Assembly (NCBI GenBank): GCA_030653175.1
Contig: JAURZV010000073.1
Location: 17,033 to 81,032 of the forward strand
From: Methylobacter sp.
Lineage (GTDB): Bacteria; Pseudomonadota; Gammaproteobacteria; Methylococcales; Methylomonadaceae
Length of the DNA: 64,000 bases
Reading direction: 5' to 3'
In this document: piece after piece, positions 1-64,000 of the stretch
Position numbering within the stretch: the stretch's first letter is position 1
How the letters are laid out: each line of letters opens with the position of its first letter
Notes under the pieces: generated by a model
Seen by the model: the letters and a program-made list of their open reading frames with translations, nothing else
What the model was told of the DNA's origin: nothing
Databases searched by the model: none
Made by a program: the position numbers and the translations under genes

Positions 1-311
1 ATTGCTGCGCCAATGCCGACAAAGCCATAGGCGAGCAGCGGATGCAAACCCAGTAACATGGTAGCGCAACCGACTATCTTGATGCTGTTGCTAATGAACA
101 TGACCTGTCCTTTCGGCAGCGCATCGGAAAATGCGCCAACAAAGGGGGCGAGCACGATAAAGGAGAACACGAAAAATTGCTGTAATACAGGAGTTTGCCA
201 GGAAGGAGCGTCCAGGCTTTTGAGCAGCGCGATAGCAGCGAAAAGAAGTGCGTTATCCCCCAGTGATGAAAAGAACTGTGCTGCAAGAATGGTGGTAAAA
301 CCGCGATTCAT
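1..311 (-). CDS. lplT: Lysophospholipid transporter LplT-like MFS protein, N-terminal part (runs off the window edge)
   Basis: Reverse-strand reading from ATG at 311 is open to the window edge: MNRGFTTILAAQFFSSLGDNALLFAAIALLKSLDAPSWQTPVLQQFFVFSFIVLAPFVGAFSDALPKGQVMFISNSIK...; typical LplT N-terminus. Absent from the ORF track because it is truncated. Confidence 0.75.
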   Translation of the reverse strand, partial: MNRGFTTILAAQFFSSLGDNALLFAAIALLKSLDAPSWQTPVLQQFFVFSFIVLAPFVGAFSDALPKGQVMFISNSIKIVGCATMLLGLHPLLAYGFVGIGAA

Positions 312-443
312 AGAATTATTTGCCCTGTGCGACTCTGTGGAAACCGGAATCGGTGCACTGTAAATGGTTAAAAGGTTTATTTAGGTTATCGGCTGCAAGC
401 TTAAATCGAGGCAAGCGAAAGGTTTAACCGTTAAGCCATCTAT

Positions 444-1238
444 CTATTCAATGTTGACTTCCAGGGTCTCATTATGGGCGATAGTCGACTCAATCTTGTG
501 CCACCTTACGAGTTCCAACGTTCCATTGAAGTGCTCCACTATTGCTGTGCAACTTTCCACGAAATCCCCCGTATTGATATATAAAAATCCGTCTATCTCC
601 TTAATTTCAGCGTGGTGTATATGCCCGCAAATAACGCCATCAAGACCTTGGTCTTTAAGGGTGCTGACGATACTTTCTTCATAATCGGAAATAAACTGAA
701 CCACATTCTTGACTTTGAATTTGACAAAGGCGGCAAGGGAGAAGTTCGACTGCATGCCAAACCAACGCCTGATCATTCGTAGCAAGCGATTAACCTCAAT
801 CAAAAAATCATATCCATCGCTGCCTAGCTTGGCAAGCCACTTGTGGCATTTGGCAATGGTGTCGTATTCGTCGCCATGGACAACCAGAAATTGCTTCCCG
901 GCGGATGTGACATGCACATCTGAATTTTTAACGATGATGTCGCCAAAGACGTAATTGTCGTAGTGCCTGATGTTTTCGTCATGGTTGCCCGGTATATAGA
1001 TGACCTGAGTGCCATGTCTGGCCTTGCGCAGGACTTTTTGAATCACCGTATTATGATCTCTGGGCCAATACATTTTCTTGGAAAGCGCCCAAAAATCGAT
1101 AATGTCGCCCACCAGGTAAAGTTTTTCACTCTCATTGTATTTTAGAAAATCGAGTAAAAGGTCGGCTCGGCATTGGGTGGAACCAAGGTGCAAATCGGAA
1201 ATCCAGATGGTTCGATAGGTGATGGTATTCATAATCAA
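444..1238 (-). CDS. UDP-2,3-diacylglucosamine diphosphatase (LpxH-like) metallophosphoesterase
   Basis: 264 aa; WISDLHLGS, VGDIIDFW, PGNHDE, VVHGDEYD, GHIHHAE metallophosphoesterase motifs. Confidence 0.8.
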   Translation of the reverse strand: MIMNTITYRTIWISDLHLGSTQCRADLLLDFLKYNESEKLYLVGDIIDFWALSKKMYWPRDHNTVIQKVLRKARHGTQVIYIPGNHDENIRHYDNYVFGDIIVKNSDVHVTSAGKQFLVVHGDEYDTIAKCHKWLAKLGSDGYDFLIEVNRLLRMIRRWFGMQSNFSLAAFVKFKVKNVVQFISDYEESIVSTLKDQGLDGVICGHIHHAEIKEIDGFLYINTGDFVESCTAIVEHFNGTLELVRWHKIESTIAHNETLEVNIE

Positions 1239-2190
1239 ACTTTTAATAGGGTATTACCAGCAAGATGGGTTATGTCGATGATCGTTTAACCGGTATTTGT
1301 TGAGTTTTCGCGGCTTGCCAAAGAAATTGAATTGTTTTTGCAGGGTCATGATCATCGGTAATTCATCCCAAAAGGCGGTGAGGGTTAGGGAACAACATTC
1401 GCCGCACAGGAAAAGGGCACCCAGGAAAAGTCTACATTATTTGAATGTTAACAAACGCAGATGAAAGTTATGTTACAAGTCGGCAAAATGACTGTCTTGA
1501 GCTGTTGGCATAAAGTTCAAGGTTCGGTTGAGTCATTCAGGAACCGGTTCGCGCTGATGTATAAAGGAATTTTTGACTCGCCGGTGTGAAATAAGGCGCT
1601 CGATACCAAAAGCATGCAATTTCCGGTAGACGTTATTTTGGGTGTGTAATAGCACCTTTCTGATATTTATCGTTTTTAGAACCCATTTTAATTAAATTAC
1701 CCGCAGAACAAACAGGGAAGATTAACCCGTATTTATATAGCTTTCAGCGTTTTATTTACAAATTTTTTATTAAAAAACAATGTGATGATGGTTTTTACGG
1801 TCAAATTCGAGGCTGAAATAAATCAGACAAAGCAGAACTAACACGCTCGGCAGTTGTTGCGGTTATTGTCGGCACTCTGTCGATATTTAAACAATAATTT
1901 CTTGCTGAATAGCGACCGATTATTCTGTTGCTTTTACACAAAAAGCATACAAAGCTGTCAAATTCATCTGTTTGTTTAACTGCATGCGCTGCCAATAGTA
2001 AGCACCTTCTTGGCGGCTAAGGTCGATACTGAATGGGCTGTTGCGGACTAACAACGGGTAGGCGGGACACGAGGCAAGGCACTGAAATACTTAACTTCCT
2101 TTTACTTAATTAATAATTAAATCACTTGTTTTGCTTATTTAACGGGAGGATTATTCGCGCTCAAATTAAACAAATATCGGGTAACTAATT

Positions 2191-2331
2191 ATGAAAATTA
2201 TCACAGGAATAGTTTTACTAGCCTCTCTTTTTGCAATAGCCGGAACTGCTTTTTTCCAGCTTTTTGTTTTACTGACAAATAATCTATTTTTTCAGCAAGA
2301 TTATAATCGGCATATCTCACGGCAAGGTTAA
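2191..2331 (+). CDS. Possible small hydrophobic protein (46 aa)
   Basis: MKIITGIVLLASLFAIAGTAFFQLFVLLTNNLFFQQDYNRHISRQG; hydrophobic N-terminus only. Confidence 0.2.
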   Translation: MKIITGIVLLASLFAIAGTAFFQLFVLLTNNLFFQQDYNRHISRQG

Positions 2332-2453
2332 GTTCATGGCGAGAAGTTCGTTTGCATTCTTTAATGTGGGTAATGAGTTGGTCATCAAGTATTGATGACC
2401 AACGAACCTCACGGGGATTACTCGGTAATTACAATACGAAGCTCTATTGCCGA

Positions 2454-3248
2454 TTACAGGGACTTGTTCAGCAAATTGACCTGAACATCCATGCTGTTCA
2501 AAACACAACCCAAGCCGAATTGATGAAATATCGAAACATCGGCAGCATCGCGCCCAAAAGCAATAATCACCCTGCCGCCGCGTAAATCGCTCTGGGTAGG
2601 ATCGAAAGTATACCATCGACCGCCGATATAGGCCTCAAACCAGGCATGCAGGTCCATCGGTTCAAGCTGATACAAATAACCCACTACCAGCCGTGCAGGT
2701 ATGCTGATACTACGGCATAATGTAATGGCCAGTTGTGCAAGGTCTCTGCATACGCCATAGCCACGGTTATGAACCTCAATCGCCGATAGCGGAGAATCGC
2801 TGGAACCGGGAATGTACTTTATGGAACGACGAACCCAATCAGTAATTTTGCCGACCTGATCGTAACCCGGCAGTACATCGCTTACTACTTCTCTGGCAAG
2901 ATCGCCAAACCTGTCCGATTCGCAATAACGGCTGGGTAACAGATAAGGCAGAATTTGGTGAGGAAGATTCTGTATTTCAACAAAATAAGCACCCGGTGCA
3001 CTATCAATATTTTCAGTAGTGATGACCTCGGCAGAGGTGTGAATAATAAATTCTCCGGGAGGAGCAACCAGACGTTGACGAAAATTGCCATAGCTGTCTT
3101 TGCTCGCAGTTATCTGTACATCAGGCTCAACGATATAGCTGGATCTTGTAATCTTTTGCTGTGCACCGCTCAATGGGCGCAGCATTAAAATCAAGGCTGT
3201 TGGGGCGTCTACCTGGAAACGAAGATCGCAACTAACTCTCAACTTCAT
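2454..3248 (-). CDS. Transglutaminase-like domain protein
   Basis: MKLRVSCDLRFQ...; core RGYGVCRDLAQLAITLCRSISIPARLVVGY...DLHAWFEAYIGGRWYTFDPTQ. ATG at 3248 preferred over the track start at 3332. Confidence 0.8.
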   Translation of the reverse strand: MKLRVSCDLRFQVDAPTALILMLRPLSGAQQKITRSSYIVEPDVQITASKDSYGNFRQRLVAPPGEFIIHTSAEVITTENIDSAPGAYFVEIQNLPHQILPYLLPSRYCESDRFGDLAREVVSDVLPGYDQVGKITDWVRRSIKYIPGSSDSPLSAIEVHNRGYGVCRDLAQLAITLCRSISIPARLVVGYLYQLEPMDLHAWFEAYIGGRWYTFDPTQSDLRGGRVIIAFGRDAADVSIFHQFGLGCVLNSMDVQVNLLNKSL

Positions 3249-3264
3249 ACTGATTTTACTCTTA

Positions 3265-3420
3265 AAAAATAACTGCTGATTGCTGCTGTGAGCGATGACG
3301 ATCCGTGTCAAAACCGATAAACGGTATTTCATTGTCTATCATGTATTGAGCCAGAACACGTGCTACAACAGATTTGCCAACGCCGCCTTTTTCGCCGCCG
3401 ATAAAATGAATAGCGCTCAT
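3265..3420 (-). pseudogene. Truncated ParA/MinD-like P-loop ATPase, N-terminal fragment (51 aa)
   Basis: Reverse-strand MSAIHFIGGEKGGVGKSVVARVLAQYMIDNEIPFIGFDTDRHRSQQQSAVIF*; deviant Walker A GEKGGVGKS, then stops just before the transglutaminase start. Confidence 0.7.
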
Positions 3421-3841
3421 TGTTTCTCCATTAAGTTAAAGTTTCAGGTTCATGGTTTTATTTTTTATTGAAATCCGGGTTATTTATTCAAGCCGTAACC
3501 GAGCTATATCAATTTAACAATGCTCATTCAGTCATTAGAAAGCAATAATCAAACCAATAGTCTTTTATTCATAGCCGACACCGGCACATGCAGCGCAGTA
3601 CCGTATGACTGTTCGGAGAAATGTATTGTTGCGAATCGATCAACAATATTTTTGGGCATTTTTAGTGCAAGAAACAGGTTTTTATCTCAAATTGGTGCAA
3701 ATCATTGCAAAGATAGATAGGCGGTCATGTTAACTATTCAGGCTCTATCGTTTTACAGCAATTTCAATTTAAATTTGGTTACTTACCATTAAGTCGCAAT
3801 CAACGGCAGGCGAGCAAAGTTTCAAGTTACACGTCAATCAT

Positions 3842-4111
3842 TTGCTTAACAAAATTCAAGCCCCGGTTTATAGACAATTAACAGTAGAAGCTCTTAAAGC
3901 AATCGCATCTATTTTTCGTGAAAACGTATCGTTACATATTGACGATACGTTGTTGACGGATATTATTATTGGTCATGCGGTAAGAATTATCCGGTTACAA
4001 TCTCATCCTGAAAGCAAAGAAAATTACGAAGAGTGTGTGTCGCTGGCATGGCAGGATTTTTATCGATTACCCCGCCGCATAAAGTTGCCAATGGCATCCT
4101 CAATGCTTTAA
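3842..4111 (+). CDS. Hypothetical protein (89 aa) upstream of glucokinase
   Basis: Open frame in the same direction, 35 bp before glk. Confidence 0.4.
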   Translation: MLNKIQAPVYRQLTVEALKAIASIFRENVSLHIDDTLLTDIIIGHAVRIIRLQSHPESKENYEECVSLAWQDFYRLPRRIKLPMASSML

Positions 4112-4145
4112 TACATCTGCTTAACAATAACGAGAGGGGGGCATT

Positions 4146-5120
4146 ATGATCCTGGCCGGAGATATAGGCGGAACAAAAACGGTATTATCTATTTTGACCA
4201 AAGACGCCAACGGCTCACTGACATGCGTGCAGGAACAAACTTACTCAAGCCGGCAATTTCCGGAATTTGACGACATTCTGACCGCCTTTTTACCCGCTGA
4301 CGTTAATATCAGGTCGGCGTGTTTCGGTGTTGCAGGCCCGGTCGTCAATCAACGTTGCCAAACTACTAATTTGCCGTGGTTACTGGATGCAACAGCGCTG
4401 AAAATAAAACTGGGCACGGCTAAAGTAAAGCTTCTGAATGATCTGGAAGCCATGGCGCTGGGCATGTTGTATCTGCCCGAACACGATCTGGTAGAACTAA
4501 ACCCTAATGCAGAAACCCAGGCGGGCAATATCGCAGTCATAGCGGCTGGAACAGGCTTGGGCGAAGCCATTCTCTATTGGGACGGCAACAAACACTATCC
4601 TATGGCTACCGAAGGCGGTCACAGTGACTTTGCCGCTCAAAATGCCCGGCAGGATCTGTTGCTGGCGTATCTTAGAAAAATTTACCCCGATCATGTCAGT
4701 TGCGAGCGCATCCTGTCGGGTATCGGTTTCAGTCATCTGTATGATTTTCTCTGTGAGCAGCAATTTGCGCCGCCTTGCCCTGATGTTCCCGATAACAATA
4801 GCGATATAGACAGGAATGCCGTCATTTCCGGGCTGGGGGTTTCCGGTGAAGATCCTTTATGTGCAGAGGCAGTCAGGCTTTTTGTTGAACTTTATGGGGC
4901 TGAAACAGGCAACCTGGCATTAAAGTCGCTTGCCGTGGGCGGGGTATTTATCGGCGGCGGTATAGCTCCAAAAATATTACCTGCGATGCAGGACGGTAAC
5001 TTTATTCAGGCATTTAAAGCTAAAGGCCGTTTTCTCCCCTTGCTCGATAAGATCCCGGTGAAATTGTCATTAAACCCGCGCACACCTTTAATTGGCGCGA
5101 TTAACTATTTTGATCTATGA
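4146..5120 (+). CDS. glk: Glucokinase
   Basis: 324 aa; MILAGDIGGTKTVLSI, VAGPV, LLNDLEAMALG, GTGLGEAIL, EGGHSDFA, ROK/glucokinase motifs. Confidence 0.9.
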   Translation: MILAGDIGGTKTVLSILTKDANGSLTCVQEQTYSSRQFPEFDDILTAFLPADVNIRSACFGVAGPVVNQRCQTTNLPWLLDATALKIKLGTAKVKLLNDLEAMALGMLYLPEHDLVELNPNAETQAGNIAVIAAGTGLGEAILYWDGNKHYPMATEGGHSDFAAQNARQDLLLAYLRKIYPDHVSCERILSGIGFSHLYDFLCEQQFAPPCPDVPDNNSDIDRNAVISGLGVSGEDPLCAEAVRLFVELYGAETGNLALKSLAVGGVFIGGGIAPKILPAMQDGNFIQAFKAKGRFLPLLDKIPVKLSLNPRTPLIGAINYFDL

Positions 5121-5159
5121 GGATTGTTAATCCCGGCAGCGCAGATTAATCTTGAAAGC

Positions 5160-5288
5160 GACCAAAGCAAGCTTTGGACTCCAGGAAATTTCGATATCGG
5201 AGTTCAAAGCTGGCTTTGAACCTTAAGATTCTAAACAGTACGTTTTGTGATGCGCCGGAGCGGGCGTCAGTCAGGGTGAGTAGTTACA
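5160..5288. repeat. Dispersed repeat family D, copy 1
   Basis: ACCAAAGCAAGCTTTGGACTCCAGG...GGAGTTCAAAGCTGGCTTTGAACCTTA...GGGCGTCAGTCAGGGTGAGTAGTTAC closely matches 25617-25747. Confidence 0.75.
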
Positions 5289-5311
5289 AAAAACTACCCG
5301 CTATGCTGAAT

Positions 5312-6067
5312 CTACAAATCAACCCGCATGGCTCTCACGGTCTTTATATTAAGGCCGGGCAGAGTGGCTATCGCTTCCCGAAGCTTGTTTTCCCAGCTGC
5401 GTCTGAGTTGCAACAAATAATCATCATCGTCATCAAAGCAATAGTATTCATCAAAGCTAAAACTGTTTTTGCGATAAATGAGCATTTCTACCGGCGGCCC
5501 GACACTGGCGTTACTGCGGATGGTCGAGTCCATCGACACCAGGCAGCAGCGCGCCGCTTCGTCGATTGATGTGTTCAATTTAAGAAAACGGTCCAGTATC
5601 GGCTTGCCGTATTTACTCTCGCCAATTTGTAAAAATGGGGTATTGGTTGAACTGGTTATGCTATTGCCTTCTGCATAAACCATATAGGCACCGTGCGGCT
5701 CATCACCGATTTGACCGGCTAAAATAAAACTGGCCGATGGATTAAATGCCGATTGCCCTTCGGAATTGATATGTTGTTTTTGTTTTTCGATACTGACATG
5801 GCCCAGATAGGCCGCCGCCTCGGACAAGCATTCCACATTATTGAGATTGACGCCGGCATTCTTGATTTTATCGCGGTGCAGCTGCTCCAAAACCGCTTGA
5901 GTGGTAGCAAGATTACCGGCGCACATTAAAACAATCTTGCGGTCATCGTTGGTTTTAAATGCATGCATTTTGCCGTAAGTACTGACATTATCAATACCGG
6001 CATTGGTTCTTGAGTCGGAAACCAGAATAAGTCCTTCATCTATAGAAGCTGCAATGCAATAAGTCAT
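5312..6067 (-). CDS. Anbu-type (ancestral beta subunit) proteasome-like peptidase
   Basis: 251 aa; MTYCIAASIDEGLILVSDSRTNAGIDNVSTYGKMH with Thr after Met and downstream Asp/Lys as in Ntn hydrolases; next to transglutaminase and ATP-grasp/alpha-E genes. Confidence 0.85.
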   Translation of the reverse strand: MTYCIAASIDEGLILVSDSRTNAGIDNVSTYGKMHAFKTNDDRKIVLMCAGNLATTQAVLEQLHRDKIKNAGVNLNNVECLSEAAAYLGHVSIEKQKQHINSEGQSAFNPSASFILAGQIGDEPHGAYMVYAEGNSITSSTNTPFLQIGESKYGKPILDRFLKLNTSIDEAARCCLVSMDSTIRSNASVGPPVEMLIYRKNSFSFDEYYCFDDDDDYLLQLRRSWENKLREAIATLPGLNIKTVRAMRVDL

Positions 6068-6187
6068 AAAAACGTTCGGATGTTGTGTTTAAAGATACTT
6101 TCAGGCCATTATCCAACAAAGCAACGCCAACGTCCATGCTGCTCAAAACATGCCCGGCCCCTAGATATGGTCGACAGAGACCTTATG

Positions 6188-7120
6188 TTATTCCAATCTA
6201 AGCACATCCACCGACACCGACAAGGTATGCCGGCCTCCACCAAAGGCAATGCCTTTTAGCGGAGTGACATCGGTGTAGTCCCGCCCCCACGCCAAGGTGA
6301 TATGTTGATCGAACGGCACAGCATTATTGGTAGGATCAAACTCCAGCCAACCGGTACCCGGCACATACACGGCAAACCAGGCATGTGACGCATCCGCCCC
6401 GACCAAGCGCTGCTTGCCCGGCATAGGCTGTGTTTCCACATATCCGCTGACGTAACGCGCGGCAATACCCAAGGAACGCAAGCAACCGATCGCCAGGTGG
6501 GCAAAATCCTGACATACGCCGCGGCGAAATTGAAGCACGTCGGATAACGGCGTGGCAATCGTGGTACTGCTTGGGTCATAAGTAAAGTCGACATGGATTC
6601 GCTGCATCAAATCCGTCACTACTTGCACCAGCGGCCGATTGGGCAAAAATGAGCTTTGTGCGTAATTAGCCAGTTCGGCGCTGGTAATGACCATCGGTGA
6701 GTCCAGCAGAAACAGCTTGGCATCCAGTAGCTCATCATAGTGATTTTGCTGCTGATACTGGCTTTGCGACTGCGACTGCATTTGCGATTGTCCGGGGCCT
6801 CCTTGTAGCTGGTCGCGCACTTGCTCCCAGGTTATTAAATTAACCAAATCGTCACGACTTTGCCGGGGAAATATCGTGACTTCACTGACAGCAGTGACCA
6901 CCAGGCGTTGATGCGCTTGTTGTATGGCGAAATAAGCGACGCGGTTACCGAAAAAATCCCTGCGTTCGTGAAAATCGTTAGGCTCGGGGCTAATGTCAAA
7001 GCGGCTGCTTTGACATTGCTGACGCCAGAAATCGCGGGGCTGCAATCGCGCTTCGTTCTGGCACAGGCCGACCAACTGGCTGTATTTGTAAAGAGTGCTG
7101 TGGGTAATGCGGTATTTCAC
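6188..7120 (-). CDS. Transglutaminase family protein (Anbu cluster)
   Basis: 310 aa; MKYRITHSTLYKYSQLVGLCQNEARLQPRD..., RRGVCQDFAHLAIGCLRSLGIAARYVSGY, DASHAWFAVYVPGTGWLEFDPTN. Confidence 0.9.
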   Translation of the reverse strand: MKYRITHSTLYKYSQLVGLCQNEARLQPRDFWRQQCQSSRFDISPEPNDFHERRDFFGNRVAYFAIQQAHQRLVVTAVSEVTIFPRQSRDDLVNLITWEQVRDQLQGGPGQSQMQSQSQSQYQQQNHYDELLDAKLFLLDSPMVITSAELANYAQSSFLPNRPLVQVVTDLMQRIHVDFTYDPSSTTIATPLSDVLQFRRGVCQDFAHLAIGCLRSLGIAARYVSGYVETQPMPGKQRLVGADASHAWFAVYVPGTGWLEFDPTNNAVPFDQHITLAWGRDYTDVTPLKGIAFGGGRHTLSVSVDVLRLE

Positions 7121-9678
7121 AGGTCATCCTCCGGTTGCGTCGGCGTCATCAATTGCGGCACTTGAGAATGGCTGAAGTAGGCTTGCGCAAGCACTTCATA
7201 AAGCCGCCATAACAGTTCCGTCATCGCCGACAAAACGCTTTCCAGCTCACTGTAAACGCCGACATTGTCAGTAACGTTAACCAACTCGGACACTTTGACC
7301 AAGCGTAAGTCGGTGTAGGCTCTGAGTATTAAACGTTCTTCCTCACTCAATTGTCCCTTGCCGCGTTCTCTTGGCAACGCACCGATATGGTCGGACAATT
7401 GATGTAACTGATAGGCCAGCGAACGTGGATGCGTTTTATCCATCAGCAATAATTCCAGCACCATCGGCAACTTGATAAATGAGCGGTAGCGGCGTCGGTA
7501 AATGCTCAAACTGTCGGTGGATATCAACACCGCTTCCAGCAGCTGGTTTTGCAATGCCGGCTCATGACGCTGCACCACCGTGGCGCGCAGCAACGCGATC
7601 AATGCCAGTGCATGCTCCAGGCGACGGCCGCTATCCAGCATCAACCAACCCGCTTCGCGAGTCATGCTTTCAGTGGTTAAGCCGATAAATGCGACAAAGC
7701 CGGTAATTAAATCGTCCAGGTGTTTTTGCAGTTGTTCCGGGTCGCAATCGCCGTTCACGACCCGTTGTTGCCAGCGCCGTTGAATATTATCGACGCAGCG
7801 CCAGGTATCCTGCGACCAGACATCGCGGATACTGAAGGCGGTTTGGGCAAACGCTTGAATGTTGGCCGCCAGCGTGCCGGAGCGCTGGACGTTTTTAGCG
7901 AGTGCCAGTAATTCATTTTGGGGCTCTTTTAACGCAGACGCATTACTTGCAACAAACCCCGGATAGGTGCCGGTTACCTGAGTCAGGGCGCTCAATAATA
8001 CATCGAGGCACCGGCTGTCGAGCGGATCGTTAAGTTCCGGGGCTTCCGCTAACTTGAGCAATATCGTGCGCATCAAGCGAGTAGCCGCTTTGATACGCTC
8101 CAGGTAGCGCCCAACCCAAAACAGGTTATTGGCTGCGCGGCTGGTTAAGGGTTCGGTGTCCGCAGACAAGACCACATCCCGACCGGGCTGAAACCACAAA
8201 CTGACCTGCTTGTCCGGCTCATCAGCCAATACCCAGGTGTCTTTACTGATTCCGCCCGCCTGATTTGAAACAATAAAATCGTCTTGCTGCCGGGCAATCC
8301 GGGTAAGTCCGCCGGGCATCACTTGATAGTCATCGCCGCCGGCAACCGCAAAGCTCCGTATTACCGCAAATCGCGGCTCGATATGGTGGTCGATAAACGA
8401 GGGTACCGTAGAAAAACTGATATGCTCCTGACCGACATAACAATGCGGTTTGGCGATAATGGCGGCACGTAAAAGTTCTTTTTCCCGGGTACTTAGCAGA
8501 CCGCCGAAAAGGACATAACTCCCTGAGCTACGATTGATCGGTTTAATAACCAGTCGATCAAGATTTTGTAACACAAAATCCCGTTCACGGCGCTGACCGC
8601 ACCACCAAGTGGCAACCGAAGGCAGCATCAATTCCTGATTTAAAAAATACCGCGAGAGTCTGGGTAAAAATGCCAATAAACCCGGATTTTCAAGAACACT
8701 GCTTCCCAACGGATTGGCAATCGCCACATTATTCCGGCGCACGGCTTCAAGCAATCCTGCAACACCCAGCCGGGAAGCGCTGCGCAATTCCAATGGATCA
8801 CAGAAAGAATCGTCAACGCGACGCAAAATAACGTCGACCGGTTGCAGACCGTCCAGCGATTTAAGCCAGACGCGGCCGTCGCGTACCGTCAGGTCGTCGC
8901 CCTGAACCAGGGAAAAACCGAGATAAGACGATAAATAGGCGTGCTCAAAATAGGTTTCGTTAAGAGAACCCGGCGTGAGTATGACAATCCGCGGATCTTC
9001 TTTATTATGCGGCGAAATATCAGCCAGCCCCTTACGCAGGGCCTTAAAAAAACCGGACAGCCGATGCACTTGCGTTTCCCGAAAAATATCCGGGAGCACC
9101 CGTGCCATCACGGTACGATTTTCCAAAGCATAGCCGGCTCCGGAAGGCGCCTGGCTGCGATCATCCAATACCAACATGCGGCCGTTATGGCCACGGGCAA
9201 GGTTGGCCGAGTAAACAATCAGTTGGCGTTGCAGGTGGGGCAGGGCGCCCACACAGGGATGCAAAAAACCGTCGTGCGCCAACACCAGCTCACTGGGCAA
9301 CAGGCCTTTTTTCAACAGCTGCTGTTTGCCGTAGATATCTTTTAAGATCAGGTTGAGCAGCTCGGCCCGTTGTTTAAGACCCGCTTCAATAAGCGACCAA
9401 TCTTCACTGCTGATCAGTAGCGGAACAGGGTCGAGCCGCCACGGCCGGGTAAGTTTTTGCGCATCGCCGTAAACATTATAAGTGACGCCGTTTTCTCTTA
9501 ACAGGCGCTGGGCTTCGCGGCGGCGCAACTCCAGCTGTTCGCTGCCCAGCGTTGCAATGGCGTCCATAAAGCGCTGCCAGTAAGGCAGCACTTTATGTTC
9601 TTTGGCGAGCATTTCATCGTAAACGCCAAGTTGGGTGGCGTAAAACTGCGCGTCAATATCGCCGGTTGATTCGTTCAT
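7117..9678 (-). CDS. Circularly permuted ATP-grasp fused to alpha-E domain protein
   Basis: 853 aa; N-terminal half as CP ATP-grasp (LVLDDRSQAPSGAGYALENR, VILTPGSLNETYFEHAYL, VIKPINRSSGSYVLFGG), C-terminal half as alpha-E (LTSRAANNLFWVGRYLERIKAATRLMRT...). Overlaps the transglutaminase start by 4 nt. Confidence 0.9.
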   Translation of the reverse strand: MNESTGDIDAQFYATQLGVYDEMLAKEHKVLPYWQRFMDAIATLGSEQLELRRREAQRLLRENGVTYNVYGDAQKLTRPWRLDPVPLLISSEDWSLIEAGLKQRAELLNLILKDIYGKQQLLKKGLLPSELVLAHDGFLHPCVGALPHLQRQLIVYSANLARGHNGRMLVLDDRSQAPSGAGYALENRTVMARVLPDIFRETQVHRLSGFFKALRKGLADISPHNKEDPRIVILTPGSLNETYFEHAYLSSYLGFSLVQGDDLTVRDGRVWLKSLDGLQPVDVILRRVDDSFCDPLELRSASRLGVAGLLEAVRRNNVAIANPLGSSVLENPGLLAFLPRLSRYFLNQELMLPSVATWWCGQRRERDFVLQNLDRLVIKPINRSSGSYVLFGGLLSTREKELLRAAIIAKPHCYVGQEHISFSTVPSFIDHHIEPRFAVIRSFAVAGGDDYQVMPGGLTRIARQQDDFIVSNQAGGISKDTWVLADEPDKQVSLWFQPGRDVVLSADTEPLTSRAANNLFWVGRYLERIKAATRLMRTILLKLAEAPELNDPLDSRCLDVLLSALTQVTGTYPGFVASNASALKEPQNELLALAKNVQRSGTLAANIQAFAQTAFSIRDVWSQDTWRCVDNIQRRWQQRVVNGDCDPEQLQKHLDDLITGFVAFIGLTTESMTREAGWLMLDSGRRLEHALALIALLRATVVQRHEPALQNQLLEAVLISTDSLSIYRRRYRSFIKLPMVLELLLMDKTHPRSLAYQLHQLSDHIGALPRERGKGQLSEEERLILRAYTDLRLVKVSELVNVTDNVGVYSELESVLSAMTELLWRLYEVLAQAYFSHSQVPQLMTPTQPEDDL

Positions 9679-9696
9679 GCCTACTGCTCAGTGGTT

Positions 9697-9784
9697 AGAA
9701 AATGGAACGCGGATGACGCGGATAATTATGATTAAATAAGATTTATCTGTGTTCATCATAATTATCCGCGTCATCTGCGTTCCA
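9697..9784. repeat. Long inverted repeat (about 32 bp arms)
   Basis: AATGGAACGCGGATGACGCGGATAATTATGAT ... ATCATAATTATCCGCGTCATCTGCGTTCCATT around a short loop. Confidence 0.85.
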
Positions 9785-9828
9785 TTGTATTTGTTGGCGC
9801 TGAGTCGTTATCTTTACTATTTGCGACA

Positions 9829-11142
9829 TCAAGGCCGTTGTTCAATATCTTGATAGCGACGCAACGGCTCACCTACATAGATCTGACGAGGGCGGGTAAT
9901 AACCACTTGCTCGCCGTGCAGCATTTCCCGCCAGTGAGCCAACCAGCCGGGCATCCGGCCGATAGCGAATAATACCGTGTACATATTGGTGGGTATGCCT
10001 GCGGCCCGGAGAATTAACCCGGAATAAAAATCGACATTGGGATACAGTTTTCGGGATATGAAATAGTCGTCTTTCAAAGCGATTTCTTCCAGTTTCCGGG
10101 CAATATCGAACAAAGGATCGCTGACACCGGCTTTGTCGAATAATTTGTCGCATTGCTTTTTTAATACCATTGCGCGGGGGTCGAAATTCTTATAAACGCG
10201 GTGACCGAAACCCATCAGTCGGCTTGAGGAATTTTTGTCTTTCGCCTGATTGATAAATTCAGTGCCGTCGCCGCCGTCGGCATGTATTTGTTCAAGCATC
10301 TGTATCACTTGCTGATTGGCCCCGCCATGACGAGGTCCCCAAAGCGCCGAAATGCCTGCCGAAGCCACCGCATACACATTCGCCATACTTGAGCCTGCGG
10401 TGCGCACCGAAGAGGTGCTGCAATTTTGCTCATGGTCGGCATGCAGGATCAGGAACATATCGATGGCTCTGACAATATCATCATCCAATTGATAATCCCG
10501 CACCGGCGATGAAAACATCATATTTAAAAAGTTGCGCACATACTTAAGCTTATAGGACGGATAGACCAAGGGTTCGCCAATCGATTTCTTGTAAGAAAAA
10601 GCCGCGATAGTGCGCACCTGGGAGATTAAATTGATAACAATTTGCTGTTCTGTTGCGCTGTCGAGCCGGTCGGGAATCGGGTAGAACGTGGATAATGACG
10701 CCACCATGGTCGCCAAAATACCCATCGGATGCGAGCCGCGCGGAAAGCCGTTAAAAAAATGATGCATGTCTTCATGAATAATCGAAGACTCATTAAGGTT
10801 GGTAGAAAACTCCAATAATTGTTGGCTGTCAGGTAGCTCGCCATTCAGCAGCAGATAGGCTACTTCAACAAAACGCGAATTTTCGGCCAATTCCTCAATG
10901 GGGTAACCGCGATAACGCAGTATGCCTTCATCGCCGTCAATATAGGTGATGGCGCTTTCACAGCTGGCGGTATTGCCATAGCCTTCATCCAGGGTCACGT
11001 AATTGCTTTGACTGCGCAACTTGGAAATGTCGATGGCTTTTTCGCCTTCGACCCCTATCAATGCAGGCAATGAGTAACTTTTATCATCCAGCGTCAATAT
11101 GGCCGGGGGTAGTTGTTTTAATTTATCGGTCATTTGAATCAA
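9829..11142 (-). CDS. gltA: Citrate synthase
   Basis: 437 aa; GFGHRVYKNFDPRA, ILHADHEQNCSTSSVR, ALWGPRHGGANQ. Confidence 0.95.
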   Translation of the reverse strand: MIQMTDKLKQLPPAILTLDDKSYSLPALIGVEGEKAIDISKLRSQSNYVTLDEGYGNTASCESAITYIDGDEGILRYRGYPIEELAENSRFVEVAYLLLNGELPDSQQLLEFSTNLNESSIIHEDMHHFFNGFPRGSHPMGILATMVASLSTFYPIPDRLDSATEQQIVINLISQVRTIAAFSYKKSIGEPLVYPSYKLKYVRNFLNMMFSSPVRDYQLDDDIVRAIDMFLILHADHEQNCSTSSVRTAGSSMANVYAVASAGISALWGPRHGGANQQVIQMLEQIHADGGDGTEFINQAKDKNSSSRLMGFGHRVYKNFDPRAMVLKKQCDKLFDKAGVSDPLFDIARKLEEIALKDDYFISRKLYPNVDFYSGLILRAAGIPTNMYTVLFAIGRMPGWLAHWREMLHGEQVVITRPRQIYVGEPLRRYQDIEQRP

Positions 11143-11224
11143 TCTCCAAAGCTGGTGGAACTACCGTCCGTTAATTTTATTTGCCAGTTCTCAAGCTCCG
11201 GCTTGGGAATCAGCCATATCTGCA

Positions 11225-11418
11225 CGCTTCGGTGTCGCAAGTCCATTGTAAACGGATATTTGCGCTGCGCCGCGAGCCACGACCGACGTCTTGCTTATAC
11301 GGGACGCAGCGCGTCCAGCACTGCGTTCCCACGCGGCGCGTGGGAACGAGGGGGTACGCTGTGCGTACTCTACGGCACTACCCGCTTCGGTGCCGCAAGT
11401 CCATTGTAAACGGATATT
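11225..11418. repeat. 36 bp direct repeats (11225-11260, 11383-11418) bracketing three small palindromes
   Basis: CGCTTCGGTG(T/C)CGCAAGTCCATTGTAAACGGATATT at both ends; between them GGACGC-AGC-GCGTCC, CGTTCCCACGC-GGC-GCGTGGGAACG and GTACGC-TGT-GCGTAC. Confidence 0.9.
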
Positions 11419-14400
11419 CGTGACTTAGCTCTTCAATAGGCGGCGCCATGGGTCTCGGCACGGCTTCGCTGACGCTGAATTTTGCGTCTGGCGAGGCAAC
11501 AGTCGGCATTATCATTGGCGGGCGCGCAATAACGCCGGGCGTATGGCCGAAATCCCAAAAGCGGGTGACGCGCCGCGCCTCGGCTTCATAGCTGTTCACC
11601 GGAAACGCGTCGTAACTTCGGCCGCCGGGATGGGCGACATGATAAGTACAACCGCCTACCGAGTGCCCGTTCCAGGTGTCAATCACATCTATCACCAACG
11701 GCACATGCGGACTGATCGTGGGATGCAGCGCGGAGGGCGGTTGCCAGGCGCGGTAACGCACTCCGGCTACATATTCGCCTTTGCGGCCGGTGTTGCGCAA
11801 CGGCAAGCGCCTGCCGTTACAGGTCAACACATAACGCCCCTCGGTAAAACCGGTCACCTTGACCTGCACACGCTCTACCGATGAATCCACATAACGCGCG
11901 GTGCCGGTGCTGCTGACTTCCTCGCCCAGCACATGCCAGGGTTCAATGGCAAAACGCATTTCCAGGTCAATGCCGTCTATCAGAGTGTTGCCGTAACGGG
12001 GAAAGCGGAACTCAAAAAACGGTTCCAGCCATTCCAGTTCAAACCCGTATCCGGCCCGTTGCAAATCTTGAGTGACTTGCCTCATATCTTCGCGGACATA
12101 ATGCGGCAGCATAAAACGGTCATGTAATTCCGTACCCCAACGGATTAAATCGTGTTTGTAAGGTTCACGCCAAAACCACGCAATCAGCGCACGCAATAGT
12201 AAGGTTTGCACCAGCGACATCCGGGCATGCGGCGGCATTTCAAAGGCGCGCAATTCCAGAATGCCCAAACGTCCGGTCGAACTGTCCGGCGAATACAGTT
12301 TATCGATGCAAAACTCGGAACGATGCGTATTGCCGGTGATGTCGGTCAGCAAATGCCGCAACAGGCGATCCACCAGCCAGGGCTCAGGCACTTCACCATC
12401 CGGCATTTGTTGGAACGCAATTTCCAGTTCATAGAGCTTTTCGTCCCTGCCTTCATCAACCCGCGGCGCCTGGCTGGTCGGGCCGATAAACATACCGGAA
12501 AACAAATACGACAAGCCCGGATGATGCTGCCAGTAAGTCACCAGACTGCGCAATAAGTCGGGACGGCGCAGCAGCGGGCTGTCGGTCGGCGTCTCGGCCC
12601 CCATGGTGATATGGTTGCCGCCGCCAGTTCCGGTATGACGGCCATCGAGCATGAACTTTTCCGTACCCAGTCTGACCTGATGCGCTTGTTCATAGAGAAT
12701 GATGGTTTTCTGCACCAACTCCGGCCAAGTTTTGGAGGGATGAATGTTGACTTCGATCACGCCGGGATCAGGCGTCACCATCAAGCGCTCTATGCGGTAA
12801 TCCCGCGGCGGCTTATAACCTTCCAGCACCACGGGAATCGACAGGTTTTCTGCGGTGGCTTCAATGGCCGCAATCAGCTCCAGATAATGTTCCAGTGAAG
12901 TCAGCGGCGGCAGGAATATATGCACGCGGCCTTCGCGGGCTTCGACACAAACTGCGGTGTGAGGTACTTCCACCTCGACGGTTTGATCATCGCCTGAATC
13001 CTGCTCAGCGAGTTCGGGATGGCTCTTGAGTTTTTTCTCGATATGACTGTAACGGTGCGTGACTTCGCCGTAATAATCGCCGAGTTCGGGCAGCGCCTCA
13101 AACAGGCTTTGCTGTTCCTGGCTATCGCGTTTGTCCGGGGCAACCCAGGGCAAACTGGCTAATGGCAAGCGCATACCCATCGGCGAATTGCCGGGAATCA
13201 AGAACATGTGCCCGCGGCGAAAATCCCAGGGGCCGCTTTGCCATTTTTGATTCATCCAATCCCATTTAATCGGCAAAGTAAATCCTGCTGCCTTGCCTAA
13301 ATCGGCATCCAGCAGTTGAGTCAATGTTTGGCGTTCAATCGAATCTTTCAGGTTACTTTTTAACGGATCGATATTTTCCGGCAGCGAACCTTCCTGCCAG
13401 AGATAGTAAAAACTGTCTTCAAAAGCCGTCTTGATATAGCGCGGTTGCAGACCTAAGCGTAACGTCAATTGCTTGATGAACGATTCAGCATGCTCAACGC
13501 TATGGCCGTAATTTTGGTTAATATCGGCCAGTAATGCGGAATTTCGCCAAACCGGTACGCCGTCTTTACGCCAGAAAATACCGTATTGCCAGCGCGGCAA
13601 CGCTTCGCCAGGATACCATTTGCCCTGTCCGTAATGCAGCATGGCGCCTTTTGCAAACTGATCGCGCAAACCTTTGGTAAGCACATTGGCCCGTTCGCGT
13701 TTGTGCGGACCATCGGCATCGACATTCCACTCCGCGCCTTCCATGTCGTCAACGGAAACAAATGTGGGTTCGCCGCCCATGGTCAAGCGCACATCGTCAG
13801 CCAGCAATTGCCGGTCAACCTGCCGACCCAGCGCGTCAATGCGGTGCCATTGTTCATCGGTATAAGGCTTGGTGACGCGCGGGTCTTCATGCAGACGCAA
13901 TACCGTGTTGCTGAATTCAAATTCCACTTCGCACTTATCGGTGCCGCCGGTTACCGGCGCGGCACTGGCAGGATCGGGCGTGCAGGCCAGGGGAATATGT
14001 CCTTCTCCGGCCAATAAACCGGAGGTCGGATCAAGTCCTACCCAACCGGCTCCCGGGATATAGACTTCAGTCCAGGCATGCAAGTCGGTGAAATCCTGTT
14101 CCGGTCCGGATGGGCCATCCAGCGATTTGACATCGGCGGTCAGCTGTATCAGATAACCGGAAACAAATCGCGCAGCGAGTCCCAAATGGCGGAGTATTTG
14201 CACCAGCAACCAGGCCGAATCCCGGCACGAACCGCTGAGCGTGGTCAGCGTGTCCTCGCAGCTTTGAATGCCTGCTTCCATGCGGATGTTGTAGCTAATC
14301 GCCTGAAAAACTTTACGATTAACGTCAACCAGAAAGTCGTTGATATTACGTTTGGCTGGATCGAAATCGGCTACCCACCGCTTGAGTAAAGCGCCTTGCT

Positions 14401-14764
14401 CAGCGATTTCCAGATAAGGCTGCAATTCTTTCAGCAATAACGCATCGTATTTAAACGGGTAATGTTCCGCATACTCTTCAACAAAGAAATCGAAGGGATT
14501 GATCACCGTCATATCGGCAATGACTTCGACCTCAACGCTGAGTTTTGAGCATTTTTCCGGAAACACCACCCGCGCCAGCAGGTTGCCGAACGGATCCTGC
14601 TGCCAGTTGATAAAATGGTTTTCAGGCTCAATGCGCAAGCTGTAGCCTTTAATCGGCGTTCGGCTATGCACCGCCGGACGCAACCTGAATACATGTGGCG
14701 ACAGGGATACCGATCTATCAAAGCTGTATACAGTTTTGTGACGGACAGCTACTCGAATGGTCAT
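11378..14764 (-). CDS. Transglutaminase with C-terminal DUF2126 region
   Basis: 1128 aa; N-terminal transglutaminase core (SGSCRDSAWLLVQILRHLGLAARFVSGYL, DLHAWTEVYIPGAGWVGLDPTSGLLAGEGHIPLA) plus long DUF2126-type region (TMGGEPTFVSVDDMEGAEWN, GGGNHITMGAETPTDSPLLRRPDLLRSLVTYWQHHPGLSYLFSGMFIGPTSQAPRVDEGRDE). Confidence 0.9.
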   Translation of the reverse strand: MTIRVAVRHKTVYSFDRSVSLSPHVFRLRPAVHSRTPIKGYSLRIEPENHFINWQQDPFGNLLARVVFPEKCSKLSVEVEVIADMTVINPFDFFVEEYAEHYPFKYDALLLKELQPYLEIAEQGALLKRWVADFDPAKRNINDFLVDVNRKVFQAISYNIRMEAGIQSCEDTLTTLSGSCRDSAWLLVQILRHLGLAARFVSGYLIQLTADVKSLDGPSGPEQDFTDLHAWTEVYIPGAGWVGLDPTSGLLAGEGHIPLACTPDPASAAPVTGGTDKCEVEFEFSNTVLRLHEDPRVTKPYTDEQWHRIDALGRQVDRQLLADDVRLTMGGEPTFVSVDDMEGAEWNVDADGPHKRERANVLTKGLRDQFAKGAMLHYGQGKWYPGEALPRWQYGIFWRKDGVPVWRNSALLADINQNYGHSVEHAESFIKQLTLRLGLQPRYIKTAFEDSFYYLWQEGSLPENIDPLKSNLKDSIERQTLTQLLDADLGKAAGFTLPIKWDWMNQKWQSGPWDFRRGHMFLIPGNSPMGMRLPLASLPWVAPDKRDSQEQQSLFEALPELGDYYGEVTHRYSHIEKKLKSHPELAEQDSGDDQTVEVEVPHTAVCVEAREGRVHIFLPPLTSLEHYLELIAAIEATAENLSIPVVLEGYKPPRDYRIERLMVTPDPGVIEVNIHPSKTWPELVQKTIILYEQAHQVRLGTEKFMLDGRHTGTGGGNHITMGAETPTDSPLLRRPDLLRSLVTYWQHHPGLSYLFSGMFIGPTSQAPRVDEGRDEKLYELEIAFQQMPDGEVPEPWLVDRLLRHLLTDITGNTHRSEFCIDKLYSPDSSTGRLGILELRAFEMPPHARMSLVQTLLLRALIAWFWREPYKHDLIRWGTELHDRFMLPHYVREDMRQVTQDLQRAGYGFELEWLEPFFEFRFPRYGNTLIDGIDLEMRFAIEPWHVLGEEVSSTGTARYVDSSVERVQVKVTGFTEGRYVLTCNGRRLPLRNTGRKGEYVAGVRYRAWQPPSALHPTISPHVPLVIDVIDTWNGHSVGGCTYHVAHPGGRSYDAFPVNSYEAEARRVTRFWDFGHTPGVIARPPMIMPTVASPDAKFSVSEAVPRPMAPPIEELSHEYPFTMDLRHRSG

Positions 14765-14807
14765 GATCTTTCCTATTGCCTAAGTGTTGGGCGTTGCAAT
14801 TTATGCG

Positions 14808-14890
14808 CTGGTTCCCAAGCTTCAGCTCGGGAACCCCAGTCCTGAAAGCTCCAGCTTTCTGTGTTTCGGGAAGCTGGAGCTTGGCGCTTG
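14808..14890. repeat. Dispersed palindromic repeat family F (TTCCCAAGC...GCTTGGGA type)
   Basis: Resembles 25397-25500; stems GAAGCTGGAGCTT / AAAGCTCCAGCTTT. Confidence 0.7.
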
Positions 14891-14915
14891 GGATCGAGCG
14901 AATATTCCCAGTGTT

Positions 14916-14944
14916 CTCGTTCCCACGCGCTGCGTGGGAACGAG
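14916..14944. repeat. Family A palindrome CTCGTTCCCACGCGCTGCGTGGGAACGAG
   Basis: Palindrome; related copies at 11324-11348 and 15325-15353. Confidence 0.9.
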
Positions 14945-15130
14945 GAAAAACAAAGCAAGTGCCATACCAAGTGGCCAATCAGTCAGCATCATATAAGCGA
15001 TACTCCTATGAGTCGGTTGGATAAGACCTTTAACAACATACAGCGATTTCAACTTAAATTAGTTACTAACCATTAAAAGGCTATGTCATCATTGTCGCTG
15101 GAGTGCAGGCTTCGCCTGCGCCGGCAAGCA

Positions 15131-15210
15131 CCAAAAGTAGGCGCTTTAGGCGAAGCTTCCGCTCCTGCTCTCGCCCCTTACCATCCATGTAGGCAAAGCT
15201 TGCACTCCCG
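15131..15210. repeat. Dispersed repeat family B (CCAAAAGTAGGCGCTTTAGGCGAAGC...)
   Basis: Shared core with 32221-32280 (reverse), 40835-40860, 44398-44420, 58822-58892. Confidence 0.8.
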
Positions 15211-15324
15211 TTACGCCATAGTTTCAATAAGCATCGTAGCTATTTTGGTAATTAACTGAATTTGAAAACGCTGTAAGTTGCACCAAATTGAAGCGGATAA
15301 AGTCCAAAATAGGCTTATTTTGCT

Positions 15325-15353
15325 CTCGTTCCCACGCAGCGCGTGGGAACGAG
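15325..15353. repeat. Family A palindrome CTCGTTCCCACGCAGCGCGTGGGAACGAG
   Basis: Palindrome. Confidence 0.9.
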
Positions 15354-15566
15354 GAGTAATGACGGTGTTCCGCAGACACTTGTGTATAACGACGAGTGCT
15401 CCGCGCGGGATTATAAGCGGAAGTTATTTTTGGCGAAATCCCTACTTGGATAGAGTAGCTGTGCTTTAGGACTTAAACCTTCAATCGTATAAACAATCCA
15501 AGGCATATAAAAAATGGCACAAATCATGCTCGCATTTCATAAAGCCAACTAGCCTTATGAAATGTC

Positions 15567-17018
15567 ATGAAATCAATCTGGGAAAACTACAAGACCGATA
15601 GTGCTTACGATGAATTGATGTGTTCGGAGTTCCAACCCAGGCAAATCAGTTACCGCTTGTGTCAGTATTTAAATTCACTCAACAAGAGCGATATTGATAA
15701 ACGCAAAATGGCTGCCGAACTGGCCATTTTAGAAATGGGCATCAGTTTCACGGTCTACAGCGATGAGGGCAACATAGACCGGGCTTGGCCGTTTGATATT
15801 ATCCCTCGCATCATTAGCTCTACAGAATGGAGAAAGATAGAAATAGGTTTAAAGCAACGCTTGACCGCCTTAAATTGTTTTATAGCGGATGTTTACGATC
15901 AACAAGCATTCATTAAAGCGGGCAAAATGCCTGCCGAGATTATCCACAGCTCAAAAAACTTCCGTAAAGAATGTATCGGCATGAAACCCCGCCACAACGT
16001 TTGGGCAAACATTTGCGGCACCGATTTGGTACGCGATAAAGACGGCGTTATGTACGTGTTGGAAGATAATTTACGGGTGCCTTCGGGCGTTTCCTACATG
16101 CTGGAAAACCGCGTCATTACCAAGCGCGTGTTTCCCGAGCTACTGCAAAATATAGACATTCTGCCTATCGACGATTACCCCGGCCGATTGCAGGATATGT
16201 TGGCGTCACTGGCGCCCGAGCACATCAGCAAACCGCAAATCGTGGTATTAACGCCCGGCATTTATAACTCGGCCTATTTTGAACATGCTTATCTGGCTCA
16301 GCAAATGGGTGCGCAACTGGTCGAGGGCGGGGACCTGGTGGTCGATGACGATGATTGCGTCTATATGCGCACTATCGAAGGGCTGGAAAAAGTCGATGTT
16401 ATTTACCGGCGCATCGACGATGACTTTCTTGATCCTGAAGTATTCCGAAAAGATTCCGCATTGGGTGTTCCAGGCTTAATGCGCGCCTGGAAAGCCGGTA
16501 ATGTGTCGTTGGCTAATGCACCGGGCGCGGGTGTCGCCGATGACAAAGTGGTTTATGCCTATGTTCCGGAAATGATCCGTTATTACCTGAATGAAGAACC
16601 GATCTTGCCTAATGTGCAAACTTACCTGTGCGACAATCCGGAGCACCTCGAATATGTGTTGAAGCACCTGCCGGAACTGGTTGTCAAACCCGCCAATGAA
16701 TCAGGCGGGTACGGCATGCTGGTGGGGCCGCATGCAACAAGCAAAGAAATAGCCGCGTTTCGGGAGATTATCCAAAAAAATCCCCGTAATTACATTGCCC
16801 AGCCCACCTTGGCGATTTCTACCGCACCTACTTTGTGCAAAGGTAAACTGGAACCCAGGCACATCGACCTGCGACCTTTTATTTTACAGGGCGAAAATAC
16901 CTTTGTGACTGCCGGAGGCTTAACCCGGGTAGCGCTAAAAAAAGGCTCACTGGTGGTTAATTCCTCGCAAGGCGGCGGCAGCAAAGACACCTGGATCATC
17001 AACATGGAGCGCAACTAA
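15567..17018 (+). CDS. Circularly permuted ATP-grasp protein (stand-alone)
   Basis: 483 aa; VLEDNLRVPSGVSYMLENR, IVVLTPGIYNSAYFEHAYLAQQMGAQLVEGGDLVV, VVKPANESGGYGMLVGP. Confidence 0.9.
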   Translation: MKSIWENYKTDSAYDELMCSEFQPRQISYRLCQYLNSLNKSDIDKRKMAAELAILEMGISFTVYSDEGNIDRAWPFDIIPRIISSTEWRKIEIGLKQRLTALNCFIADVYDQQAFIKAGKMPAEIIHSSKNFRKECIGMKPRHNVWANICGTDLVRDKDGVMYVLEDNLRVPSGVSYMLENRVITKRVFPELLQNIDILPIDDYPGRLQDMLASLAPEHISKPQIVVLTPGIYNSAYFEHAYLAQQMGAQLVEGGDLVVDDDDCVYMRTIEGLEKVDVIYRRIDDDFLDPEVFRKDSALGVPGLMRAWKAGNVSLANAPGAGVADDKVVYAYVPEMIRYYLNEEPILPNVQTYLCDNPEHLEYVLKHLPELVVKPANESGGYGMLVGPHATSKEIAAFREIIQKNPRNYIAQPTLAISTAPTLCKGKLEPRHIDLRPFILQGENTFVTAGGLTRVALKKGSLVVNSSQGGGSKDTWIINMERN

Positions 17019-17956
17019 TGTTATCCCGTTCAGCAGAACGCCTGTATTGGCTGGCACGTTACCTTGAACGCACTGAAAATATCGCCAGATTGGTCAGCGT
17101 GCATATGAATTTATTGATGGATTTACCTAACGGCGTTGAAATGGGTTGGCAACAGCTCATTCGTATCAATGCTTCGGAGCCGCAGTTTTATGAAAAATAT
17201 AAAGCTGCCAACGAACACAACGTCACCCGGTTTCTTTTAATCGACGAAAGTTATCCGGTGTCTTTGTTTTCGTCTTTAAGTGCTGCCAGAGAAAACATCC
17301 GCACCTCCAGAGACTTGCTGCCCGATGAAGCGTGGGAGCAGGTCAATGAAATGTATCTGTTTGTAAAAAACAATATAGATTCGGTCTACAACCGCAGCAA
17401 CCGCGTTGTCTTCCTGAACGAGATTCTCAAAGGCTCTCAACGATTCACCGGGCTATTGTCGGGCTACATGAGTCACAATCATCCTTATCGGTTTATCCGA
17501 TTGGGAAAAAATATCGAACGCGCCGACATGACCAGCCGGATTCTGGATTTGGCCTCCTTGCTTCTGGCTGATTCGCGTAGCGATGAAATGCGCCAATACG
17601 AGACTATTTTGTGGGTGAATATATTAAAGGCGCTCAACGCCCAGTTAATGTATCGGCAACATGTCAGAAGCAGTGTTAATGGCGACGATGTACTCAATTT
17701 TTTATTACTGAACACCAACCTGCCCAGGTCGGTCAGCTGCTGCATCGCTGAAATTACCGGTTGCATCAATGCCCTGCCGAATACCGATGCCTTGCCGGAA
17801 GAGATCGTGAAACTGGAAGCTTATGTGCAGGCCATCGATACCCGGCAAACGACCCAGGCGCAATTACGGGAAATTCTCGATGACCTGCAAAACAAGTTGG
17901 GAGAACTGCACGACCGGATATCCAACAACTGGTTTAAGCAAGGCATTGTGGAATAA
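17018..17956 (+). CDS. Alpha-E domain protein (stand-alone)
   Basis: 312 aa; MLSRSAERLYWLARYLERTENIARLVSVHMNLLMD...; start overlaps the stop of the ATP-grasp gene. Confidence 0.9.
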   Translation: MLSRSAERLYWLARYLERTENIARLVSVHMNLLMDLPNGVEMGWQQLIRINASEPQFYEKYKAANEHNVTRFLLIDESYPVSLFSSLSAARENIRTSRDLLPDEAWEQVNEMYLFVKNNIDSVYNRSNRVVFLNEILKGSQRFTGLLSGYMSHNHPYRFIRLGKNIERADMTSRILDLASLLLADSRSDEMRQYETILWVNILKALNAQLMYRQHVRSSVNGDDVLNFLLLNTNLPRSVSCCIAEITGCINALPNTDALPEEIVKLEAYVQAIDTRQTTQAQLREILDDLQNKLGELHDRISNNWFKQGIVE

Positions 17957-18021
17957 ATCGGTTTTCAGGCATGCAAGCTGGTCGTTTGTCATCGGCATAA
18001 CAGGGCATGCATCAACCTAAA

Positions 18022-18143
18022 AACCGCAGTTAGTCCACGAAAAGCACGAAAGACACGAAAGAAATCAGATGTTGTATTACATAGCCATTCGCCCCTGGTA
18101 TCTCCTTGAATATTTTCGTGCTTTTCGTGTTTTTCGTGGACCA
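18022..18143. repeat. Inverted repeat of CACGAAA units
   Basis: GTCCACGAAAAGCACGAAAGACACGAAA ... ATTTTCGTGCTTTTCGTGTTTTTCGTGGACC. Confidence 0.8.
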
Positions 18144-18181
18144 AATGATTTTTCCGGAATCAAGCAACAATAGGCACTGCA

Positions 18182-18631
18182 ATGGAAATTACTCCTGCAA
18201 AGGCTTCAGACATCCCGGCACTTTGTGAATTGCTGGATATATTGTTTTCTCAAGAAGCGGATTTCAAACCGGATCATGAAGCACAAAGCCGCGGTTTGGC
18301 TCGTATCATCAGCAATCCGGAGGTTGGGCTTATCGTCGTCGCCCGCCAAGACAGCCGGGTTGTGGGTATGGTTAATCTGCTCTACACGGTATCTACTGCG
18401 CTCGGCGACCGCGTTGCGCTACTGGAAGACATGGTGGTTTCTCCGGCCGCTCGCGGCTCCGGCGTGGGCTCCCTGCTTCTGGAACAAGCCATTCAATTGG
18501 CGCGTTTGAACGGGTGCAGACGCATTACCTTGCTCACAGATCGCACTAATGAGTCGGCGCAACGTTTTTATCAAAAGCACGGTTTCGGTTTTTCGGCCAT
18601 GATTCCTCTGCGTCTTTCACTGAGTGAATAG
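18182..18631 (+). CDS. GNAT family N-acetyltransferase
   Basis: 149 aa; VVSPAARGSGVGSLLLEQAIQLARLNGCRRITLLTDRTNESAQRFYQKHGF. Confidence 0.85.
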   Translation: MEITPAKASDIPALCELLDILFSQEADFKPDHEAQSRGLARIISNPEVGLIVVARQDSRVVGMVNLLYTVSTALGDRVALLEDMVVSPAARGSGVGSLLLEQAIQLARLNGCRRITLLTDRTNESAQRFYQKHGFGFSAMIPLRLSLSE

Positions 18632-18745
18632 GTCGTAAGTAGCTCTTCAGAGCGATCAGCATCAGGTTTGGAGCAGTTTATTTTATCCCTTTGATAATTA
18701 CGATGAATACCAGTAAACTGTAAAAAAACACGACACAGTCAGATA

Positions 18746-19141
18746 ATGATTAGACAGCGATTTTTATTCTTGTTAATACTCATAATGGTTATAACGCCAG
18801 TTACGTCTGTGTTTGGCTATTATTCGGGTATGGCGAGTCAATTATCTGCTGAACCATCTTTTGAACAAGGCATCGCTGTAGCTGACATGGCAAATGACAC
18901 AGGGGATGCAGCAACACAAAATTCCGATCAATGTCATCAACATAATCAACATAATAAAGTTAAAACAGCTTGTCACGCGAGTAGCAGTTGCAGCTTCCAT
19001 GTGTGTGGCGATGGTGGAGTAACCGCCGTTTTTTTGTTTCCTCAGGCATATGGCTCATACTGCTATGGGCATTTGGAAAAGTCCGCTTCCAGTTCTCTCT
19101 CATTCTCCCCCGATATAAGACCTCCCATTAGTAGCCTCTAA
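18746..19141 (+). CDS. His/Cys-rich exported protein, possibly CzcI-like, upstream of RND operon
   Basis: Signal-like N-terminus, then DQCHQHNQHNKVKTACHASSSCSFHVCGDGG. Confidence 0.5.
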   Translation: MIRQRFLFLLILIMVITPVTSVFGYYSGMASQLSAEPSFEQGIAVADMANDTGDAATQNSDQCHQHNQHNKVKTACHASSSCSFHVCGDGGVTAVFLFPQAYGSYCYGHLEKSASSSLSFSPDIRPPISSL

Positions 19142-19349
19142 CACTCGTAAGGGTTACTGCCTTTAGTTATTTATAATGCTCCTGCGGTGCGGATATACCC
19201 GCACCCTGCGAATGATCCGTAAGAGTGCGTTAGCGAATTCGCACTTGCAAGCTGTCAAATAACTTTTAACTGTGGTTAGTGACCCTACGCCGACTTAACA
19301 TAAATATATCCGTTGTACGGATTTTATAACGTGTGGGTACGAAGCTATT

Positions 19350-20633
19350 ATGTCGCTACAAATCATTTTTAAGTGTATTGCTTTAACTTACGCTTTGTTT
19401 GCCTGCAGCATTGCTGCCGGTGCAGACCAGACTATTTTAACGCTTCAAGCCGCAACCGAACTTGCCTTAACCGGCAACCCCGGACTGGCGGAAATCAGGG
19501 CGCGAGCCGAGGCGATGGCTGCCGTGCCTTCCCAAGAGGGCACTTTGCCGGATCCGGCGCTCAGAATCGGCGCTCTTTACCTGCCGACCAACAGTTTCAA
19601 TCTGCGGCAGGACGACTTTACCATGATGGAAGTGGGCGTTAGCCAGGAGATTCCATTTCCCGGCAAGCTGGCTTTACGGGAAAAGATCGCCGGGCAGGAA
19701 GCGCTGGCCGCCGCTGATTCGGTTGACGAAGCGCGTTTGCGGCTGGTGCGGGAAGTAAAACAGAGCTGGTGGCGGCTGTTTTATTACCACCGCGCCTTGA
19801 ACCTGCTGGACGAAGCCGAACACTTTTTCCAGCAACTCATCGACATCGCCCAGGCCAAATATAAGGTGGGCAAAGGAACGCAGCAGGACGTGCTGCTGGC
19901 TCAGCTCGAACTGTCCAAACTCAAGGACGAAAAACTGAATCTGATCATTCTGCTTCACAGCCAGAACGCCAGAATCAATGCCCTGCTGGATCGCACGCCG
20001 GAAATGCCTGTGCAAATTCCGGCGGAGGCTGAATTCAAGTTGCCGGTCATTGTCGAATCCGCCTTGCAGGACAAGGCTTTGCAAATCCGTCCTTTATTTG
20101 CCCAACACCGCAAGATGCTTGATGCGGGGCTGGCCAGGGTCGATCTGGCGCAAAAGGGTTTCTACCCTGACTTTACCATTGGCGCCTTTTACGATGTCCG
20201 GCAGAACACGCCGTCAGGGCAGTCGCGTAGCGATTTCGCCAGTGTACAGCTGAGTATCAATGTGCCGATTTATGCCGGCCGCAAGCAAGCCAAGGCGGTT
20301 GATCAGCGCCAGAGCGAACTCCTGCAGGAACAATATGCATTACACGACGACCACCGCAAAATTCAGGCCGAGATAGCGGCCAAAGCCGCCGAGTATCAAC
20401 AGACAAAAGAAAAGCTGTTGCTGCTCGAACATGAAATCATTCCGCAGGCTCAGCAAACCGTTAATTCTCTGCTGGCCGGCTATCAGGTGAGTCAGACGGA
20501 CTTTACCGATCTGCTGCGCACGCAACTGAGCTTTTTCCAATATCAGACGCAGTATTGGCAGGCCTTGAGCAGCACTCAGCAAATCCTGGCCGAGTTATCC
20601 GCTGAAGTGGGCGAGGAGTTGAGCCATGACTAG
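19350..20633 (+). CDS. TolC-family outer membrane efflux protein (CusC-like), copy 1
   Basis: 427 aa; signal peptide, QEIPFPGKLALREKIAG, TolC heptad-rich repeats; operon with adaptor and RND genes. Confidence 0.85.
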   Translation: MSLQIIFKCIALTYALFACSIAAGADQTILTLQAATELALTGNPGLAEIRARAEAMAAVPSQEGTLPDPALRIGALYLPTNSFNLRQDDFTMMEVGVSQEIPFPGKLALREKIAGQEALAAADSVDEARLRLVREVKQSWWRLFYYHRALNLLDEAEHFFQQLIDIAQAKYKVGKGTQQDVLLAQLELSKLKDEKLNLIILLHSQNARINALLDRTPEMPVQIPAEAEFKLPVIVESALQDKALQIRPLFAQHRKMLDAGLARVDLAQKGFYPDFTIGAFYDVRQNTPSGQSRSDFASVQLSINVPIYAGRKQAKAVDQRQSELLQEQYALHDDHRKIQAEIAAKAAEYQQTKEKLLLLEHEIIPQAQQTVNSLLAGYQVSQTDFTDLLRTQLSFFQYQTQYWQALSSTQQILAELSAEVGEELSHD

Positions 20634-22047
20634 ATATTTTCCGGCATCTTTGATTTTGATACTGGGCTTAAGTCTGGGATTTTGGGTGGGCCGTCGGGAA
20701 GTAACGCAAAACCCGGACGCTACCGCAGTCAGCGAAAAAATGCCGCTGTATTATCGTCACCCGATGAATCCCAAAGTCACCTCGACTACGCCCGCCAAGG
20801 ACGAGATGGGTATGGACTATGTGCCGGTTTATGCAGAACAGCCGACTGCAACCATATCGCCGCCGGAATCAGGAAAAATTCTGTATTACCGGCATCCGAT
20901 GGGAGCGGCGGATACTTCACCGGTGCCGAAAAAGGACGAAATGGGCATGGACTACCTTCCGGTTTATGAAAGCGAACCGGAGACATCCGGGCAAATTCAG
21001 ATCAGCCCGGAAAAAATCCAGAAACTGGGCGTAACAACAGCAACCGTGTCCAAGCGCGTGCTGATTCGCAGCATACGCGCGCTGGGCAGCATTCAGGTCG
21101 ACGAACGGCGCATTCACGCCGTGACAGCCAAATTCGAAGGCTGGATCCAGCGCCTGTATGTTAACGCGACAGGACAAGCCGTCAAACGCGGCGAACCGCT
21201 GTTCGATGTTTACAGTCCGGAACTGGTGACCGCGCAGCAGGAATATCTGATCGCCCGGCAAGGACAGCAAGCGCTGCAACAGGGTAGCGCACAAGCGCGC
21301 GACACTGCGGCGCGTCTGGCCGAAAACGCCTTGCAACGTTTACATTATTGGGATATTGCTCAAGTACATATAAAGCATTTGCAAAGCCTGGGAAAGCCTC
21401 TGGATGCCCTGCCGCTGATGTCGCCGGTCAATGGAGTGGTGCTGGAAAAACCTGCGCTGGAGGGGATGCGTTTCATGCCCGGCGAGCTGTTGTTTCGTAT
21501 CGCTGATTTAAGTACGGTGTGGCTGTTAGCGGAGGTATTTGAGCAAGATATCGGTGGGGTGCGCTTGGGCCAAGTCGTGCAGGTGCATATCAACGCCTAT
21601 CCGGATCAACTGTTCAGCGGCAAGGTCGGTTTCATCTACCCGACGCTGGCAACGGAAACCCGCACAGTTAAAGTGCGCATCGAACTGCCCAACGGCGAAG
21701 GATTGCTGAAACCCGGACTGTATGGCAGCGTGACGCTGGCAGCGCTGGAGGATAAAGACGCGCGCTTGGCGGTTCCCGATTCGGCAGTCATTGACAGCGG
21801 TGCGAGGCAAGTCGTTTTAGTGCAAAGAAGTGAAGGGCGGTTCGAGCCGCATGTCGTAAAACTGGGGCAACAGGCTGACGGATACTACGAAGTGCTGGAG
21901 GGATTGGATGCCGGCGATGAAGTAGTGACTCGCGCCAATTTCCTGATCGATGCCGAGAGCAATCTCAAGTCGGCTCTGGGCAGCTTTGGCAATAATGGCG
22001 CTGACTCTGGTCAGACAACGCATGAAACACAGCAAGGAGGCCATTAG
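20626..22047 (+). CDS. cusB: CusB-like periplasmic adaptor with two N-terminal heavy-metal-binding modules
   Basis: 473 aa; YYRHPMNPKVTSTTPAKDEMGMDYVPVY and YYRHPMGAADTSPVPKKDEMGMDYLPVY, then HlyD-type adaptor. Confidence 0.85.
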   Translation: MTRYFPASLILILGLSLGFWVGRREVTQNPDATAVSEKMPLYYRHPMNPKVTSTTPAKDEMGMDYVPVYAEQPTATISPPESGKILYYRHPMGAADTSPVPKKDEMGMDYLPVYESEPETSGQIQISPEKIQKLGVTTATVSKRVLIRSIRALGSIQVDERRIHAVTAKFEGWIQRLYVNATGQAVKRGEPLFDVYSPELVTAQQEYLIARQGQQALQQGSAQARDTAARLAENALQRLHYWDIAQVHIKHLQSLGKPLDALPLMSPVNGVVLEKPALEGMRFMPGELLFRIADLSTVWLLAEVFEQDIGGVRLGQVVQVHINAYPDQLFSGKVGFIYPTLATETRTVKVRIELPNGEGLLKPGLYGSVTLAALEDKDARLAVPDSAVIDSGARQVVLVQRSEGRFEPHVVKLGQQADGYYEVLEGLDAGDEVVTRANFLIDAESNLKSALGSFGNNGADSGQTTHETQQGGH

Positions 22048-22049
22048 CC

Positions 22050-25000
22050 ATGTTGAATCATATTATTGCCTGGTCGTTGCGCAATGTGTTTCTGGTGCTG
22101 CTGGCAACACTGGGCATTGTAATAGGCGGGATTTATGCCTTGTCGCTTATGCCGCTGGATGCGCTGCCCGATTTGTCCGACGCGCAGGTCATTGTTTACA
22201 CCGAATATCCCGGACAAGCGCCGCAAGTCGTCGAGGATCAGGTAACTTATCCGCTGACGACCGCGATGCTGAGCGTGCCTCGCTCGAAAGTCGTGCGCGG
22301 TTTTTCTTTTTTCGGCGCGTCTTTCGTGTATGTCATCTTCGAGGACGGCACCGATATTTACTGGGCGCGTTCGCGGGTTTTGGAATATCTGACAACGCTC
22401 ACCGGACGCTTGCCGCGCGGCGTGGTACCACAACTGGGGCCGGATGCCACCGGCGTCGGCTGGGTTTACCAATATGCGCTGCTGGCGAAAAACCAGTCAC
22501 TGGTGGAATTGCGCACCCTGCAAGACTGGTTTGTGCGCTATCAATTGACCAAAGCCCAAGGCGTGGCTGAAGTCGCCGGCATCGGCGGTTTCGTGCAGCA
22601 GTATCAGATCACGGCCGATCCGCATAAGCTGCAAGCTTACGGTATCTCTTTACGTACCCTCAGCGACGCCATCCGCAACGGCAACCGCGATGTCGGCGGC
22701 CGGACTATCGAACTCGCCGAAACCGAGTACATGGTGCGCGGACGCGGTTACTTACGCGGTCAGGCGGATTTGGAGCGGCTGGTGTTGAAAGTCGGGAATG
22801 GCATTCCCGTATTGGTGCGCGATGTGGCGCGCGTGGAGCTGGTTCCCGATGAACGGCGCGGCATCACTGAATGGAACGGCGAAGGCGAGGTAGTTTCCGG
22901 CATTGCGCTGGCACGCTATGGTCAGAATGCACTGGAAGTGATCAGCCATGTGAAAGACCGATTGCGCGAAATTACCGCCGGTTTGCCAACCGGCGTCAGC
23001 GTACAAACGGTTTATGACCGCTCCGAGTTGATTCATCGGGCGATTGACAATTTGCGCCATACCTTGCTGGAAGAAAGCGCGGTGGTCGCCGCTGTCTGCA
23101 TACTATTCCTGCTGCACATACGGAGCGCCCTGGTGGCGATTTTGATGCTGCCGGTCGGCGTGCTGATCGCCTTTATCGTCATGCAGGCGCTGGGGATGAA
23201 TTCCAACATCATGAGCCTGGGGGGTATCGCTATCGCTATCGGCGCGATGGTGGATGCCGCCATCGTCATGATAGAGAACGCCCACAAGCATCTGGAACGC
23301 GATACAGGCCGCCTGCCGCGTGCCGAAATATTGCTCAATGCCTGCAAGGAAGTCGGCCCGCCGTTGTTTTTCAGTCTGCTGATTATCACGGTTTCTTTCC
23401 TGCCGGTGTTTGCGCTGGAAGCGCAGGAAGGCCGCCTGTTCCATCCCCTGGCCTATACCAAGACTTTCGCAATGGCGGGCGCGGCGCTGTTGTCGGTTAC
23501 GCTGGTTCCGGTATTGATGTCGCTGTTTGTGCGCGGAAAAATCCTGCCGGAGCAACGCAATCCCATCAACCGGGTTTTGATCCGGATTTATCGCCCGATC
23601 ATCGCCGGGGTCATGCGCTACAAAAAGCTGACGCTCGCTTTCGCGTTACTGATGCTGGCCGCTTCCTGGTATCCGGCCTCGCGCTTGGGCGGTGAATTCA
23701 TGCCGACTCTGAATGAAGGCACACTGTTATTCATGCCGCTAACCCTGCCGGGTTTACCCCCGACCAAAGCCGCCGAATTGCTGCAAACCCAGGACCGCAT
23801 CATCAAAAGTTTTCCCGAAGTCGAATCGGTGTTCGGTAAAGCCGGGCGAGCACTGACCGCCACCGACCCGGCGCCGCTGGAAATGTCCGAAACACTGGTC
23901 AATCTCAAGCCCGAATCCGCCTGGCGGCCCGGCATGACGGTCGATAAGCTGATTGCCGAGATGGATCAGGCGCTGCAAATCCCCGGTGTCAGCAACTCCT
24001 GGACGATGCCGATCAAAAACCGCATTGACATGCTGGCGACCGGCATCCGCACGCCTATCGGCATCAAACTGTTCGGCAAGGATCTTGCGGAAATGGAACG
24101 CCTGGCGCAGCAGATCGAACAGGCCGTCAAAAACGTCCCCGGCACCACCAGCGCCTATGCCGAACGCGTTACCGGCGGCTTTTATCTGAACATCACCCCG
24201 GACTACGAGGCTCTGGCGCGCTACGGGCTGTTGATCGGCGATGTGCAGGACATCATCGCCACCGCCATCGGCGGCGAGACCGTCACCACGATGCTGGAAG
24301 GACGCGAACGTTTCGCCGTCATCGTCCGTTACCCGCGCGAACTGCGCGACAACCCGCAAGCCATTGCCGCGCATGTGCTCGTCCCGACACCCGGCGGGGC
24401 GATGATTCCCTTGGGACAACTGGCGCATCTGAGCCTGGACAAAGGTCCGCCGGGTATACGCACCGAGAACGCCTTGTTGTCCGCTTATATCTATGTCGAC
24501 ATGCGCGACCGCGACATTGACGGTTATGTGCGGGATGCCAAGCAGGCGGTGCAACAGGCGGTCAAATTCCCTGCGGGCTACTACATCGCCTGGAGCGGCC
24601 AGTTCGAATACATGGAACGGGCCAAACAGCGTTTACAACTGGTTGTACCGCTCACGCTGTGCATTATTTTTATCCTGCTTTATCTCAATTTCGGCCGTCT
24701 AACCGAGACATTCATCGTCATGTTGTCGGTGCCGTTCGCGCTGGTCGGCGGCATCTGGCTGTTGTGGTTTCTGGATTACAACGTCAGCGTGGCGGTCGGC
24801 GTCGGCTTCATCGCCCTGGCGGGCGTCGCGGCAGAAACCGGCGTGGTGATGCTGATGTATCTGGATCAGGCATACCGGGAAAAGCAGCGGCAATGCCTGG
24901 AAGAAAAGCGGGCTTTCACCGAGACCGATCTTTACACCGCGCTGATGACCGGCGCGGCGGAACGTTTGCGACCGAAAATGATGACCGTTACCGCGATTAT

Positions 25001-25196
25001 GGCCGGGCTCCTGCCTATTTTGTGGAGCACCGGCACCGGCTCGGAAGTCATGCGCCGCATCGCCGCACCGATGGTGGGAGGCATGGTGTCGTCAACGCTG
25101 CTGACCTTGATCGTCATTCCGGCGCTTTATGCCTTGTGCAAGCAATATTCCATCAACAAACAATCCCGAAAATTGAACGATACGTTAACAAGCTGA
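22050..25196 (+). CDS. cusA: CusA/CzcA family heavy-metal RND efflux pump, copy 1
   Basis: 1048 aa; HME-RND motifs LPDLSDAQVIVYTEYPGQAPQVVEDQVTYPL, GAMVDAAIVMIENAHK; Met-containing LLFMPLTLPG, APLEMSE, NRIDMLATG. Confidence 0.92.
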   Translation: MLNHIIAWSLRNVFLVLLATLGIVIGGIYALSLMPLDALPDLSDAQVIVYTEYPGQAPQVVEDQVTYPLTTAMLSVPRSKVVRGFSFFGASFVYVIFEDGTDIYWARSRVLEYLTTLTGRLPRGVVPQLGPDATGVGWVYQYALLAKNQSLVELRTLQDWFVRYQLTKAQGVAEVAGIGGFVQQYQITADPHKLQAYGISLRTLSDAIRNGNRDVGGRTIELAETEYMVRGRGYLRGQADLERLVLKVGNGIPVLVRDVARVELVPDERRGITEWNGEGEVVSGIALARYGQNALEVISHVKDRLREITAGLPTGVSVQTVYDRSELIHRAIDNLRHTLLEESAVVAAVCILFLLHIRSALVAILMLPVGVLIAFIVMQALGMNSNIMSLGGIAIAIGAMVDAAIVMIENAHKHLERDTGRLPRAEILLNACKEVGPPLFFSLLIITVSFLPVFALEAQEGRLFHPLAYTKTFAMAGAALLSVTLVPVLMSLFVRGKILPEQRNPINRVLIRIYRPIIAGVMRYKKLTLAFALLMLAASWYPASRLGGEFMPTLNEGTLLFMPLTLPGLPPTKAAELLQTQDRIIKSFPEVESVFGKAGRALTATDPAPLEMSETLVNLKPESAWRPGMTVDKLIAEMDQALQIPGVSNSWTMPIKNRIDMLATGIRTPIGIKLFGKDLAEMERLAQQIEQAVKNVPGTTSAYAERVTGGFYLNITPDYEALARYGLLIGDVQDIIATAIGGETVTTMLEGRERFAVIVRYPRELRDNPQAIAAHVLVPTPGGAMIPLGQLAHLSLDKGPPGIRTENALLSAYIYVDMRDRDIDGYVRDAKQAVQQAVKFPAGYYIAWSGQFEYMERAKQRLQLVVPLTLCIIFILLYLNFGRLTETFIVMLSVPFALVGGIWLLWFLDYNVSVAVGVGFIALAGVAAETGVVMLMYLDQAYREKQRQCLEEKRAFTETDLYTALMTGAAERLRPKMMTVTAIMAGLLPILWSTGTGSEVMRRIAAPMVGGMVSSTLLTLIVIPALYALCKQYSINKQSRKLNDTLTS

Positions 25197-25239
25197 AAAC
25201 AATGTCATTTTAACTATTGAATTATTCCGGAGAAAACCC

Positions 25240-25389
25240 ATGAAGACTAAAAAACATGTTGTAATATTAATCACACTTTTATTACTCACTGTTTCTGCGT
25301 GTGCATCAAGAACTAAAGTCATTAAAAATGTCTACTCGTCACATCCGGGTGGACAGGGTCATCCCTGGGATAAGGGGCGATCGTTTTAA
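25240..25389 (+). CDS. Small lipoprotein (49 aa)
   Basis: MKTKKHVVILITLLLLTVSACASRTKVIKNVYSSHPGGQGHPWDKGRSF; lipobox VSAC; GGAG RBS. Confidence 0.65.
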   Translation: MKTKKHVVILITLLLLTVSACASRTKVIKNVYSSHPGGQGHPWDKGRSF

Positions 25390-25396
25390 ATAATTC

Positions 25397-25500
25397 TCTA
25401 GTTCCCAAGCTCAAGCTTGGGAATTCGGTTTTGGAAGCTCCAGCTTCCTGTCTCGCGAAGCCGGAGCTTCGCCTTTCTAGGTTCACAATCTGGAGATTGG
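25397..25500. repeat. Dispersed palindromic repeat family F, copy 2
   Basis: GTTCCCAAGCTCAAGCTTGGGAATTCGGTTTTGGAAGCTCCAGCTTCC...GAAGCCGGAGCTTCG; compare 14808-14890. Confidence 0.7.
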
Positions 25501-25616
25501 AAACCAGCAAAAAGGAGGTAAAACTAATAACAAGCCAACAACCTGAAAAAACGATGTTATTTTAACTATTTTGGTAACTGCTCATACCTTATTTTAAGCG
25601 CAAAGCTGATTTTGAA

Positions 25617-25747
25617 ACGTCCAAAGCTAGCTTTGGACTCCAGAAAACGTGAATGTCGGAGTTCAAAGCTAGCTTTGAACCTTACGGTTTTAAACAGCAC
25701 GTTTTATGGTGCTCAGGATCGGGCGTCTGCTAGGGTGAGCAGTTACC
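25617..25747. repeat. Dispersed repeat family D, copy 2
   Basis: TCCAAAGCTAGCTTTGGACTCCAG...GGAGTTCAAAGCTAGCTTTGAACCTTA...GGGCGTCTGCTAGGGTGAGCAGTTAC; compare 5160-5288. Confidence 0.75.
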
Positions 25748-25774
25748 TATTTTGAATTACTCTGGAGAAAACCC

Positions 25775-26116
25775 ATGAAAACAAAGTTACTGATTACCCT
25801 GCTTTTAGCTATTGGTTTGTTGTCCGCATGTGCCGAATTTGACCCGCATTCTATGGATATGAACCTGGCGGTACATAACGCAAAAACCAAAGCCGATCAT
25901 GAGGCGCTGGCACAACACTATGAGGAAGTGGCGCAAGAAATGCAGCTTAAGGTTGAGGAACACAAGAAAATCCTGAGTGAATACGAGCGCGAGCCGTGGT
26001 TGATTGGTAAGCAGCAGGCAACCGGGTTCGGAGTCCATTGCCAAAGGCTGATTGATGTCTATGAAAAAGCCGCCGAGGAAAACCTGGAAATGGCGAAAAT
26101 GCATCGCCAGATGTAA
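25775..26116 (+). CDS. Lipoprotein (113 aa), intact copy of a local triplication
   Basis: MKTKLLITLLLAIGLLSACAEFDPHSMDM...HCQRLIDVYEKAAEENLEMAKMHRQM; lipobox LSAC. Confidence 0.8.
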   Translation: MKTKLLITLLLAIGLLSACAEFDPHSMDMNLAVHNAKTKADHEALAQHYEEVAQEMQLKVEEHKKILSEYEREPWLIGKQQATGFGVHCQRLIDVYEKAAEENLEMAKMHRQM

Positions 26117-26215
26117 CGCTTCACACAAGCCAGGGGATGGAAATGCTACCATCTCCTGGCAATGATGTAAGAATCCTTTTATAAAAACAGCACATCTGTG
26201 CTTTGGGGAAAATCC

Positions 26216-26556
26216 ATGAAAACAAAGTTACTAATTACCCTGCTTTGAGTTCTTGGTTTGCTGTCTGCCTGTAGCGAAATGAACCCTCATCCGATGGATA
26301 ATGAGGCTAGCCGTGCAAAACGCAGTATCCAAAGCCGATCATGAGGCGCTGGCGAAACACTATGAGGAAACGACGAAAGAAATGCAGCTTAAAGTTGAAA
26401 CTTCTTAGCCAGTATCAGTCAATAGGCTATCTCTACGGAAGACCGCCGGATGATTTTGTGGAATATTTTAAAGATCATTGCCAAAGGCTGATTAATGCCT
26501 ATGAAAAAGCTGTCGAGGAAAATTTGAGCATGGCAAATTTGCATCGCCAGATGTAA
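26216..26556 (+). pseudogene. Lipoprotein paralog, degraded copy 2
   Basis: ATGAAAACAAAGTTACTAATTACCCTGCTTTGA: TGA inside the signal peptide; frameshift after ATGAACCCTCATCCGATGGAT; C-terminal part (HCQRLINAYEKAVEENLSMANLHRQM) still recognisable. Confidence 0.85.
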
Positions 26557-26605
26557 ACGCGTCACTCTCTCGGGCGGTTGTTACCTGTGACTAATGAAAA
26601 ATCAA

Positions 26606-26700
26606 GGGTGGGCAAAAAAGCCTGCCCACCCGTGGCTATGCTGACGCGACCTTTTGCGTCGTTGCACTCGTTGGGTTAGCTTGACAACCCATCATGCGGG
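26606..26700. repeat. Family C direct repeat, left of the AT-rich nuclease-like gene
   Basis: GGTGGGCAAAAAAGCCTGCCCAC..TGGCTATGCTGACGCGACCTTTTGCGTCGTTGCACTCGTTGGGTTAGCTTGACAACC; near copy at 28148-28239. Confidence 0.9.
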
Positions 26701-26825
26701 TGGTTAAAGCTTAGCGTACGATTTTTTCCGTTTCGTGAGTTGCCCCCTTTTATGCCAAGCATGGTGCATTTAAACCCATAATTTCAGCCAGTCGTCAATG
26801 CGTAACTTCTATAAAAGAATAAAAG

Positions 26826-28070
26826 ATGAACAACTTCTTACAAATAATTACACAATATAAAACCGATACGCAGAGTGTTTACAATACTTGGTTTATTGAT
26901 AATGACCAACGGCTCAAAGCTTTTCGCACCATTCGCAGAGGGGTTTTGCAGGTGGTGGAAGATATTAAAAACAAAACTTTTCCAAATGATTTTAAGGGAA
27001 GTTCTTTAGAATTTGTTTTGAACTGCATTGCTGAGCAAAAACAAGTATTTGTGGGAGTATCACACCCTTTTTATTGGAAACCTAAATTACGCATACCCGA
27101 TATTTACGAAAATCCAATAAATAAAATTGCCTTTGGTCAATTCTTAGAAAACTGCATCAATGCTAAATCGGAAGAACAAATTATTAAAGAAATAGTACGA
27201 TTAGATGCTCTAAAAATAAAAGGTTTGGGTCCAGCCGTAGGAAGTATTTTATACTTTTTGCATCCTACTTTGTTCCCGCCTTTCAATACTGCCATCGTCA
27301 ATGGGTTTAACACTTTATTTAACGACAAAAAGAAATTAGGGTCTTGGACAGAATACCTAAAAATCAGAGAAATATTGATTGAAACCAACAACAAACACAA
27401 AGCTCAACTTTCTAACGATTTGGGAGCGATTGCGGGTTTGTGTTTTGAAATTGGTACACAAAAAATGCTTATCGGCAATGATGAATATTTAAGTGAAGAC
27501 GAACGAAATAAGTTAGAGAAAAACATTGAAAAACGCCAAAAAGAAATTCAAGACGAAAAACAGGAAGAAAACCTACATTCTGAAATGCAGTTTCATCTTT
27601 TGAAAATCGGTCAAAGCTTGGGTTATGATGCTTTTGTGGCTTCAAATGATCGATCAAGGTCTTATGCAGGAAGTAGTTTTTCGTTTATGAGTCCCGATAA
27701 ATTCCCCGCTATCGATTGTGATAAAGAAACCGCCAGTACTATCAAATTGATAGATGTATTATGGTTTGAGAAAGGGACAAATAATGTGATTTGTGCCTTT
27801 GAAGTTGAAAAAAGCACCAGTATCTATTCAGGAATTTTACGACTGACCGACCTTTCTTATTCCATCGCTATCGGCAATGAAACTTTTTATTTGGTTGTAC
27901 CCGATAGTAGAGAAAGGGACGTAATTATGCAACTCTCACGTCCTTCAATCAAGCAAATCAAAATTCCAATCAAATACATTTTATTTTCAGAACTTCGGCA
28001 GCACTGCGATGCTCTTTGTAAGTTTGGTGACAGCCACCAAATTATGAAAAAAATTGCAAAAACTGTATGA
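26826..28070 (+). CDS. Putative PD-(D/E)XK-like restriction/nuclease-family protein
   Basis: 414 aa, AT-rich; IDVLWFEKGTNNVICAFEVEKSTSIYSGILRLTDL resembles a D...ExEK core; upstream HhH-like KIKGLGPAVGSILYFLHP. Confidence 0.55.
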   Translation: MNNFLQIITQYKTDTQSVYNTWFIDNDQRLKAFRTIRRGVLQVVEDIKNKTFPNDFKGSSLEFVLNCIAEQKQVFVGVSHPFYWKPKLRIPDIYENPINKIAFGQFLENCINAKSEEQIIKEIVRLDALKIKGLGPAVGSILYFLHPTLFPPFNTAIVNGFNTLFNDKKKLGSWTEYLKIREILIETNNKHKAQLSNDLGAIAGLCFEIGTQKMLIGNDEYLSEDERNKLEKNIEKRQKEIQDEKQEENLHSEMQFHLLKIGQSLGYDAFVASNDRSRSYAGSSFSFMSPDKFPAIDCDKETASTIKLIDVLWFEKGTNNVICAFEVEKSTSIYSGILRLTDLSYSIAIGNETFYLVVPDSRERDVIMQLSRPSIKQIKIPIKYILFSELRQHCDALCKFGDSHQIMKKIAKTV

Positions 28071-28147
28071 GGTATAAGATAGAAGTCAAATGCGCAATGC
28101 TTTTCTGCCCACCACATTGATGAATTCATACTTTTGGTGTTATGAAC

Positions 28148-28239
28148 GGTGGGCAAAAAAGCCTGTCCACTGGCTATGCTGGCGCGACCTTTTGCGTCAT
28201 TGCACTCGTTGGGTTAGCTTGGCAACCAATCAATGCGGG
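28148..28239. repeat. Family C direct repeat, right of the AT-rich gene
   Basis: GGTGGGCAAAAAAGCCTGTCCACTGGCTATGCTGGCGCGACCTTTTGCGTCATTGCACTCGTTGGGTTAGCTTGGCAACC. Confidence 0.9.
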
Positions 28240-28334
28240 AGCTGGAAGAAAAAATGGATAAAGAACTTGAGCTTGGATTCTTTGTGGCGCTTGAAAAGAC
28301 CTTGCATACAATTGATTTAACCAGAGGAGATTAA

Positions 28335-28484
28335 ATGATGGTTCAAGATCCGGTTTGCCTAATGCAATTTTCTCCGCGCGAGGCAAAAACAACCGCTGAA
28401 TACGAAGGGAAACTGTATTATTTCTGCTCTCCTTCCTGCCGGAATACTTTTCTCAGCCAGCCAGCCAGCCTTATATCAAAATAA
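28335..28484 (+). CDS. YHS-domain peptide; possibly the N-terminal part of a broken YHS-LOG fusion
   Basis: MMVQDPVCLMQFSPREAKTTAEYEGKLYYFCSPSCRNTFLSQ...; DPVC...YYFCSPSC YHS pattern; ends just after a (CAGC)4 tract. Confidence 0.7.
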   Translation: MMVQDPVCLMQFSPREAKTTAEYEGKLYYFCSPSCRNTFLSQPASLISK

Positions 28485-28494
28485 AGTCACCTCG

Positions 28495-29096
28495 ATGCAC
28501 TTAACTGTAGGGGTCATGGGTTCAGCCGGTAACGAAGCAGCAGACGATGTCAAAGAGAAATCCATGATTCTGGGTCAGAGTATTGCACAACGTGGCTTCG
28601 TATTAATAACGGGTGCGTGCCCTGGCTTGCCCTATGAATGTGCCCGTGGTGCGAAACAAGCAGGAGGATTATCCATTGGTATTTCGCCGGCTTTGAGCTT
28701 GGATGAACATATACACAAGTACCGGTCGCCAGCTGACGTTTATGATGTCCTTATCTATACAGGTAGTGGCTTGATGGGGCGTGAAGTGACGAATATACGC
28801 TCAAGTGATATGGTTGTAATCCTCGGAGGACGTTCCGGTACATTAGGGGAGTTTGCTATTGCTTTTGATGAAGGCAAGTTGATCGGGGTATTACAAGGCA
28901 GTGGTGGAATTGCTGATCAGATTCAGGATCTTGTGGCTAGTTTTCAGTTTTCAGTTTTCAGAAAGATAGCGGTGCACGTTTAGTATATTCAGCCGATCCA
29001 TTGAAGTTAATCGACGAAATGGCAAAGTTATATACAGAACGTCATTATCAACGTCCTTCCTGTTTCTGCGACGAGATACCTGCAGGCGCAGGCTGA
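28495..29096 (+). pseudogene. LOG-family / TIGR00725-like Rossmann protein, frameshifted at a (TTTTCAG)3 tract
   Basis: Frame 1: MHLTVGVMGSAGNEAADD...GGRSGTLGEFAIAFDEGKLIGVLQGSGGIADQIQDLVASFQ; after the repeat the homologous-looking tail KDSGARLVYSADPLKLIDEMAKLYTERHYQRPSCFCDEIPAGAG* is in another frame. Confidence 0.8.
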
Positions 29097-29329
29097 ATTG
29101 ATCCACTCAATTGTACTAAACCGGTTTATGCAGTAGTTTTTACCGCTCATAAGCATTGACCAAACCCTGGAAGATTACGGAAATGTAATGTCTCGGTCAG
29201 CCTCCCGTAAGGAACAACCGTTTAAACTGGCTACATTCAAATAATCGCCCCGGAAACAGACATGAAATCAGTTCCAGGCGGACGGCAGTACCCGCGTTTT
29301 TGCCAGACACTAAACCTAGGAGAAAATCC

Positions 29330-29458
29330 ATGAAAAGTTTGATTACCCTCGTCCTTGGCACCCTCGTCGTCGCAGGCTTTTCCGCGCACAGCATCGCCAC
29401 TACAGACCTTACATTCCCATTTTTGTATGATATAAATTCTTTGGTGAATTCATCATGA
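29330..29458 (+). CDS. Short exported peptide, possibly a truncated gene remnant
   Basis: MKSLITLVLGTLVVAGFSAHSIATTDLTFPFLYDINSLVNSS; signal-peptide-like start with RBS AGGAGA. Confidence 0.35.
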   Translation: MKSLITLVLGTLVVAGFSAHSIATTDLTFPFLYDINSLVNSS

Positions 29459-29539
29459 GTTTCCTCATCTATTGAACTTTAGGCGGTTCTCAGATTGGGA
29501 GACTCACGATGATTCCCGGAATTGTCCAACTCTGGGAGT

Positions 29540-29563
29540 TCCCCCGGCAAACCCGGGGGTTTA
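29540..29563. terminator. GC-rich hairpin followed by T run
   Basis: CCCCCGG-CAAA-CCCGGGGGTTT. Confidence 0.45.
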
Positions 29564-29596
29564 CATTTGATTAATCAGACAAAAAAGGAGAGCATC

Positions 29597-29830
29597 ATGA
29601 CTGATGAGCACGAGATGCACCACATCGCCAAGGGCAGATGGGTGTTTTACGGGTTTCTTTTAATTGCCGGATTCCTGCTGTTTACAGAGCACCGTGCCCA
29701 TGTGCTTGGCATCCTGCCTTACCTGTTCCTGCTGGCATGTCCACTGATGCATTTGTTCATGCATCACGGTCACGATGGCCATGGCCATCATGCCCAGAAC
29801 CACGACACAATCGAAGGAGACAGGAAATGA
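29597..29830 (+). CDS. DUF2933-like small membrane protein
   Basis: [69 protein letters not shown]. Confidence 0.75.
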
Positions 29831-30462
29831 ACACTCCACCCCCGGCCTACGGACTCTGGTCGCTGGTCATCATCAACTCGCTGGTATTCATCATCTTCGC
29901 CTTCAGCTTCGCCAAGCCGCAAAGCAAGCGCGACTGGCGCTCTTTCGGCGCCTTCTCGGCCTTCATTGTGGCACTGTTCACCGAGATGTACGGCTTCCCG
30001 CTTACCATTTATCTGCTTTCCGGATGGCTCGCCAAGCGCATTCCCGGTATCGATCCGTTTTCGCATGACGCCGGCCATCTGCTGGAAGACCTGTTCGGCT
30101 GGCGCGGCAACCCGCACTTCGGACCATTTCACCTGATTAGCAGCGTTCTGATCGTTGCAGGGTTCTTTCTGTTATCCAGCGCATGGCGGGTGCTGTACCG
30201 GGCGCAACGCCAGCATACCTTGGCCACAACCGGACCCTATGCAAAAATCCGGCATCCGCAGTACGCCGGGTTCGTGATGATCATGTTCGGATTTCTGCTG
30301 CAATGGCCGACAATCGTGACAGTGGCGATGTTTCCGATTTTGCTCTACATGTACGTTCGACTTGCCCGAACCGAAGAGAAAGAAGCCTATGCTGAATCTG
30401 GGGAGAAATATTCAAAATATGCAGATCGTGTACCGGCATTCTTTCCACGATTCAACATTTAA
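29827..30462 (+). CDS. Isoprenylcysteine carboxyl methyltransferase-family membrane protein
   Basis: 211 aa; [29 protein letters not shown]...[34 protein letters not shown] overlap with the upstream gene. Confidence 0.8.
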
Positions 30463-30568
30463 ATGGCGGATGATGTGGCGATGTCATTACCAACTGAACA
30501 CTGAACTATACGTTAACAATCTGAAAAACAATGTCGTTTTAACTATTGAATTACTCTGGAGAAAACCC

Positions 30569-30907
30569 ATGAAAACAAAGTTACTGATTACCCTGCTTTT
30601 GGCTCTTGGATTACTGTCTGCTTGCGCCGAGATGAACCCGCATCCGATGGATATGAGTCAAGCCGTGTAAAACGCGGAAACCAAAGCCGATCATGAGGCG
30701 CTGGCGCAACACTATGAGGAAGCGGCGAAAGAAATGCAGGATAAAGTTGATGAGCACAAGAAACTTCTTAGTCAATATGAGTCAGAAAGTTATCTCTACG
30801 GTAAACAGGCGCAATATTTAAAAACGCATTGCCGAAGATTGATTAATGTCTATGAAAAAGCTGACGAGGAAAACTTGAGCATGGCAAATCTTCATCGACA
30901 GATGTAA
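30569..30907 (+). pseudogene. Lipoprotein paralog, copy 3, with single in-frame stop
   Basis: MKTKLLITLLLALGLLSACAEMNPHPMDMSQAV*NAETKADHEALAQHYEEAAKEMQDKVDEHKK...DEENLSMANLHRQM; one TAA at 30668-30670, frame otherwise intact. Confidence 0.85.
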
Positions 30908-31132
30908 CGCTTCACACCAGCCAGGGGATGGGAGTGTTACCATCCCCTATACAATTGTACGTGCTGGTACCTTGCTCACCCTGGCTCACGAAACCCGTAG
31001 CATAGTAAAGAGTTGTCGGAGCACTTTACATGTGGGCGTGCTGAAAATAAAACATTAACAAGACGTTAAATACGGGCACCATTTGGATTGCCAGATGGTG
31101 GATTAGTCGCAGTGCAACGAAAGGAATTTTTT

Positions 31133-31258
31133 ATGATGAATTATACAGATGGTTGGATGAGTGGCGGGATGGGCGGAGGAATGTGGATTTGGACGGTGTT
31201 CGGCGTACTGGTGGTGGTTCTGCTGGTCGTCCTGATTATCAAGCTGTCCAAGAAATGA
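31133..31258 (+). CDS. Small Gly/Met-rich single-TM protein, copy 1
   Basis: MMNYTDGWMSGGMGGGMWIWTVFGVLVVVLLVVLIIKLSKK; near-identical partner at 31806-31931. Confidence 0.75.
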   Translation: MMNYTDGWMSGGMGGGMWIWTVFGVLVVVLLVVLIIKLSKK

Positions 31259-31809
31259 CTGCTGACCGCCACAACGCACCGCAGCACAATCTCCACGCCA
31301 ACCAAGCTGGAAACGCCGGAGACTGCATATCCAGCGCACATTCCAGCCTGCCTTGGTGGCGGTTGGGGCGGTTCTTTGCGACCACGGTGTTAGCGAGTTT
31401 CGTTTTGAACGGAATCTGGGAAATGGCACAGATGCCCGCCTACGTCGAAACGGCGGGATATTCCTGGACGAGCACGCTCGGTTTTTGCACGCGGGCGGCG
31501 GTGGGTGATGTGGGAATCATCTTGGGCATTTACGCGGCGGGCGCGCTGGCCGCTGGCGATCTGGGCTGGGGCCTGCGCGGCCGCTGGAACATTTACGCCA
31601 CAGTGGCTGTTCTGGGGTTGGCTTATGCGGCGCTGGTGGAACATGCGGCGCTGAGCGCCGGGCGCTGGTCATACACCGAGCGCATGCCCATGGTGTCCGT
31701 GCTTGGCGCGGGCCTGTGGCCGCTACTCCAAATGACGCTGTTGCCTCCGCTCACATTCTTGTTTGCCCGGTGGTGGGCTGGTCGTAGCGCAACGAAAGGA
31801 GCTTTATGA
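31255..31809 (+). CDS. Multi-pass membrane protein of unknown function
   Basis: ATGA overlaps with both small TM genes; MTADRHNAPQHNL...WRLGRFFATTVLASFVLNGIWEMAQMPAY... Confidence 0.65.
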   Translation: MTADRHNAPQHNLHANQAGNAGDCISSAHSSLPWWRLGRFFATTVLASFVLNGIWEMAQMPAYVETAGYSWTSTLGFCTRAAVGDVGIILGIYAAGALAAGDLGWGLRGRWNIYATVAVLGLAYAALVEHAALSAGRWSYTERMPMVSVLGAGLWPLLQMTLLPPLTFLFARWWAGRSATKGAL

Positions 31810-31931
31810 TAAATCATACAAACGGATGGATGAGTGGCTGGATGGGCGGAGGGATGTGGATTTGGACGGTGATCGGCGTACTGGTGGTGGTCCTGCTGAT
31901 CGTCGTGATTAACAAGCTGTCCAAGAAATAA
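31806..31931 (+). CDS. Small Gly/Met-rich single-TM protein, copy 2
   Basis: MINHTNGWMSGWMGGGMWIWTVIGVLVVVLLIVVINKLSKK. Confidence 0.75.
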   Translation: MINHTNGWMSGWMGGGMWIWTVIGVLVVVLLIVVINKLSKK

Positions 31932-31983
31932 TCGTGCGACGACATGCCGGAGTCAAGGGCGGGCACCAAACACGGCGCTTTAG

Positions 31984-32075
31984 ACAACGCTTTTCTGCCC
32001 ACCGCATTGATGAATCCAGTGTTTGGTGTTGTAAACGGTGTACCCAAGGGCATAAAGGCAAAAAAGCCTGTAAGC
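31984..32075. repeat. Family C-related repeat
   Basis: CTTTTCTGCCCACCGCATTGATGAATCCAGTGTTTGGTGTTGTAAACGGTG... compare 28097-28165. Confidence 0.7.
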
Positions 32076-32220
32076 CATTGCCCGTATCGTCTTCGGATGA
32101 GTCCGGATGTTTACTATCTGCTTCGATGATGATTTGAGAGTTACAGAAAAACCCATTTTCAGTTATCCATGGCACCTTCGTCCATTCTTTTGGAATCAAA
32201 AAAGAAAATACGGACAAATC

Positions 32221-32280
32221 CTTAAGCCTGCATTGCCTACAGGGATGTAGGTAAGGGGCGTGAGCAGGAGCGGAAGCTTT
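32221..32280. repeat. Dispersed repeat family B, reverse orientation
   Basis: GCATTGCCTACAGGGATGTAGGTAAGGGGCGTGAGCAGGAGCGGAAGCTT is the complement of the 3' part seen at 58822-58892. Confidence 0.65.
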
Positions 32281-32757
32281 GATTTGGGCTAGAGTCCCCG
32301 GGTTGTTTGCAGCGATAGCCATACTCTATGGGGTGCTGGATAGAAAAAGCAGCCCTATAGATCCGGTTCTACGATCCTTGATTACGGTGAGAGTATCGCA
32401 AATAAACGGGTGCCGTTTTTTGATTGATATTAACTCTGCCGTGTTGGCAAAAAGAACGGGCTCCATGAACAAGGTGGAGACCCTTGAACGATGGCGAGAA
32501 AGCGAGTTGTTTGATAACAAAGAAAAGGTTGTCCTGGAATATGCCGAGGCTGTAACTTATACCGCCGGCAGGTTGATGATGCTTTGACTCAGCGTCTGTA
32601 TGAATACTTTAACGAAGATGAAATAGTCGAATTGACCGGACTCATTGCCTTTCAGAATTTATCCAGCAAATTTAACAGTGCCCTGGATTTGCCTGCACAA
32701 GGATTTTGCCGTCTGCCAAAAAGTACAGATCGCAACAATGAAAATCCGAACGTTTAA
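32279..32757 (+). pseudogene. Carboxymuconolactone decarboxylase/AhpD-family protein, frameshifted
   Basis: IWARVPGLFAAIAILYGVLDRK...RVSQINGCRFLIDINSAVLAKR...EYAEAVTYTAGR then, in another frame, DDALTQRLYEYFNEDEIVELTGLIAFQNLSSKFNSALDLPAQGFCRLP. Confidence 0.75.
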
Positions 32758-32804
32758 TACAAAAATGGCATTGCCGATTCTCTGCTAATGGAAGGAACAC
32801 CACT

Positions 32805-32894
32805 ATGAATACATGGCCCAAGCTATCGATTACCGAAACCGCAAGCCTTCTTGCGACCGATGTGGAGCAGTATGAGAGAGGTTTATCGTCATGA
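32805..32894 (+). CDS. Short ORF (29 aa) overlapping the methyltransferase start; probable remnant
   Basis: MNTWPKLSITETASLLATDVEQYERGLSS*, preceded by GGAAGGAA. Confidence 0.3.
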   Translation: MNTWPKLSITETASLLATDVEQYERGLSS

Positions 32895-33540
32895 AGAAAC
32901 ACCCCAATTACATCCCGGCGTTTCATTTCCGCTGGTTGACGCCCTGGTACGATCCGATGATACGGCGCTTGTTTCCGGAAGAGGCATTAAAGTCTGCATT
33001 GATCGCGCAGGCCCGTATCCAGCCAGGCCAAAACGTGCTTGTGGTACGGGCACACTCACCCTGCTAATCAAGTACACCCACCCGAACGTCTCGGTATACG
33101 GGCTAGACGTGGATCCGCGGGTGTTGGGTATCGCACGAAGGAAGGCCGAACAGGCGGGAGAGGCCGTCGTTCTGCAACAGGGGTCGGCGACGTGTTTGCC
33201 CTATCCCGGCGGAACCTTCGAGCGTGTGTTTGCCAGCCTGATGCTGCATCACCTGACGCAGGAGGATAAACGGTTGGCGATCGGGGAGGCATTTTGCGTA
33301 CTCAAGCCCGGTGGCGAACTGCATGTGGCAGATTTCTGCAAACCGCACGATTTGTCCATGTGGTTGATTTCACTGGTGGTGCGTTGGGTGGAAGAGGTTC
33401 ACGATAACATCCTGGGTCTCTTGCCGGTTTTCATGGCGGAAGCCGGATTCTGTCCGGTAGAGGAAACCGTCTGTTATCGTACGGTTTCCGCTAACCTCGC
33501 TTTATACCGAGCCTGCAAGCCAACGGGAGAAGTTCTATGA
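32891..33540 (+). pseudogene. Class I SAM-dependent methyltransferase with deletion in motif I
   Basis: Frame a: MKKHPNYIPAFHFRWLTPWYDPMIRRLFPEEALKSALIAQARIQPGQNVLV; frame b resumes as CGTGTLTLLIKYTHPNVSVYGLDVDP...; the expected VLDLGCGTG junction is missing bases. Confidence 0.8.
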
Positions 33541-34850
33541 AGCCATCTCAGAGGAAAAACGTCATGAAATTCACTTTGCTTTGGGCTAGCCTGTTTTGGC
33601 CCATTTTTGCGACCGCCGAAGAACTCGTTTCACAAGTATTTTTGGAAAAATTAGTTCAGGAGGCGCAAGACAACAACCCGGATATTCAGGCCGCACGTCA
33701 GCGCTGGGAGTCCGGCCAGGCGGTTATCCCCCAAGTGCAAACCCTGCCCGATCCCAAGGTGATTCTCGGCTACAAGGATATGGCTCCGCAGAAGGAAATG
33801 ATGTACGGCATGAGTCAGGAAATCCCGTTTCCCGGCAAACTCGGCCTCAAGGGCGAAATCGCAACGCGTGATGCCGAGCGCATGGAACAGGATTACCTGG
33901 CTACCCGATTGGCAGTTGTCGCAAGGCTTAAGGAGGCGTTTTATGACCTGCACTTTGTCCACGATTCTATCGAAGTACTCGGAAAAACCAAGCTGTTATT
34001 GGAAGAGTTCGAGGAAACCGCCAGAGTCCGTTATTCCGTTGGCCAGGCGGCTCAGCAGGATGTCTTGCGGGCACAAACCGAAATATCGCGCCTGTTGGCT
34101 CGTCTTGCTTCGCTGAACCAGCGTCGACAGACCCTGCATGCCGACATTAACCGCTTGCTGAACCGCTTGCCCAACGACACGCTGGCGCCTCCGCAGGACA
34201 AATCCGCCGGGAGCGGATTTGCACGCGAAGCGCCCGAAGGGGGGCAGGCAGGGACAGCCTGGCCTGAAATTCGGTTCACGCCCCTGCGTCACACACCCGC
34301 CGAATTGAACGCGCTTCTGGATCAATCCTCGCCGTTGTTGCATGGGCAGCAAAAGACCCTGGAACGTGGCGATCAGAATATTGCCTTAGCCAAGCGGGAG
34401 TATTATCCGGACTTCGAGCTGGATGCGCGGGGACTTCGCGATACGGCCATGAAGACGGACGGCTACCAGGTCATGCTGAATGTCAAGGTGCCCCTCTACT
34501 TCGCCACCAAACAACGGGAGGGTGTACATGAGGCGGTGGCCGGACGCGAAGCCTCGTTCCAGGATTTGCAGGCCCTGCGGCAAGAACTGCTAGCCCGTAT
34601 TAGGGACAATCTGGCGCAGACCGAGCGTGCGGAAATGCTCGTCAACCTGCTGAAGGACGCCATCATCCCGCAATCGCGCCTTACCCTGGCCTCGGCCCAG
34701 GCCAGTTATGCGGTCGGCAAGGTAGATTTTCTGACTTTGCTAAACAGCCTGCTGACCCTGCAGGAAAACGAGCTTGAATTCCATAGCGAGTTGGCCGAGC
34801 ATGAGAAGGCCCTGGCACGGCTGGAAGGCATCACCGGAGAGACACCATGA
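33537..34850 (+). CDS. TolC-family outer membrane efflux protein (CusC-like), copy 2
   Basis: 437 aa; QEIPFPGKLGLKGEIATRDAERMEQDYLATRLAVVARLKEAFYDLHF. Confidence 0.85.
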   Translation: MKPSQRKNVMKFTLLWASLFWPIFATAEELVSQVFLEKLVQEAQDNNPDIQAARQRWESGQAVIPQVQTLPDPKVILGYKDMAPQKEMMYGMSQEIPFPGKLGLKGEIATRDAERMEQDYLATRLAVVARLKEAFYDLHFVHDSIEVLGKTKLLLEEFEETARVRYSVGQAAQQDVLRAQTEISRLLARLASLNQRRQTLHADINRLLNRLPNDTLAPPQDKSAGSGFAREAPEGGQAGTAWPEIRFTPLRHTPAELNALLDQSSPLLHGQQKTLERGDQNIALAKREYYPDFELDARGLRDTAMKTDGYQVMLNVKVPLYFATKQREGVHEAVAGREASFQDLQALRQELLARIRDNLAQTERAEMLVNLLKDAIIPQSRLTLASAQASYAVGKVDFLTLLNSLLTLQENELEFHSELAEHEKALARLEGITGETP

Positions 34851-36085
34851 ATCAACGATCGCGCGATTTATTCCTTGGGGTGACCTTGGGAGCACTGGTG
34901 ACCCTGACCTTTTTTTTGGTCTTGCGACCGGATCATTCGACGACCGTCTCATCACTCGCCGGCAAGGCCGAAATACCGGCTCATAAGGATCATGAGACAG
35001 CGGTCGAAACTCAATCGGCGCAAGAAGATCACTCGGCTCATGCGCAAAACCAAGCTCCGGCGCCATCCGATAATTCGATGATCATCAGCCCGGAGCGGCT
35101 GCAATCCATCGGTGTTAAGTTCGAGCCGGCGGAGCGGCGTCTTCTGGAACGGACGATCCGTACTGTGGGCCGGGTGGAAGTTGACGAACGGCAGCTCGCC
35201 CGTGTTACCGTCAAGCTGGAGGGCTGGATCGACCGGCTGCTCGTCAACTATACGGGGGAGTCGGTTAAACAGGGCCAGGTTCTCTTCACACTGTATAGCC
35301 CGGAATTATTGGCCACCCAGGAAGAATACCTGATCGCCCTGCGTAGCAGCCGCACGCTGGGGAAGAGCGAGTTCCCGGAAGTCGCGGCCGGTGCAAATGC
35401 CCTGCTGGAAGCATCACGCCGCAGGCTGTTGCTTTGGGACATCCGGCAAAGCCATATCCTCGACCTGGAGCGCACCGGCCAGGTGCTGACCACCTTGCCG
35501 ATCCATGCGCCCCGTAGTGGCACCGTCATCAACAAGATGGCCGTGGTCGGTTTGCAAACCAAGCCGGGAGACGAGTTGTACACCATCGCCGACCTGTCCC
35601 GCATCTGGATCGTCGGCGACATCTACGAAAATGAAATGCCCCTCATCGCGATCGGCCAGACCGCCAACATAAGCCTGTCCTACGCGCCGGACGTATCTCT
35701 GCAGGCGCGCATCAGTTTCATCTATCCCACCGTCGACCCGCAGACTCGCACCGCCAAGGTGCGCTTCGAACTGGATAATCCGGGCGAGCGGCTCAAGCCC
35801 GGCATGTACACCAACCTGGAACTGAAAGTTCCGCTCGGCATGCGGCTGGCCGTGCCCAAGGACGCGGTCCTGGAATCCGGCGAGCGGAAGGTCGTCTTCA
35901 TTCACCTCGGCGGCGGACGGCTCGAATGGCGCAATGCCAAGATCGGCCTGCGCAGCGGGGACTGGGTGGAAATCCTGGAGGGGATTCGGGAAGGCGAACA
36001 TGTGGTGACCTCGGCGAATTTTCTCATCGACTCCGAGAGTCAGTTGAAATCGGCGGTCGGCGGCATGCCGGGCATGAAACACTGA
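34847..36085 (+). CDS. CusB-like RND periplasmic adaptor, copy 2 (no YRHPM modules)
   Basis: 412 aa; ATGA overlap; LEGWIDRLLVNYTGESVKQGQVLFTLYSPELLATQEEYLIALR. Confidence 0.85.
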   Translation: MNQRSRDLFLGVTLGALVTLTFFLVLRPDHSTTVSSLAGKAEIPAHKDHETAVETQSAQEDHSAHAQNQAPAPSDNSMIISPERLQSIGVKFEPAERRLLERTIRTVGRVEVDERQLARVTVKLEGWIDRLLVNYTGESVKQGQVLFTLYSPELLATQEEYLIALRSSRTLGKSEFPEVAAGANALLEASRRRLLLWDIRQSHILDLERTGQVLTTLPIHAPRSGTVINKMAVVGLQTKPGDELYTIADLSRIWIVGDIYENEMPLIAIGQTANISLSYAPDVSLQARISFIYPTVDPQTRTAKVRFELDNPGERLKPGMYTNLELKVPLGMRLAVPKDAVLESGERKVVFIHLGGGRLEWRNAKIGLRSGDWVEILEGIREGEHVVTSANFLIDSESQLKSAVGGMPGMKH

Positions 36086-36094
36086 GGCAGGGCC

Positions 36095-39000
36095 ATGGTC
36101 GAAAATCTAATCGAATTTTGCGCGAAGAACCGCTTCATCGTCTTTCTGCTGGTATTCGGCCTGGCCGCCGGCGGCTTGTGGGCCATGAAGAACACCCCCA
36201 TCGACGCCCTGCCGGATTTGTCCGACACCCAGGTGATTATCTATACCCAGTGGCCGGGCCGCTCGCCGGACCTGATGGAGGATCAGATCACCTATCCCAT
36301 CATCACCGCCCTGCTGTCTGCGCCCAATGTGACGGTGGTGCGGGGATTTTCGGATTTCGGTTATTCCTACGTCTATGTGCTGTTCAAGGACGGCACCGAC
36401 ATCTATTGGGCGCGATCCCGCGTTTTGGAATATATGAACCAGTTATCCGGCAAACTGCCGGAAGGCGTGACGCCGCAGCTCGGGCCGGACGCCACGGCGG
36501 TCGGTTGGGTGTTTCAGTACGCCCTGGTGGATACAACCGGGCAGCAGGATTTGGCTTCTCTCCGCTCGTTCCAGGACTGGTATCTGCGCTATTGGCTCCG
36601 CGCTGTGGACGGCGTTGCCGAAGTCGCCGGCGTGGGCGGTTTCGTGCGCCAGTACCAGATCAATCTCGATCCCACCAAGGTGCTGGCCTACCGGCTCAAC
36701 CTGAATGAGATTATCGACAAGGTGCGCCAAAGCAACCTCGACGTAGGCGGGCGAGTCGTCGAGTTCTCCGGGGTGGAATACATGATCCGGGGACGCGGCT
36801 ATATCAAGTCCACCGCCGACATCGAGCAAATCGCGGTGGGCGCCAGTCCGAGCGGCACCCCCATCCTGCTGCGCGAGGTCTCGACGGTTAGTTTGGGGCC
36901 GGATATGCGGCGCGGAATCGCGGAACTGAACGGCCAGGGCGAGGCGGTGGGCGGCGTCGTCATCATGCGCTTCGGCCAGGATACCCTGGAGGTGATCGAT
37001 CGCATCAAGGCCAAACTCAAGGAGATCGAGCCGTCCCTGCCCGCCGGCGTCAAGATCGTCACTGCCTACGACCGCAGCGACCTGATCAAGGAGGCTGTTT
37101 CCACCGCCAACGAAAACCTGATCGAGGAGTTGATCACGGTCAGCGTCTTGATCATCGTCTTCCTGCTGCATTTCCGCTCCGCCCTGATACCCATCATCAC
37201 CTTGCCCATCGCCATCCTGATCGCCTTCATCCCGATGTATTTTCTTGGGGTCGGCATGAACATCATGTCCATTGGCGGCATCATCGTCGCCGTCGGCGAC
37301 ATGGTGGACGCCTCCATCGTCATGGTCGACAACGCCCACCGCCGCCTGGAAGAATGGGAGCGCGGCGGAAGCGTAGGCGACCGCAACCGGGTGCTCATCG
37401 ATTCCGCCAAGGAAGTGGGGCCGCCGATTTTCGCCTCGCTGCTGGTGATTGCCATCGCCTTCATGCCGGTCTTCACCCTGGAGGGTCAGGAGGGCCGATT
37501 ATTCAAACCGCTGGCGTTGACCAAGAACCTGTCCATCGCCATGAGCGCGGTAATTGCGGTGACGCTGATCCCGGCCCTGTTGTCCATCTTCATCCGCGGA
37601 CGTATCATTCCGGAGCGGCGCAATCCGGTCAGCCGCCTGCTGCAGTGGGCCTATGCGCCCATTCTGAGGCTTGCGCTGCGCTACCGGACGATACTGGTCG
37701 CACTTGCCATCTTGCTCATCGCCAGCATCGCTCTGCCGTATCAGCGCATGGGCTCGGAATTCATGCCGCCGCTGTACGAAGGTACGATCCTCTACATGCC
37801 GACCACGCTGCCGGGCATCTCGGTTACGGAAGCCGGTAAACTCCTGCAACAGATGGACCGAAAGCTCAAGGCGTTTCCCGAGGTCGAGCTTGTGTTCGGT
37901 AAGTCCGGCCGCGCCGAAACCTCCACCGATCCGGCGCCGTTCAGCATGATGGAAGTGGTGGTGGAACTCAAACCCAAGGAGCAGTGGCGGGAAGGCGTCA
38001 CTTACGAAGACCTGATCGCCGAGATGGATCGTGCCTTGCAGTTTCCAGGCGTGACCAATACCTGGTCCATGCCGATCAAGGCGCGCATCGACATGCTCAC
38101 CACCGGCGTGCGCACGCCGGTCGGGATCAAGATCTTCGGGCCGGACCTCAACAAGATCGAGGAGATCGGGAAAGCCATCGAGATGATCGCCAAGGACGTT
38201 CCCGGCACCCGCAGCGTTTACGCGGAACGGGTTTCGGGCGGCTATTTTCTGGATTTCGTCATCAAGCGCGATGAAATCGCCCGCTATGGTTTCACGGTCA
38301 TGGACGTCAGCAAGATGATCGAATCCGCTATCGGCGGGGAAAGCATCACCACCACCATCGAGGGACGCGAGCGCTACCCCGTCAATGTTCGATACCTGCG
38401 CGAGCTGCGCGACGACCTGGATAAATTGGGACGGGTGTTGGTGATGGCGCCGAACGGCGCGCAGGTGCCCATCGCCCAGCTCGCGGAGCTGCGCATGGTC
38501 AGCGGCCCCGCGATGATCCGGGACGAGGACGGCATGCTGGCCGGTTACGTCTATGTGGACATGACCGGGCGCGATGTGGGCGGTTATGTGGAGGATTTGA
38601 AGCGCGTCGTGAATGAAAAGATCGAGTTGCCGACAGGCTATACATTGAGCTGGTCGGGACAATACGAATTCATGGAACGGGTGCGGGCGCGGCTCAAGAT
38701 TTTCGTGCCGCTGACGCTCGCGATCATTTTCGTCCTGTATTACTTTACTTTCCGTTCCGTCGCCGAAACGTTGATGGTGATGCTGGGCGTGCCGCTGGCC
38801 CTGGTCGGCGGCATATGGGCGCTGTATGGTCTCGGGTACAATATGAGCATCGCCGTTTGGGTGGGTTTGATCGCACTCGCGGGCGTCGCCGCCGAAACCA
38901 GCGCCGTGATGCTGGCCTATCTGGACGAAGCCGTTCGGCGTCGGCAGGAAGCCGGACAACTGCGTTCACTGGCCGATTTGCTGGAGGCCGTGCAAACCGG

Positions 39001-39235
39001 CGCGATGGAGCGCATCCGGCCGGTCATGATGACGGGCCTGGCCAACATCGTCGGCCTGTTTCCGGTCATGCTCGCAACCGGCACCGGCGCCGACGTAATG
39101 AAACGCCTGGCGGCACCGATGATCGGCGGCATCGGTTCGGCCATGCTGCTGACGCTTCTGGTGATCCCGGCGCTCTATGTGATTTGGCGTTGGCATAAAG
39201 ACATCAAGTTTCTGGCAGGCAAGGCAAAGGAATGA
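36095..39235 (+). CDS. cusA: CusA/CzcA family heavy-metal RND efflux pump, copy 2
   Basis: 1046 aa; [58 protein letters not shown]. Confidence 0.92.
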   Translation: [1046 protein letters not shown]

Positions 39236-40590
39236 CCGGGCCGGAAGCTACGACGAGGAAGGCCGATGGCGCTAGGGCAGACTCGCAAACCGCCCTTGAC
39301 ACGAGCCGGTTCATCCACCGGAAAATCCTGCTCCGGCTGTTTTTGGGGTGGCTGTTGCTCAGCGTGGCGATCGGCGGTGCCGTTTTGTGGCTGGAGGTCA
39401 ATCGCATCCGGCAGTTCGTGCATGAACTCGCACTCAGGGAGTCCGCGACCTTCAGCGGGGAGTCCGCTCATAATCTGGAACGGCTGGATTCCTCGGCTCA
39501 ACAACATCTGGCAGAGTTGGCACAGCAATTGGTCAACCAGCATTTCCTCGTCGTCGAGTTGTATGATCGCAACAAACAACTCCGGCTCGAAACCATTCGG
39601 CAGGGACAGGAGGTCGCCGAATATGGTATTGATCGCTACCGACACCGATTTCCAAAGGCGGGTGAGTTTACCCATCAGTTCCACCTTATCCGTGGCGAAT
39701 TGCTGCTGGTCATCCTGGTTCCGCTGAAAGGCGCCCAGGATTTGCTGACCGGTTATTTCGAGGGTATCTATCAGGTCGATCGGCAGATCCTCGATTCGAT
39801 CAAGGAGGATCTGCTTCGCTCGTTACTGTTTGTCACCCTTGGCATCACGTTTACCACTCTGCTGATGTACCCGATTGTTCTGACGCTCAACCGGGGACTG
39901 ATCAAGCTGTCCGGCGATCTGCTGAAGGGTAACCTGGAGCTGATGAATGTACTCGGCTGCGCGATTGCCGAACGCGACTCCGATACCAACAGCCATAATT
40001 ACCGGGTGACGTTTTATGCGCTGCGGCTTGGCGAGGCGATCGGGCTTTCCCGTGAAAACATCCACGACCTGATCGCCGGCGCATTTTTGCATGATGTCGG
40101 CAAGATCGGCATCCGCGATCCGATCTTGCTCAAGCCGGGAAAGCTGACGCAGGAAGAGTTTGAGATCATGAAAACTCACGTATCGCTGGGCGTGGATATT
40201 CTGAGCAAATCGAGTTGGCTCAGCGGCGCACGGGACGTGGTGGAGTTTCATCATGAGAAATGCGACGGCAGCGGCTATCTGCAAGGGCTCAAGGGTGAGG
40301 CAATTCCCCTGAATGCGCGAATATTCGCCATCGTGGATGTGTTCGACGCGCTGACTTCCAAGCGTCCGTACAAGGAGTCGTGGACGGCAGTTGACGCCAT
40401 CGCTGCTCTCAAACGGGATAGCGGCAGCCACTTCGACCCGCAGTTGGTGAGTGCTTTTGCGCTGATCGCACTCCGTCTTCATGAGGAGATGAGCGGCTTT
40501 GAGGAACACCGGATGGAGGCAATGCTGCAACATCTCATCGCTCCTTATTTTTTGGCCATTGCCGGCGGCAGTCGGCGCCAAGACACATAG
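39232..40590 (+). CDS. Membrane-anchored HD-GYP domain protein
   Basis: 452 aa; two TM segments, AFLHDVGKIGIRDPILLKPGKLTQEEFEIMKTH...EFHHEKCDGSGYLQGLKGEAIPLNARIFAIVDVFDALTSKRPYK; ATGA overlap with cusA. Confidence 0.9.
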   Translation: MTGPEATTRKADGARADSQTALDTSRFIHRKILLRLFLGWLLLSVAIGGAVLWLEVNRIRQFVHELALRESATFSGESAHNLERLDSSAQQHLAELAQQLVNQHFLVVELYDRNKQLRLETIRQGQEVAEYGIDRYRHRFPKAGEFTHQFHLIRGELLLVILVPLKGAQDLLTGYFEGIYQVDRQILDSIKEDLLRSLLFVTLGITFTTLLMYPIVLTLNRGLIKLSGDLLKGNLELMNVLGCAIAERDSDTNSHNYRVTFYALRLGEAIGLSRENIHDLIAGAFLHDVGKIGIRDPILLKPGKLTQEEFEIMKTHVSLGVDILSKSSWLSGARDVVEFHHEKCDGSGYLQGLKGEAIPLNARIFAIVDVFDALTSKRPYKESWTAVDAIAALKRDSGSHFDPQLVSAFALIALRLHEEMSGFEEHRMEAMLQHLIAPYFLAIAGGSRRQDT

Positions 40591-40834
40591 CAGTGGTCGG
40601 GTTACGACTGCAAGGACAGATATTTTGCTCCTCGGTAATTGCTCCTGCATTACCCTACTACACGCCATCCATGGCGTTAATGCAAAATCTGCATTCCCCA
40701 CATCCCTGTGGGTTATGCAGGAGATAGAGTAATGCAGGGCAGCGTAGCGGTGTGCCGAGCGTAGCGTAACCCGACAAACCAATGCCGCACTACGAGCTGA
40801 TGTGGGAGCGACTTTAGTCGCCACAGGGCGGCTA

Positions 40835-40860
40835 CCAAAAGTAGGCGCTTTAGGCGAAGC
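40835..40860. repeat. Dispersed repeat family B core
   Basis: CCAAAAGTAGGCGCTTTAGGCGAAGC. Confidence 0.8.
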
Positions 40861-40876
40861 CACCCCCACAACACAG

Positions 40877-41005
40877 CTACCCATCATTATCGTCCTGGGC
40901 TTTAACCTCTTCGCCCGGACGTGCAAACGGCAATAGTTCGTCGATACGACTGTTGGGCCAGGTGGGCAGTTTCTCCAAGGTATCCCTAAGCCGGAAGTTG
41001 ACCAG
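40877..41005 (-). pseudogene. IS66-type transposase C-terminal remnant
   Basis: Reverse strand: LVNFRLRDTLEKLPTWPNSRIDELLPFARPGEEVKAQDDNDG*; LP.WP..RIDELLP resembles IS66 transposase C-terminus. Confidence 0.55.
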
Positions 41006-41340
41006 CTATTCTACGTGGTGCGACTGGGCGCTAACGTTTTATCAGAAAAGACCGGCTGAATAATACCAAGTTTCATTCTGAATGTTGCGGTGTTGAACAG
41101 CATGTTGCTTGATAATGCCGAATACAACAGTTGAAGTATCAAGCTGTTTAGTTGCAGGACAGGCAAAAAGCAGTGTTATAAATATTCATACCCTTAGAAA
41201 GTTAAAAAATTGGGCGCATTAATAATTTTATATAGTCTGAATATCATGTATTTTTTCTGCTTTTGACAAATGTTATTTATTTTTGACCAGTTCGCGTAAA
41301 ATCAAGCAATAAAATTCCATTAACACCACCGGGAAATACC

Positions 41341-41721
41341 ATGAAAAAGATTCTTTTCTTAACTGTTTTATTGTCGGCAGTAACCGCTTTTGCTGATGAT
41401 GCTAAAAATGAATGGCATAACACTACCCTGTCTGATGCCACAATTAAGAAAATTCAGGATGCCAAATATCAATATAAAAAGTGTGTTTCGGATGAAATGC
41501 AAAAACCCGCTCATCAGGAACAGGAGAGTCGCCGGGCAACAGAAGAGATTATGAAACAATGTGAGTCGGTTTTATCCCAAATGCGCGAAGTTTATCTGGC
41601 TGAAAAAGTGCCGGACATCATTGCTGACCGCCATTTAAAACAGATGCGCATGCAAACTACCCGTAATGCTCTGCAAGGAATGATGTTTGGTGAAGCGGCC
41701 CGTAAATCCGGTCAACAATAA
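41341..41721 (+). CDS. Hypothetical exported protein (126 aa)
   Basis: Signal peptide MKKILFLTVLLSAVTAFA; directly upstream of the DUF2760 gene. Confidence 0.6.
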   Translation: MKKILFLTVLLSAVTAFADDAKNEWHNTTLSDATIKKIQDAKYQYKKCVSDEMQKPAHQEQESRRATEEIMKQCESVLSQMREVYLAEKVPDIIADRHLKQMRMQTTRNALQGMMFGEAARKSGQQ

Positions 41722-41742
41722 TAACTAAAAGAGCCTCGTGTA

Positions 41743-42390
41743 ATGAATACTTATGCAATCGATTTATCCTTGAAACCCACTACATTCGATTTATGGCATG
41801 TTTGTTTGGCGGGCACTGTCGCCCTGTTATCGCTGATTCTAATCGTGTTGTTGCTGTCGATGGTGATCAGTCGGATTCGTTGCAAAAAAAAATCGACTAT
41901 TCAACAAGCCGCACCAACGCCTGAACCGGTAGTAAAAATTGTCGAGAAAATCGTCGAGGTTGAAAAGCTTGTCCATGCACCCGCACCGGAACCCGTTGTA
42001 TTAAAAGAGGCAACTCCGGATGCCGCTTTGCAATTACTGGGTTTGCTGCAAAAAGAAGCGCGCTTTATCGATTTTATTAAAGAAGATATTGCAGCTTTCA
42101 GCGATGCCGATATTGGTGTTGCAGCCCGCGTCGTGCATGAAGGATGTAATAAGGCAATTAATGAACACTTTACTTTAGCAGCCGTCCGTAATGAGCAGGA
42201 AGGCAGTAAAATTACCCTGTCGGAAGGTTTTGACGCCGCTACTGTGCGCTTAACCGGCAATATCGTTGGTACTGCTCCTTTTACCGGTACACTGGTTCAT
42301 AAGGGCTGGCAAGTTACCGGTATCAGACTGCCTAAACTGACCTTAGGACATAACGCGGCTATTGTTGCGCCGGCAGAGGTTGAGTTATGA
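41743..42390 (+). CDS. DUF2760-like protein
   Basis: 215 aa; TM, Pro/Glu linker, DAALQLLGLLQKEARFIDFIKEDIAAFSDADIGVAARVVHEGCNKAI. Confidence 0.75.
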   Translation: MNTYAIDLSLKPTTFDLWHVCLAGTVALLSLILIVLLLSMVISRIRCKKKSTIQQAAPTPEPVVKIVEKIVEVEKLVHAPAPEPVVLKEATPDAALQLLGLLQKEARFIDFIKEDIAAFSDADIGVAARVVHEGCNKAINEHFTLAAVRNEQEGSKITLSEGFDAATVRLTGNIVGTAPFTGTLVHKGWQVTGIRLPKLTLGHNAAIVAPAEVEL

Positions 42391-44318
42391 GTGATCATAT
42401 ACAACCGGAAAAACTTGCAGAGGAAGCGCCTGTGGCGGAGACAAAAAAATTACCGGACCAACAAGTTACAGCTGAATATCCGCAAAATGGAACACGGTTT
42501 GCTGTCGGTATTGATTTGGGGACGACGCATTGTGTTTTGTCTTATGCCGATCTTGATAATATCGACGATGAAGCGTTTTCGCCTCAAGTCATGGCTATAC
42601 CGCAACTGACATCTCCCGGCTCGGTTGAGGAAAAGCATCAGTTGCCGTCATTTTTATATCTGGCTCACGAAGCAGAACTTGCAGAAGACTCGACCTCGTT
42701 ACCTTGGGCTGCAAAACCGGATTATCTGGTCGGCGAAATCGCCCGTAATCTGGGCAGCAAAACTCCGATACGTCTGGTATCCAGCGCTAAAAGCTGGTTA
42801 TGTCATGCGGGCGTGGATTGCAAAGCGCCTATTTTGCCTGCCGAAGCTCCTGATGAAGTTAAGCGCGTTTCGCCATTTCAGGCAACTACCGCTTATTTGC
42901 AACATCTGTGTGATGCCTGGCAAAGCTTTCATCCAAATGCGCCGCTGAATCAGCAGGATGTCGTTATTACCGTGCCGGCTTCATTCGATCCCGCTGCACG
43001 CGAGTTGACGGTTGAAGCGGCGCGCGCCGTGGGCCTCGGTCAGGCAATTCTTCTGGAAGAACCGCAAGCCGCGTTATACAGCTGGATAGAGAAAAGCCAC
43101 GGCGACTGGCGTAAACATGCCGAGGTGGGTGACATTATTCTGGTGATAGATATAGGCGGTGGAACCACCGACTTATCATTAATAGCGGTCACTGAAAAAG
43201 ACGGCAATCTCGAACTGACCCGGGTGGCGGTTGGCGATCATATTCTGCTGGGCGGCGACAATATGGATTTGGCTTTGGCCTATACCGTTAGAGCCAAGCT
43301 TGAAAAAGACGGTAAACGCTTGGAGCCTTGGCAGATTCAGGCTTTGACTCATAGTTGCCGCGATGCCAAGGAGAAAATCTTCAATAATCCCGAAGTTGAC
43401 AATGTCCCGCTGGTGGTTGCAAGCCGGGGTTCTTCTCTAATCGGCGGCACACTGCGCACCGAATTAACCCGTGAAGAAGTCAATCGGGTATTGGTCGAAG
43501 GTTTCCTGCCTCAGGTGGCAGTCAGTGACAGACCGGCAAGTCGTCCCCGTACCGGTTTAAGAACCGCCGGTTTGCCTTATGCCCAGGATGCAGCCATTAC
43601 TCGTCATCTGGCGGCATTCCTGGCCAAGCAGCAAGGCGCTACGGACGAGCTTAAAGACATTAATCTGCCGGAACACGCGAGTTTCTTGCATCCCACCGCG
43701 GTGTTGTTTAACGGCGGCGTGTTAAAAGCAGGAGCCTTGGCTGAGCGTTTAATGGATGTATTAAATTCATGGTTGAGTGCGGAGCAGGCTCCCGAAGCCA
43801 GATTATTGGCCGGTGCCGATCTTGACCTGGCGGTCGCCCGTGGCGCTGCGTATTATGGCTATGTTCGAAAAGGCAAGGGTGTGCGTATTAAAGGCGGCAC
43901 GGCAGCCTCTTATTATGTCGGCATAGAAAGCGCTATGCCCGCAGTGCCCGGTATGACGCCGGAAATTCAGGCCTTGTGCATTGCCCCGTTTGGTATGGAA
44001 GAAGGCACCCAGCAGGAGTTGCCGGATGATGAGTTCGGTTTGGTGATCGGGGAGCCGGTACGGTTTCGCTTTTTCGCCTCCAATACCCGGCGTGAGGATA
44101 AAGTCGGAACTCGTCTGGATTATTGGACTGACGAAGAGCTCGACGAACTGGATGAGATTGAGGTTACCTTGTCGGAAGAAGGCCGCAGACCCGGCGAAGT
44201 CGTACCGGTGCATCTTTGCGCAGCCGTGACCGAAGTCGGTACACTGGAACTGCAAGCTGTTTCCCAAAAAGACAATGGTCGCTGGAAGATTGAGTTTGAT
44301 GTCAGGACAGGGGAGTAG
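42387..44318 (+). CDS. Hsp70-family protein A (divergent)
   Basis: 643 aa; RFAVGIDLGTTHCVLSYADL, VVITVPASFDPAARELTVEAARAVGL, ILVIDIGGGTTDLSL; ATGA overlap with DUF2760 gene. Confidence 0.88.
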   Translation: MSDHIQPEKLAEEAPVAETKKLPDQQVTAEYPQNGTRFAVGIDLGTTHCVLSYADLDNIDDEAFSPQVMAIPQLTSPGSVEEKHQLPSFLYLAHEAELAEDSTSLPWAAKPDYLVGEIARNLGSKTPIRLVSSAKSWLCHAGVDCKAPILPAEAPDEVKRVSPFQATTAYLQHLCDAWQSFHPNAPLNQQDVVITVPASFDPAARELTVEAARAVGLGQAILLEEPQAALYSWIEKSHGDWRKHAEVGDIILVIDIGGGTTDLSLIAVTEKDGNLELTRVAVGDHILLGGDNMDLALAYTVRAKLEKDGKRLEPWQIQALTHSCRDAKEKIFNNPEVDNVPLVVASRGSSLIGGTLRTELTREEVNRVLVEGFLPQVAVSDRPASRPRTGLRTAGLPYAQDAAITRHLAAFLAKQQGATDELKDINLPEHASFLHPTAVLFNGGVLKAGALAERLMDVLNSWLSAEQAPEARLLAGADLDLAVARGAAYYGYVRKGKGVRIKGGTAASYYVGIESAMPAVPGMTPEIQALCIAPFGMEEGTQQELPDDEFGLVIGEPVRFRFFASNTRREDKVGTRLDYWTDEELDELDEIEVTLSEEGRRPGEVVPVHLCAAVTEVGTLELQAVSQKDNGRWKIEFDVRTGE

Positions 44319-44352
44319 CACTTTCCAGTTGGAGAAATACGACTGCATGAAT

Positions 44353-44530
44353 GCAGGAGGTAGAGCAACGCAGGAGCAGTTGCCGAGAACACGGATGCCA
44401 AAAGTAGGCGCTTTTAGGCGACACGGATTAAACGGATTTACACTGATTTTAAAGCGTCAAGGGTTCTTCTCATTTATTGATTTATCAGTGTTTATCCGTC
44501 TATCCGTCTATCCGTATCATCCGTGATCCA
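44353..44530. repeat. Composite repeat: TGCAGGAGGTAGAGCAACGCAGGAGCAGTTGCCGAG + family B core + CGGAT-unit inverted repeat
   Basis: ACACGGATTAAACGGATTTACACTGAT ... ATCAGTGTTTATCCGTCTATCCGTCTATCCGTATCATCCGTGATCC; family B core at 44398-44420. Confidence 0.75.
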
Positions 44531-44563
44531 TTATAAAATTAGCATCTTGAACCGCGTAAAAAA

Positions 44564-45145
44564 ATGAATCAAAAAAAACGTTTAATCATAGCCATGACCG
44601 GTGCAACCGGCGCGGTTTATGGGGTAAGGATGCTGCAAGTTTTGCAAGCGCAGGAACAATGGGAGACGCATTTAGTGATTTCTTCGGCCGGTGTGGTGAA
44701 TTTAAAGCATGAAATGGGCATGAAGCGGGCTGAGCTGGCCGAGCTGGCCGATGTGACTCATGGCATCAACGATATTGCCGCCAGTATCTCCAGCGGCGGG
44801 TTTAAAACTGAAGGGATGATTATCGCGCCCTGTTCGATGAAAACCCTGTCGGCGGTTGCGCATGGTTTTGGCGATAACCTGATTTCACGGTCGGCTGATG
44901 TCGTGCTAAAAGAGCGTCGGCGCTTGGTAGTTATGCCCCGCGAAACGCCGTTAAACCTGGTGCATATTCGAAATATGGCGAGTGTGACCGAAATGGGCGG
45001 CATCATTTTTCCGCCGATGCCCGCTTTTTATAGCAAATCTGATTCACTGGCGGCAATGGTTGATGAAACCGTTGGCCGGGTTTTGGATATGTTCGGGGTC
45101 AATGTCGACGGCTTGTATACGCCTTGGGAAGGCTTGGCTGAATAA
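44564..45145 (+). CDS. ubiX: UbiX-family flavin prenyltransferase
   Basis: 193 aa; IAMTGATGAVYGVRMLQVL, IAPCSMKTLSAVAHG, RRLVVMPRETPLNLVHIRNM. Confidence 0.9.
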   Translation: MNQKKRLIIAMTGATGAVYGVRMLQVLQAQEQWETHLVISSAGVVNLKHEMGMKRAELAELADVTHGINDIAASISSGGFKTEGMIIAPCSMKTLSAVAHGFGDNLISRSADVVLKERRRLVVMPRETPLNLVHIRNMASVTEMGGIIFPPMPAFYSKSDSLAAMVDETVGRVLDMFGVNVDGLYTPWEGLAE

Positions 45146-45224
45146 CCTAAAATACAACAAAGCTTATTAAAATCATTATAATAGCCCCCCGTTTTGACAC
45201 ACACTCAATACTGTAACGGTTCTT

Positions 45225-47741
45225 ATGAATAAAAAAATACCCATCAAGGCTAAACCCGATAACACAGATGATGCGTTTATGGCTGCTATGGCGCTGTCCA
45301 AACAAAACGCCGGGCAGTATAAGGAAGCTATTGAGTTGTACAAGCAATTATTAAAACGTGCCGATAATAAAGCATGGTGGCAGGCGTTGGCGCAATGTTA
45401 CTTGCAAAGAGCCTTGTCGTTCGCAGAAAAAGGCATGGTTAAAGAAGCGGTGGTGCTGTGGGAAAATTATGCGCAGAATGCTGAAGCACCGTATCAAGGC
45501 TACGATTGTTATATTGCTTGGCTTTTCCAAATCAACAATATCGCCAAAGTAAAAACCTGCTTGAGCCGGTTATCCGTGCAACAACTGGACGAACACTATC
45601 CTGATCTTGCCGGTTTGTTAGGCTTACTTATTGTTACCGAAAAACCTGAACTTGAGGCTATGCTGCCGAAGGATTCGGTGTTCATAGCCCATCTGGGTTT
45701 TGCACGGGCGGCGCTAACGGCTTATCAAAACAACAAGGCCGAGGAGGTTGAACAGGCGTTGAAGCAACTGCCGTTTCGATCCGCATTCCGGGATTTTCGC
45801 ACTTTAGTGAAAGCCGCTCAGTCACTGCCCGAATCGGTAGAACAAGCGCAATCTTTGTTAACAAAAATCCCTGCCGTGTCCGCGTATCATCAAGCCGCCA
45901 AATTATTGCTTGCCGCTACGCATAACGGTTCGGTGTTGCTTAACGATTTGTTGCAATTCGAGCTTAAACAGCGGCAGGTTATCGGCGCAGTAAAAAAATT
46001 CACTAAAAAACAGTTTGAACTGCTGGATCTATTGGTCAACCAAAAGGATTGCTTATCGGACAAAATAAAATTTAACTGCGCCATTCAATATCGGGAGCTG
46101 TTTGGTTTAAATTTGGCGCAAGCTTATTGTCGTGCAATGTTAATAACGTATCCGGCGGGGCAGCGCGACTTTAACAAGCATTTCGGCGGGATAGATGACT
46201 TTGAACAATTTCGGCTAAAGGCGCTGAAAAGCGAAGTTGATAGGGACTATGACAGCGCTGAATATTATTGGAAACAAGGCATCGCACTGTTGAAAAAACA
46301 AGGCGGATCCGCTGCTTTCAAGATTGCATTGATTATGCGTCATGTTGCGACATATCAACAGACACCCAAAGAAACTGTGCAATGGATAGTCGACAGTCTG
46401 AATCACGATCCGGATGACCGTGAGAGTTATTTGAAAATCCTCCAATACTACGAGTATCAGCAACAACAAGCCGATGTCTATAAACAATGGCTGGACAAAG
46501 CTATTAAGGCGTTTCCGAACGATATTGATATGTTGGTTCTGGTGATCAAGGCTTCGCTAGCTAATAAAGCCTTTAAAAAAGCGACGCAGTATGCACAGGC
46601 TATATTGAAAATCGATCCGGTCAATACGTTTGCCAAACAGGTTTTATTTGCCAGTCATCTGTCCCATGCGCGCAAACTAGTCAAAACTAAGAAGTTTCAT
46701 CTGGTCGAGAAGGAAATTCAACAGGCGGAAAAACTGAACATCGGCAAACGTTATCAAACGCAAGCGCAGTTAGTGCGCGGTTTTTTTATCTGGGTTGCAG
46801 AAGATAAAAAGCAAGGCTTGCAGCAAATTGCCGATGCAGTGCAAAAAATGAATGACGGGAGCGTATGTGCGCATTTTGGCATCGTCATGGAAGCCCTGTT
46901 AATGGGCTTGACGCTGTCGCCCATCCTAAAAGACTTGCCGCCGCCGGCAAAGAATCACCTGTTATCGGAGCAGGAAACAGTTCGGCTTGTTCAGCTTGCT
47001 CAGCAATATCACAGCGATGACAAAGACAATCAGGCCGTGCTGCATAAGGCGGTGGAAAAAGTCAAAGCGATTATCAAGCAATCGATTAAGCAACAAAATT
47101 ACAGTGAGGAGACACTGTTGATGCTGTGTCAATGTCTGGATAACATCGGGCATTTTGAATTGTTACGCTATTGCTCCAAGATTGCTTTGTCGCGATGGAT
47201 AAAGCCGATTTGGGTGTTTTATAAAATTTATGCCGAAGCGAATGGGCAAGCTGGTCAATGCTCAAATTTTGATATTATTAAATTAAAATATCAACTTGAA
47301 GAGGCCCATAAGCAGTCGGATGAACGTACTGCTATGTTGATCGCCAAATTCCTGGAGCAATATTATAAAGCGCACAATCCATTGGCAGGCGGTTTCTTTG
47401 ATGATGATTTTGATGACGATGATGAATCTGACCAGTTGGATGCTTCGTCGATTGATCTATTTGCCCACCTGCCTCAAGATATTTTTAATAAAATAGAAAA
47501 AAAGATGGACGAAATCATGCGGAGAAATCCACTGGAACGGGTGATGAATATGCTTAATAAATTGTCGTCTAAGAAGATGGATGCAAGCTTCATTCTTACA
47601 GATCCGGATACTTTTTTTGGACTGTTAGCGTTGCATGCCGCAAGTGAGTTGGGCATAGATACTGGTGTTTCTGTTGGTGAAATTCTTGACTTTTACAAGG
47701 ATGGCGCAAGCTCTAAGCCGCCTTTTTCTCCGTTTTTTTAA
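45225..47741 (+). CDS. Large tetratricopeptide-repeat protein (chaperone cluster)
   Basis: 838 aa; TPR-like helices, acidic tract DDDFDDDDESDQ near C-terminus. Confidence 0.7.
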   Translation: MNKKIPIKAKPDNTDDAFMAAMALSKQNAGQYKEAIELYKQLLKRADNKAWWQALAQCYLQRALSFAEKGMVKEAVVLWENYAQNAEAPYQGYDCYIAWLFQINNIAKVKTCLSRLSVQQLDEHYPDLAGLLGLLIVTEKPELEAMLPKDSVFIAHLGFARAALTAYQNNKAEEVEQALKQLPFRSAFRDFRTLVKAAQSLPESVEQAQSLLTKIPAVSAYHQAAKLLLAATHNGSVLLNDLLQFELKQRQVIGAVKKFTKKQFELLDLLVNQKDCLSDKIKFNCAIQYRELFGLNLAQAYCRAMLITYPAGQRDFNKHFGGIDDFEQFRLKALKSEVDRDYDSAEYYWKQGIALLKKQGGSAAFKIALIMRHVATYQQTPKETVQWIVDSLNHDPDDRESYLKILQYYEYQQQQADVYKQWLDKAIKAFPNDIDMLVLVIKASLANKAFKKATQYAQAILKIDPVNTFAKQVLFASHLSHARKLVKTKKFHLVEKEIQQAEKLNIGKRYQTQAQLVRGFFIWVAEDKKQGLQQIADAVQKMNDGSVCAHFGIVMEALLMGLTLSPILKDLPPPAKNHLLSEQETVRLVQLAQQYHSDDKDNQAVLHKAVEKVKAIIKQSIKQQNYSEETLLMLCQCLDNIGHFELLRYCSKIALSRWIKPIWVFYKIYAEANGQAGQCSNFDIIKLKYQLEEAHKQSDERTAMLIAKFLEQYYKAHNPLAGGFFDDDFDDDDESDQLDASSIDLFAHLPQDIFNKIEKKMDEIMRRNPLERVMNMLNKLSSKKMDASFILTDPDTFFGLLALHAASELGIDTGVSVGEILDFYKDGASSKPPFSPFF

Positions 47742-47758
47742 TAAGAGGACTTGCCCTT

Positions 47759-48100
47759 ATGAAAACACCTTACGATATTCTCGAAGTGGTCGAACAGGCG
47801 ACGGATGCCGAAATCAAGCAGGCTTATTTGCAGAAAGTTAAACAATTCCCGCCGGATCATTATCATGAGCAGTTTCAACAGATACATCAGGCTTATGAGA
47901 CAATTAAAGACTTAAGCAGCCGTACAAAATATGCATTGTTTACTGTCCCGGAAGCTGATTTTAATACTTTACTCGAGCATGCGTTTAATTTCGAACAAGC
48001 CGTATCAATCAGTGCCGAGCATTTCGATAAATTATTGCGCGCCGGTATCAATGATAAAACTTTTAAAATCGCCGCGTCTGACATGACGAAAACATTATGA
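47759..48100 (+). CDS. J-like domain protein with PPD in place of HPD
   Basis: 113 aa; TPYDILEVVEQATDAEIKQAYLQKVKQFPPDHYHEQFQQIHQAYETIKD. Confidence 0.8.
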   Translation: MKTPYDILEVVEQATDAEIKQAYLQKVKQFPPDHYHEQFQQIHQAYETIKDLSSRTKYALFTVPEADFNTLLEHAFNFEQAVSISAEHFDKLLRAGINDKTFKIAASDMTKTL

Positions 48101-48741
48101 GCGATACACAAAAAAAACGTTTGCTGGAAGAGTTCCAAAGTTATTTGGAACATGCCGGGCTGGATCAAATGCCCAACGTGCAGCCGGATTTGAACACCTT
48201 GCTCGGCGAAATGGCCGGATTAAAAGCCGAAGTCAAAGCCGAATCCCGTCATTTCAAAAGTACTTTGGATGCGCTCAGTGATGCATTGACTGCCGTTCAG
48301 GCTGATAATAAAGCGCTTAGTGATGAACTTGCCGCTCACGGAGCGCACTTGCAACAGCAGCGTAGCGAAGTCCTAAGGGCGGTGCTTTTGGATATTGTCG
48401 ATATTTATGACCGGTTGACGGTTGGTTTCGGCATGTTGCAAAAATACCACCCGGTTGCATCGTTGTTTAGTCATTCTAAAAAACAGGATGTCGATTTTAT
48501 TGCGACCTTCAAAGAAGGTCAGACCATGACTCTTAGGCGCTTTGAACAGCTGTTGCAACGTTATCGTGTTTACCCGATAGAATGTGTCGGCAAAATGCTG
48601 GACCCGCACACGATGAGTGCGGTTGAAATCGCTAATAACGCTACGCTTGATAACGGCGTAGTGCTTGAGGAACTGCGGAAAGGTTTTCTTTTTGAAGATC
48701 AGGTGTTGCGACTCGCAGAAGTCAAAGTCAATAAACTTTAA
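48097..48741 (+). CDS. GrpE-like nucleotide exchange factor
   Basis: 214 aa; VLRAVLLDIVDIYDRLTVGFGML...HTMSAVEIANNATLDNGVVLEELRKGFLFEDQVLRLAEVKVNK; ATGA overlap with J-like gene. Confidence 0.8.
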   Translation: MSDTQKKRLLEEFQSYLEHAGLDQMPNVQPDLNTLLGEMAGLKAEVKAESRHFKSTLDALSDALTAVQADNKALSDELAAHGAHLQQQRSEVLRAVLLDIVDIYDRLTVGFGMLQKYHPVASLFSHSKKQDVDFIATFKEGQTMTLRRFEQLLQRYRVYPIECVGKMLDPHTMSAVEIANNATLDNGVVLEELRKGFLFEDQVLRLAEVKVNKL

Positions 48742-48900
48742 CGTAACCCCTCATTAATAACAGGTTAAAAAACTTAAAAATACTATCACCACGAAGACTT
48801 TTAATTACTGTTTGCTGACATTCCGTGCGTAGCCGATTTGATTCCTAATGTTGCCTGTGGGTAATGAGAAATTACACTTTAACTACCTGAGATATATCTT

Positions 48901-50652
48901 ATGAGCGAAATAATTGTCGGAATTGATTTGGGCACTACCAACTCGGAAGTTGCTATTGTAGAAAATGGTCAGATACTCGTCATTACCGATAACGGCAGAA
49001 AAATTCTGCCGTCTTTTGTCGGTATTGACGATCAGGGCGATATTCTGGTCGGTGAAACCGCCAGAAACCAGTATCTGGTTTACCCTGAACGTACCGTTAA
49101 ATCTATCAAACGCTTGATGGGCCAGGATATAAAAGTGGATTTGGCCGGGCATGGTTACGCGCCGCAGGAAATTTCCGCGATTATCCTAAAACGCCTTAAA
49201 GCCATTGCCGAACAGTACGTCAAGCAACCTGTCACTAAAGCCGTGATTACCGTACCGGCGTATTTTTCCGACGCACAGCGCCAGGCAACGCGTGAAGCTG
49301 GGGAAATTGCCGGGCTGGAAGTGGTGCGCATGATCAACGAACCGACGGCCGCCGCGCTGGCTTACGGCGGCACTCAAGCCGAACAAAAACGCATGCTGGT
49401 TTACGATTTGGGGGGCGGCACTTTTGATGTCTCGGTGGTTAATGTCGAAGCCGGTGTTGTCGAAGTGTTGTCCAGTCACGGCGACAATCATCTGGGCGGC
49501 GATGATTTCGATCAACAGATTATCGAATACATACTCGATCACCTGAACGAAACTAAAGGCGTCGATGCCCGTCAGCACAGTAAGGCCTTGGCGCGCATTA
49601 CCCGAGCGGCGGAACATGCGAAATTCGTGCTTTCCGATCAACCGTTTGTACAAATTGATGAAGAATACCTGCTGGAGCATGAAGGTGCGGCGGTTCATTT
49701 GTCTTTAGAGTTATCGCGCATCGATTATGAAGACATGATTGAGGACTATATCAGCGCTACCATTGATGCCGTGCATATTGCCCTGAAAGGCGCCAAATTA
49801 ACGCCGGTCGATATTGATGAAATCGTCCTGGTCGGCGGCTCTACACGTACACCGTGCATTCGCGAACGGCTTTTCGACGAATTCGGTTTCGAGCCGCATA
49901 GCGAAGTCGATCCTGATTTATGCGTCGCTATGGGGGCGGCCGCCCAGGCTGCTATGATCAGCGGTCAAAAAGTGGATGCGGTGCTGATCGATGTTACGCC
50001 TTATACCTATGGCACCAGCGCGTTGGGTTACTTGGACGATCAGTATTATCCCTATAAGTTTGTGCCTATTATTCACAAGAACAGCGCTCTGCCGATTCGT
50101 AAAACCGAAGCCTTCTCAACGACTCATGATGGACAGGAAGCGGTTAATATTACCGTCTACCAAGGCGAAGACCCTGATGCATTGAACAATATAAAAATCG
50201 GTGAGTTTTTGGTCGAGGGCTTGCAGGATGTCGAGGCGGGCAACATTATAACGATCACTTTGGCGTTGGATCTTAACGGCATATTACAGGTTTCTGCGCT
50301 GGAAAAAGCTACCGGCTTGGCAAAGTTCATTACCATTCAAAACGCGCTGTCCCGTTTTGAGTACGAGGCACTGGATACAGCGAGACACCGCATCAATAAA
50401 TTATTCGGGCAGAGAGACGATGGCAGTGTTGTTCATACTGAACCGCCTAAGACTGACAACCCGGAAGCTGTTGAGGCGCATAAACTGATCGCTAAAGCGG
50501 AAGCTTTATTCGATAAAACATCCAATGAAGACAAAGAAGATATGATCGATTTAATCGAAGATATTCATACCTGTATTGCAGAGGGTTATAGTGACAGACT
50601 GAAAGAGGCTACTGCAAAATTAGCCGATATTATTTATTACCTGGAGTCTTGA
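48901..50652 (+). CDS. Hsp70-family protein B (DnaK/HscC-like)
   Basis: 583 aa; IIVGIDLGTTNSEVAIVENG, VITVPAYFSDAQRQATREAGEIAGLEVVRMINEPTAAALAYG, YDLGGGTFDVSV, LVGGSTRTP. Confidence 0.92.
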   Translation: MSEIIVGIDLGTTNSEVAIVENGQILVITDNGRKILPSFVGIDDQGDILVGETARNQYLVYPERTVKSIKRLMGQDIKVDLAGHGYAPQEISAIILKRLKAIAEQYVKQPVTKAVITVPAYFSDAQRQATREAGEIAGLEVVRMINEPTAAALAYGGTQAEQKRMLVYDLGGGTFDVSVVNVEAGVVEVLSSHGDNHLGGDDFDQQIIEYILDHLNETKGVDARQHSKALARITRAAEHAKFVLSDQPFVQIDEEYLLEHEGAAVHLSLELSRIDYEDMIEDYISATIDAVHIALKGAKLTPVDIDEIVLVGGSTRTPCIRERLFDEFGFEPHSEVDPDLCVAMGAAAQAAMISGQKVDAVLIDVTPYTYGTSALGYLDDQYYPYKFVPIIHKNSALPIRKTEAFSTTHDGQEAVNITVYQGEDPDALNNIKIGEFLVEGLQDVEAGNIITITLALDLNGILQVSALEKATGLAKFITIQNALSRFEYEALDTARHRINKLFGQRDDGSVVHTEPPKTDNPEAVEAHKLIAKAEALFDKTSNEDKEDMIDLIEDIHTCIAEGYSDRLKEATAKLADIIYYLES

Positions 50653-51032
50653 TGGAACGCTGTCCTTGCTGCATGGCGCGATTAACGGGGGCAGTTGTTT
50701 GTCCTCGTTGTCAGGCGGATTTAGGCAGTGTTATCAGCAGCGAGCAATACGCACAGCATTGGCTAGTTCATGCCGTGCGGTTTTGGTCTGAGCGTGAGCC
50801 AAAACTGGCTACGCTGGCTTTGACTAAATCGCTAAATCTGAAACGAACGCCGGCAGCGCTGGTTTTTTGCAACTTTATTATCTGCCGGCAAGTACAGGAG
50901 GTGGTGGCGTTATTAACACAAAAAAAAATCAGCGAGGCAAAACACAGGCTCCACGCATTGCGCGAGCTACAGCCGGATAATGAATTATTAAGACAATTGC
51001 AGGGCTTTACCCGTTCATTGTTGGTTGAATAG
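50652..51032 (+). CDS. Zinc-ribbon protein coupled to Hsp70 B
   Basis: MERCPCCMARLTGAVVCPRCQADLG; TGATG overlap with Hsp70 stop. Confidence 0.65.
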   Translation: MERCPCCMARLTGAVVCPRCQADLGSVISSEQYAQHWLVHAVRFWSEREPKLATLALTKSLNLKRTPAALVFCNFIICRQVQEVVALLTQKKISEAKHRLHALRELQPDNELLRQLQGFTRSLLVE

Positions 51033-51061
51033 AGACGTTGTCTTACAGCGTCTCTATGTTC

Positions 51062-52189
51062 TCAAGACAGCCTTTTTGAGTTTTTGCTGTTACGGAAAAT
51101 CAGCGGTTTTTCATTGTTGGCTAAGGCGCTGGCTTTTGCCGAGTCTATTGCTTCCTGAATAACATGATGATTTAGCGACTTACTGCATACCGGGTCGGCA
51201 GCGTACATGTCGCCGCTTAATAAATAAGCCTGGCAACGGCAGCCGCCAAAATCTTTTTCTTTTTCATCGCAGCTGTTACACGGCTCTTTCATCCATTCAA
51301 AACCACGGAAAAAATTGAAGGCTTTCGATTCGTTCCAGATTTGTTCGATGCTGTAGTCTTTCACATTGGGGCAATCCAGCCCCGGCAATTCGCGGGCGGA
51401 ATGACACGGCAAGGCTACGCCGTCCGGCGCGATGGTCAAGAATGTCGTTCCCCAGCCGTTCATGCAGGCTTTGGGCCGATCCTCATAAAAATCCGGCACC
51501 ACATAATAGATCTTCATTTTACCGGCGACTTTTTCTTTAAAAGCCTGCGCGATTTGTTCGGCTTGTTCAAACTGTTCTTTAGTGGGGAGCAATAAATCAC
51601 GGTTGGTATGCGCCCAGCCGTAATATTGGGTGTTCGCCAGTTCCAGGTAATCAGCGCCCAGTTCCTCAGCCATTTCCAGAATTTGCGGCATTTGGTGGAT
51701 ATTTTCGCGGTGTATGACTACGCACAGTACCATCGGATAGCCGTGTTTTTTGACCAGATGAGCAACTTCTTTTTTGTGTTGGAAAGATGTAGTGCCGGCG
51801 ATATGGTCGTTGAGTTCCTGGCTGCTGGCTTGAATACTGACCTGAATATGATCCAGTCCGGCTTCCTTGAGGTGAATGATTTTTTCTTCAGTCAGTCCAT
51901 AACCTGAGGTGATCAGGTTGGAATAATAACCCAGATCTCTGGCATGTTTAACCAGTTCAGGCAGATCTTTGCGGGTTAACGGTTCCCCGCCGGAAAAGCC
52001 CAATTGAACTGCGCCCATTTTGCGGGCTTGCGTGAGTACGCGCTTCCAGTCTTCGGTGTCCAGTTCGGATTGATATTTTGCATAATCAATTGGGTTAGAA
52101 CAGTAAGGACATTGTAACGGGCAGGCATAAGTCAGTTCCGCCAATAACCAGCGGGGCGGGGTAATGTTAATTTTGTTGGATCCAGCCAT
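51062..52189 (-). CDS. pqqE: PqqE radical SAM enzyme of PQQ biosynthesis
   Basis: 375 aa; CPLQCPYCSNP, QLGFSGGEPLTRKDLPELV, CNSCDEKEKDFGGCRCQAYLLSGD. Confidence 0.95.
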   Translation of the reverse strand: MAGSNKINITPPRWLLAELTYACPLQCPYCSNPIDYAKYQSELDTEDWKRVLTQARKMGAVQLGFSGGEPLTRKDLPELVKHARDLGYYSNLITSGYGLTEEKIIHLKEAGLDHIQVSIQASSQELNDHIAGTTSFQHKKEVAHLVKKHGYPMVLCVVIHRENIHQMPQILEMAEELGADYLELANTQYYGWAHTNRDLLLPTKEQFEQAEQIAQAFKEKVAGKMKIYYVVPDFYEDRPKACMNGWGTTFLTIAPDGVALPCHSARELPGLDCPNVKDYSIEQIWNESKAFNFFRGFEWMKEPCNSCDEKEKDFGGCRCQAYLLSGDMYAADPVCSKSLNHHVIQEAIDSAKASALANNEKPLIFRNSKNSKRLS

Positions 52190-52439
52190 TTTTTAAAGCG
52201 ACCTCCAGGAAAGCGGTAATGTCATTAACGAGACCGGTAGTTGCAAATTTTTGTTCCAGGTCGGCGACGATTTGGTCGAGCTTGCGCGTGCCGTCGCACA
52301 TCTTTAGAATTTCCGCAGAGCTTTGGTTAAGTTCTACCATGCCTTCAGGATAAAGGATAACATCTTTTTGTTGTACTTCTTCCCACTGCAGGCGGTGCAT
52401 GGGGGAAAACTTGATGGTTTGATCTGGGTTAATGCTCAT
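52167..52439 (-). CDS. pqqD: PqqD PQQ peptide chaperone
   Basis: 90 aa; FSPMHRLQWEEVQQKDVILYPEGMVELNQSSAEILKMCDG; overlaps pqqE. Confidence 0.92.
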   Translation of the reverse strand: MSINPDQTIKFSPMHRLQWEEVQQKDVILYPEGMVELNQSSAEILKMCDGTRKLDQIVADLEQKFATTGLVNDITAFLEVALKNGWIQQN

Positions 52440-52460
52440 TTTTGTGTGTTCGCTTTTTTT

Positions 52461-52704
52461 CTATGCGGCGTGGTTTTTAGTGTCAGCCAGTAACATGCTT
52501 TCGATGCTCAGATGGTAATCTAATTCGGGCCATTCAATGCCGCTGCCCTGACAAATAAATTGATAGCTGGATAAGCTTGTTTTAATGAGGCTTCTTGCAG
52601 TTCCTTGTACCATGACATAGGCGTCAAAATGACGCGGTCATCCTCACAACCTGCAAATATCGATCATCAAAATGAACGGACTTACCTTTGGCTAAAATAC
52701 TCAT
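52461..52704 (-). pseudogene. DUF2442-like protein, frameshifted twice
   Basis: Pieces in three frames: MSILAKGKSVHFDDRYLQVV / EDDRVILTPMSWYKELQEASLKQ / LSSYQFICQGSGIEWPELDYHLSIESMLLADTKNHAA*. Confidence 0.75.
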
Positions 52705-52745
52705 CCCATCTCCTCTCAAACTCATCCTTGTGAATTGTCCAAGTG

Positions 52746-53222
52746 CTAACATTTTATTGGAATTGTAACGTTGATGCTGTAAGCCGACTGCTCTAGTTTC
52801 CCGGTCTTATCATAATAATCGACAATGCCATTCTCCCACACAATCCAAACTTCCTCCGCGCCCGCTTGCAAATAGAGCTGGGCCTTATTGGTCATCTCTT
52901 CTTTTGAATTGCAAGGCGAGACGATTTCAATGCAAATTTCAGGCGCATGAGAATAAGGCGTTTCATAGCCGTATTGCTTGATAAAGGCCTTGGAACACCA
53001 AGCGACATCAGCGACTTTTACACCCTCAGTGGTTTGAACTGAGCATTCAGTGAGTACTTCACCTTTTTTGAGTTTGCGCTCCAGTAATGTGCCGATATGG
53101 AATTGCAAGCGTCCGTGTTTATTGGAGGCCGGGGTCATTTCAATTTTCCCGTAGCGATTTAACTCGATTTTAAACGGTAGATTTTCAAAATACGGATTAT
53201 CAACAACTTCTGCCCATTGCAT
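52746..53222 (-). CDS. Uma2-family (DUF820) putative endonuclease
   Basis: MQWAEVVDNPYFENLPFKIELNRYGKIEMTPASNKHGRLQFHIGTLLERKL...PEICIEIVSPCNSKEEMTNKAQLYLQAGAEEVWIVWENG. Confidence 0.85.
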   Translation of the reverse strand: MQWAEVVDNPYFENLPFKIELNRYGKIEMTPASNKHGRLQFHIGTLLERKLKKGEVLTECSVQTTEGVKVADVAWCSKAFIKQYGYETPYSHAPEICIEIVSPCNSKEEMTNKAQLYLQAGAEEVWIVWENGIVDYYDKTGKLEQSAYSINVTIPIKC

Positions 53223-53256
53223 CGCCTGACCTCCTGCTTGTGTTGCCAAAACAAAA

Positions 53257-53985
53257 TTACGTTTTAATATTAAAATAAGGCGGCATGTCGTGAATATAAG
53301 CCATGTACATCGCATCCGCCATTGTCCACAATACATCCAGCTTGAATTGCAGGATTTGAATCATGCGATCTTGTTGTTCGCGGGTTTTATACCAATCCAG
53401 CGTGATGGCGAGGCCGTGTTCGACATCGCGTCGCGCTTCGGTCAGGCGTTTGCGGAAATAGATATAACCTTCCTGTTCTACCCAAGGATAGTGTTCCGGC
53501 CAGTTATCCAGGCGTTGTTGGTGAATTTTAGGAGCAAACAGTTCGGTTAACGAGGAGCTTGCCGCTTCGTGCCATTCCGCTCTGCGGGCAAAATTGACAT
53601 AGGCATCGACCGCAAAACGCACGCCCGGCAACACATATTTCAATGAGGTAATGTCTTCGCGCGTCAAGCCGACTGCCATGCCTAATTGTATCCAAGCCTC
53701 AATGCCGCCCGGATCGCCGGGGTGTCCGTCATGATCCATAATACGCTGTATCCATTTTGCGCGGGTTTCGCGATCCGGGCAATTGGCCAGAATGTTGGCA
53801 TCTTTAATAGGAATACAGACCTGATAATAAAAGCGGTTGGCAACCCAGCCCTGCAATTGTGCTTTGGTGAGTTTACCTTCGTTCATCAGGGTATGGTAAG
53901 GATGATGAATGTGGTAATGGCTTTCCATGCCGCGTAGTTCGGCTTCAAATTGTTCTTTGGTCCAGGCTTTATTATCGCTGCTCAT
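53257..53985 (-). CDS. pqqC: PqqC pyrroloquinoline-quinone synthase
   Basis: [87 protein letters not shown]. Confidence 0.95.
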
Positions 53986-53995
53986 GGTGCATCCT

Positions 53996-54907
53996 TTATA
54001 AGTCGATTTCCAAACCGTCGTATGAGACTTCGATGCCGGCGTCATCGAGTATTTTACGCTGTTCGGAATCGTCGTCTAAGATCGGGTTGGTGTTGTTGAT
54101 GTGGATCAATATCTTGCGGGCTTTTGCAACCCCGTTCAGGACTTCTATCATGCCGCCTTCGCCGGATTGAGGCAAGTGGCCTATTTCGCGGGCTTTTTTA
54201 TGGCTGATATTTTGCGTGCACATTTCGTCATCGGTCCAGAAAGTGCCGTCTACCATTATACAATCGACAGCTTGCATGGCTGCCATCACATGCGGTTCTA
54301 TTTCTCCCAGGCCGGGGGAATAAAACACCTTTTTGCCGGTAGAGATTTGTTCGATAATCACGCCGATATTGTCGCCGTCATGCGGATCATGTCGATGCGG
54401 AGAATAGGGCGGCGCCTTGCTTTTTAAAGCTTGGGTATAAAAGCGCAAGTCATCAATGCCGGGAATGGTAAAACTGCTGCCGTCGAAAGGAATCGGGTGA
54501 TGATTGACGGTACAGTAATCTGCCAGCATATTAAATAACGGGAAGCCGGTGGTCAGGTCTTGCTTGACCATTTCCGTGCAGTACACGTCCAGCGGTTTGC
54601 CTTCCCGGAGCATCAACAAGCCCGTGGTATGGTCAATCTGGCTGTCGATCAGCATGATGGCTTTAATGCCGGTATCGCGAACACCTTCTTTAGGCTGGAT
54701 AGCGGGAAAAGCTTCCAGTTGTGCGCGAATGTCGGGGGAGGTGTTAAACAGCAGCCAGTTTTTGTTGTCAGTGCTTACCGCAATCGATGACTGGGTACGG
54801 GCTTTGCCGTTCATTTCCTTGTGCCGCAAGCGGTGGCAATTATGGCAGTTGCAGTTCCATTGAGGAAAACCGCCGCCTGCACCTGAACCGAGAACTCTGA
54901 TCTTCAT
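53996..54907 (-). CDS. pqqB: PqqB
   Basis: 303 aa; [28 protein letters not shown]. Confidence 0.95.
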
Positions 54908-54972
54908 AGTTTGAAAGGTAACTTATAATAGAGAATAAGGATTAAATGATACGGGAATAAAGAACATCAGGC

Positions 54973-55005
54973 AAAAAAAAGGGGCTCATCAAGAGCCCCT
55001 TTTTT
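54973..55005 (-). terminator. Hairpin between pqqA and pqqB (possible attenuator)
   Basis: AAAAAAAAGGGGCTC-ATCAA-GAGCCCCTTTTTT. Confidence 0.75.
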
Positions 55006-55018
55006 GATCCAAATCGAA

Positions 55019-55093
55019 TTAACGATTGTAGATGTACATTGTTACTTCAAAACCGAAACGCAGGTCTGTGTAGCTTGGTGTTTCCCATTTCAT
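55019..55093 (-). CDS. pqqA: PqqA precursor peptide
   Basis: MKWETPSYTDLRFGFEVTMYIYNR; invariant ExxxY (EVTMY) core; RBS GGAGG upstream on reverse strand. Confidence 0.95.
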   Translation of the reverse strand: MKWETPSYTDLRFGFEVTMYIYNR

Positions 55094-55388
55094 TGTGAAC
55101 CTCCAGAAGTGTTTAAATTATTATGCCAGCTTGATCAAGTAAGCTCGATTGAAGTATACGATGAACTATTTTTTTACGCAACTTTTGACATCGCCGAAAC
55201 CGGCAATCTTTGTTTTTTATATGGTTCTTACGCTGTTTAGCGGCAAGACAGAAGCAGAAAAATCAATGGTAACCGGTTAAATTACAAGATGTTTAGATGG
55301 GTTGTGAAAGATGTTTTTTTGACAGGAAGAGAGTATTATCTTATTTCACCTTAAAAATAATACACATATAAAAATATGAGGAGGGGTC

Positions 55389-55595
55389 ATGGGTGGAGTT
55401 ACTGAGTTGTTTTTTATTATGATACTTATTGCTGCGTTTGCGTTCGCACCATTAGGCTATTTTATTTATAGATTTACGAAAGAAAGCGGCAAACCTTTCG
55501 GTGAAATTGAACCGCATGGCGATAGTCCGTCTGTGGTGAACGATTTTGCAGAAAAAGCAATTAAATATGTCCAGGGATTATTTGCCAAAAAATAA
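55389..55595 (+). CDS. Hypothetical single-TM protein (68 aa)
   Basis: MGGVTELFFIMILIAAFAFAPLGYFIYRFTKESGKPFGEIE; upstream GAGGAGGGG. Confidence 0.55.
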   Translation: MGGVTELFFIMILIAAFAFAPLGYFIYRFTKESGKPFGEIEPHGDSPSVVNDFAEKAIKYVQGLFAKK

Positions 55596-55661
55596 GAATA
55601 TGTTTGTTGATGAGCTTTCCAGGTGATTTTATTCGCCTGGAAATTTCTCATGCCAGTAAAT

Positions 55662-56408
55662 CTATAAACTGCCGCAGGTCGGGCAGTTAGGGTTTTTTCG
55701 CAGTTTCATCGTATTCCATTCCATCGTTAATCCATCCAGCAGCAATAACCGTCCGGTTAAAGCTTCTCCGATATTCATTAGCAGTTTCATTGCTTCCAGT
55801 GCCTGAATACTGCCGACTATGCCGGTAATAGGCGCTATGACGCCGTTGGTGGCGCAATTTTGTAATTCTTCGCCATCGCTGTTGTACAGACAGTTGTAGC
55901 ACGGGCTGTTGTTTTTGCCGGGCGTAAACACAGTCACCTGGCCTTCAAAGCGAATCGCCGCTCCGGAAACCAGGGGTGTTTTCTGTTTGACGCAGGCGTT
56001 ATTGATCGCAAAGCGTGTTGAGAAATTGTCGCTACAGTCCAAAACCACGTCCGCTCTTGTCACCTCCAATTCAAGTTGCTCACCCTCCAGCCTTTGTTTG
56101 ACAGCCCTGATCTTGACGTCGGGATTTAGTTGATTAAGCGTTTGGCGGGTTGAAATTACTTTATCAGTCCCAATATCAGGCGTGTGATGAGTAATCTGCC
56201 TTTGCAAATTGGATAAGTCTACGACGTCATTATCATAAATAGCGATAGTGCCGACACCGGCCGCAGCAAGATAAATAGCCGCAGGGGAGCCGAGTCCTCC
56301 GGCGCCGACAATCAGTACGTTGGCAGCAAGAAGTTTTTGTTGTCCCTCAATATCAATTTGAGGAAGCATGATTTGACGGCTATAGCGTAGTAGTTGGTTG
56401 TCATTCAT
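55662..56408 (-). CDS. moeB: HesA/MoeB/ThiF adenylyltransferase
   Basis: 248 aa; LLRYSRQIMLPQIDIEGQQKLLAANVLIVGAGGLGSPAAIYLAAAGVGTIAIYDNDVVDLSNLQRQ. Confidence 0.88.
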   Translation of the reverse strand: MNDNQLLRYSRQIMLPQIDIEGQQKLLAANVLIVGAGGLGSPAAIYLAAAGVGTIAIYDNDVVDLSNLQRQITHHTPDIGTDKVISTRQTLNQLNPDVKIRAVKQRLEGEQLELEVTRADVVLDCSDNFSTRFAINNACVKQKTPLVSGAAIRFEGQVTVFTPGKNNSPCYNCLYNSDGEELQNCATNGVIAPITGIVGSIQALEAMKLLMNIGEALTGRLLLLDGLTMEWNTMKLRKNPNCPTCGSL

Positions 56409-56481
56409 AAGTCATGTTGATGCGGTATTGTGGAACAAGATAATGCCAAAGAACTTGACACACTGCAAAAGCTCATTATCA

Positions 56482-56508
56482 TTAGCACTCATTACTAGCG
56501 AGTGCTAA
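56482..56508 (+). promoter_or_regulatory. CIRCE element (HrcA operator) upstream of groES
   Basis: TTAGCACTC-ATTACTAGC-GAGTGCTAA, exact TTAGCACTC-N9-GAGTGCTAA. Confidence 0.97.
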
Positions 56509-56549
56509 TAACAAAGTTTACCCTTTAATTTTAATGTTAGGAGATATTG

Positions 56550-56837
56550 ATGAAAATACGTCCGTTACACGACAGAGTGATAGTCAAACGTGTTGAAGAA
56601 GAAACTACAACTGCCGGTGGTATTTTACTACCAGGTTCTGCTGCTGAAAAACCAAGCCAAGGCGTGATTTTGGCGGTAGGTAGTGGCAAACAACTGGACA
56701 ATGGCACAGTGCGCGCATTGGAAGTTAAAGTCGGCGATAAAGTGCTGTTTGGCAAATATTCCGGCAACGAAGTTAAAGTTGACGGCGACGACCTCATCGT
56801 TATGCGTGAAGAAGACATCATGGGCGTTTTAGGTTAA
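56550..56837 (+). CDS. groES: Co-chaperonin GroES
   Basis: [38 protein letters not shown]. Confidence 0.97.
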
Positions 56838-56873
56838 GCCTGAACACGTTAATCACATTCACATACAAAATAG

Positions 56874-58538
<1,665 letters not shown>

Positions 58539-58577
58539 TCTTGCTGTCTTAAAGCTCAGTCGCTTTAAGTGAAATGA

Positions 58578-58615
58578 AAGCCCCGGCTGTTTTTGAAACA
58601 GCCGGGGCTTTTTTT
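58578..58615 (+). terminator. Rho-independent terminator after groEL
   Basis: AAGCCCCGGCTGTTT-TTG-AAACAGCCGGGGCTTTTTTT. Confidence 0.92.
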
Positions 58616-58821
58616 ATTGCAGGATGTGTTGAACGCAGTGAAACGCATCATTTGCGATTGATGGGCTGCACGTCGCCTAAAGCGCCTACTGGGTGTTTAG
58701 CCCATCCTGCGGCACTGGTCTTTTCGCGCTTCGATCTGAAAGTTATCGGTATTTATTTTGGGCTGTGCTAAATTTAAACGGCTAATACCGTAAAGTGGGC
58801 GGTAAACTCTGTGCAATGATG

Positions 58822-58892
58822 CCAAAAGTAGGTGCTTTAGGCGAAGCTTTCGCTCCTTACCTACATCCGTGTAGGCAATGCAGATATTGCAG
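58822..58892. repeat. Dispersed repeat family B
   Basis: CCAAAAGTAGGTGCTTTAGGCGAAGCTTTCGCTCCTTACCTACATCCGTGTAGGCAATGCA. Confidence 0.8.
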
Positions 58893-58960
58893 GAGTGTCG
58901 AGTCGCAGCTCATTAGACTCCGGAAAAATTTATAGCTGACTACAACTGACCAACTACCCC

Positions 58961-60667
58961 ATGGATATTACCAAAAAAATTCGTATCGGTGACCTGCTGG
59001 TTCAAAACCAGATTATCACCGAGGAACAGCTCATGACGGCATTGGCCGAACAAAAGAAAACCGGGAGACAACTGGGCCGCACCCTGATCAATTTAAACTT
59101 TGTCACTGAAACGGAACTGCTTAATTTCCTGTCAAAGCAATTAAACATCCCGTTTTTGGATATTTCACAATATCCCCGCAAACCTGAAATTATCAAACTA
59201 TTGTCCGAGACGATAGCCAGGCGTTTTCGTGTGTTGCTGCTGGAAAATAACGAATTAGATGTCCTGTTGGCCATGGCAGACCCTACCGACTTAATGGGTC
59301 TGGATGAATTAAGTCGTATCCTGAAAAAAACCATTCGCCCGGCCGTAGTCAGGGAATCGGATCTGTTACTGGCGATAGACCAGTCTTACCGCCGTACCGA
59401 TGAAATCAATGATCTGGCCGAGCAATTGCGTAGCGATATGTCGGAAGATGATAATATCGATCTTAACTCACTGCTGACCTCGGCTGAAGCGGCCGATGCC
59501 CCCGTTGTAAAACTGCTGAAGTCGGTATTTGAAGATGCCGTACAAGTGCGGGTTTCCGATATTCATATAGAGCCGCAGGAAACTAAATTGTATATCCGTT
59601 TTCGCATTGATGGCGTACTGCACCAGCAAACTGAAGCCGATCTAAAAATTGCCACAGCGCTGGTATTGCGACTCAAACTGATGTCCGGTCTGGACATCTC
59701 CGAGAAACGCTTGCCGCAGGATGGTCGTTTTCAGATCAAAGTGCGGAAACAGTCAGTCGATGTTCGTATATCCACCATGCCGACTATCTACGGCGAATCC
59801 GTGGTAATGCGTTTATTGATCCAAAATGCCGAAGGATTTTCGCTGGAAAAATTGGGAATGCCGCCCGAGATGCTGGTGCGTTTTCGTAAACTGTTACATC
59901 GTCCGGATGGTATGATACTGGTTACCGGGCCAACCGGCAGCGGTAAAACCACCACCCTTTATGCAGCCCTCAGCGAACTTAACTCCACCGCCAACAAAAT
60001 TATTACTGTGGAAGATCCGGTTGAATACCGCCTGTCCGGCATTAACCAAGTGCAAGTCAATGAAAAAATCGAACTCGACTTTTCACGGGTATTGCGCTCC
60101 GCCCTGCGTCAGGATCCGGACATCATTCTGGTGGGCGAAATGCGTGATCATGAAACTGCCCAGATTGGCCTGCGTGCCGCGATGACCGGCCATTTAGTGT
60201 TATCTACACTGCATACTAACGACGCCGTCAGTTCGCCAATTCGCCTGATTGACATGGGTGTGCCCCGTTTTATGGTCGCCATGTCCTTGCTGGCCGTCAT
60301 TGCCCAGCGGCTGGTGCGAGTAGTGTGCGAGAGTTGTACTCAGCCCTCTACACCGGAACCCTTCGAACAGACCTGGCTCAAACTTGAATTGGGCGATACC
60401 TTGGGTCAGCATGGCTTTGTCCGGGGCAGGGGCTGCACCCAGTGCAATGGCACCGGCTATCAAGGTCGGGTAGGTATTTACGAATTACTGGAAATGAATA
60501 CCGAACTTACCGATGCGGCCAATCATAATGACACTAATATTTTTATCAAACTGGCGCGCCAACAGATAGCAGGGAGAACCCTGCGCAGTAGCGCGGTGGC
60601 AATGGTTGTTGCCAAACGCACTACAGTTTCAGAAGCAATGCGCATCAGCAATCAGTTTGAAGAATAA
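58961..60667 (+). CDS. mshE: MshE/GspE-type secretion/pilus ATPase
   Basis: 568 aa; GPTGSGKTTTLYAALSELN, VEDPVEYRLSGINQVQVN, ALRQDPDIILVGEMRDHETAQIGLRAAMTGHLVLSTLHTND, zinc tetracysteine CESC...CTQC. Confidence 0.9.
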   Translation: MDITKKIRIGDLLVQNQIITEEQLMTALAEQKKTGRQLGRTLINLNFVTETELLNFLSKQLNIPFLDISQYPRKPEIIKLLSETIARRFRVLLLENNELDVLLAMADPTDLMGLDELSRILKKTIRPAVVRESDLLLAIDQSYRRTDEINDLAEQLRSDMSEDDNIDLNSLLTSAEAADAPVVKLLKSVFEDAVQVRVSDIHIEPQETKLYIRFRIDGVLHQQTEADLKIATALVLRLKLMSGLDISEKRLPQDGRFQIKVRKQSVDVRISTMPTIYGESVVMRLLIQNAEGFSLEKLGMPPEMLVRFRKLLHRPDGMILVTGPTGSGKTTTLYAALSELNSTANKIITVEDPVEYRLSGINQVQVNEKIELDFSRVLRSALRQDPDIILVGEMRDHETAQIGLRAAMTGHLVLSTLHTNDAVSSPIRLIDMGVPRFMVAMSLLAVIAQRLVRVVCESCTQPSTPEPFEQTWLKLELGDTLGQHGFVRGRGCTQCNGTGYQGRVGIYELLEMNTELTDAANHNDTNIFIKLARQQIAGRTLRSSAVAMVVAKRTTVSEAMRISNQFEE

Positions 60668-60712
60668 TTGGGTAGGCTTTTCAATTTAACATACGCATCA
60701 ACTTAAAGCATA

Positions 60713-61002
60713 AAACCACGAAGAACACAGAGGACACGAAGTTATGAAGTTTGATGGACTGTCGAGTCAAGTCATTGGCTGTGCTGTGGAAGTACATAAA
60801 ACATTAGGCCCCGGTTTATTGGAGTCGGCTTACGAGCAATGTTTAGCGCATGAATTACATACAGCAGGACTTTATTTTGTAAGGCAAAAGTTGGCCCATT
60901 TAACTGTCGGTTTGCTCATCAATTTTAATGCAGTCATGCTAAGGATGGAATTAAACGTTTTGTTCTTTAAATCTTCGTGTCCTCCGTGTTCTTCGCGGTA
61001 AA
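60713..61002. repeat. Inverted-repeat element carrying a degraded GxxExxY gene
   Basis: CCACGAAGAACACAGAGGACACGAAG ... CTTCGTGTCCTCCGTGTTCTTCGCGG, 26 bp arms with 2 mismatches. Confidence 0.85.
60744..61001 (+). pseudogene. GxxExxY-family protein, internally deleted and frameshifted
   Basis: MKFDGLSSQVIGCAVEVHKTLGPGLLESAYEQCLAHEL...; later part ...LAHLTVGLLINFNAVML then one base short of KDGIKRFVL*. Confidence 0.75.
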
Positions 61003-61043
61003 AATTTCTTAGCCATTACATAACCAATCACTAAAAACGATAA

Positions 61044-62270
61044 ATGCCATTCTTCTCATACAAAGGCCGTAACAATAAAGGCGAGCTGGTAAAAGGCGCG
61101 TTGGAGAGCTATGACAGTAATGCACTGGCAAAACAGTTGCTCAGTATCGGCATTACACCGGTCGAAATTATACCCGGCCCAGCGCCTTCCGCCGGGAATA
61201 GCCTGTCCATCAGTCTGTTTGAAGAGCGTATACAACCGATTGATATTATGATGTTCAGTCGACAGATGTACACCCTGCTCAAAGCAGGCATTCCTATTAT
61301 GAGCGCCCTGAGCGGCCTGCTGACATCGACCAAAAACAAGGCATTTGTCAAGGTAATTTCCGAGATTCGCGCGAGTCTTGATAGCGGTCGAGAATTATCC
61401 GCTGCGCTCAACCTGCACCCGAAAGTGTTTAACAGTTTTTATGTCAGCATGATACGCGTTGGCGAAACTACCGGTATGCTGGATAAAGTATTTCTGCGCC
61501 TGTTTGATCACCTTGAGTTTGAAAAATTTATGCGTGAGCAAATCAGAGCGGCGCTACGCTATCCCTCATTTGTGATGATGGCGATGGCCGTGGCGATAGT
61601 CATTATTAACATATTTGTTATCCCTATCTTTGCTAAAGTGTTTGCAAGCATGGGGGCGGAGCTACCTTTAATGACGCGTATTTTATTGAGCTTTTCCGGT
61701 TTTATGGTGAGCTGGTGGCCTTATTTGCTGGCCGGTTTCGCCGGGATCGTTTTTCTATTTCGTTCCTATACTTCATCGGACAAAGGCAGGTATCAATGGG
61801 ACAGTTTCAAATTAAAAAGTCCCATTGCCGGAGAAATTATCCATAAAGCGACCATGGCGCGCTTTGCCAGGAGCTTTGCCTTGTCCAGTAAAAGCGGCGT
61901 ACCCATCATGAGTGCGTTAAATCTGGTGGCGCAAACCGTCGATAACGATTTTATCGCGCACAAAGTGGAGCAAATGCGTTTTGGTGTCGAGCGCGGCGAA
62001 ACCATACTGCGTACGGCAACCAATGCCGGCGTTTTTAACCCGCTGGTTTTGCAAATGATTGCTGTTGGCGAAGAGTCGGGCGCATTGGATGATTTAATGG
62101 AAGAAATTGCCGATATGTATCAGCGCGATGTCGAATATGATATCAAAACCTTGGGTTCCAAGATTGAGCCGATTTTGATCATATTTTTGGGCGTACTTGT
62201 GCTTATTTTAGCCTTGGGTATTTTCCTGCCAATATGGGATCTCGGTAAAGTGTCGTTGCATAAAGGCTAA
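61044..62270 (+). CDS. mshG: MshG/GspF-type inner membrane pilus assembly protein
   Basis: 408 aa; MPFFSYKGRNNKGELVKGALES...FSRQMYTLLKAGIPIMSALSGL. Confidence 0.9.
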   Translation: MPFFSYKGRNNKGELVKGALESYDSNALAKQLLSIGITPVEIIPGPAPSAGNSLSISLFEERIQPIDIMMFSRQMYTLLKAGIPIMSALSGLLTSTKNKAFVKVISEIRASLDSGRELSAALNLHPKVFNSFYVSMIRVGETTGMLDKVFLRLFDHLEFEKFMREQIRAALRYPSFVMMAMAVAIVIINIFVIPIFAKVFASMGAELPLMTRILLSFSGFMVSWWPYLLAGFAGIVFLFRSYTSSDKGRYQWDSFKLKSPIAGEIIHKATMARFARSFALSSKSGVPIMSALNLVAQTVDNDFIAHKVEQMRFGVERGETILRTATNAGVFNPLVLQMIAVGEESGALDDLMEEIADMYQRDVEYDIKTLGSKIEPILIIFLGVLVLILALGIFLPIWDLGKVSLHKG

Positions 62271-62272
62271 CT

Positions 62273-62734
62273 ATGAAGCCAAAAACCAAAACATCACAAT
62301 CCGGTGCAAGCCGGTTCGATTTTGCAATTTCCGTCAGCGTTATCGCTATACTTGCATCTATCTTGCTGTTTAGCCTTAACCGCGCCCAAAGCCAGGTTGA
62401 AATGGTAACGATGGAAACCGACCTGACCAATATGCGCTGGGGGTTGCGCGAGTTGTGGTCTCACCGTAATGCGACCGGGCAAGCGCTTGCTAGTAGCGAA
62501 ATAGAAAATGCAAATCCGCTACGCTTGCTGAGCGATCAACCGAAAAATTATAGCGGCGAGTACGCAGAAACACCCTCGGACGCCCAAGCTGCATGGTATT
62601 TTGATACCAAAGCCAAGCGTCTGGTGTACATTTTTAGCGATGGGCACCAAGCACGCTACCGATTGACCGGCACCGCCAAGCTTAATCGGGCTTCACTGGG
62701 GGCGATGGGGGGAATGGATTTGGTGCTTGAGTAG
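62273..62734 (+). CDS. Pseudopilin-like protein of MSHA-type locus
   Basis: 153 aa; SGASRFDFAISVSVIAILASILLFSLNRAQSQVEMVTMETDLTNMRWGLREL. Confidence 0.65.
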   Translation: MKPKTKTSQSGASRFDFAISVSVIAILASILLFSLNRAQSQVEMVTMETDLTNMRWGLRELWSHRNATGQALASSEIENANPLRLLSDQPKNYSGEYAETPSDAQAAWYFDTKAKRLVYIFSDGHQARYRLTGTAKLNRASLGAMGGMDLVLE

Positions 62735-62776
62735 AGCTAGTAGAGCTAATATGAGGAATCTTAATATCACCGCTTA

Positions 62777-63082
62777 ATGGAAACTCAAAGCAGTGTTAGA
62801 ATCAAACCTATAAAATCCATTCAACTAAAGAGTAACGTTATGGTTGAGAATGTAGAAAATATAATACTGGAACATTTAAAAGCGATTCGTGCCGAAATGA
62901 CAGGTATTCGTAATGATGTGGGTGATCTAAGACTGCGAATAGGTTCGATTGAAGAACATATAGCGGGCATGAGGCGCGATCTGTCAATTTTGCACAGTGA
63001 TATCGCGATTACTCATAAACGATTGGATCGCAATGAAGATCGACTTGAACGCATCGAACGTCGTTTGGAATTAGTCGCGTAG
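62777..63082 (+). CDS. Hypothetical coiled-coil protein
   Basis: 101 aa; likely start at 62840 (MVENVENIILEHLKAIRAEMTGIRNDVGDLRLRIGSIEEHIAGMRRDL...). Confidence 0.55.
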   Translation: METQSSVRIKPIKSIQLKSNVMVENVENIILEHLKAIRAEMTGIRNDVGDLRLRIGSIEEHIAGMRRDLSILHSDIAITHKRLDRNEDRLERIERRLELVA

Positions 63083-63193
63083 AGATAATATTGTGCCAAA
63101 CTCAAGCCAGGCGGGGTATGTGCTCGTCTGTAATGATTGGTAGTTTACTGTTGTCTTTAATTACACCAAACCCTGCGAGCGCAACTGAAAAAC

Positions 63194-63736
63194 ATGAATA
63201 AATCAAAAGGCTTCACCCTGATTGAATTGATCGTTGTTATTGTCATTCTGTCTATTTTGGCGGCAGTGGCATTACCGCGCTTGACCAATTTGCAGCTCGA
63301 TGCCCGTATTGCCAAACTTAATGCGGCGCGCGGCAGCGTTGCCGCAGCCTCGGCGATGGTTCACGCCACCTTGTTTGCACGCAATGGCAGGGCCGATACG
63401 GCAACATGCCCGGCTGGCGGCGGCACGGCTAATAACGCTACCGGCGCAACAGGCACCCTGTGTAGTGAGGCGGGCATTATTAACTTGGTTAACGGGTACC
63501 CTGCCGTTACTGCGATCGGCACATCCGGCATACTGACCGCCGCAGGCCTGACTACCGTATTTAATCCAAGCCAGATCGAATTGCAGGCAGAGGGCTATGA
63601 CTACACCACGGCAGGATCGGTAGCCACTTTTCAGGTTCGCGGCGGCAGTTTCCCTAGCAATTGCTCATTTACCTACACCGAACCAGTCGCTAATGCAGCC
63701 CCCATTATCAGCATTATTACCACGACAGGGTGTTAG
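63194..63736 (+). CDS. Type IV (MSHA-like) prepilin
   Basis: 180 aa; KGFTLIELIVVIVILSILAAVALPRLTNLQ; C-terminal Cys pair region. Confidence 0.88.
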   Translation: MNKSKGFTLIELIVVIVILSILAAVALPRLTNLQLDARIAKLNAARGSVAAASAMVHATLFARNGRADTATCPAGGGTANNATGATGTLCSEAGIINLVNGYPAVTAIGTSGILTAAGLTTVFNPSQIELQAEGYDYTTAGSVATFQVRGGSFPSNCSFTYTEPVANAAPIISIITTTGC

Positions 63737-64000
63737 GGCGAGCCTTATCGTTCGCGTAAGATGGGCAGCACGTTGTTTGATCCATTTTACGGCTTTGGTG
63801 TTGTCCTCTTTATTTAAGTATTGACAATGTTAATACATTACTTAGAATGGAGATCATGGACTGAAGTTTCCCAGTTTTTGAGTCCGCAGCGTATAAAGGA
63901 AAACGTATTAAATTGGGGTTTGCCATAAACGACGCAAACCCTGCGTTAAATACCCACCCCGTATAAGTAGCGGGATTAGGGATTTTAAAAATCGGGAAAC

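What the first reader, a model, noticed from the sequence alone, without database searches (positions are those of the whole stretch)
28335..29096. YHS-LOG gene broken by two different non-triplet tandem repeats: candidate phase-variable gene
A (CAGC)4 tract at 28454-28469 ends the YHS ORF early. With three units the frame runs FLSQPALYQNKVTSMHLTVGVMG..., fusing YHS to the LOG domain and restoring a YHS-like F..P..Y ending. A (TTTTCAG)3 tract at 28941-28961 then shifts the LOG frame; with one copy (or four) it reads VASFQ...KDSGARLVYSADPLKLIDEMAKLY. Two independent slippable tracts in one gene is what contingency loci look like, though it may simply be a decaying gene. No clear Shine-Dalgarno precedes ATG 28495, which favours an original fusion.
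Basis: partly seen in the sequence, partly recalled or inferred. Interest (0 to 1): 0.75.

Follow-up and report, generated by a model that had tools for sequence, protein, structure and literature searches.

The report
Recently broken YHS-SLOG fusion gene
A gene that is one continuous metal-binding/nucleotide-binding fusion in nearly all its relatives has been cut in this one bacterium by two small tandem duplications; it looks like an ordinary, recently broken gene in a copper-resistance cluster that has lost its neighbours, not a demonstrated on/off switch.

Summary
(CAGC)4 at 28454-28469 ends the YHS frame at TAA 28482-28484, and (TTTTCAG)3 at 28941-28961 throws the SLOG frame off near its end. 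The original state is one fusion: two same-family orthologues (94% protein identity) read as a single 247-codon frame, and 32 of 39 related loci in named genomes are continuous YHS-SLOG fusions. Against these the window carries +4 bp and +14 bp. No aligned fusion has three units at either site, and both arrays are unique in the 4.0 Mb host genome. In 281 kb sampled they are the only non-triplet arrays of this kind inside a gene, so their clustering exceeds chance. The operon has also decayed: DUF411 has lost 396 bp, the next small secreted-protein gene is cut off, and the upstream phosphorylase gene is gone. Codon changes on the window branch are still mostly synonymous (8 N, 17 S), so the break is recent. 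Best reading: a recently broken fusion gene, its insertions made by slippage or tandem duplication. Phase variation remains possible, but nothing positive supports it beyond the tracts themselves, and no second strain or reads could be examined. A truncated SLOG protein may still be made from ATG 28495.

The parts
28250..28333 (+). Short upstream ORF (MDKELELGFFVALEKTLHTIDLTRGD) with the SD-like AGAGGAG before the YHS start; also present in G111 downstream of the phosphorylase gene
   Evidence: DNA alignment to G111 from window 28246 on
28335..28484 (+). YHS part of the fusion gene, ending early at TAA 28482-28484 because of the CAGC tract
   Evidence: Pfam YHS PF04945 E 5.6e-13 over residues 3-44
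28454..28469 (+). (CAGC)4 tract; +4 bp against G053/G111, which have CAGCCAGCCGGGC here
28495..28983 (+). SLOG (LDcluster4, LOG/Moco-carrier-like) part with its own ATG 10 nt after the YHS stop; ends in a frameshifted tail FSVFRKIAVHV
   Evidence: PF18306 profile 2-125 of 151; intact relative 2-150
28941..28961 (+). (TTTTCAG)3 tract; +14 bp against G053/G111, which have one copy
28962..29096 (+). Remainder of the original fusion frame (KDSGARLVYSADP...PAGAG, TGA), no longer in frame with the SLOG part
29263..29312 (+). Remnant of the DUF411 gene: start and end only, 396 bp removed relative to G111
   Evidence: window 29273-29274 joins G111 (reversed) positions 8452 and 8849
29331..29408 (+). 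Remnant of the small secreted-protein gene that follows DUF411 in G111; homology stops at 29408

Best explanation
This is a recently inactivated YHS-SLOG fusion gene. It belonged to a copper/heavy-metal cluster (phosphorylase - YHS-SLOG - DUF411 - small secreted protein, as in G111). In this lineage the neighbours were lost, and replication slippage or tandem duplication added 4 bp at a CAGC run and 14 bp at a TTTTCAG word in the fusion itself. Shown: the two insertions relative to relatives, the ancestral continuous frame, and the loss of neighbours. Inferred: that selection on the gene is now relaxed, and that any YHS peptide and truncated SLOG protein still made (by re-initiation at ATG 28495) no longer do the fusion's job. 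The intact protein most likely couples metal binding by the YHS domain to a nucleotide- or cofactor-binding Rossmann-type SLOG domain; this rests on domains, fold and gene context only.
For: Orthologues in G053 and G111 are single 247-codon frames, 94% identical, with neither expansion. Of 39 related loci in named genomes 32 read as continuous YHS-SLOG frames, six are stand-alone SLOG genes in other phyla and one (L069) is frameshifted elsewhere. None of 26 aligned fusions has three or more units at either site; the heptamer site is a loop where aligned relatives differ only by whole codons. Operon mates are deleted or cut: DUF411 minus 396 bp, secreted-protein gene truncated, phosphorylase orthologue absent. 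The broken SLOG loses the last strand and helix (residues 208-228) of a confident model, mean pLDDT 91, and the last 25 positions of the Pfam profile. No intact copy of the fusion is elsewhere in the genome.
Against: No sign of long decay: no other disruption in the read-through frame, dN/dS to G053 0.105, window-branch changes 8 nonsynonymous and 17 synonymous against 7 and 10 on the G053 branch. Both breaks are exact tandem repeats of frame-shifting length, which is also what a slippage switch would look like. Transcription and translation were not measured.
Confidence: 0.77

Rival explanations
1. Phase-variable (contingency) gene: slippage in the CAGC and TTTTCAG tracts switches the fusion on and off reversibly.
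For: Two exact non-triplet arrays 470 bp apart in one gene, the only such arrays inside genes in 281 kb; coding constraint not visibly relaxed. Four tetramer and three heptamer units reach the permissive thresholds of the H. influenzae survey (three each, PMC2651432).
Against: No aligned relative carries either repeat. Turning the full fusion on needs two independent events, because each tract is out of frame. The tracts are short beside the 13-38 heptamer copies reported upstream of hmw genes in PMC2651432. No other slippable gene tract appears in the sample. The product is predicted to be an intracellular metal/nucleotide protein, not a surface structure. Neighbouring operon genes are deleted.
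Confidence: 0.08
2. The insertions split the fusion into two working cistrons: a YHS peptide and a separately started SLOG protein from ATG 28495, coupled by re-initiation.
For: TAA to ATG distance 10 nt; this Met is conserved in most fusions, and stand-alone SLOG homologues exist in other phyla, starting at about this point in some, e.g. L070; synonymous changes predominate.
Against: The SLOG part also loses its last conserved strand and helix through the heptamer tract; no clear Shine-Dalgarno before ATG 28495; no related fusion is split at this place.
Confidence: 0.11
3. Sequencing or assembly error in a draft genome.
For: Draft of 109 contigs; no reads available.
Against: Insertions of exactly one 4-bp and two 7-bp units in tracts of 16 and 21 bp are not typical short-read errors and fit inside single reads (general knowledge); independent losses in the neighbouring genes point the same way.
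Confidence: 0.04

Closest known systems
YHS-SLOG (PF04945 + PF18306) fusion genes, mostly of Gammaproteobacteria, e.g. Methylomicrobium sp. CROMO (L035), Methylotenera mobilis 13 (L049), Mariprofundus ferrooxydans PV-1 (L057)
   Same: Same two domains in the same order, up to 94% identical, usually in metal-resistance gene surroundings
   Different: The window copy is frameshifted twice; theirs are one continuous frame
Simple-sequence contingency loci of Haemophilus influenzae (PMC2651432)
   Same: Tetra- and heptanucleotide tandem tracts; the tetranucleotide ones lie inside ORFs
   Different: Here tracts are near the minimum countable length, are not shared with relatives, and variation was never observed
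Moco carrier protein / TM1055 / LOG fold proteins (2IZ5, 6Y01, 1RCU, 5ZBK)
   Same: SLOG domain of the intact relative matches them by fold (E 4e-9 to 1e-10, target TM-scores about 0.8-0.88) and the first three by sequence profile
   Different: They lack the YHS domain; a shared ligand is not shown

Membership tests
YHS-SLOG fusion family | YHS domain (PF04945) at the N-terminus | tested here: met
   E 5.6e-13
YHS-SLOG fusion family | SLOG LDcluster4 domain (PF18306), complete to its last helix | tested here: not met
   Domain found (E 3.7e-44) but profile positions 126-151 are lost to the frameshift
YHS-SLOG fusion family | Both domains in one uninterrupted reading frame | tested here: not met
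   Two frameshifts in the window; continuous in 32 of 39 named loci
SSR contingency locus | Non-triplet tandem repeat inside the ORF | tested here: met
SSR contingency locus | Repeat retained in orthologues of related species (supporting rather than strictly defining) | tested here: not met
SSR contingency locus | Repeat number varies reversibly between cells or strains | not testable with these tools
   Only one genome of the species held; no reads
Pseudogene | Disrupting mutations relative to an intact ancestral frame | tested here: met
   +4 and +14 bp
Pseudogene | Relaxed constraint after the break | tested here: inconclusive
   8 N, 17 S on the window branch; too few changes since the break to tell

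The most novel reading that the evidence does not exclude
A two-tract slippage switch acting on an intracellular, metal-linked YHS-SLOG fusion protein in an environmental gammaproteobacterium, with a partly expressed two-cistron off state.
Probability: 0.06. Interest if true: 0.6.

Novelty: new member of a known kind. Interest (0 to 1): 0.17.

Why it matters
As a switch it would extend repeat-driven phase variation to an intracellular metal-linked protein in an environmental bacterium. As a broken gene it is ordinary. The intact YHS-SLOG family is itself widespread, strongly conserved and often beside metal-handling genes, and no paper in the held library mentions both domains.

Tried and rejected
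Plasmid records hold no full-length relative (best 78% cover at 28.5% identity), and DNA comparison found only 67 bp of the neighbouring ORF in a Runella plasmid. Paper searches for YHS with SLOG and for slippage pseudogenes returned nothing. Programmed frameshifting was considered: it would need a shift one way at the first tract and the other way at the second, and relatives have no frameshift to conserve, so it was dropped. Compensation of the two indels (net +18) was considered: the whole SLOG domain between them would be read in a frame full of stops, so it was dropped. One search was a malformed request.

Full report
What is there. The window carries a YHS ORF (28335-28484) and a SLOG ORF (28495-28983), followed by the remaining codons of the original gene to TGA 29094-29096. 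The two tracts are exactly as described: CAGC x4 at 28454-28469 and TTTTCAG x3 at 28941-28961. Pfam confirms YHS (E 5.6e-13) and the SLOG cluster 4 family (E 3.7e-44).

The ancestral state. Of 237 genomes of the same family, six others hold a close relative. Five of them cover nearly the whole fusion in one open frame. The sixth, G028, keeps only residues 125-246, preceded by unrelated sequence at the start of its contig. G053 (the Methylomicrobium sp. CROMO contig, L035) and G111 (a 3-contig assembly) are 94% identical to the read-through protein. At DNA level, within the gene, they differ from the window by substitutions plus exactly +4 bp at the CAGC site and +14 bp at the heptamer site. 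They have CAGCCAGCCGGGC and a single TTTTCAG. In named genomes 39 relatives were found. Thirty-two are continuous YHS-SLOG frames, most from Gammaproteobacteria (Methylocaldum, Methylotenera, Sedimenticola, Chromatiales and others), plus Mariprofundus and one MAG labelled Actinomycetes. L069 is frameshifted in different places, and six relatives from other phyla are stand-alone SLOG genes. None of 26 aligned fusions has three or more units at either site.

Are the repeats more than chance? In 281 kb of the host genome only three non-triplet exact arrays of this size exist; two are in this gene and one is intergenic. Both arrays are unique in the genome. Two in one 760-bp gene is unlikely by chance (my estimate is about 1%). 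It is what one expects if such insertions survive only where a gene is no longer needed. It is also what a contingency gene would show, so this test does not separate the two.

Surroundings. In G111 the order is phosphorylase - YHS-SLOG - DUF411 - small secreted protein - CopA-like and CopB-like genes. In the window, homology begins at 28246, directly after the phosphorylase gene of G111 would end. DUF411 has lost 396 bp, leaving only its start and its end, and homology to the secreted-protein gene stops at 29408. No orthologue of the phosphorylase was found in the genome (best 41% identity on another contig); one DUF411 gene exists on another contig. So the gene sits alone in the remains of its cluster. 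In other organisms the fusion often lies near P-type ATPases with YHS domains, efflux genes, DUF411 and small YHS proteins (read by eye), which suggests a role in metal handling.

Consequences for the protein. The intact relative folds with high confidence (mean pLDDT 91). Its SLOG domain matches TM1055 and the molybdenum cofactor carrier proteins by fold and by profile, and LOG proteins by fold. In the window the heptamer insertion replaces everything after about residue 202, removing the last strand (208-212) and helix (215-228), and the CAGC insertion replaces the end of the YHS domain. The Pfam match shrinks from profile 2-150 to 2-125 of 151.

Age of the break. dN/dS between the window and G053 is 0.105. 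Polarised with G110, the window branch has 8 nonsynonymous and 17 synonymous changes and the G053 branch 7 and 10. There is no excess on the window branch, so most changes predate the break, and the break is recent (inference).

Phase variation. The H. influenzae SSR survey counted tetramers and heptamers from three units upward (PMC2651432), so length alone does not exclude it. The case against is that no aligned relative keeps the tracts, two independent events are needed to restore the frame, the operon has fallen apart, and no other gene in the sample has such a tract. Variation among cells could not be tested. I therefore call it a recently broken gene (0.77), leaving 0.08 for phase variation, 0.11 for a working split gene and 0.04 for error.

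Noticed in passing
window 26601-26700 and 28142-28239: Direct repeats of about 100 bp (89% identical) flank the 414-aa ORF 26826-28070, which has no Pfam match; homology to G111 starts at 28246, just after the second repeat, so the ORF may be an inserted unit.
   Followed up: partly
window 28003-28069: 67 bp at the end of the 414-aa ORF are 89.6% identical to a Runella slithyformis plasmid, hinting at transfer across phyla.
   Followed up: no
window 25753-26158, 26201-26565, 30546-30948: Three copies of a small lipoprotein-like gene (73-80% identical DNA); the ORFs at 26341-26556 and 30734-30907 look frameshifted or shortened, so neighbouring genes may also be decaying.
   Followed up: partly
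L079:1-484 (G028): A same-family orthologue keeps only the last 122 codons, preceded by unrelated sequence at the start of its contig: a second broken copy or a contig-end artefact.
   Followed up: partly
L069:4001-4739: Another YHS-SLOG gene with frameshifts at different positions, in a metagenome contig; decay or sequencing error.
   Followed up: no
L049, L057, L059, L074 and others: The intact YHS-SLOG fusion is widespread and strongly conserved, often beside metal-handling genes and, in G111, G053 and Mariprofundus, near a glycogen-phosphorylase-like gene; no paper on it was found in the held library.
   Followed up: partly
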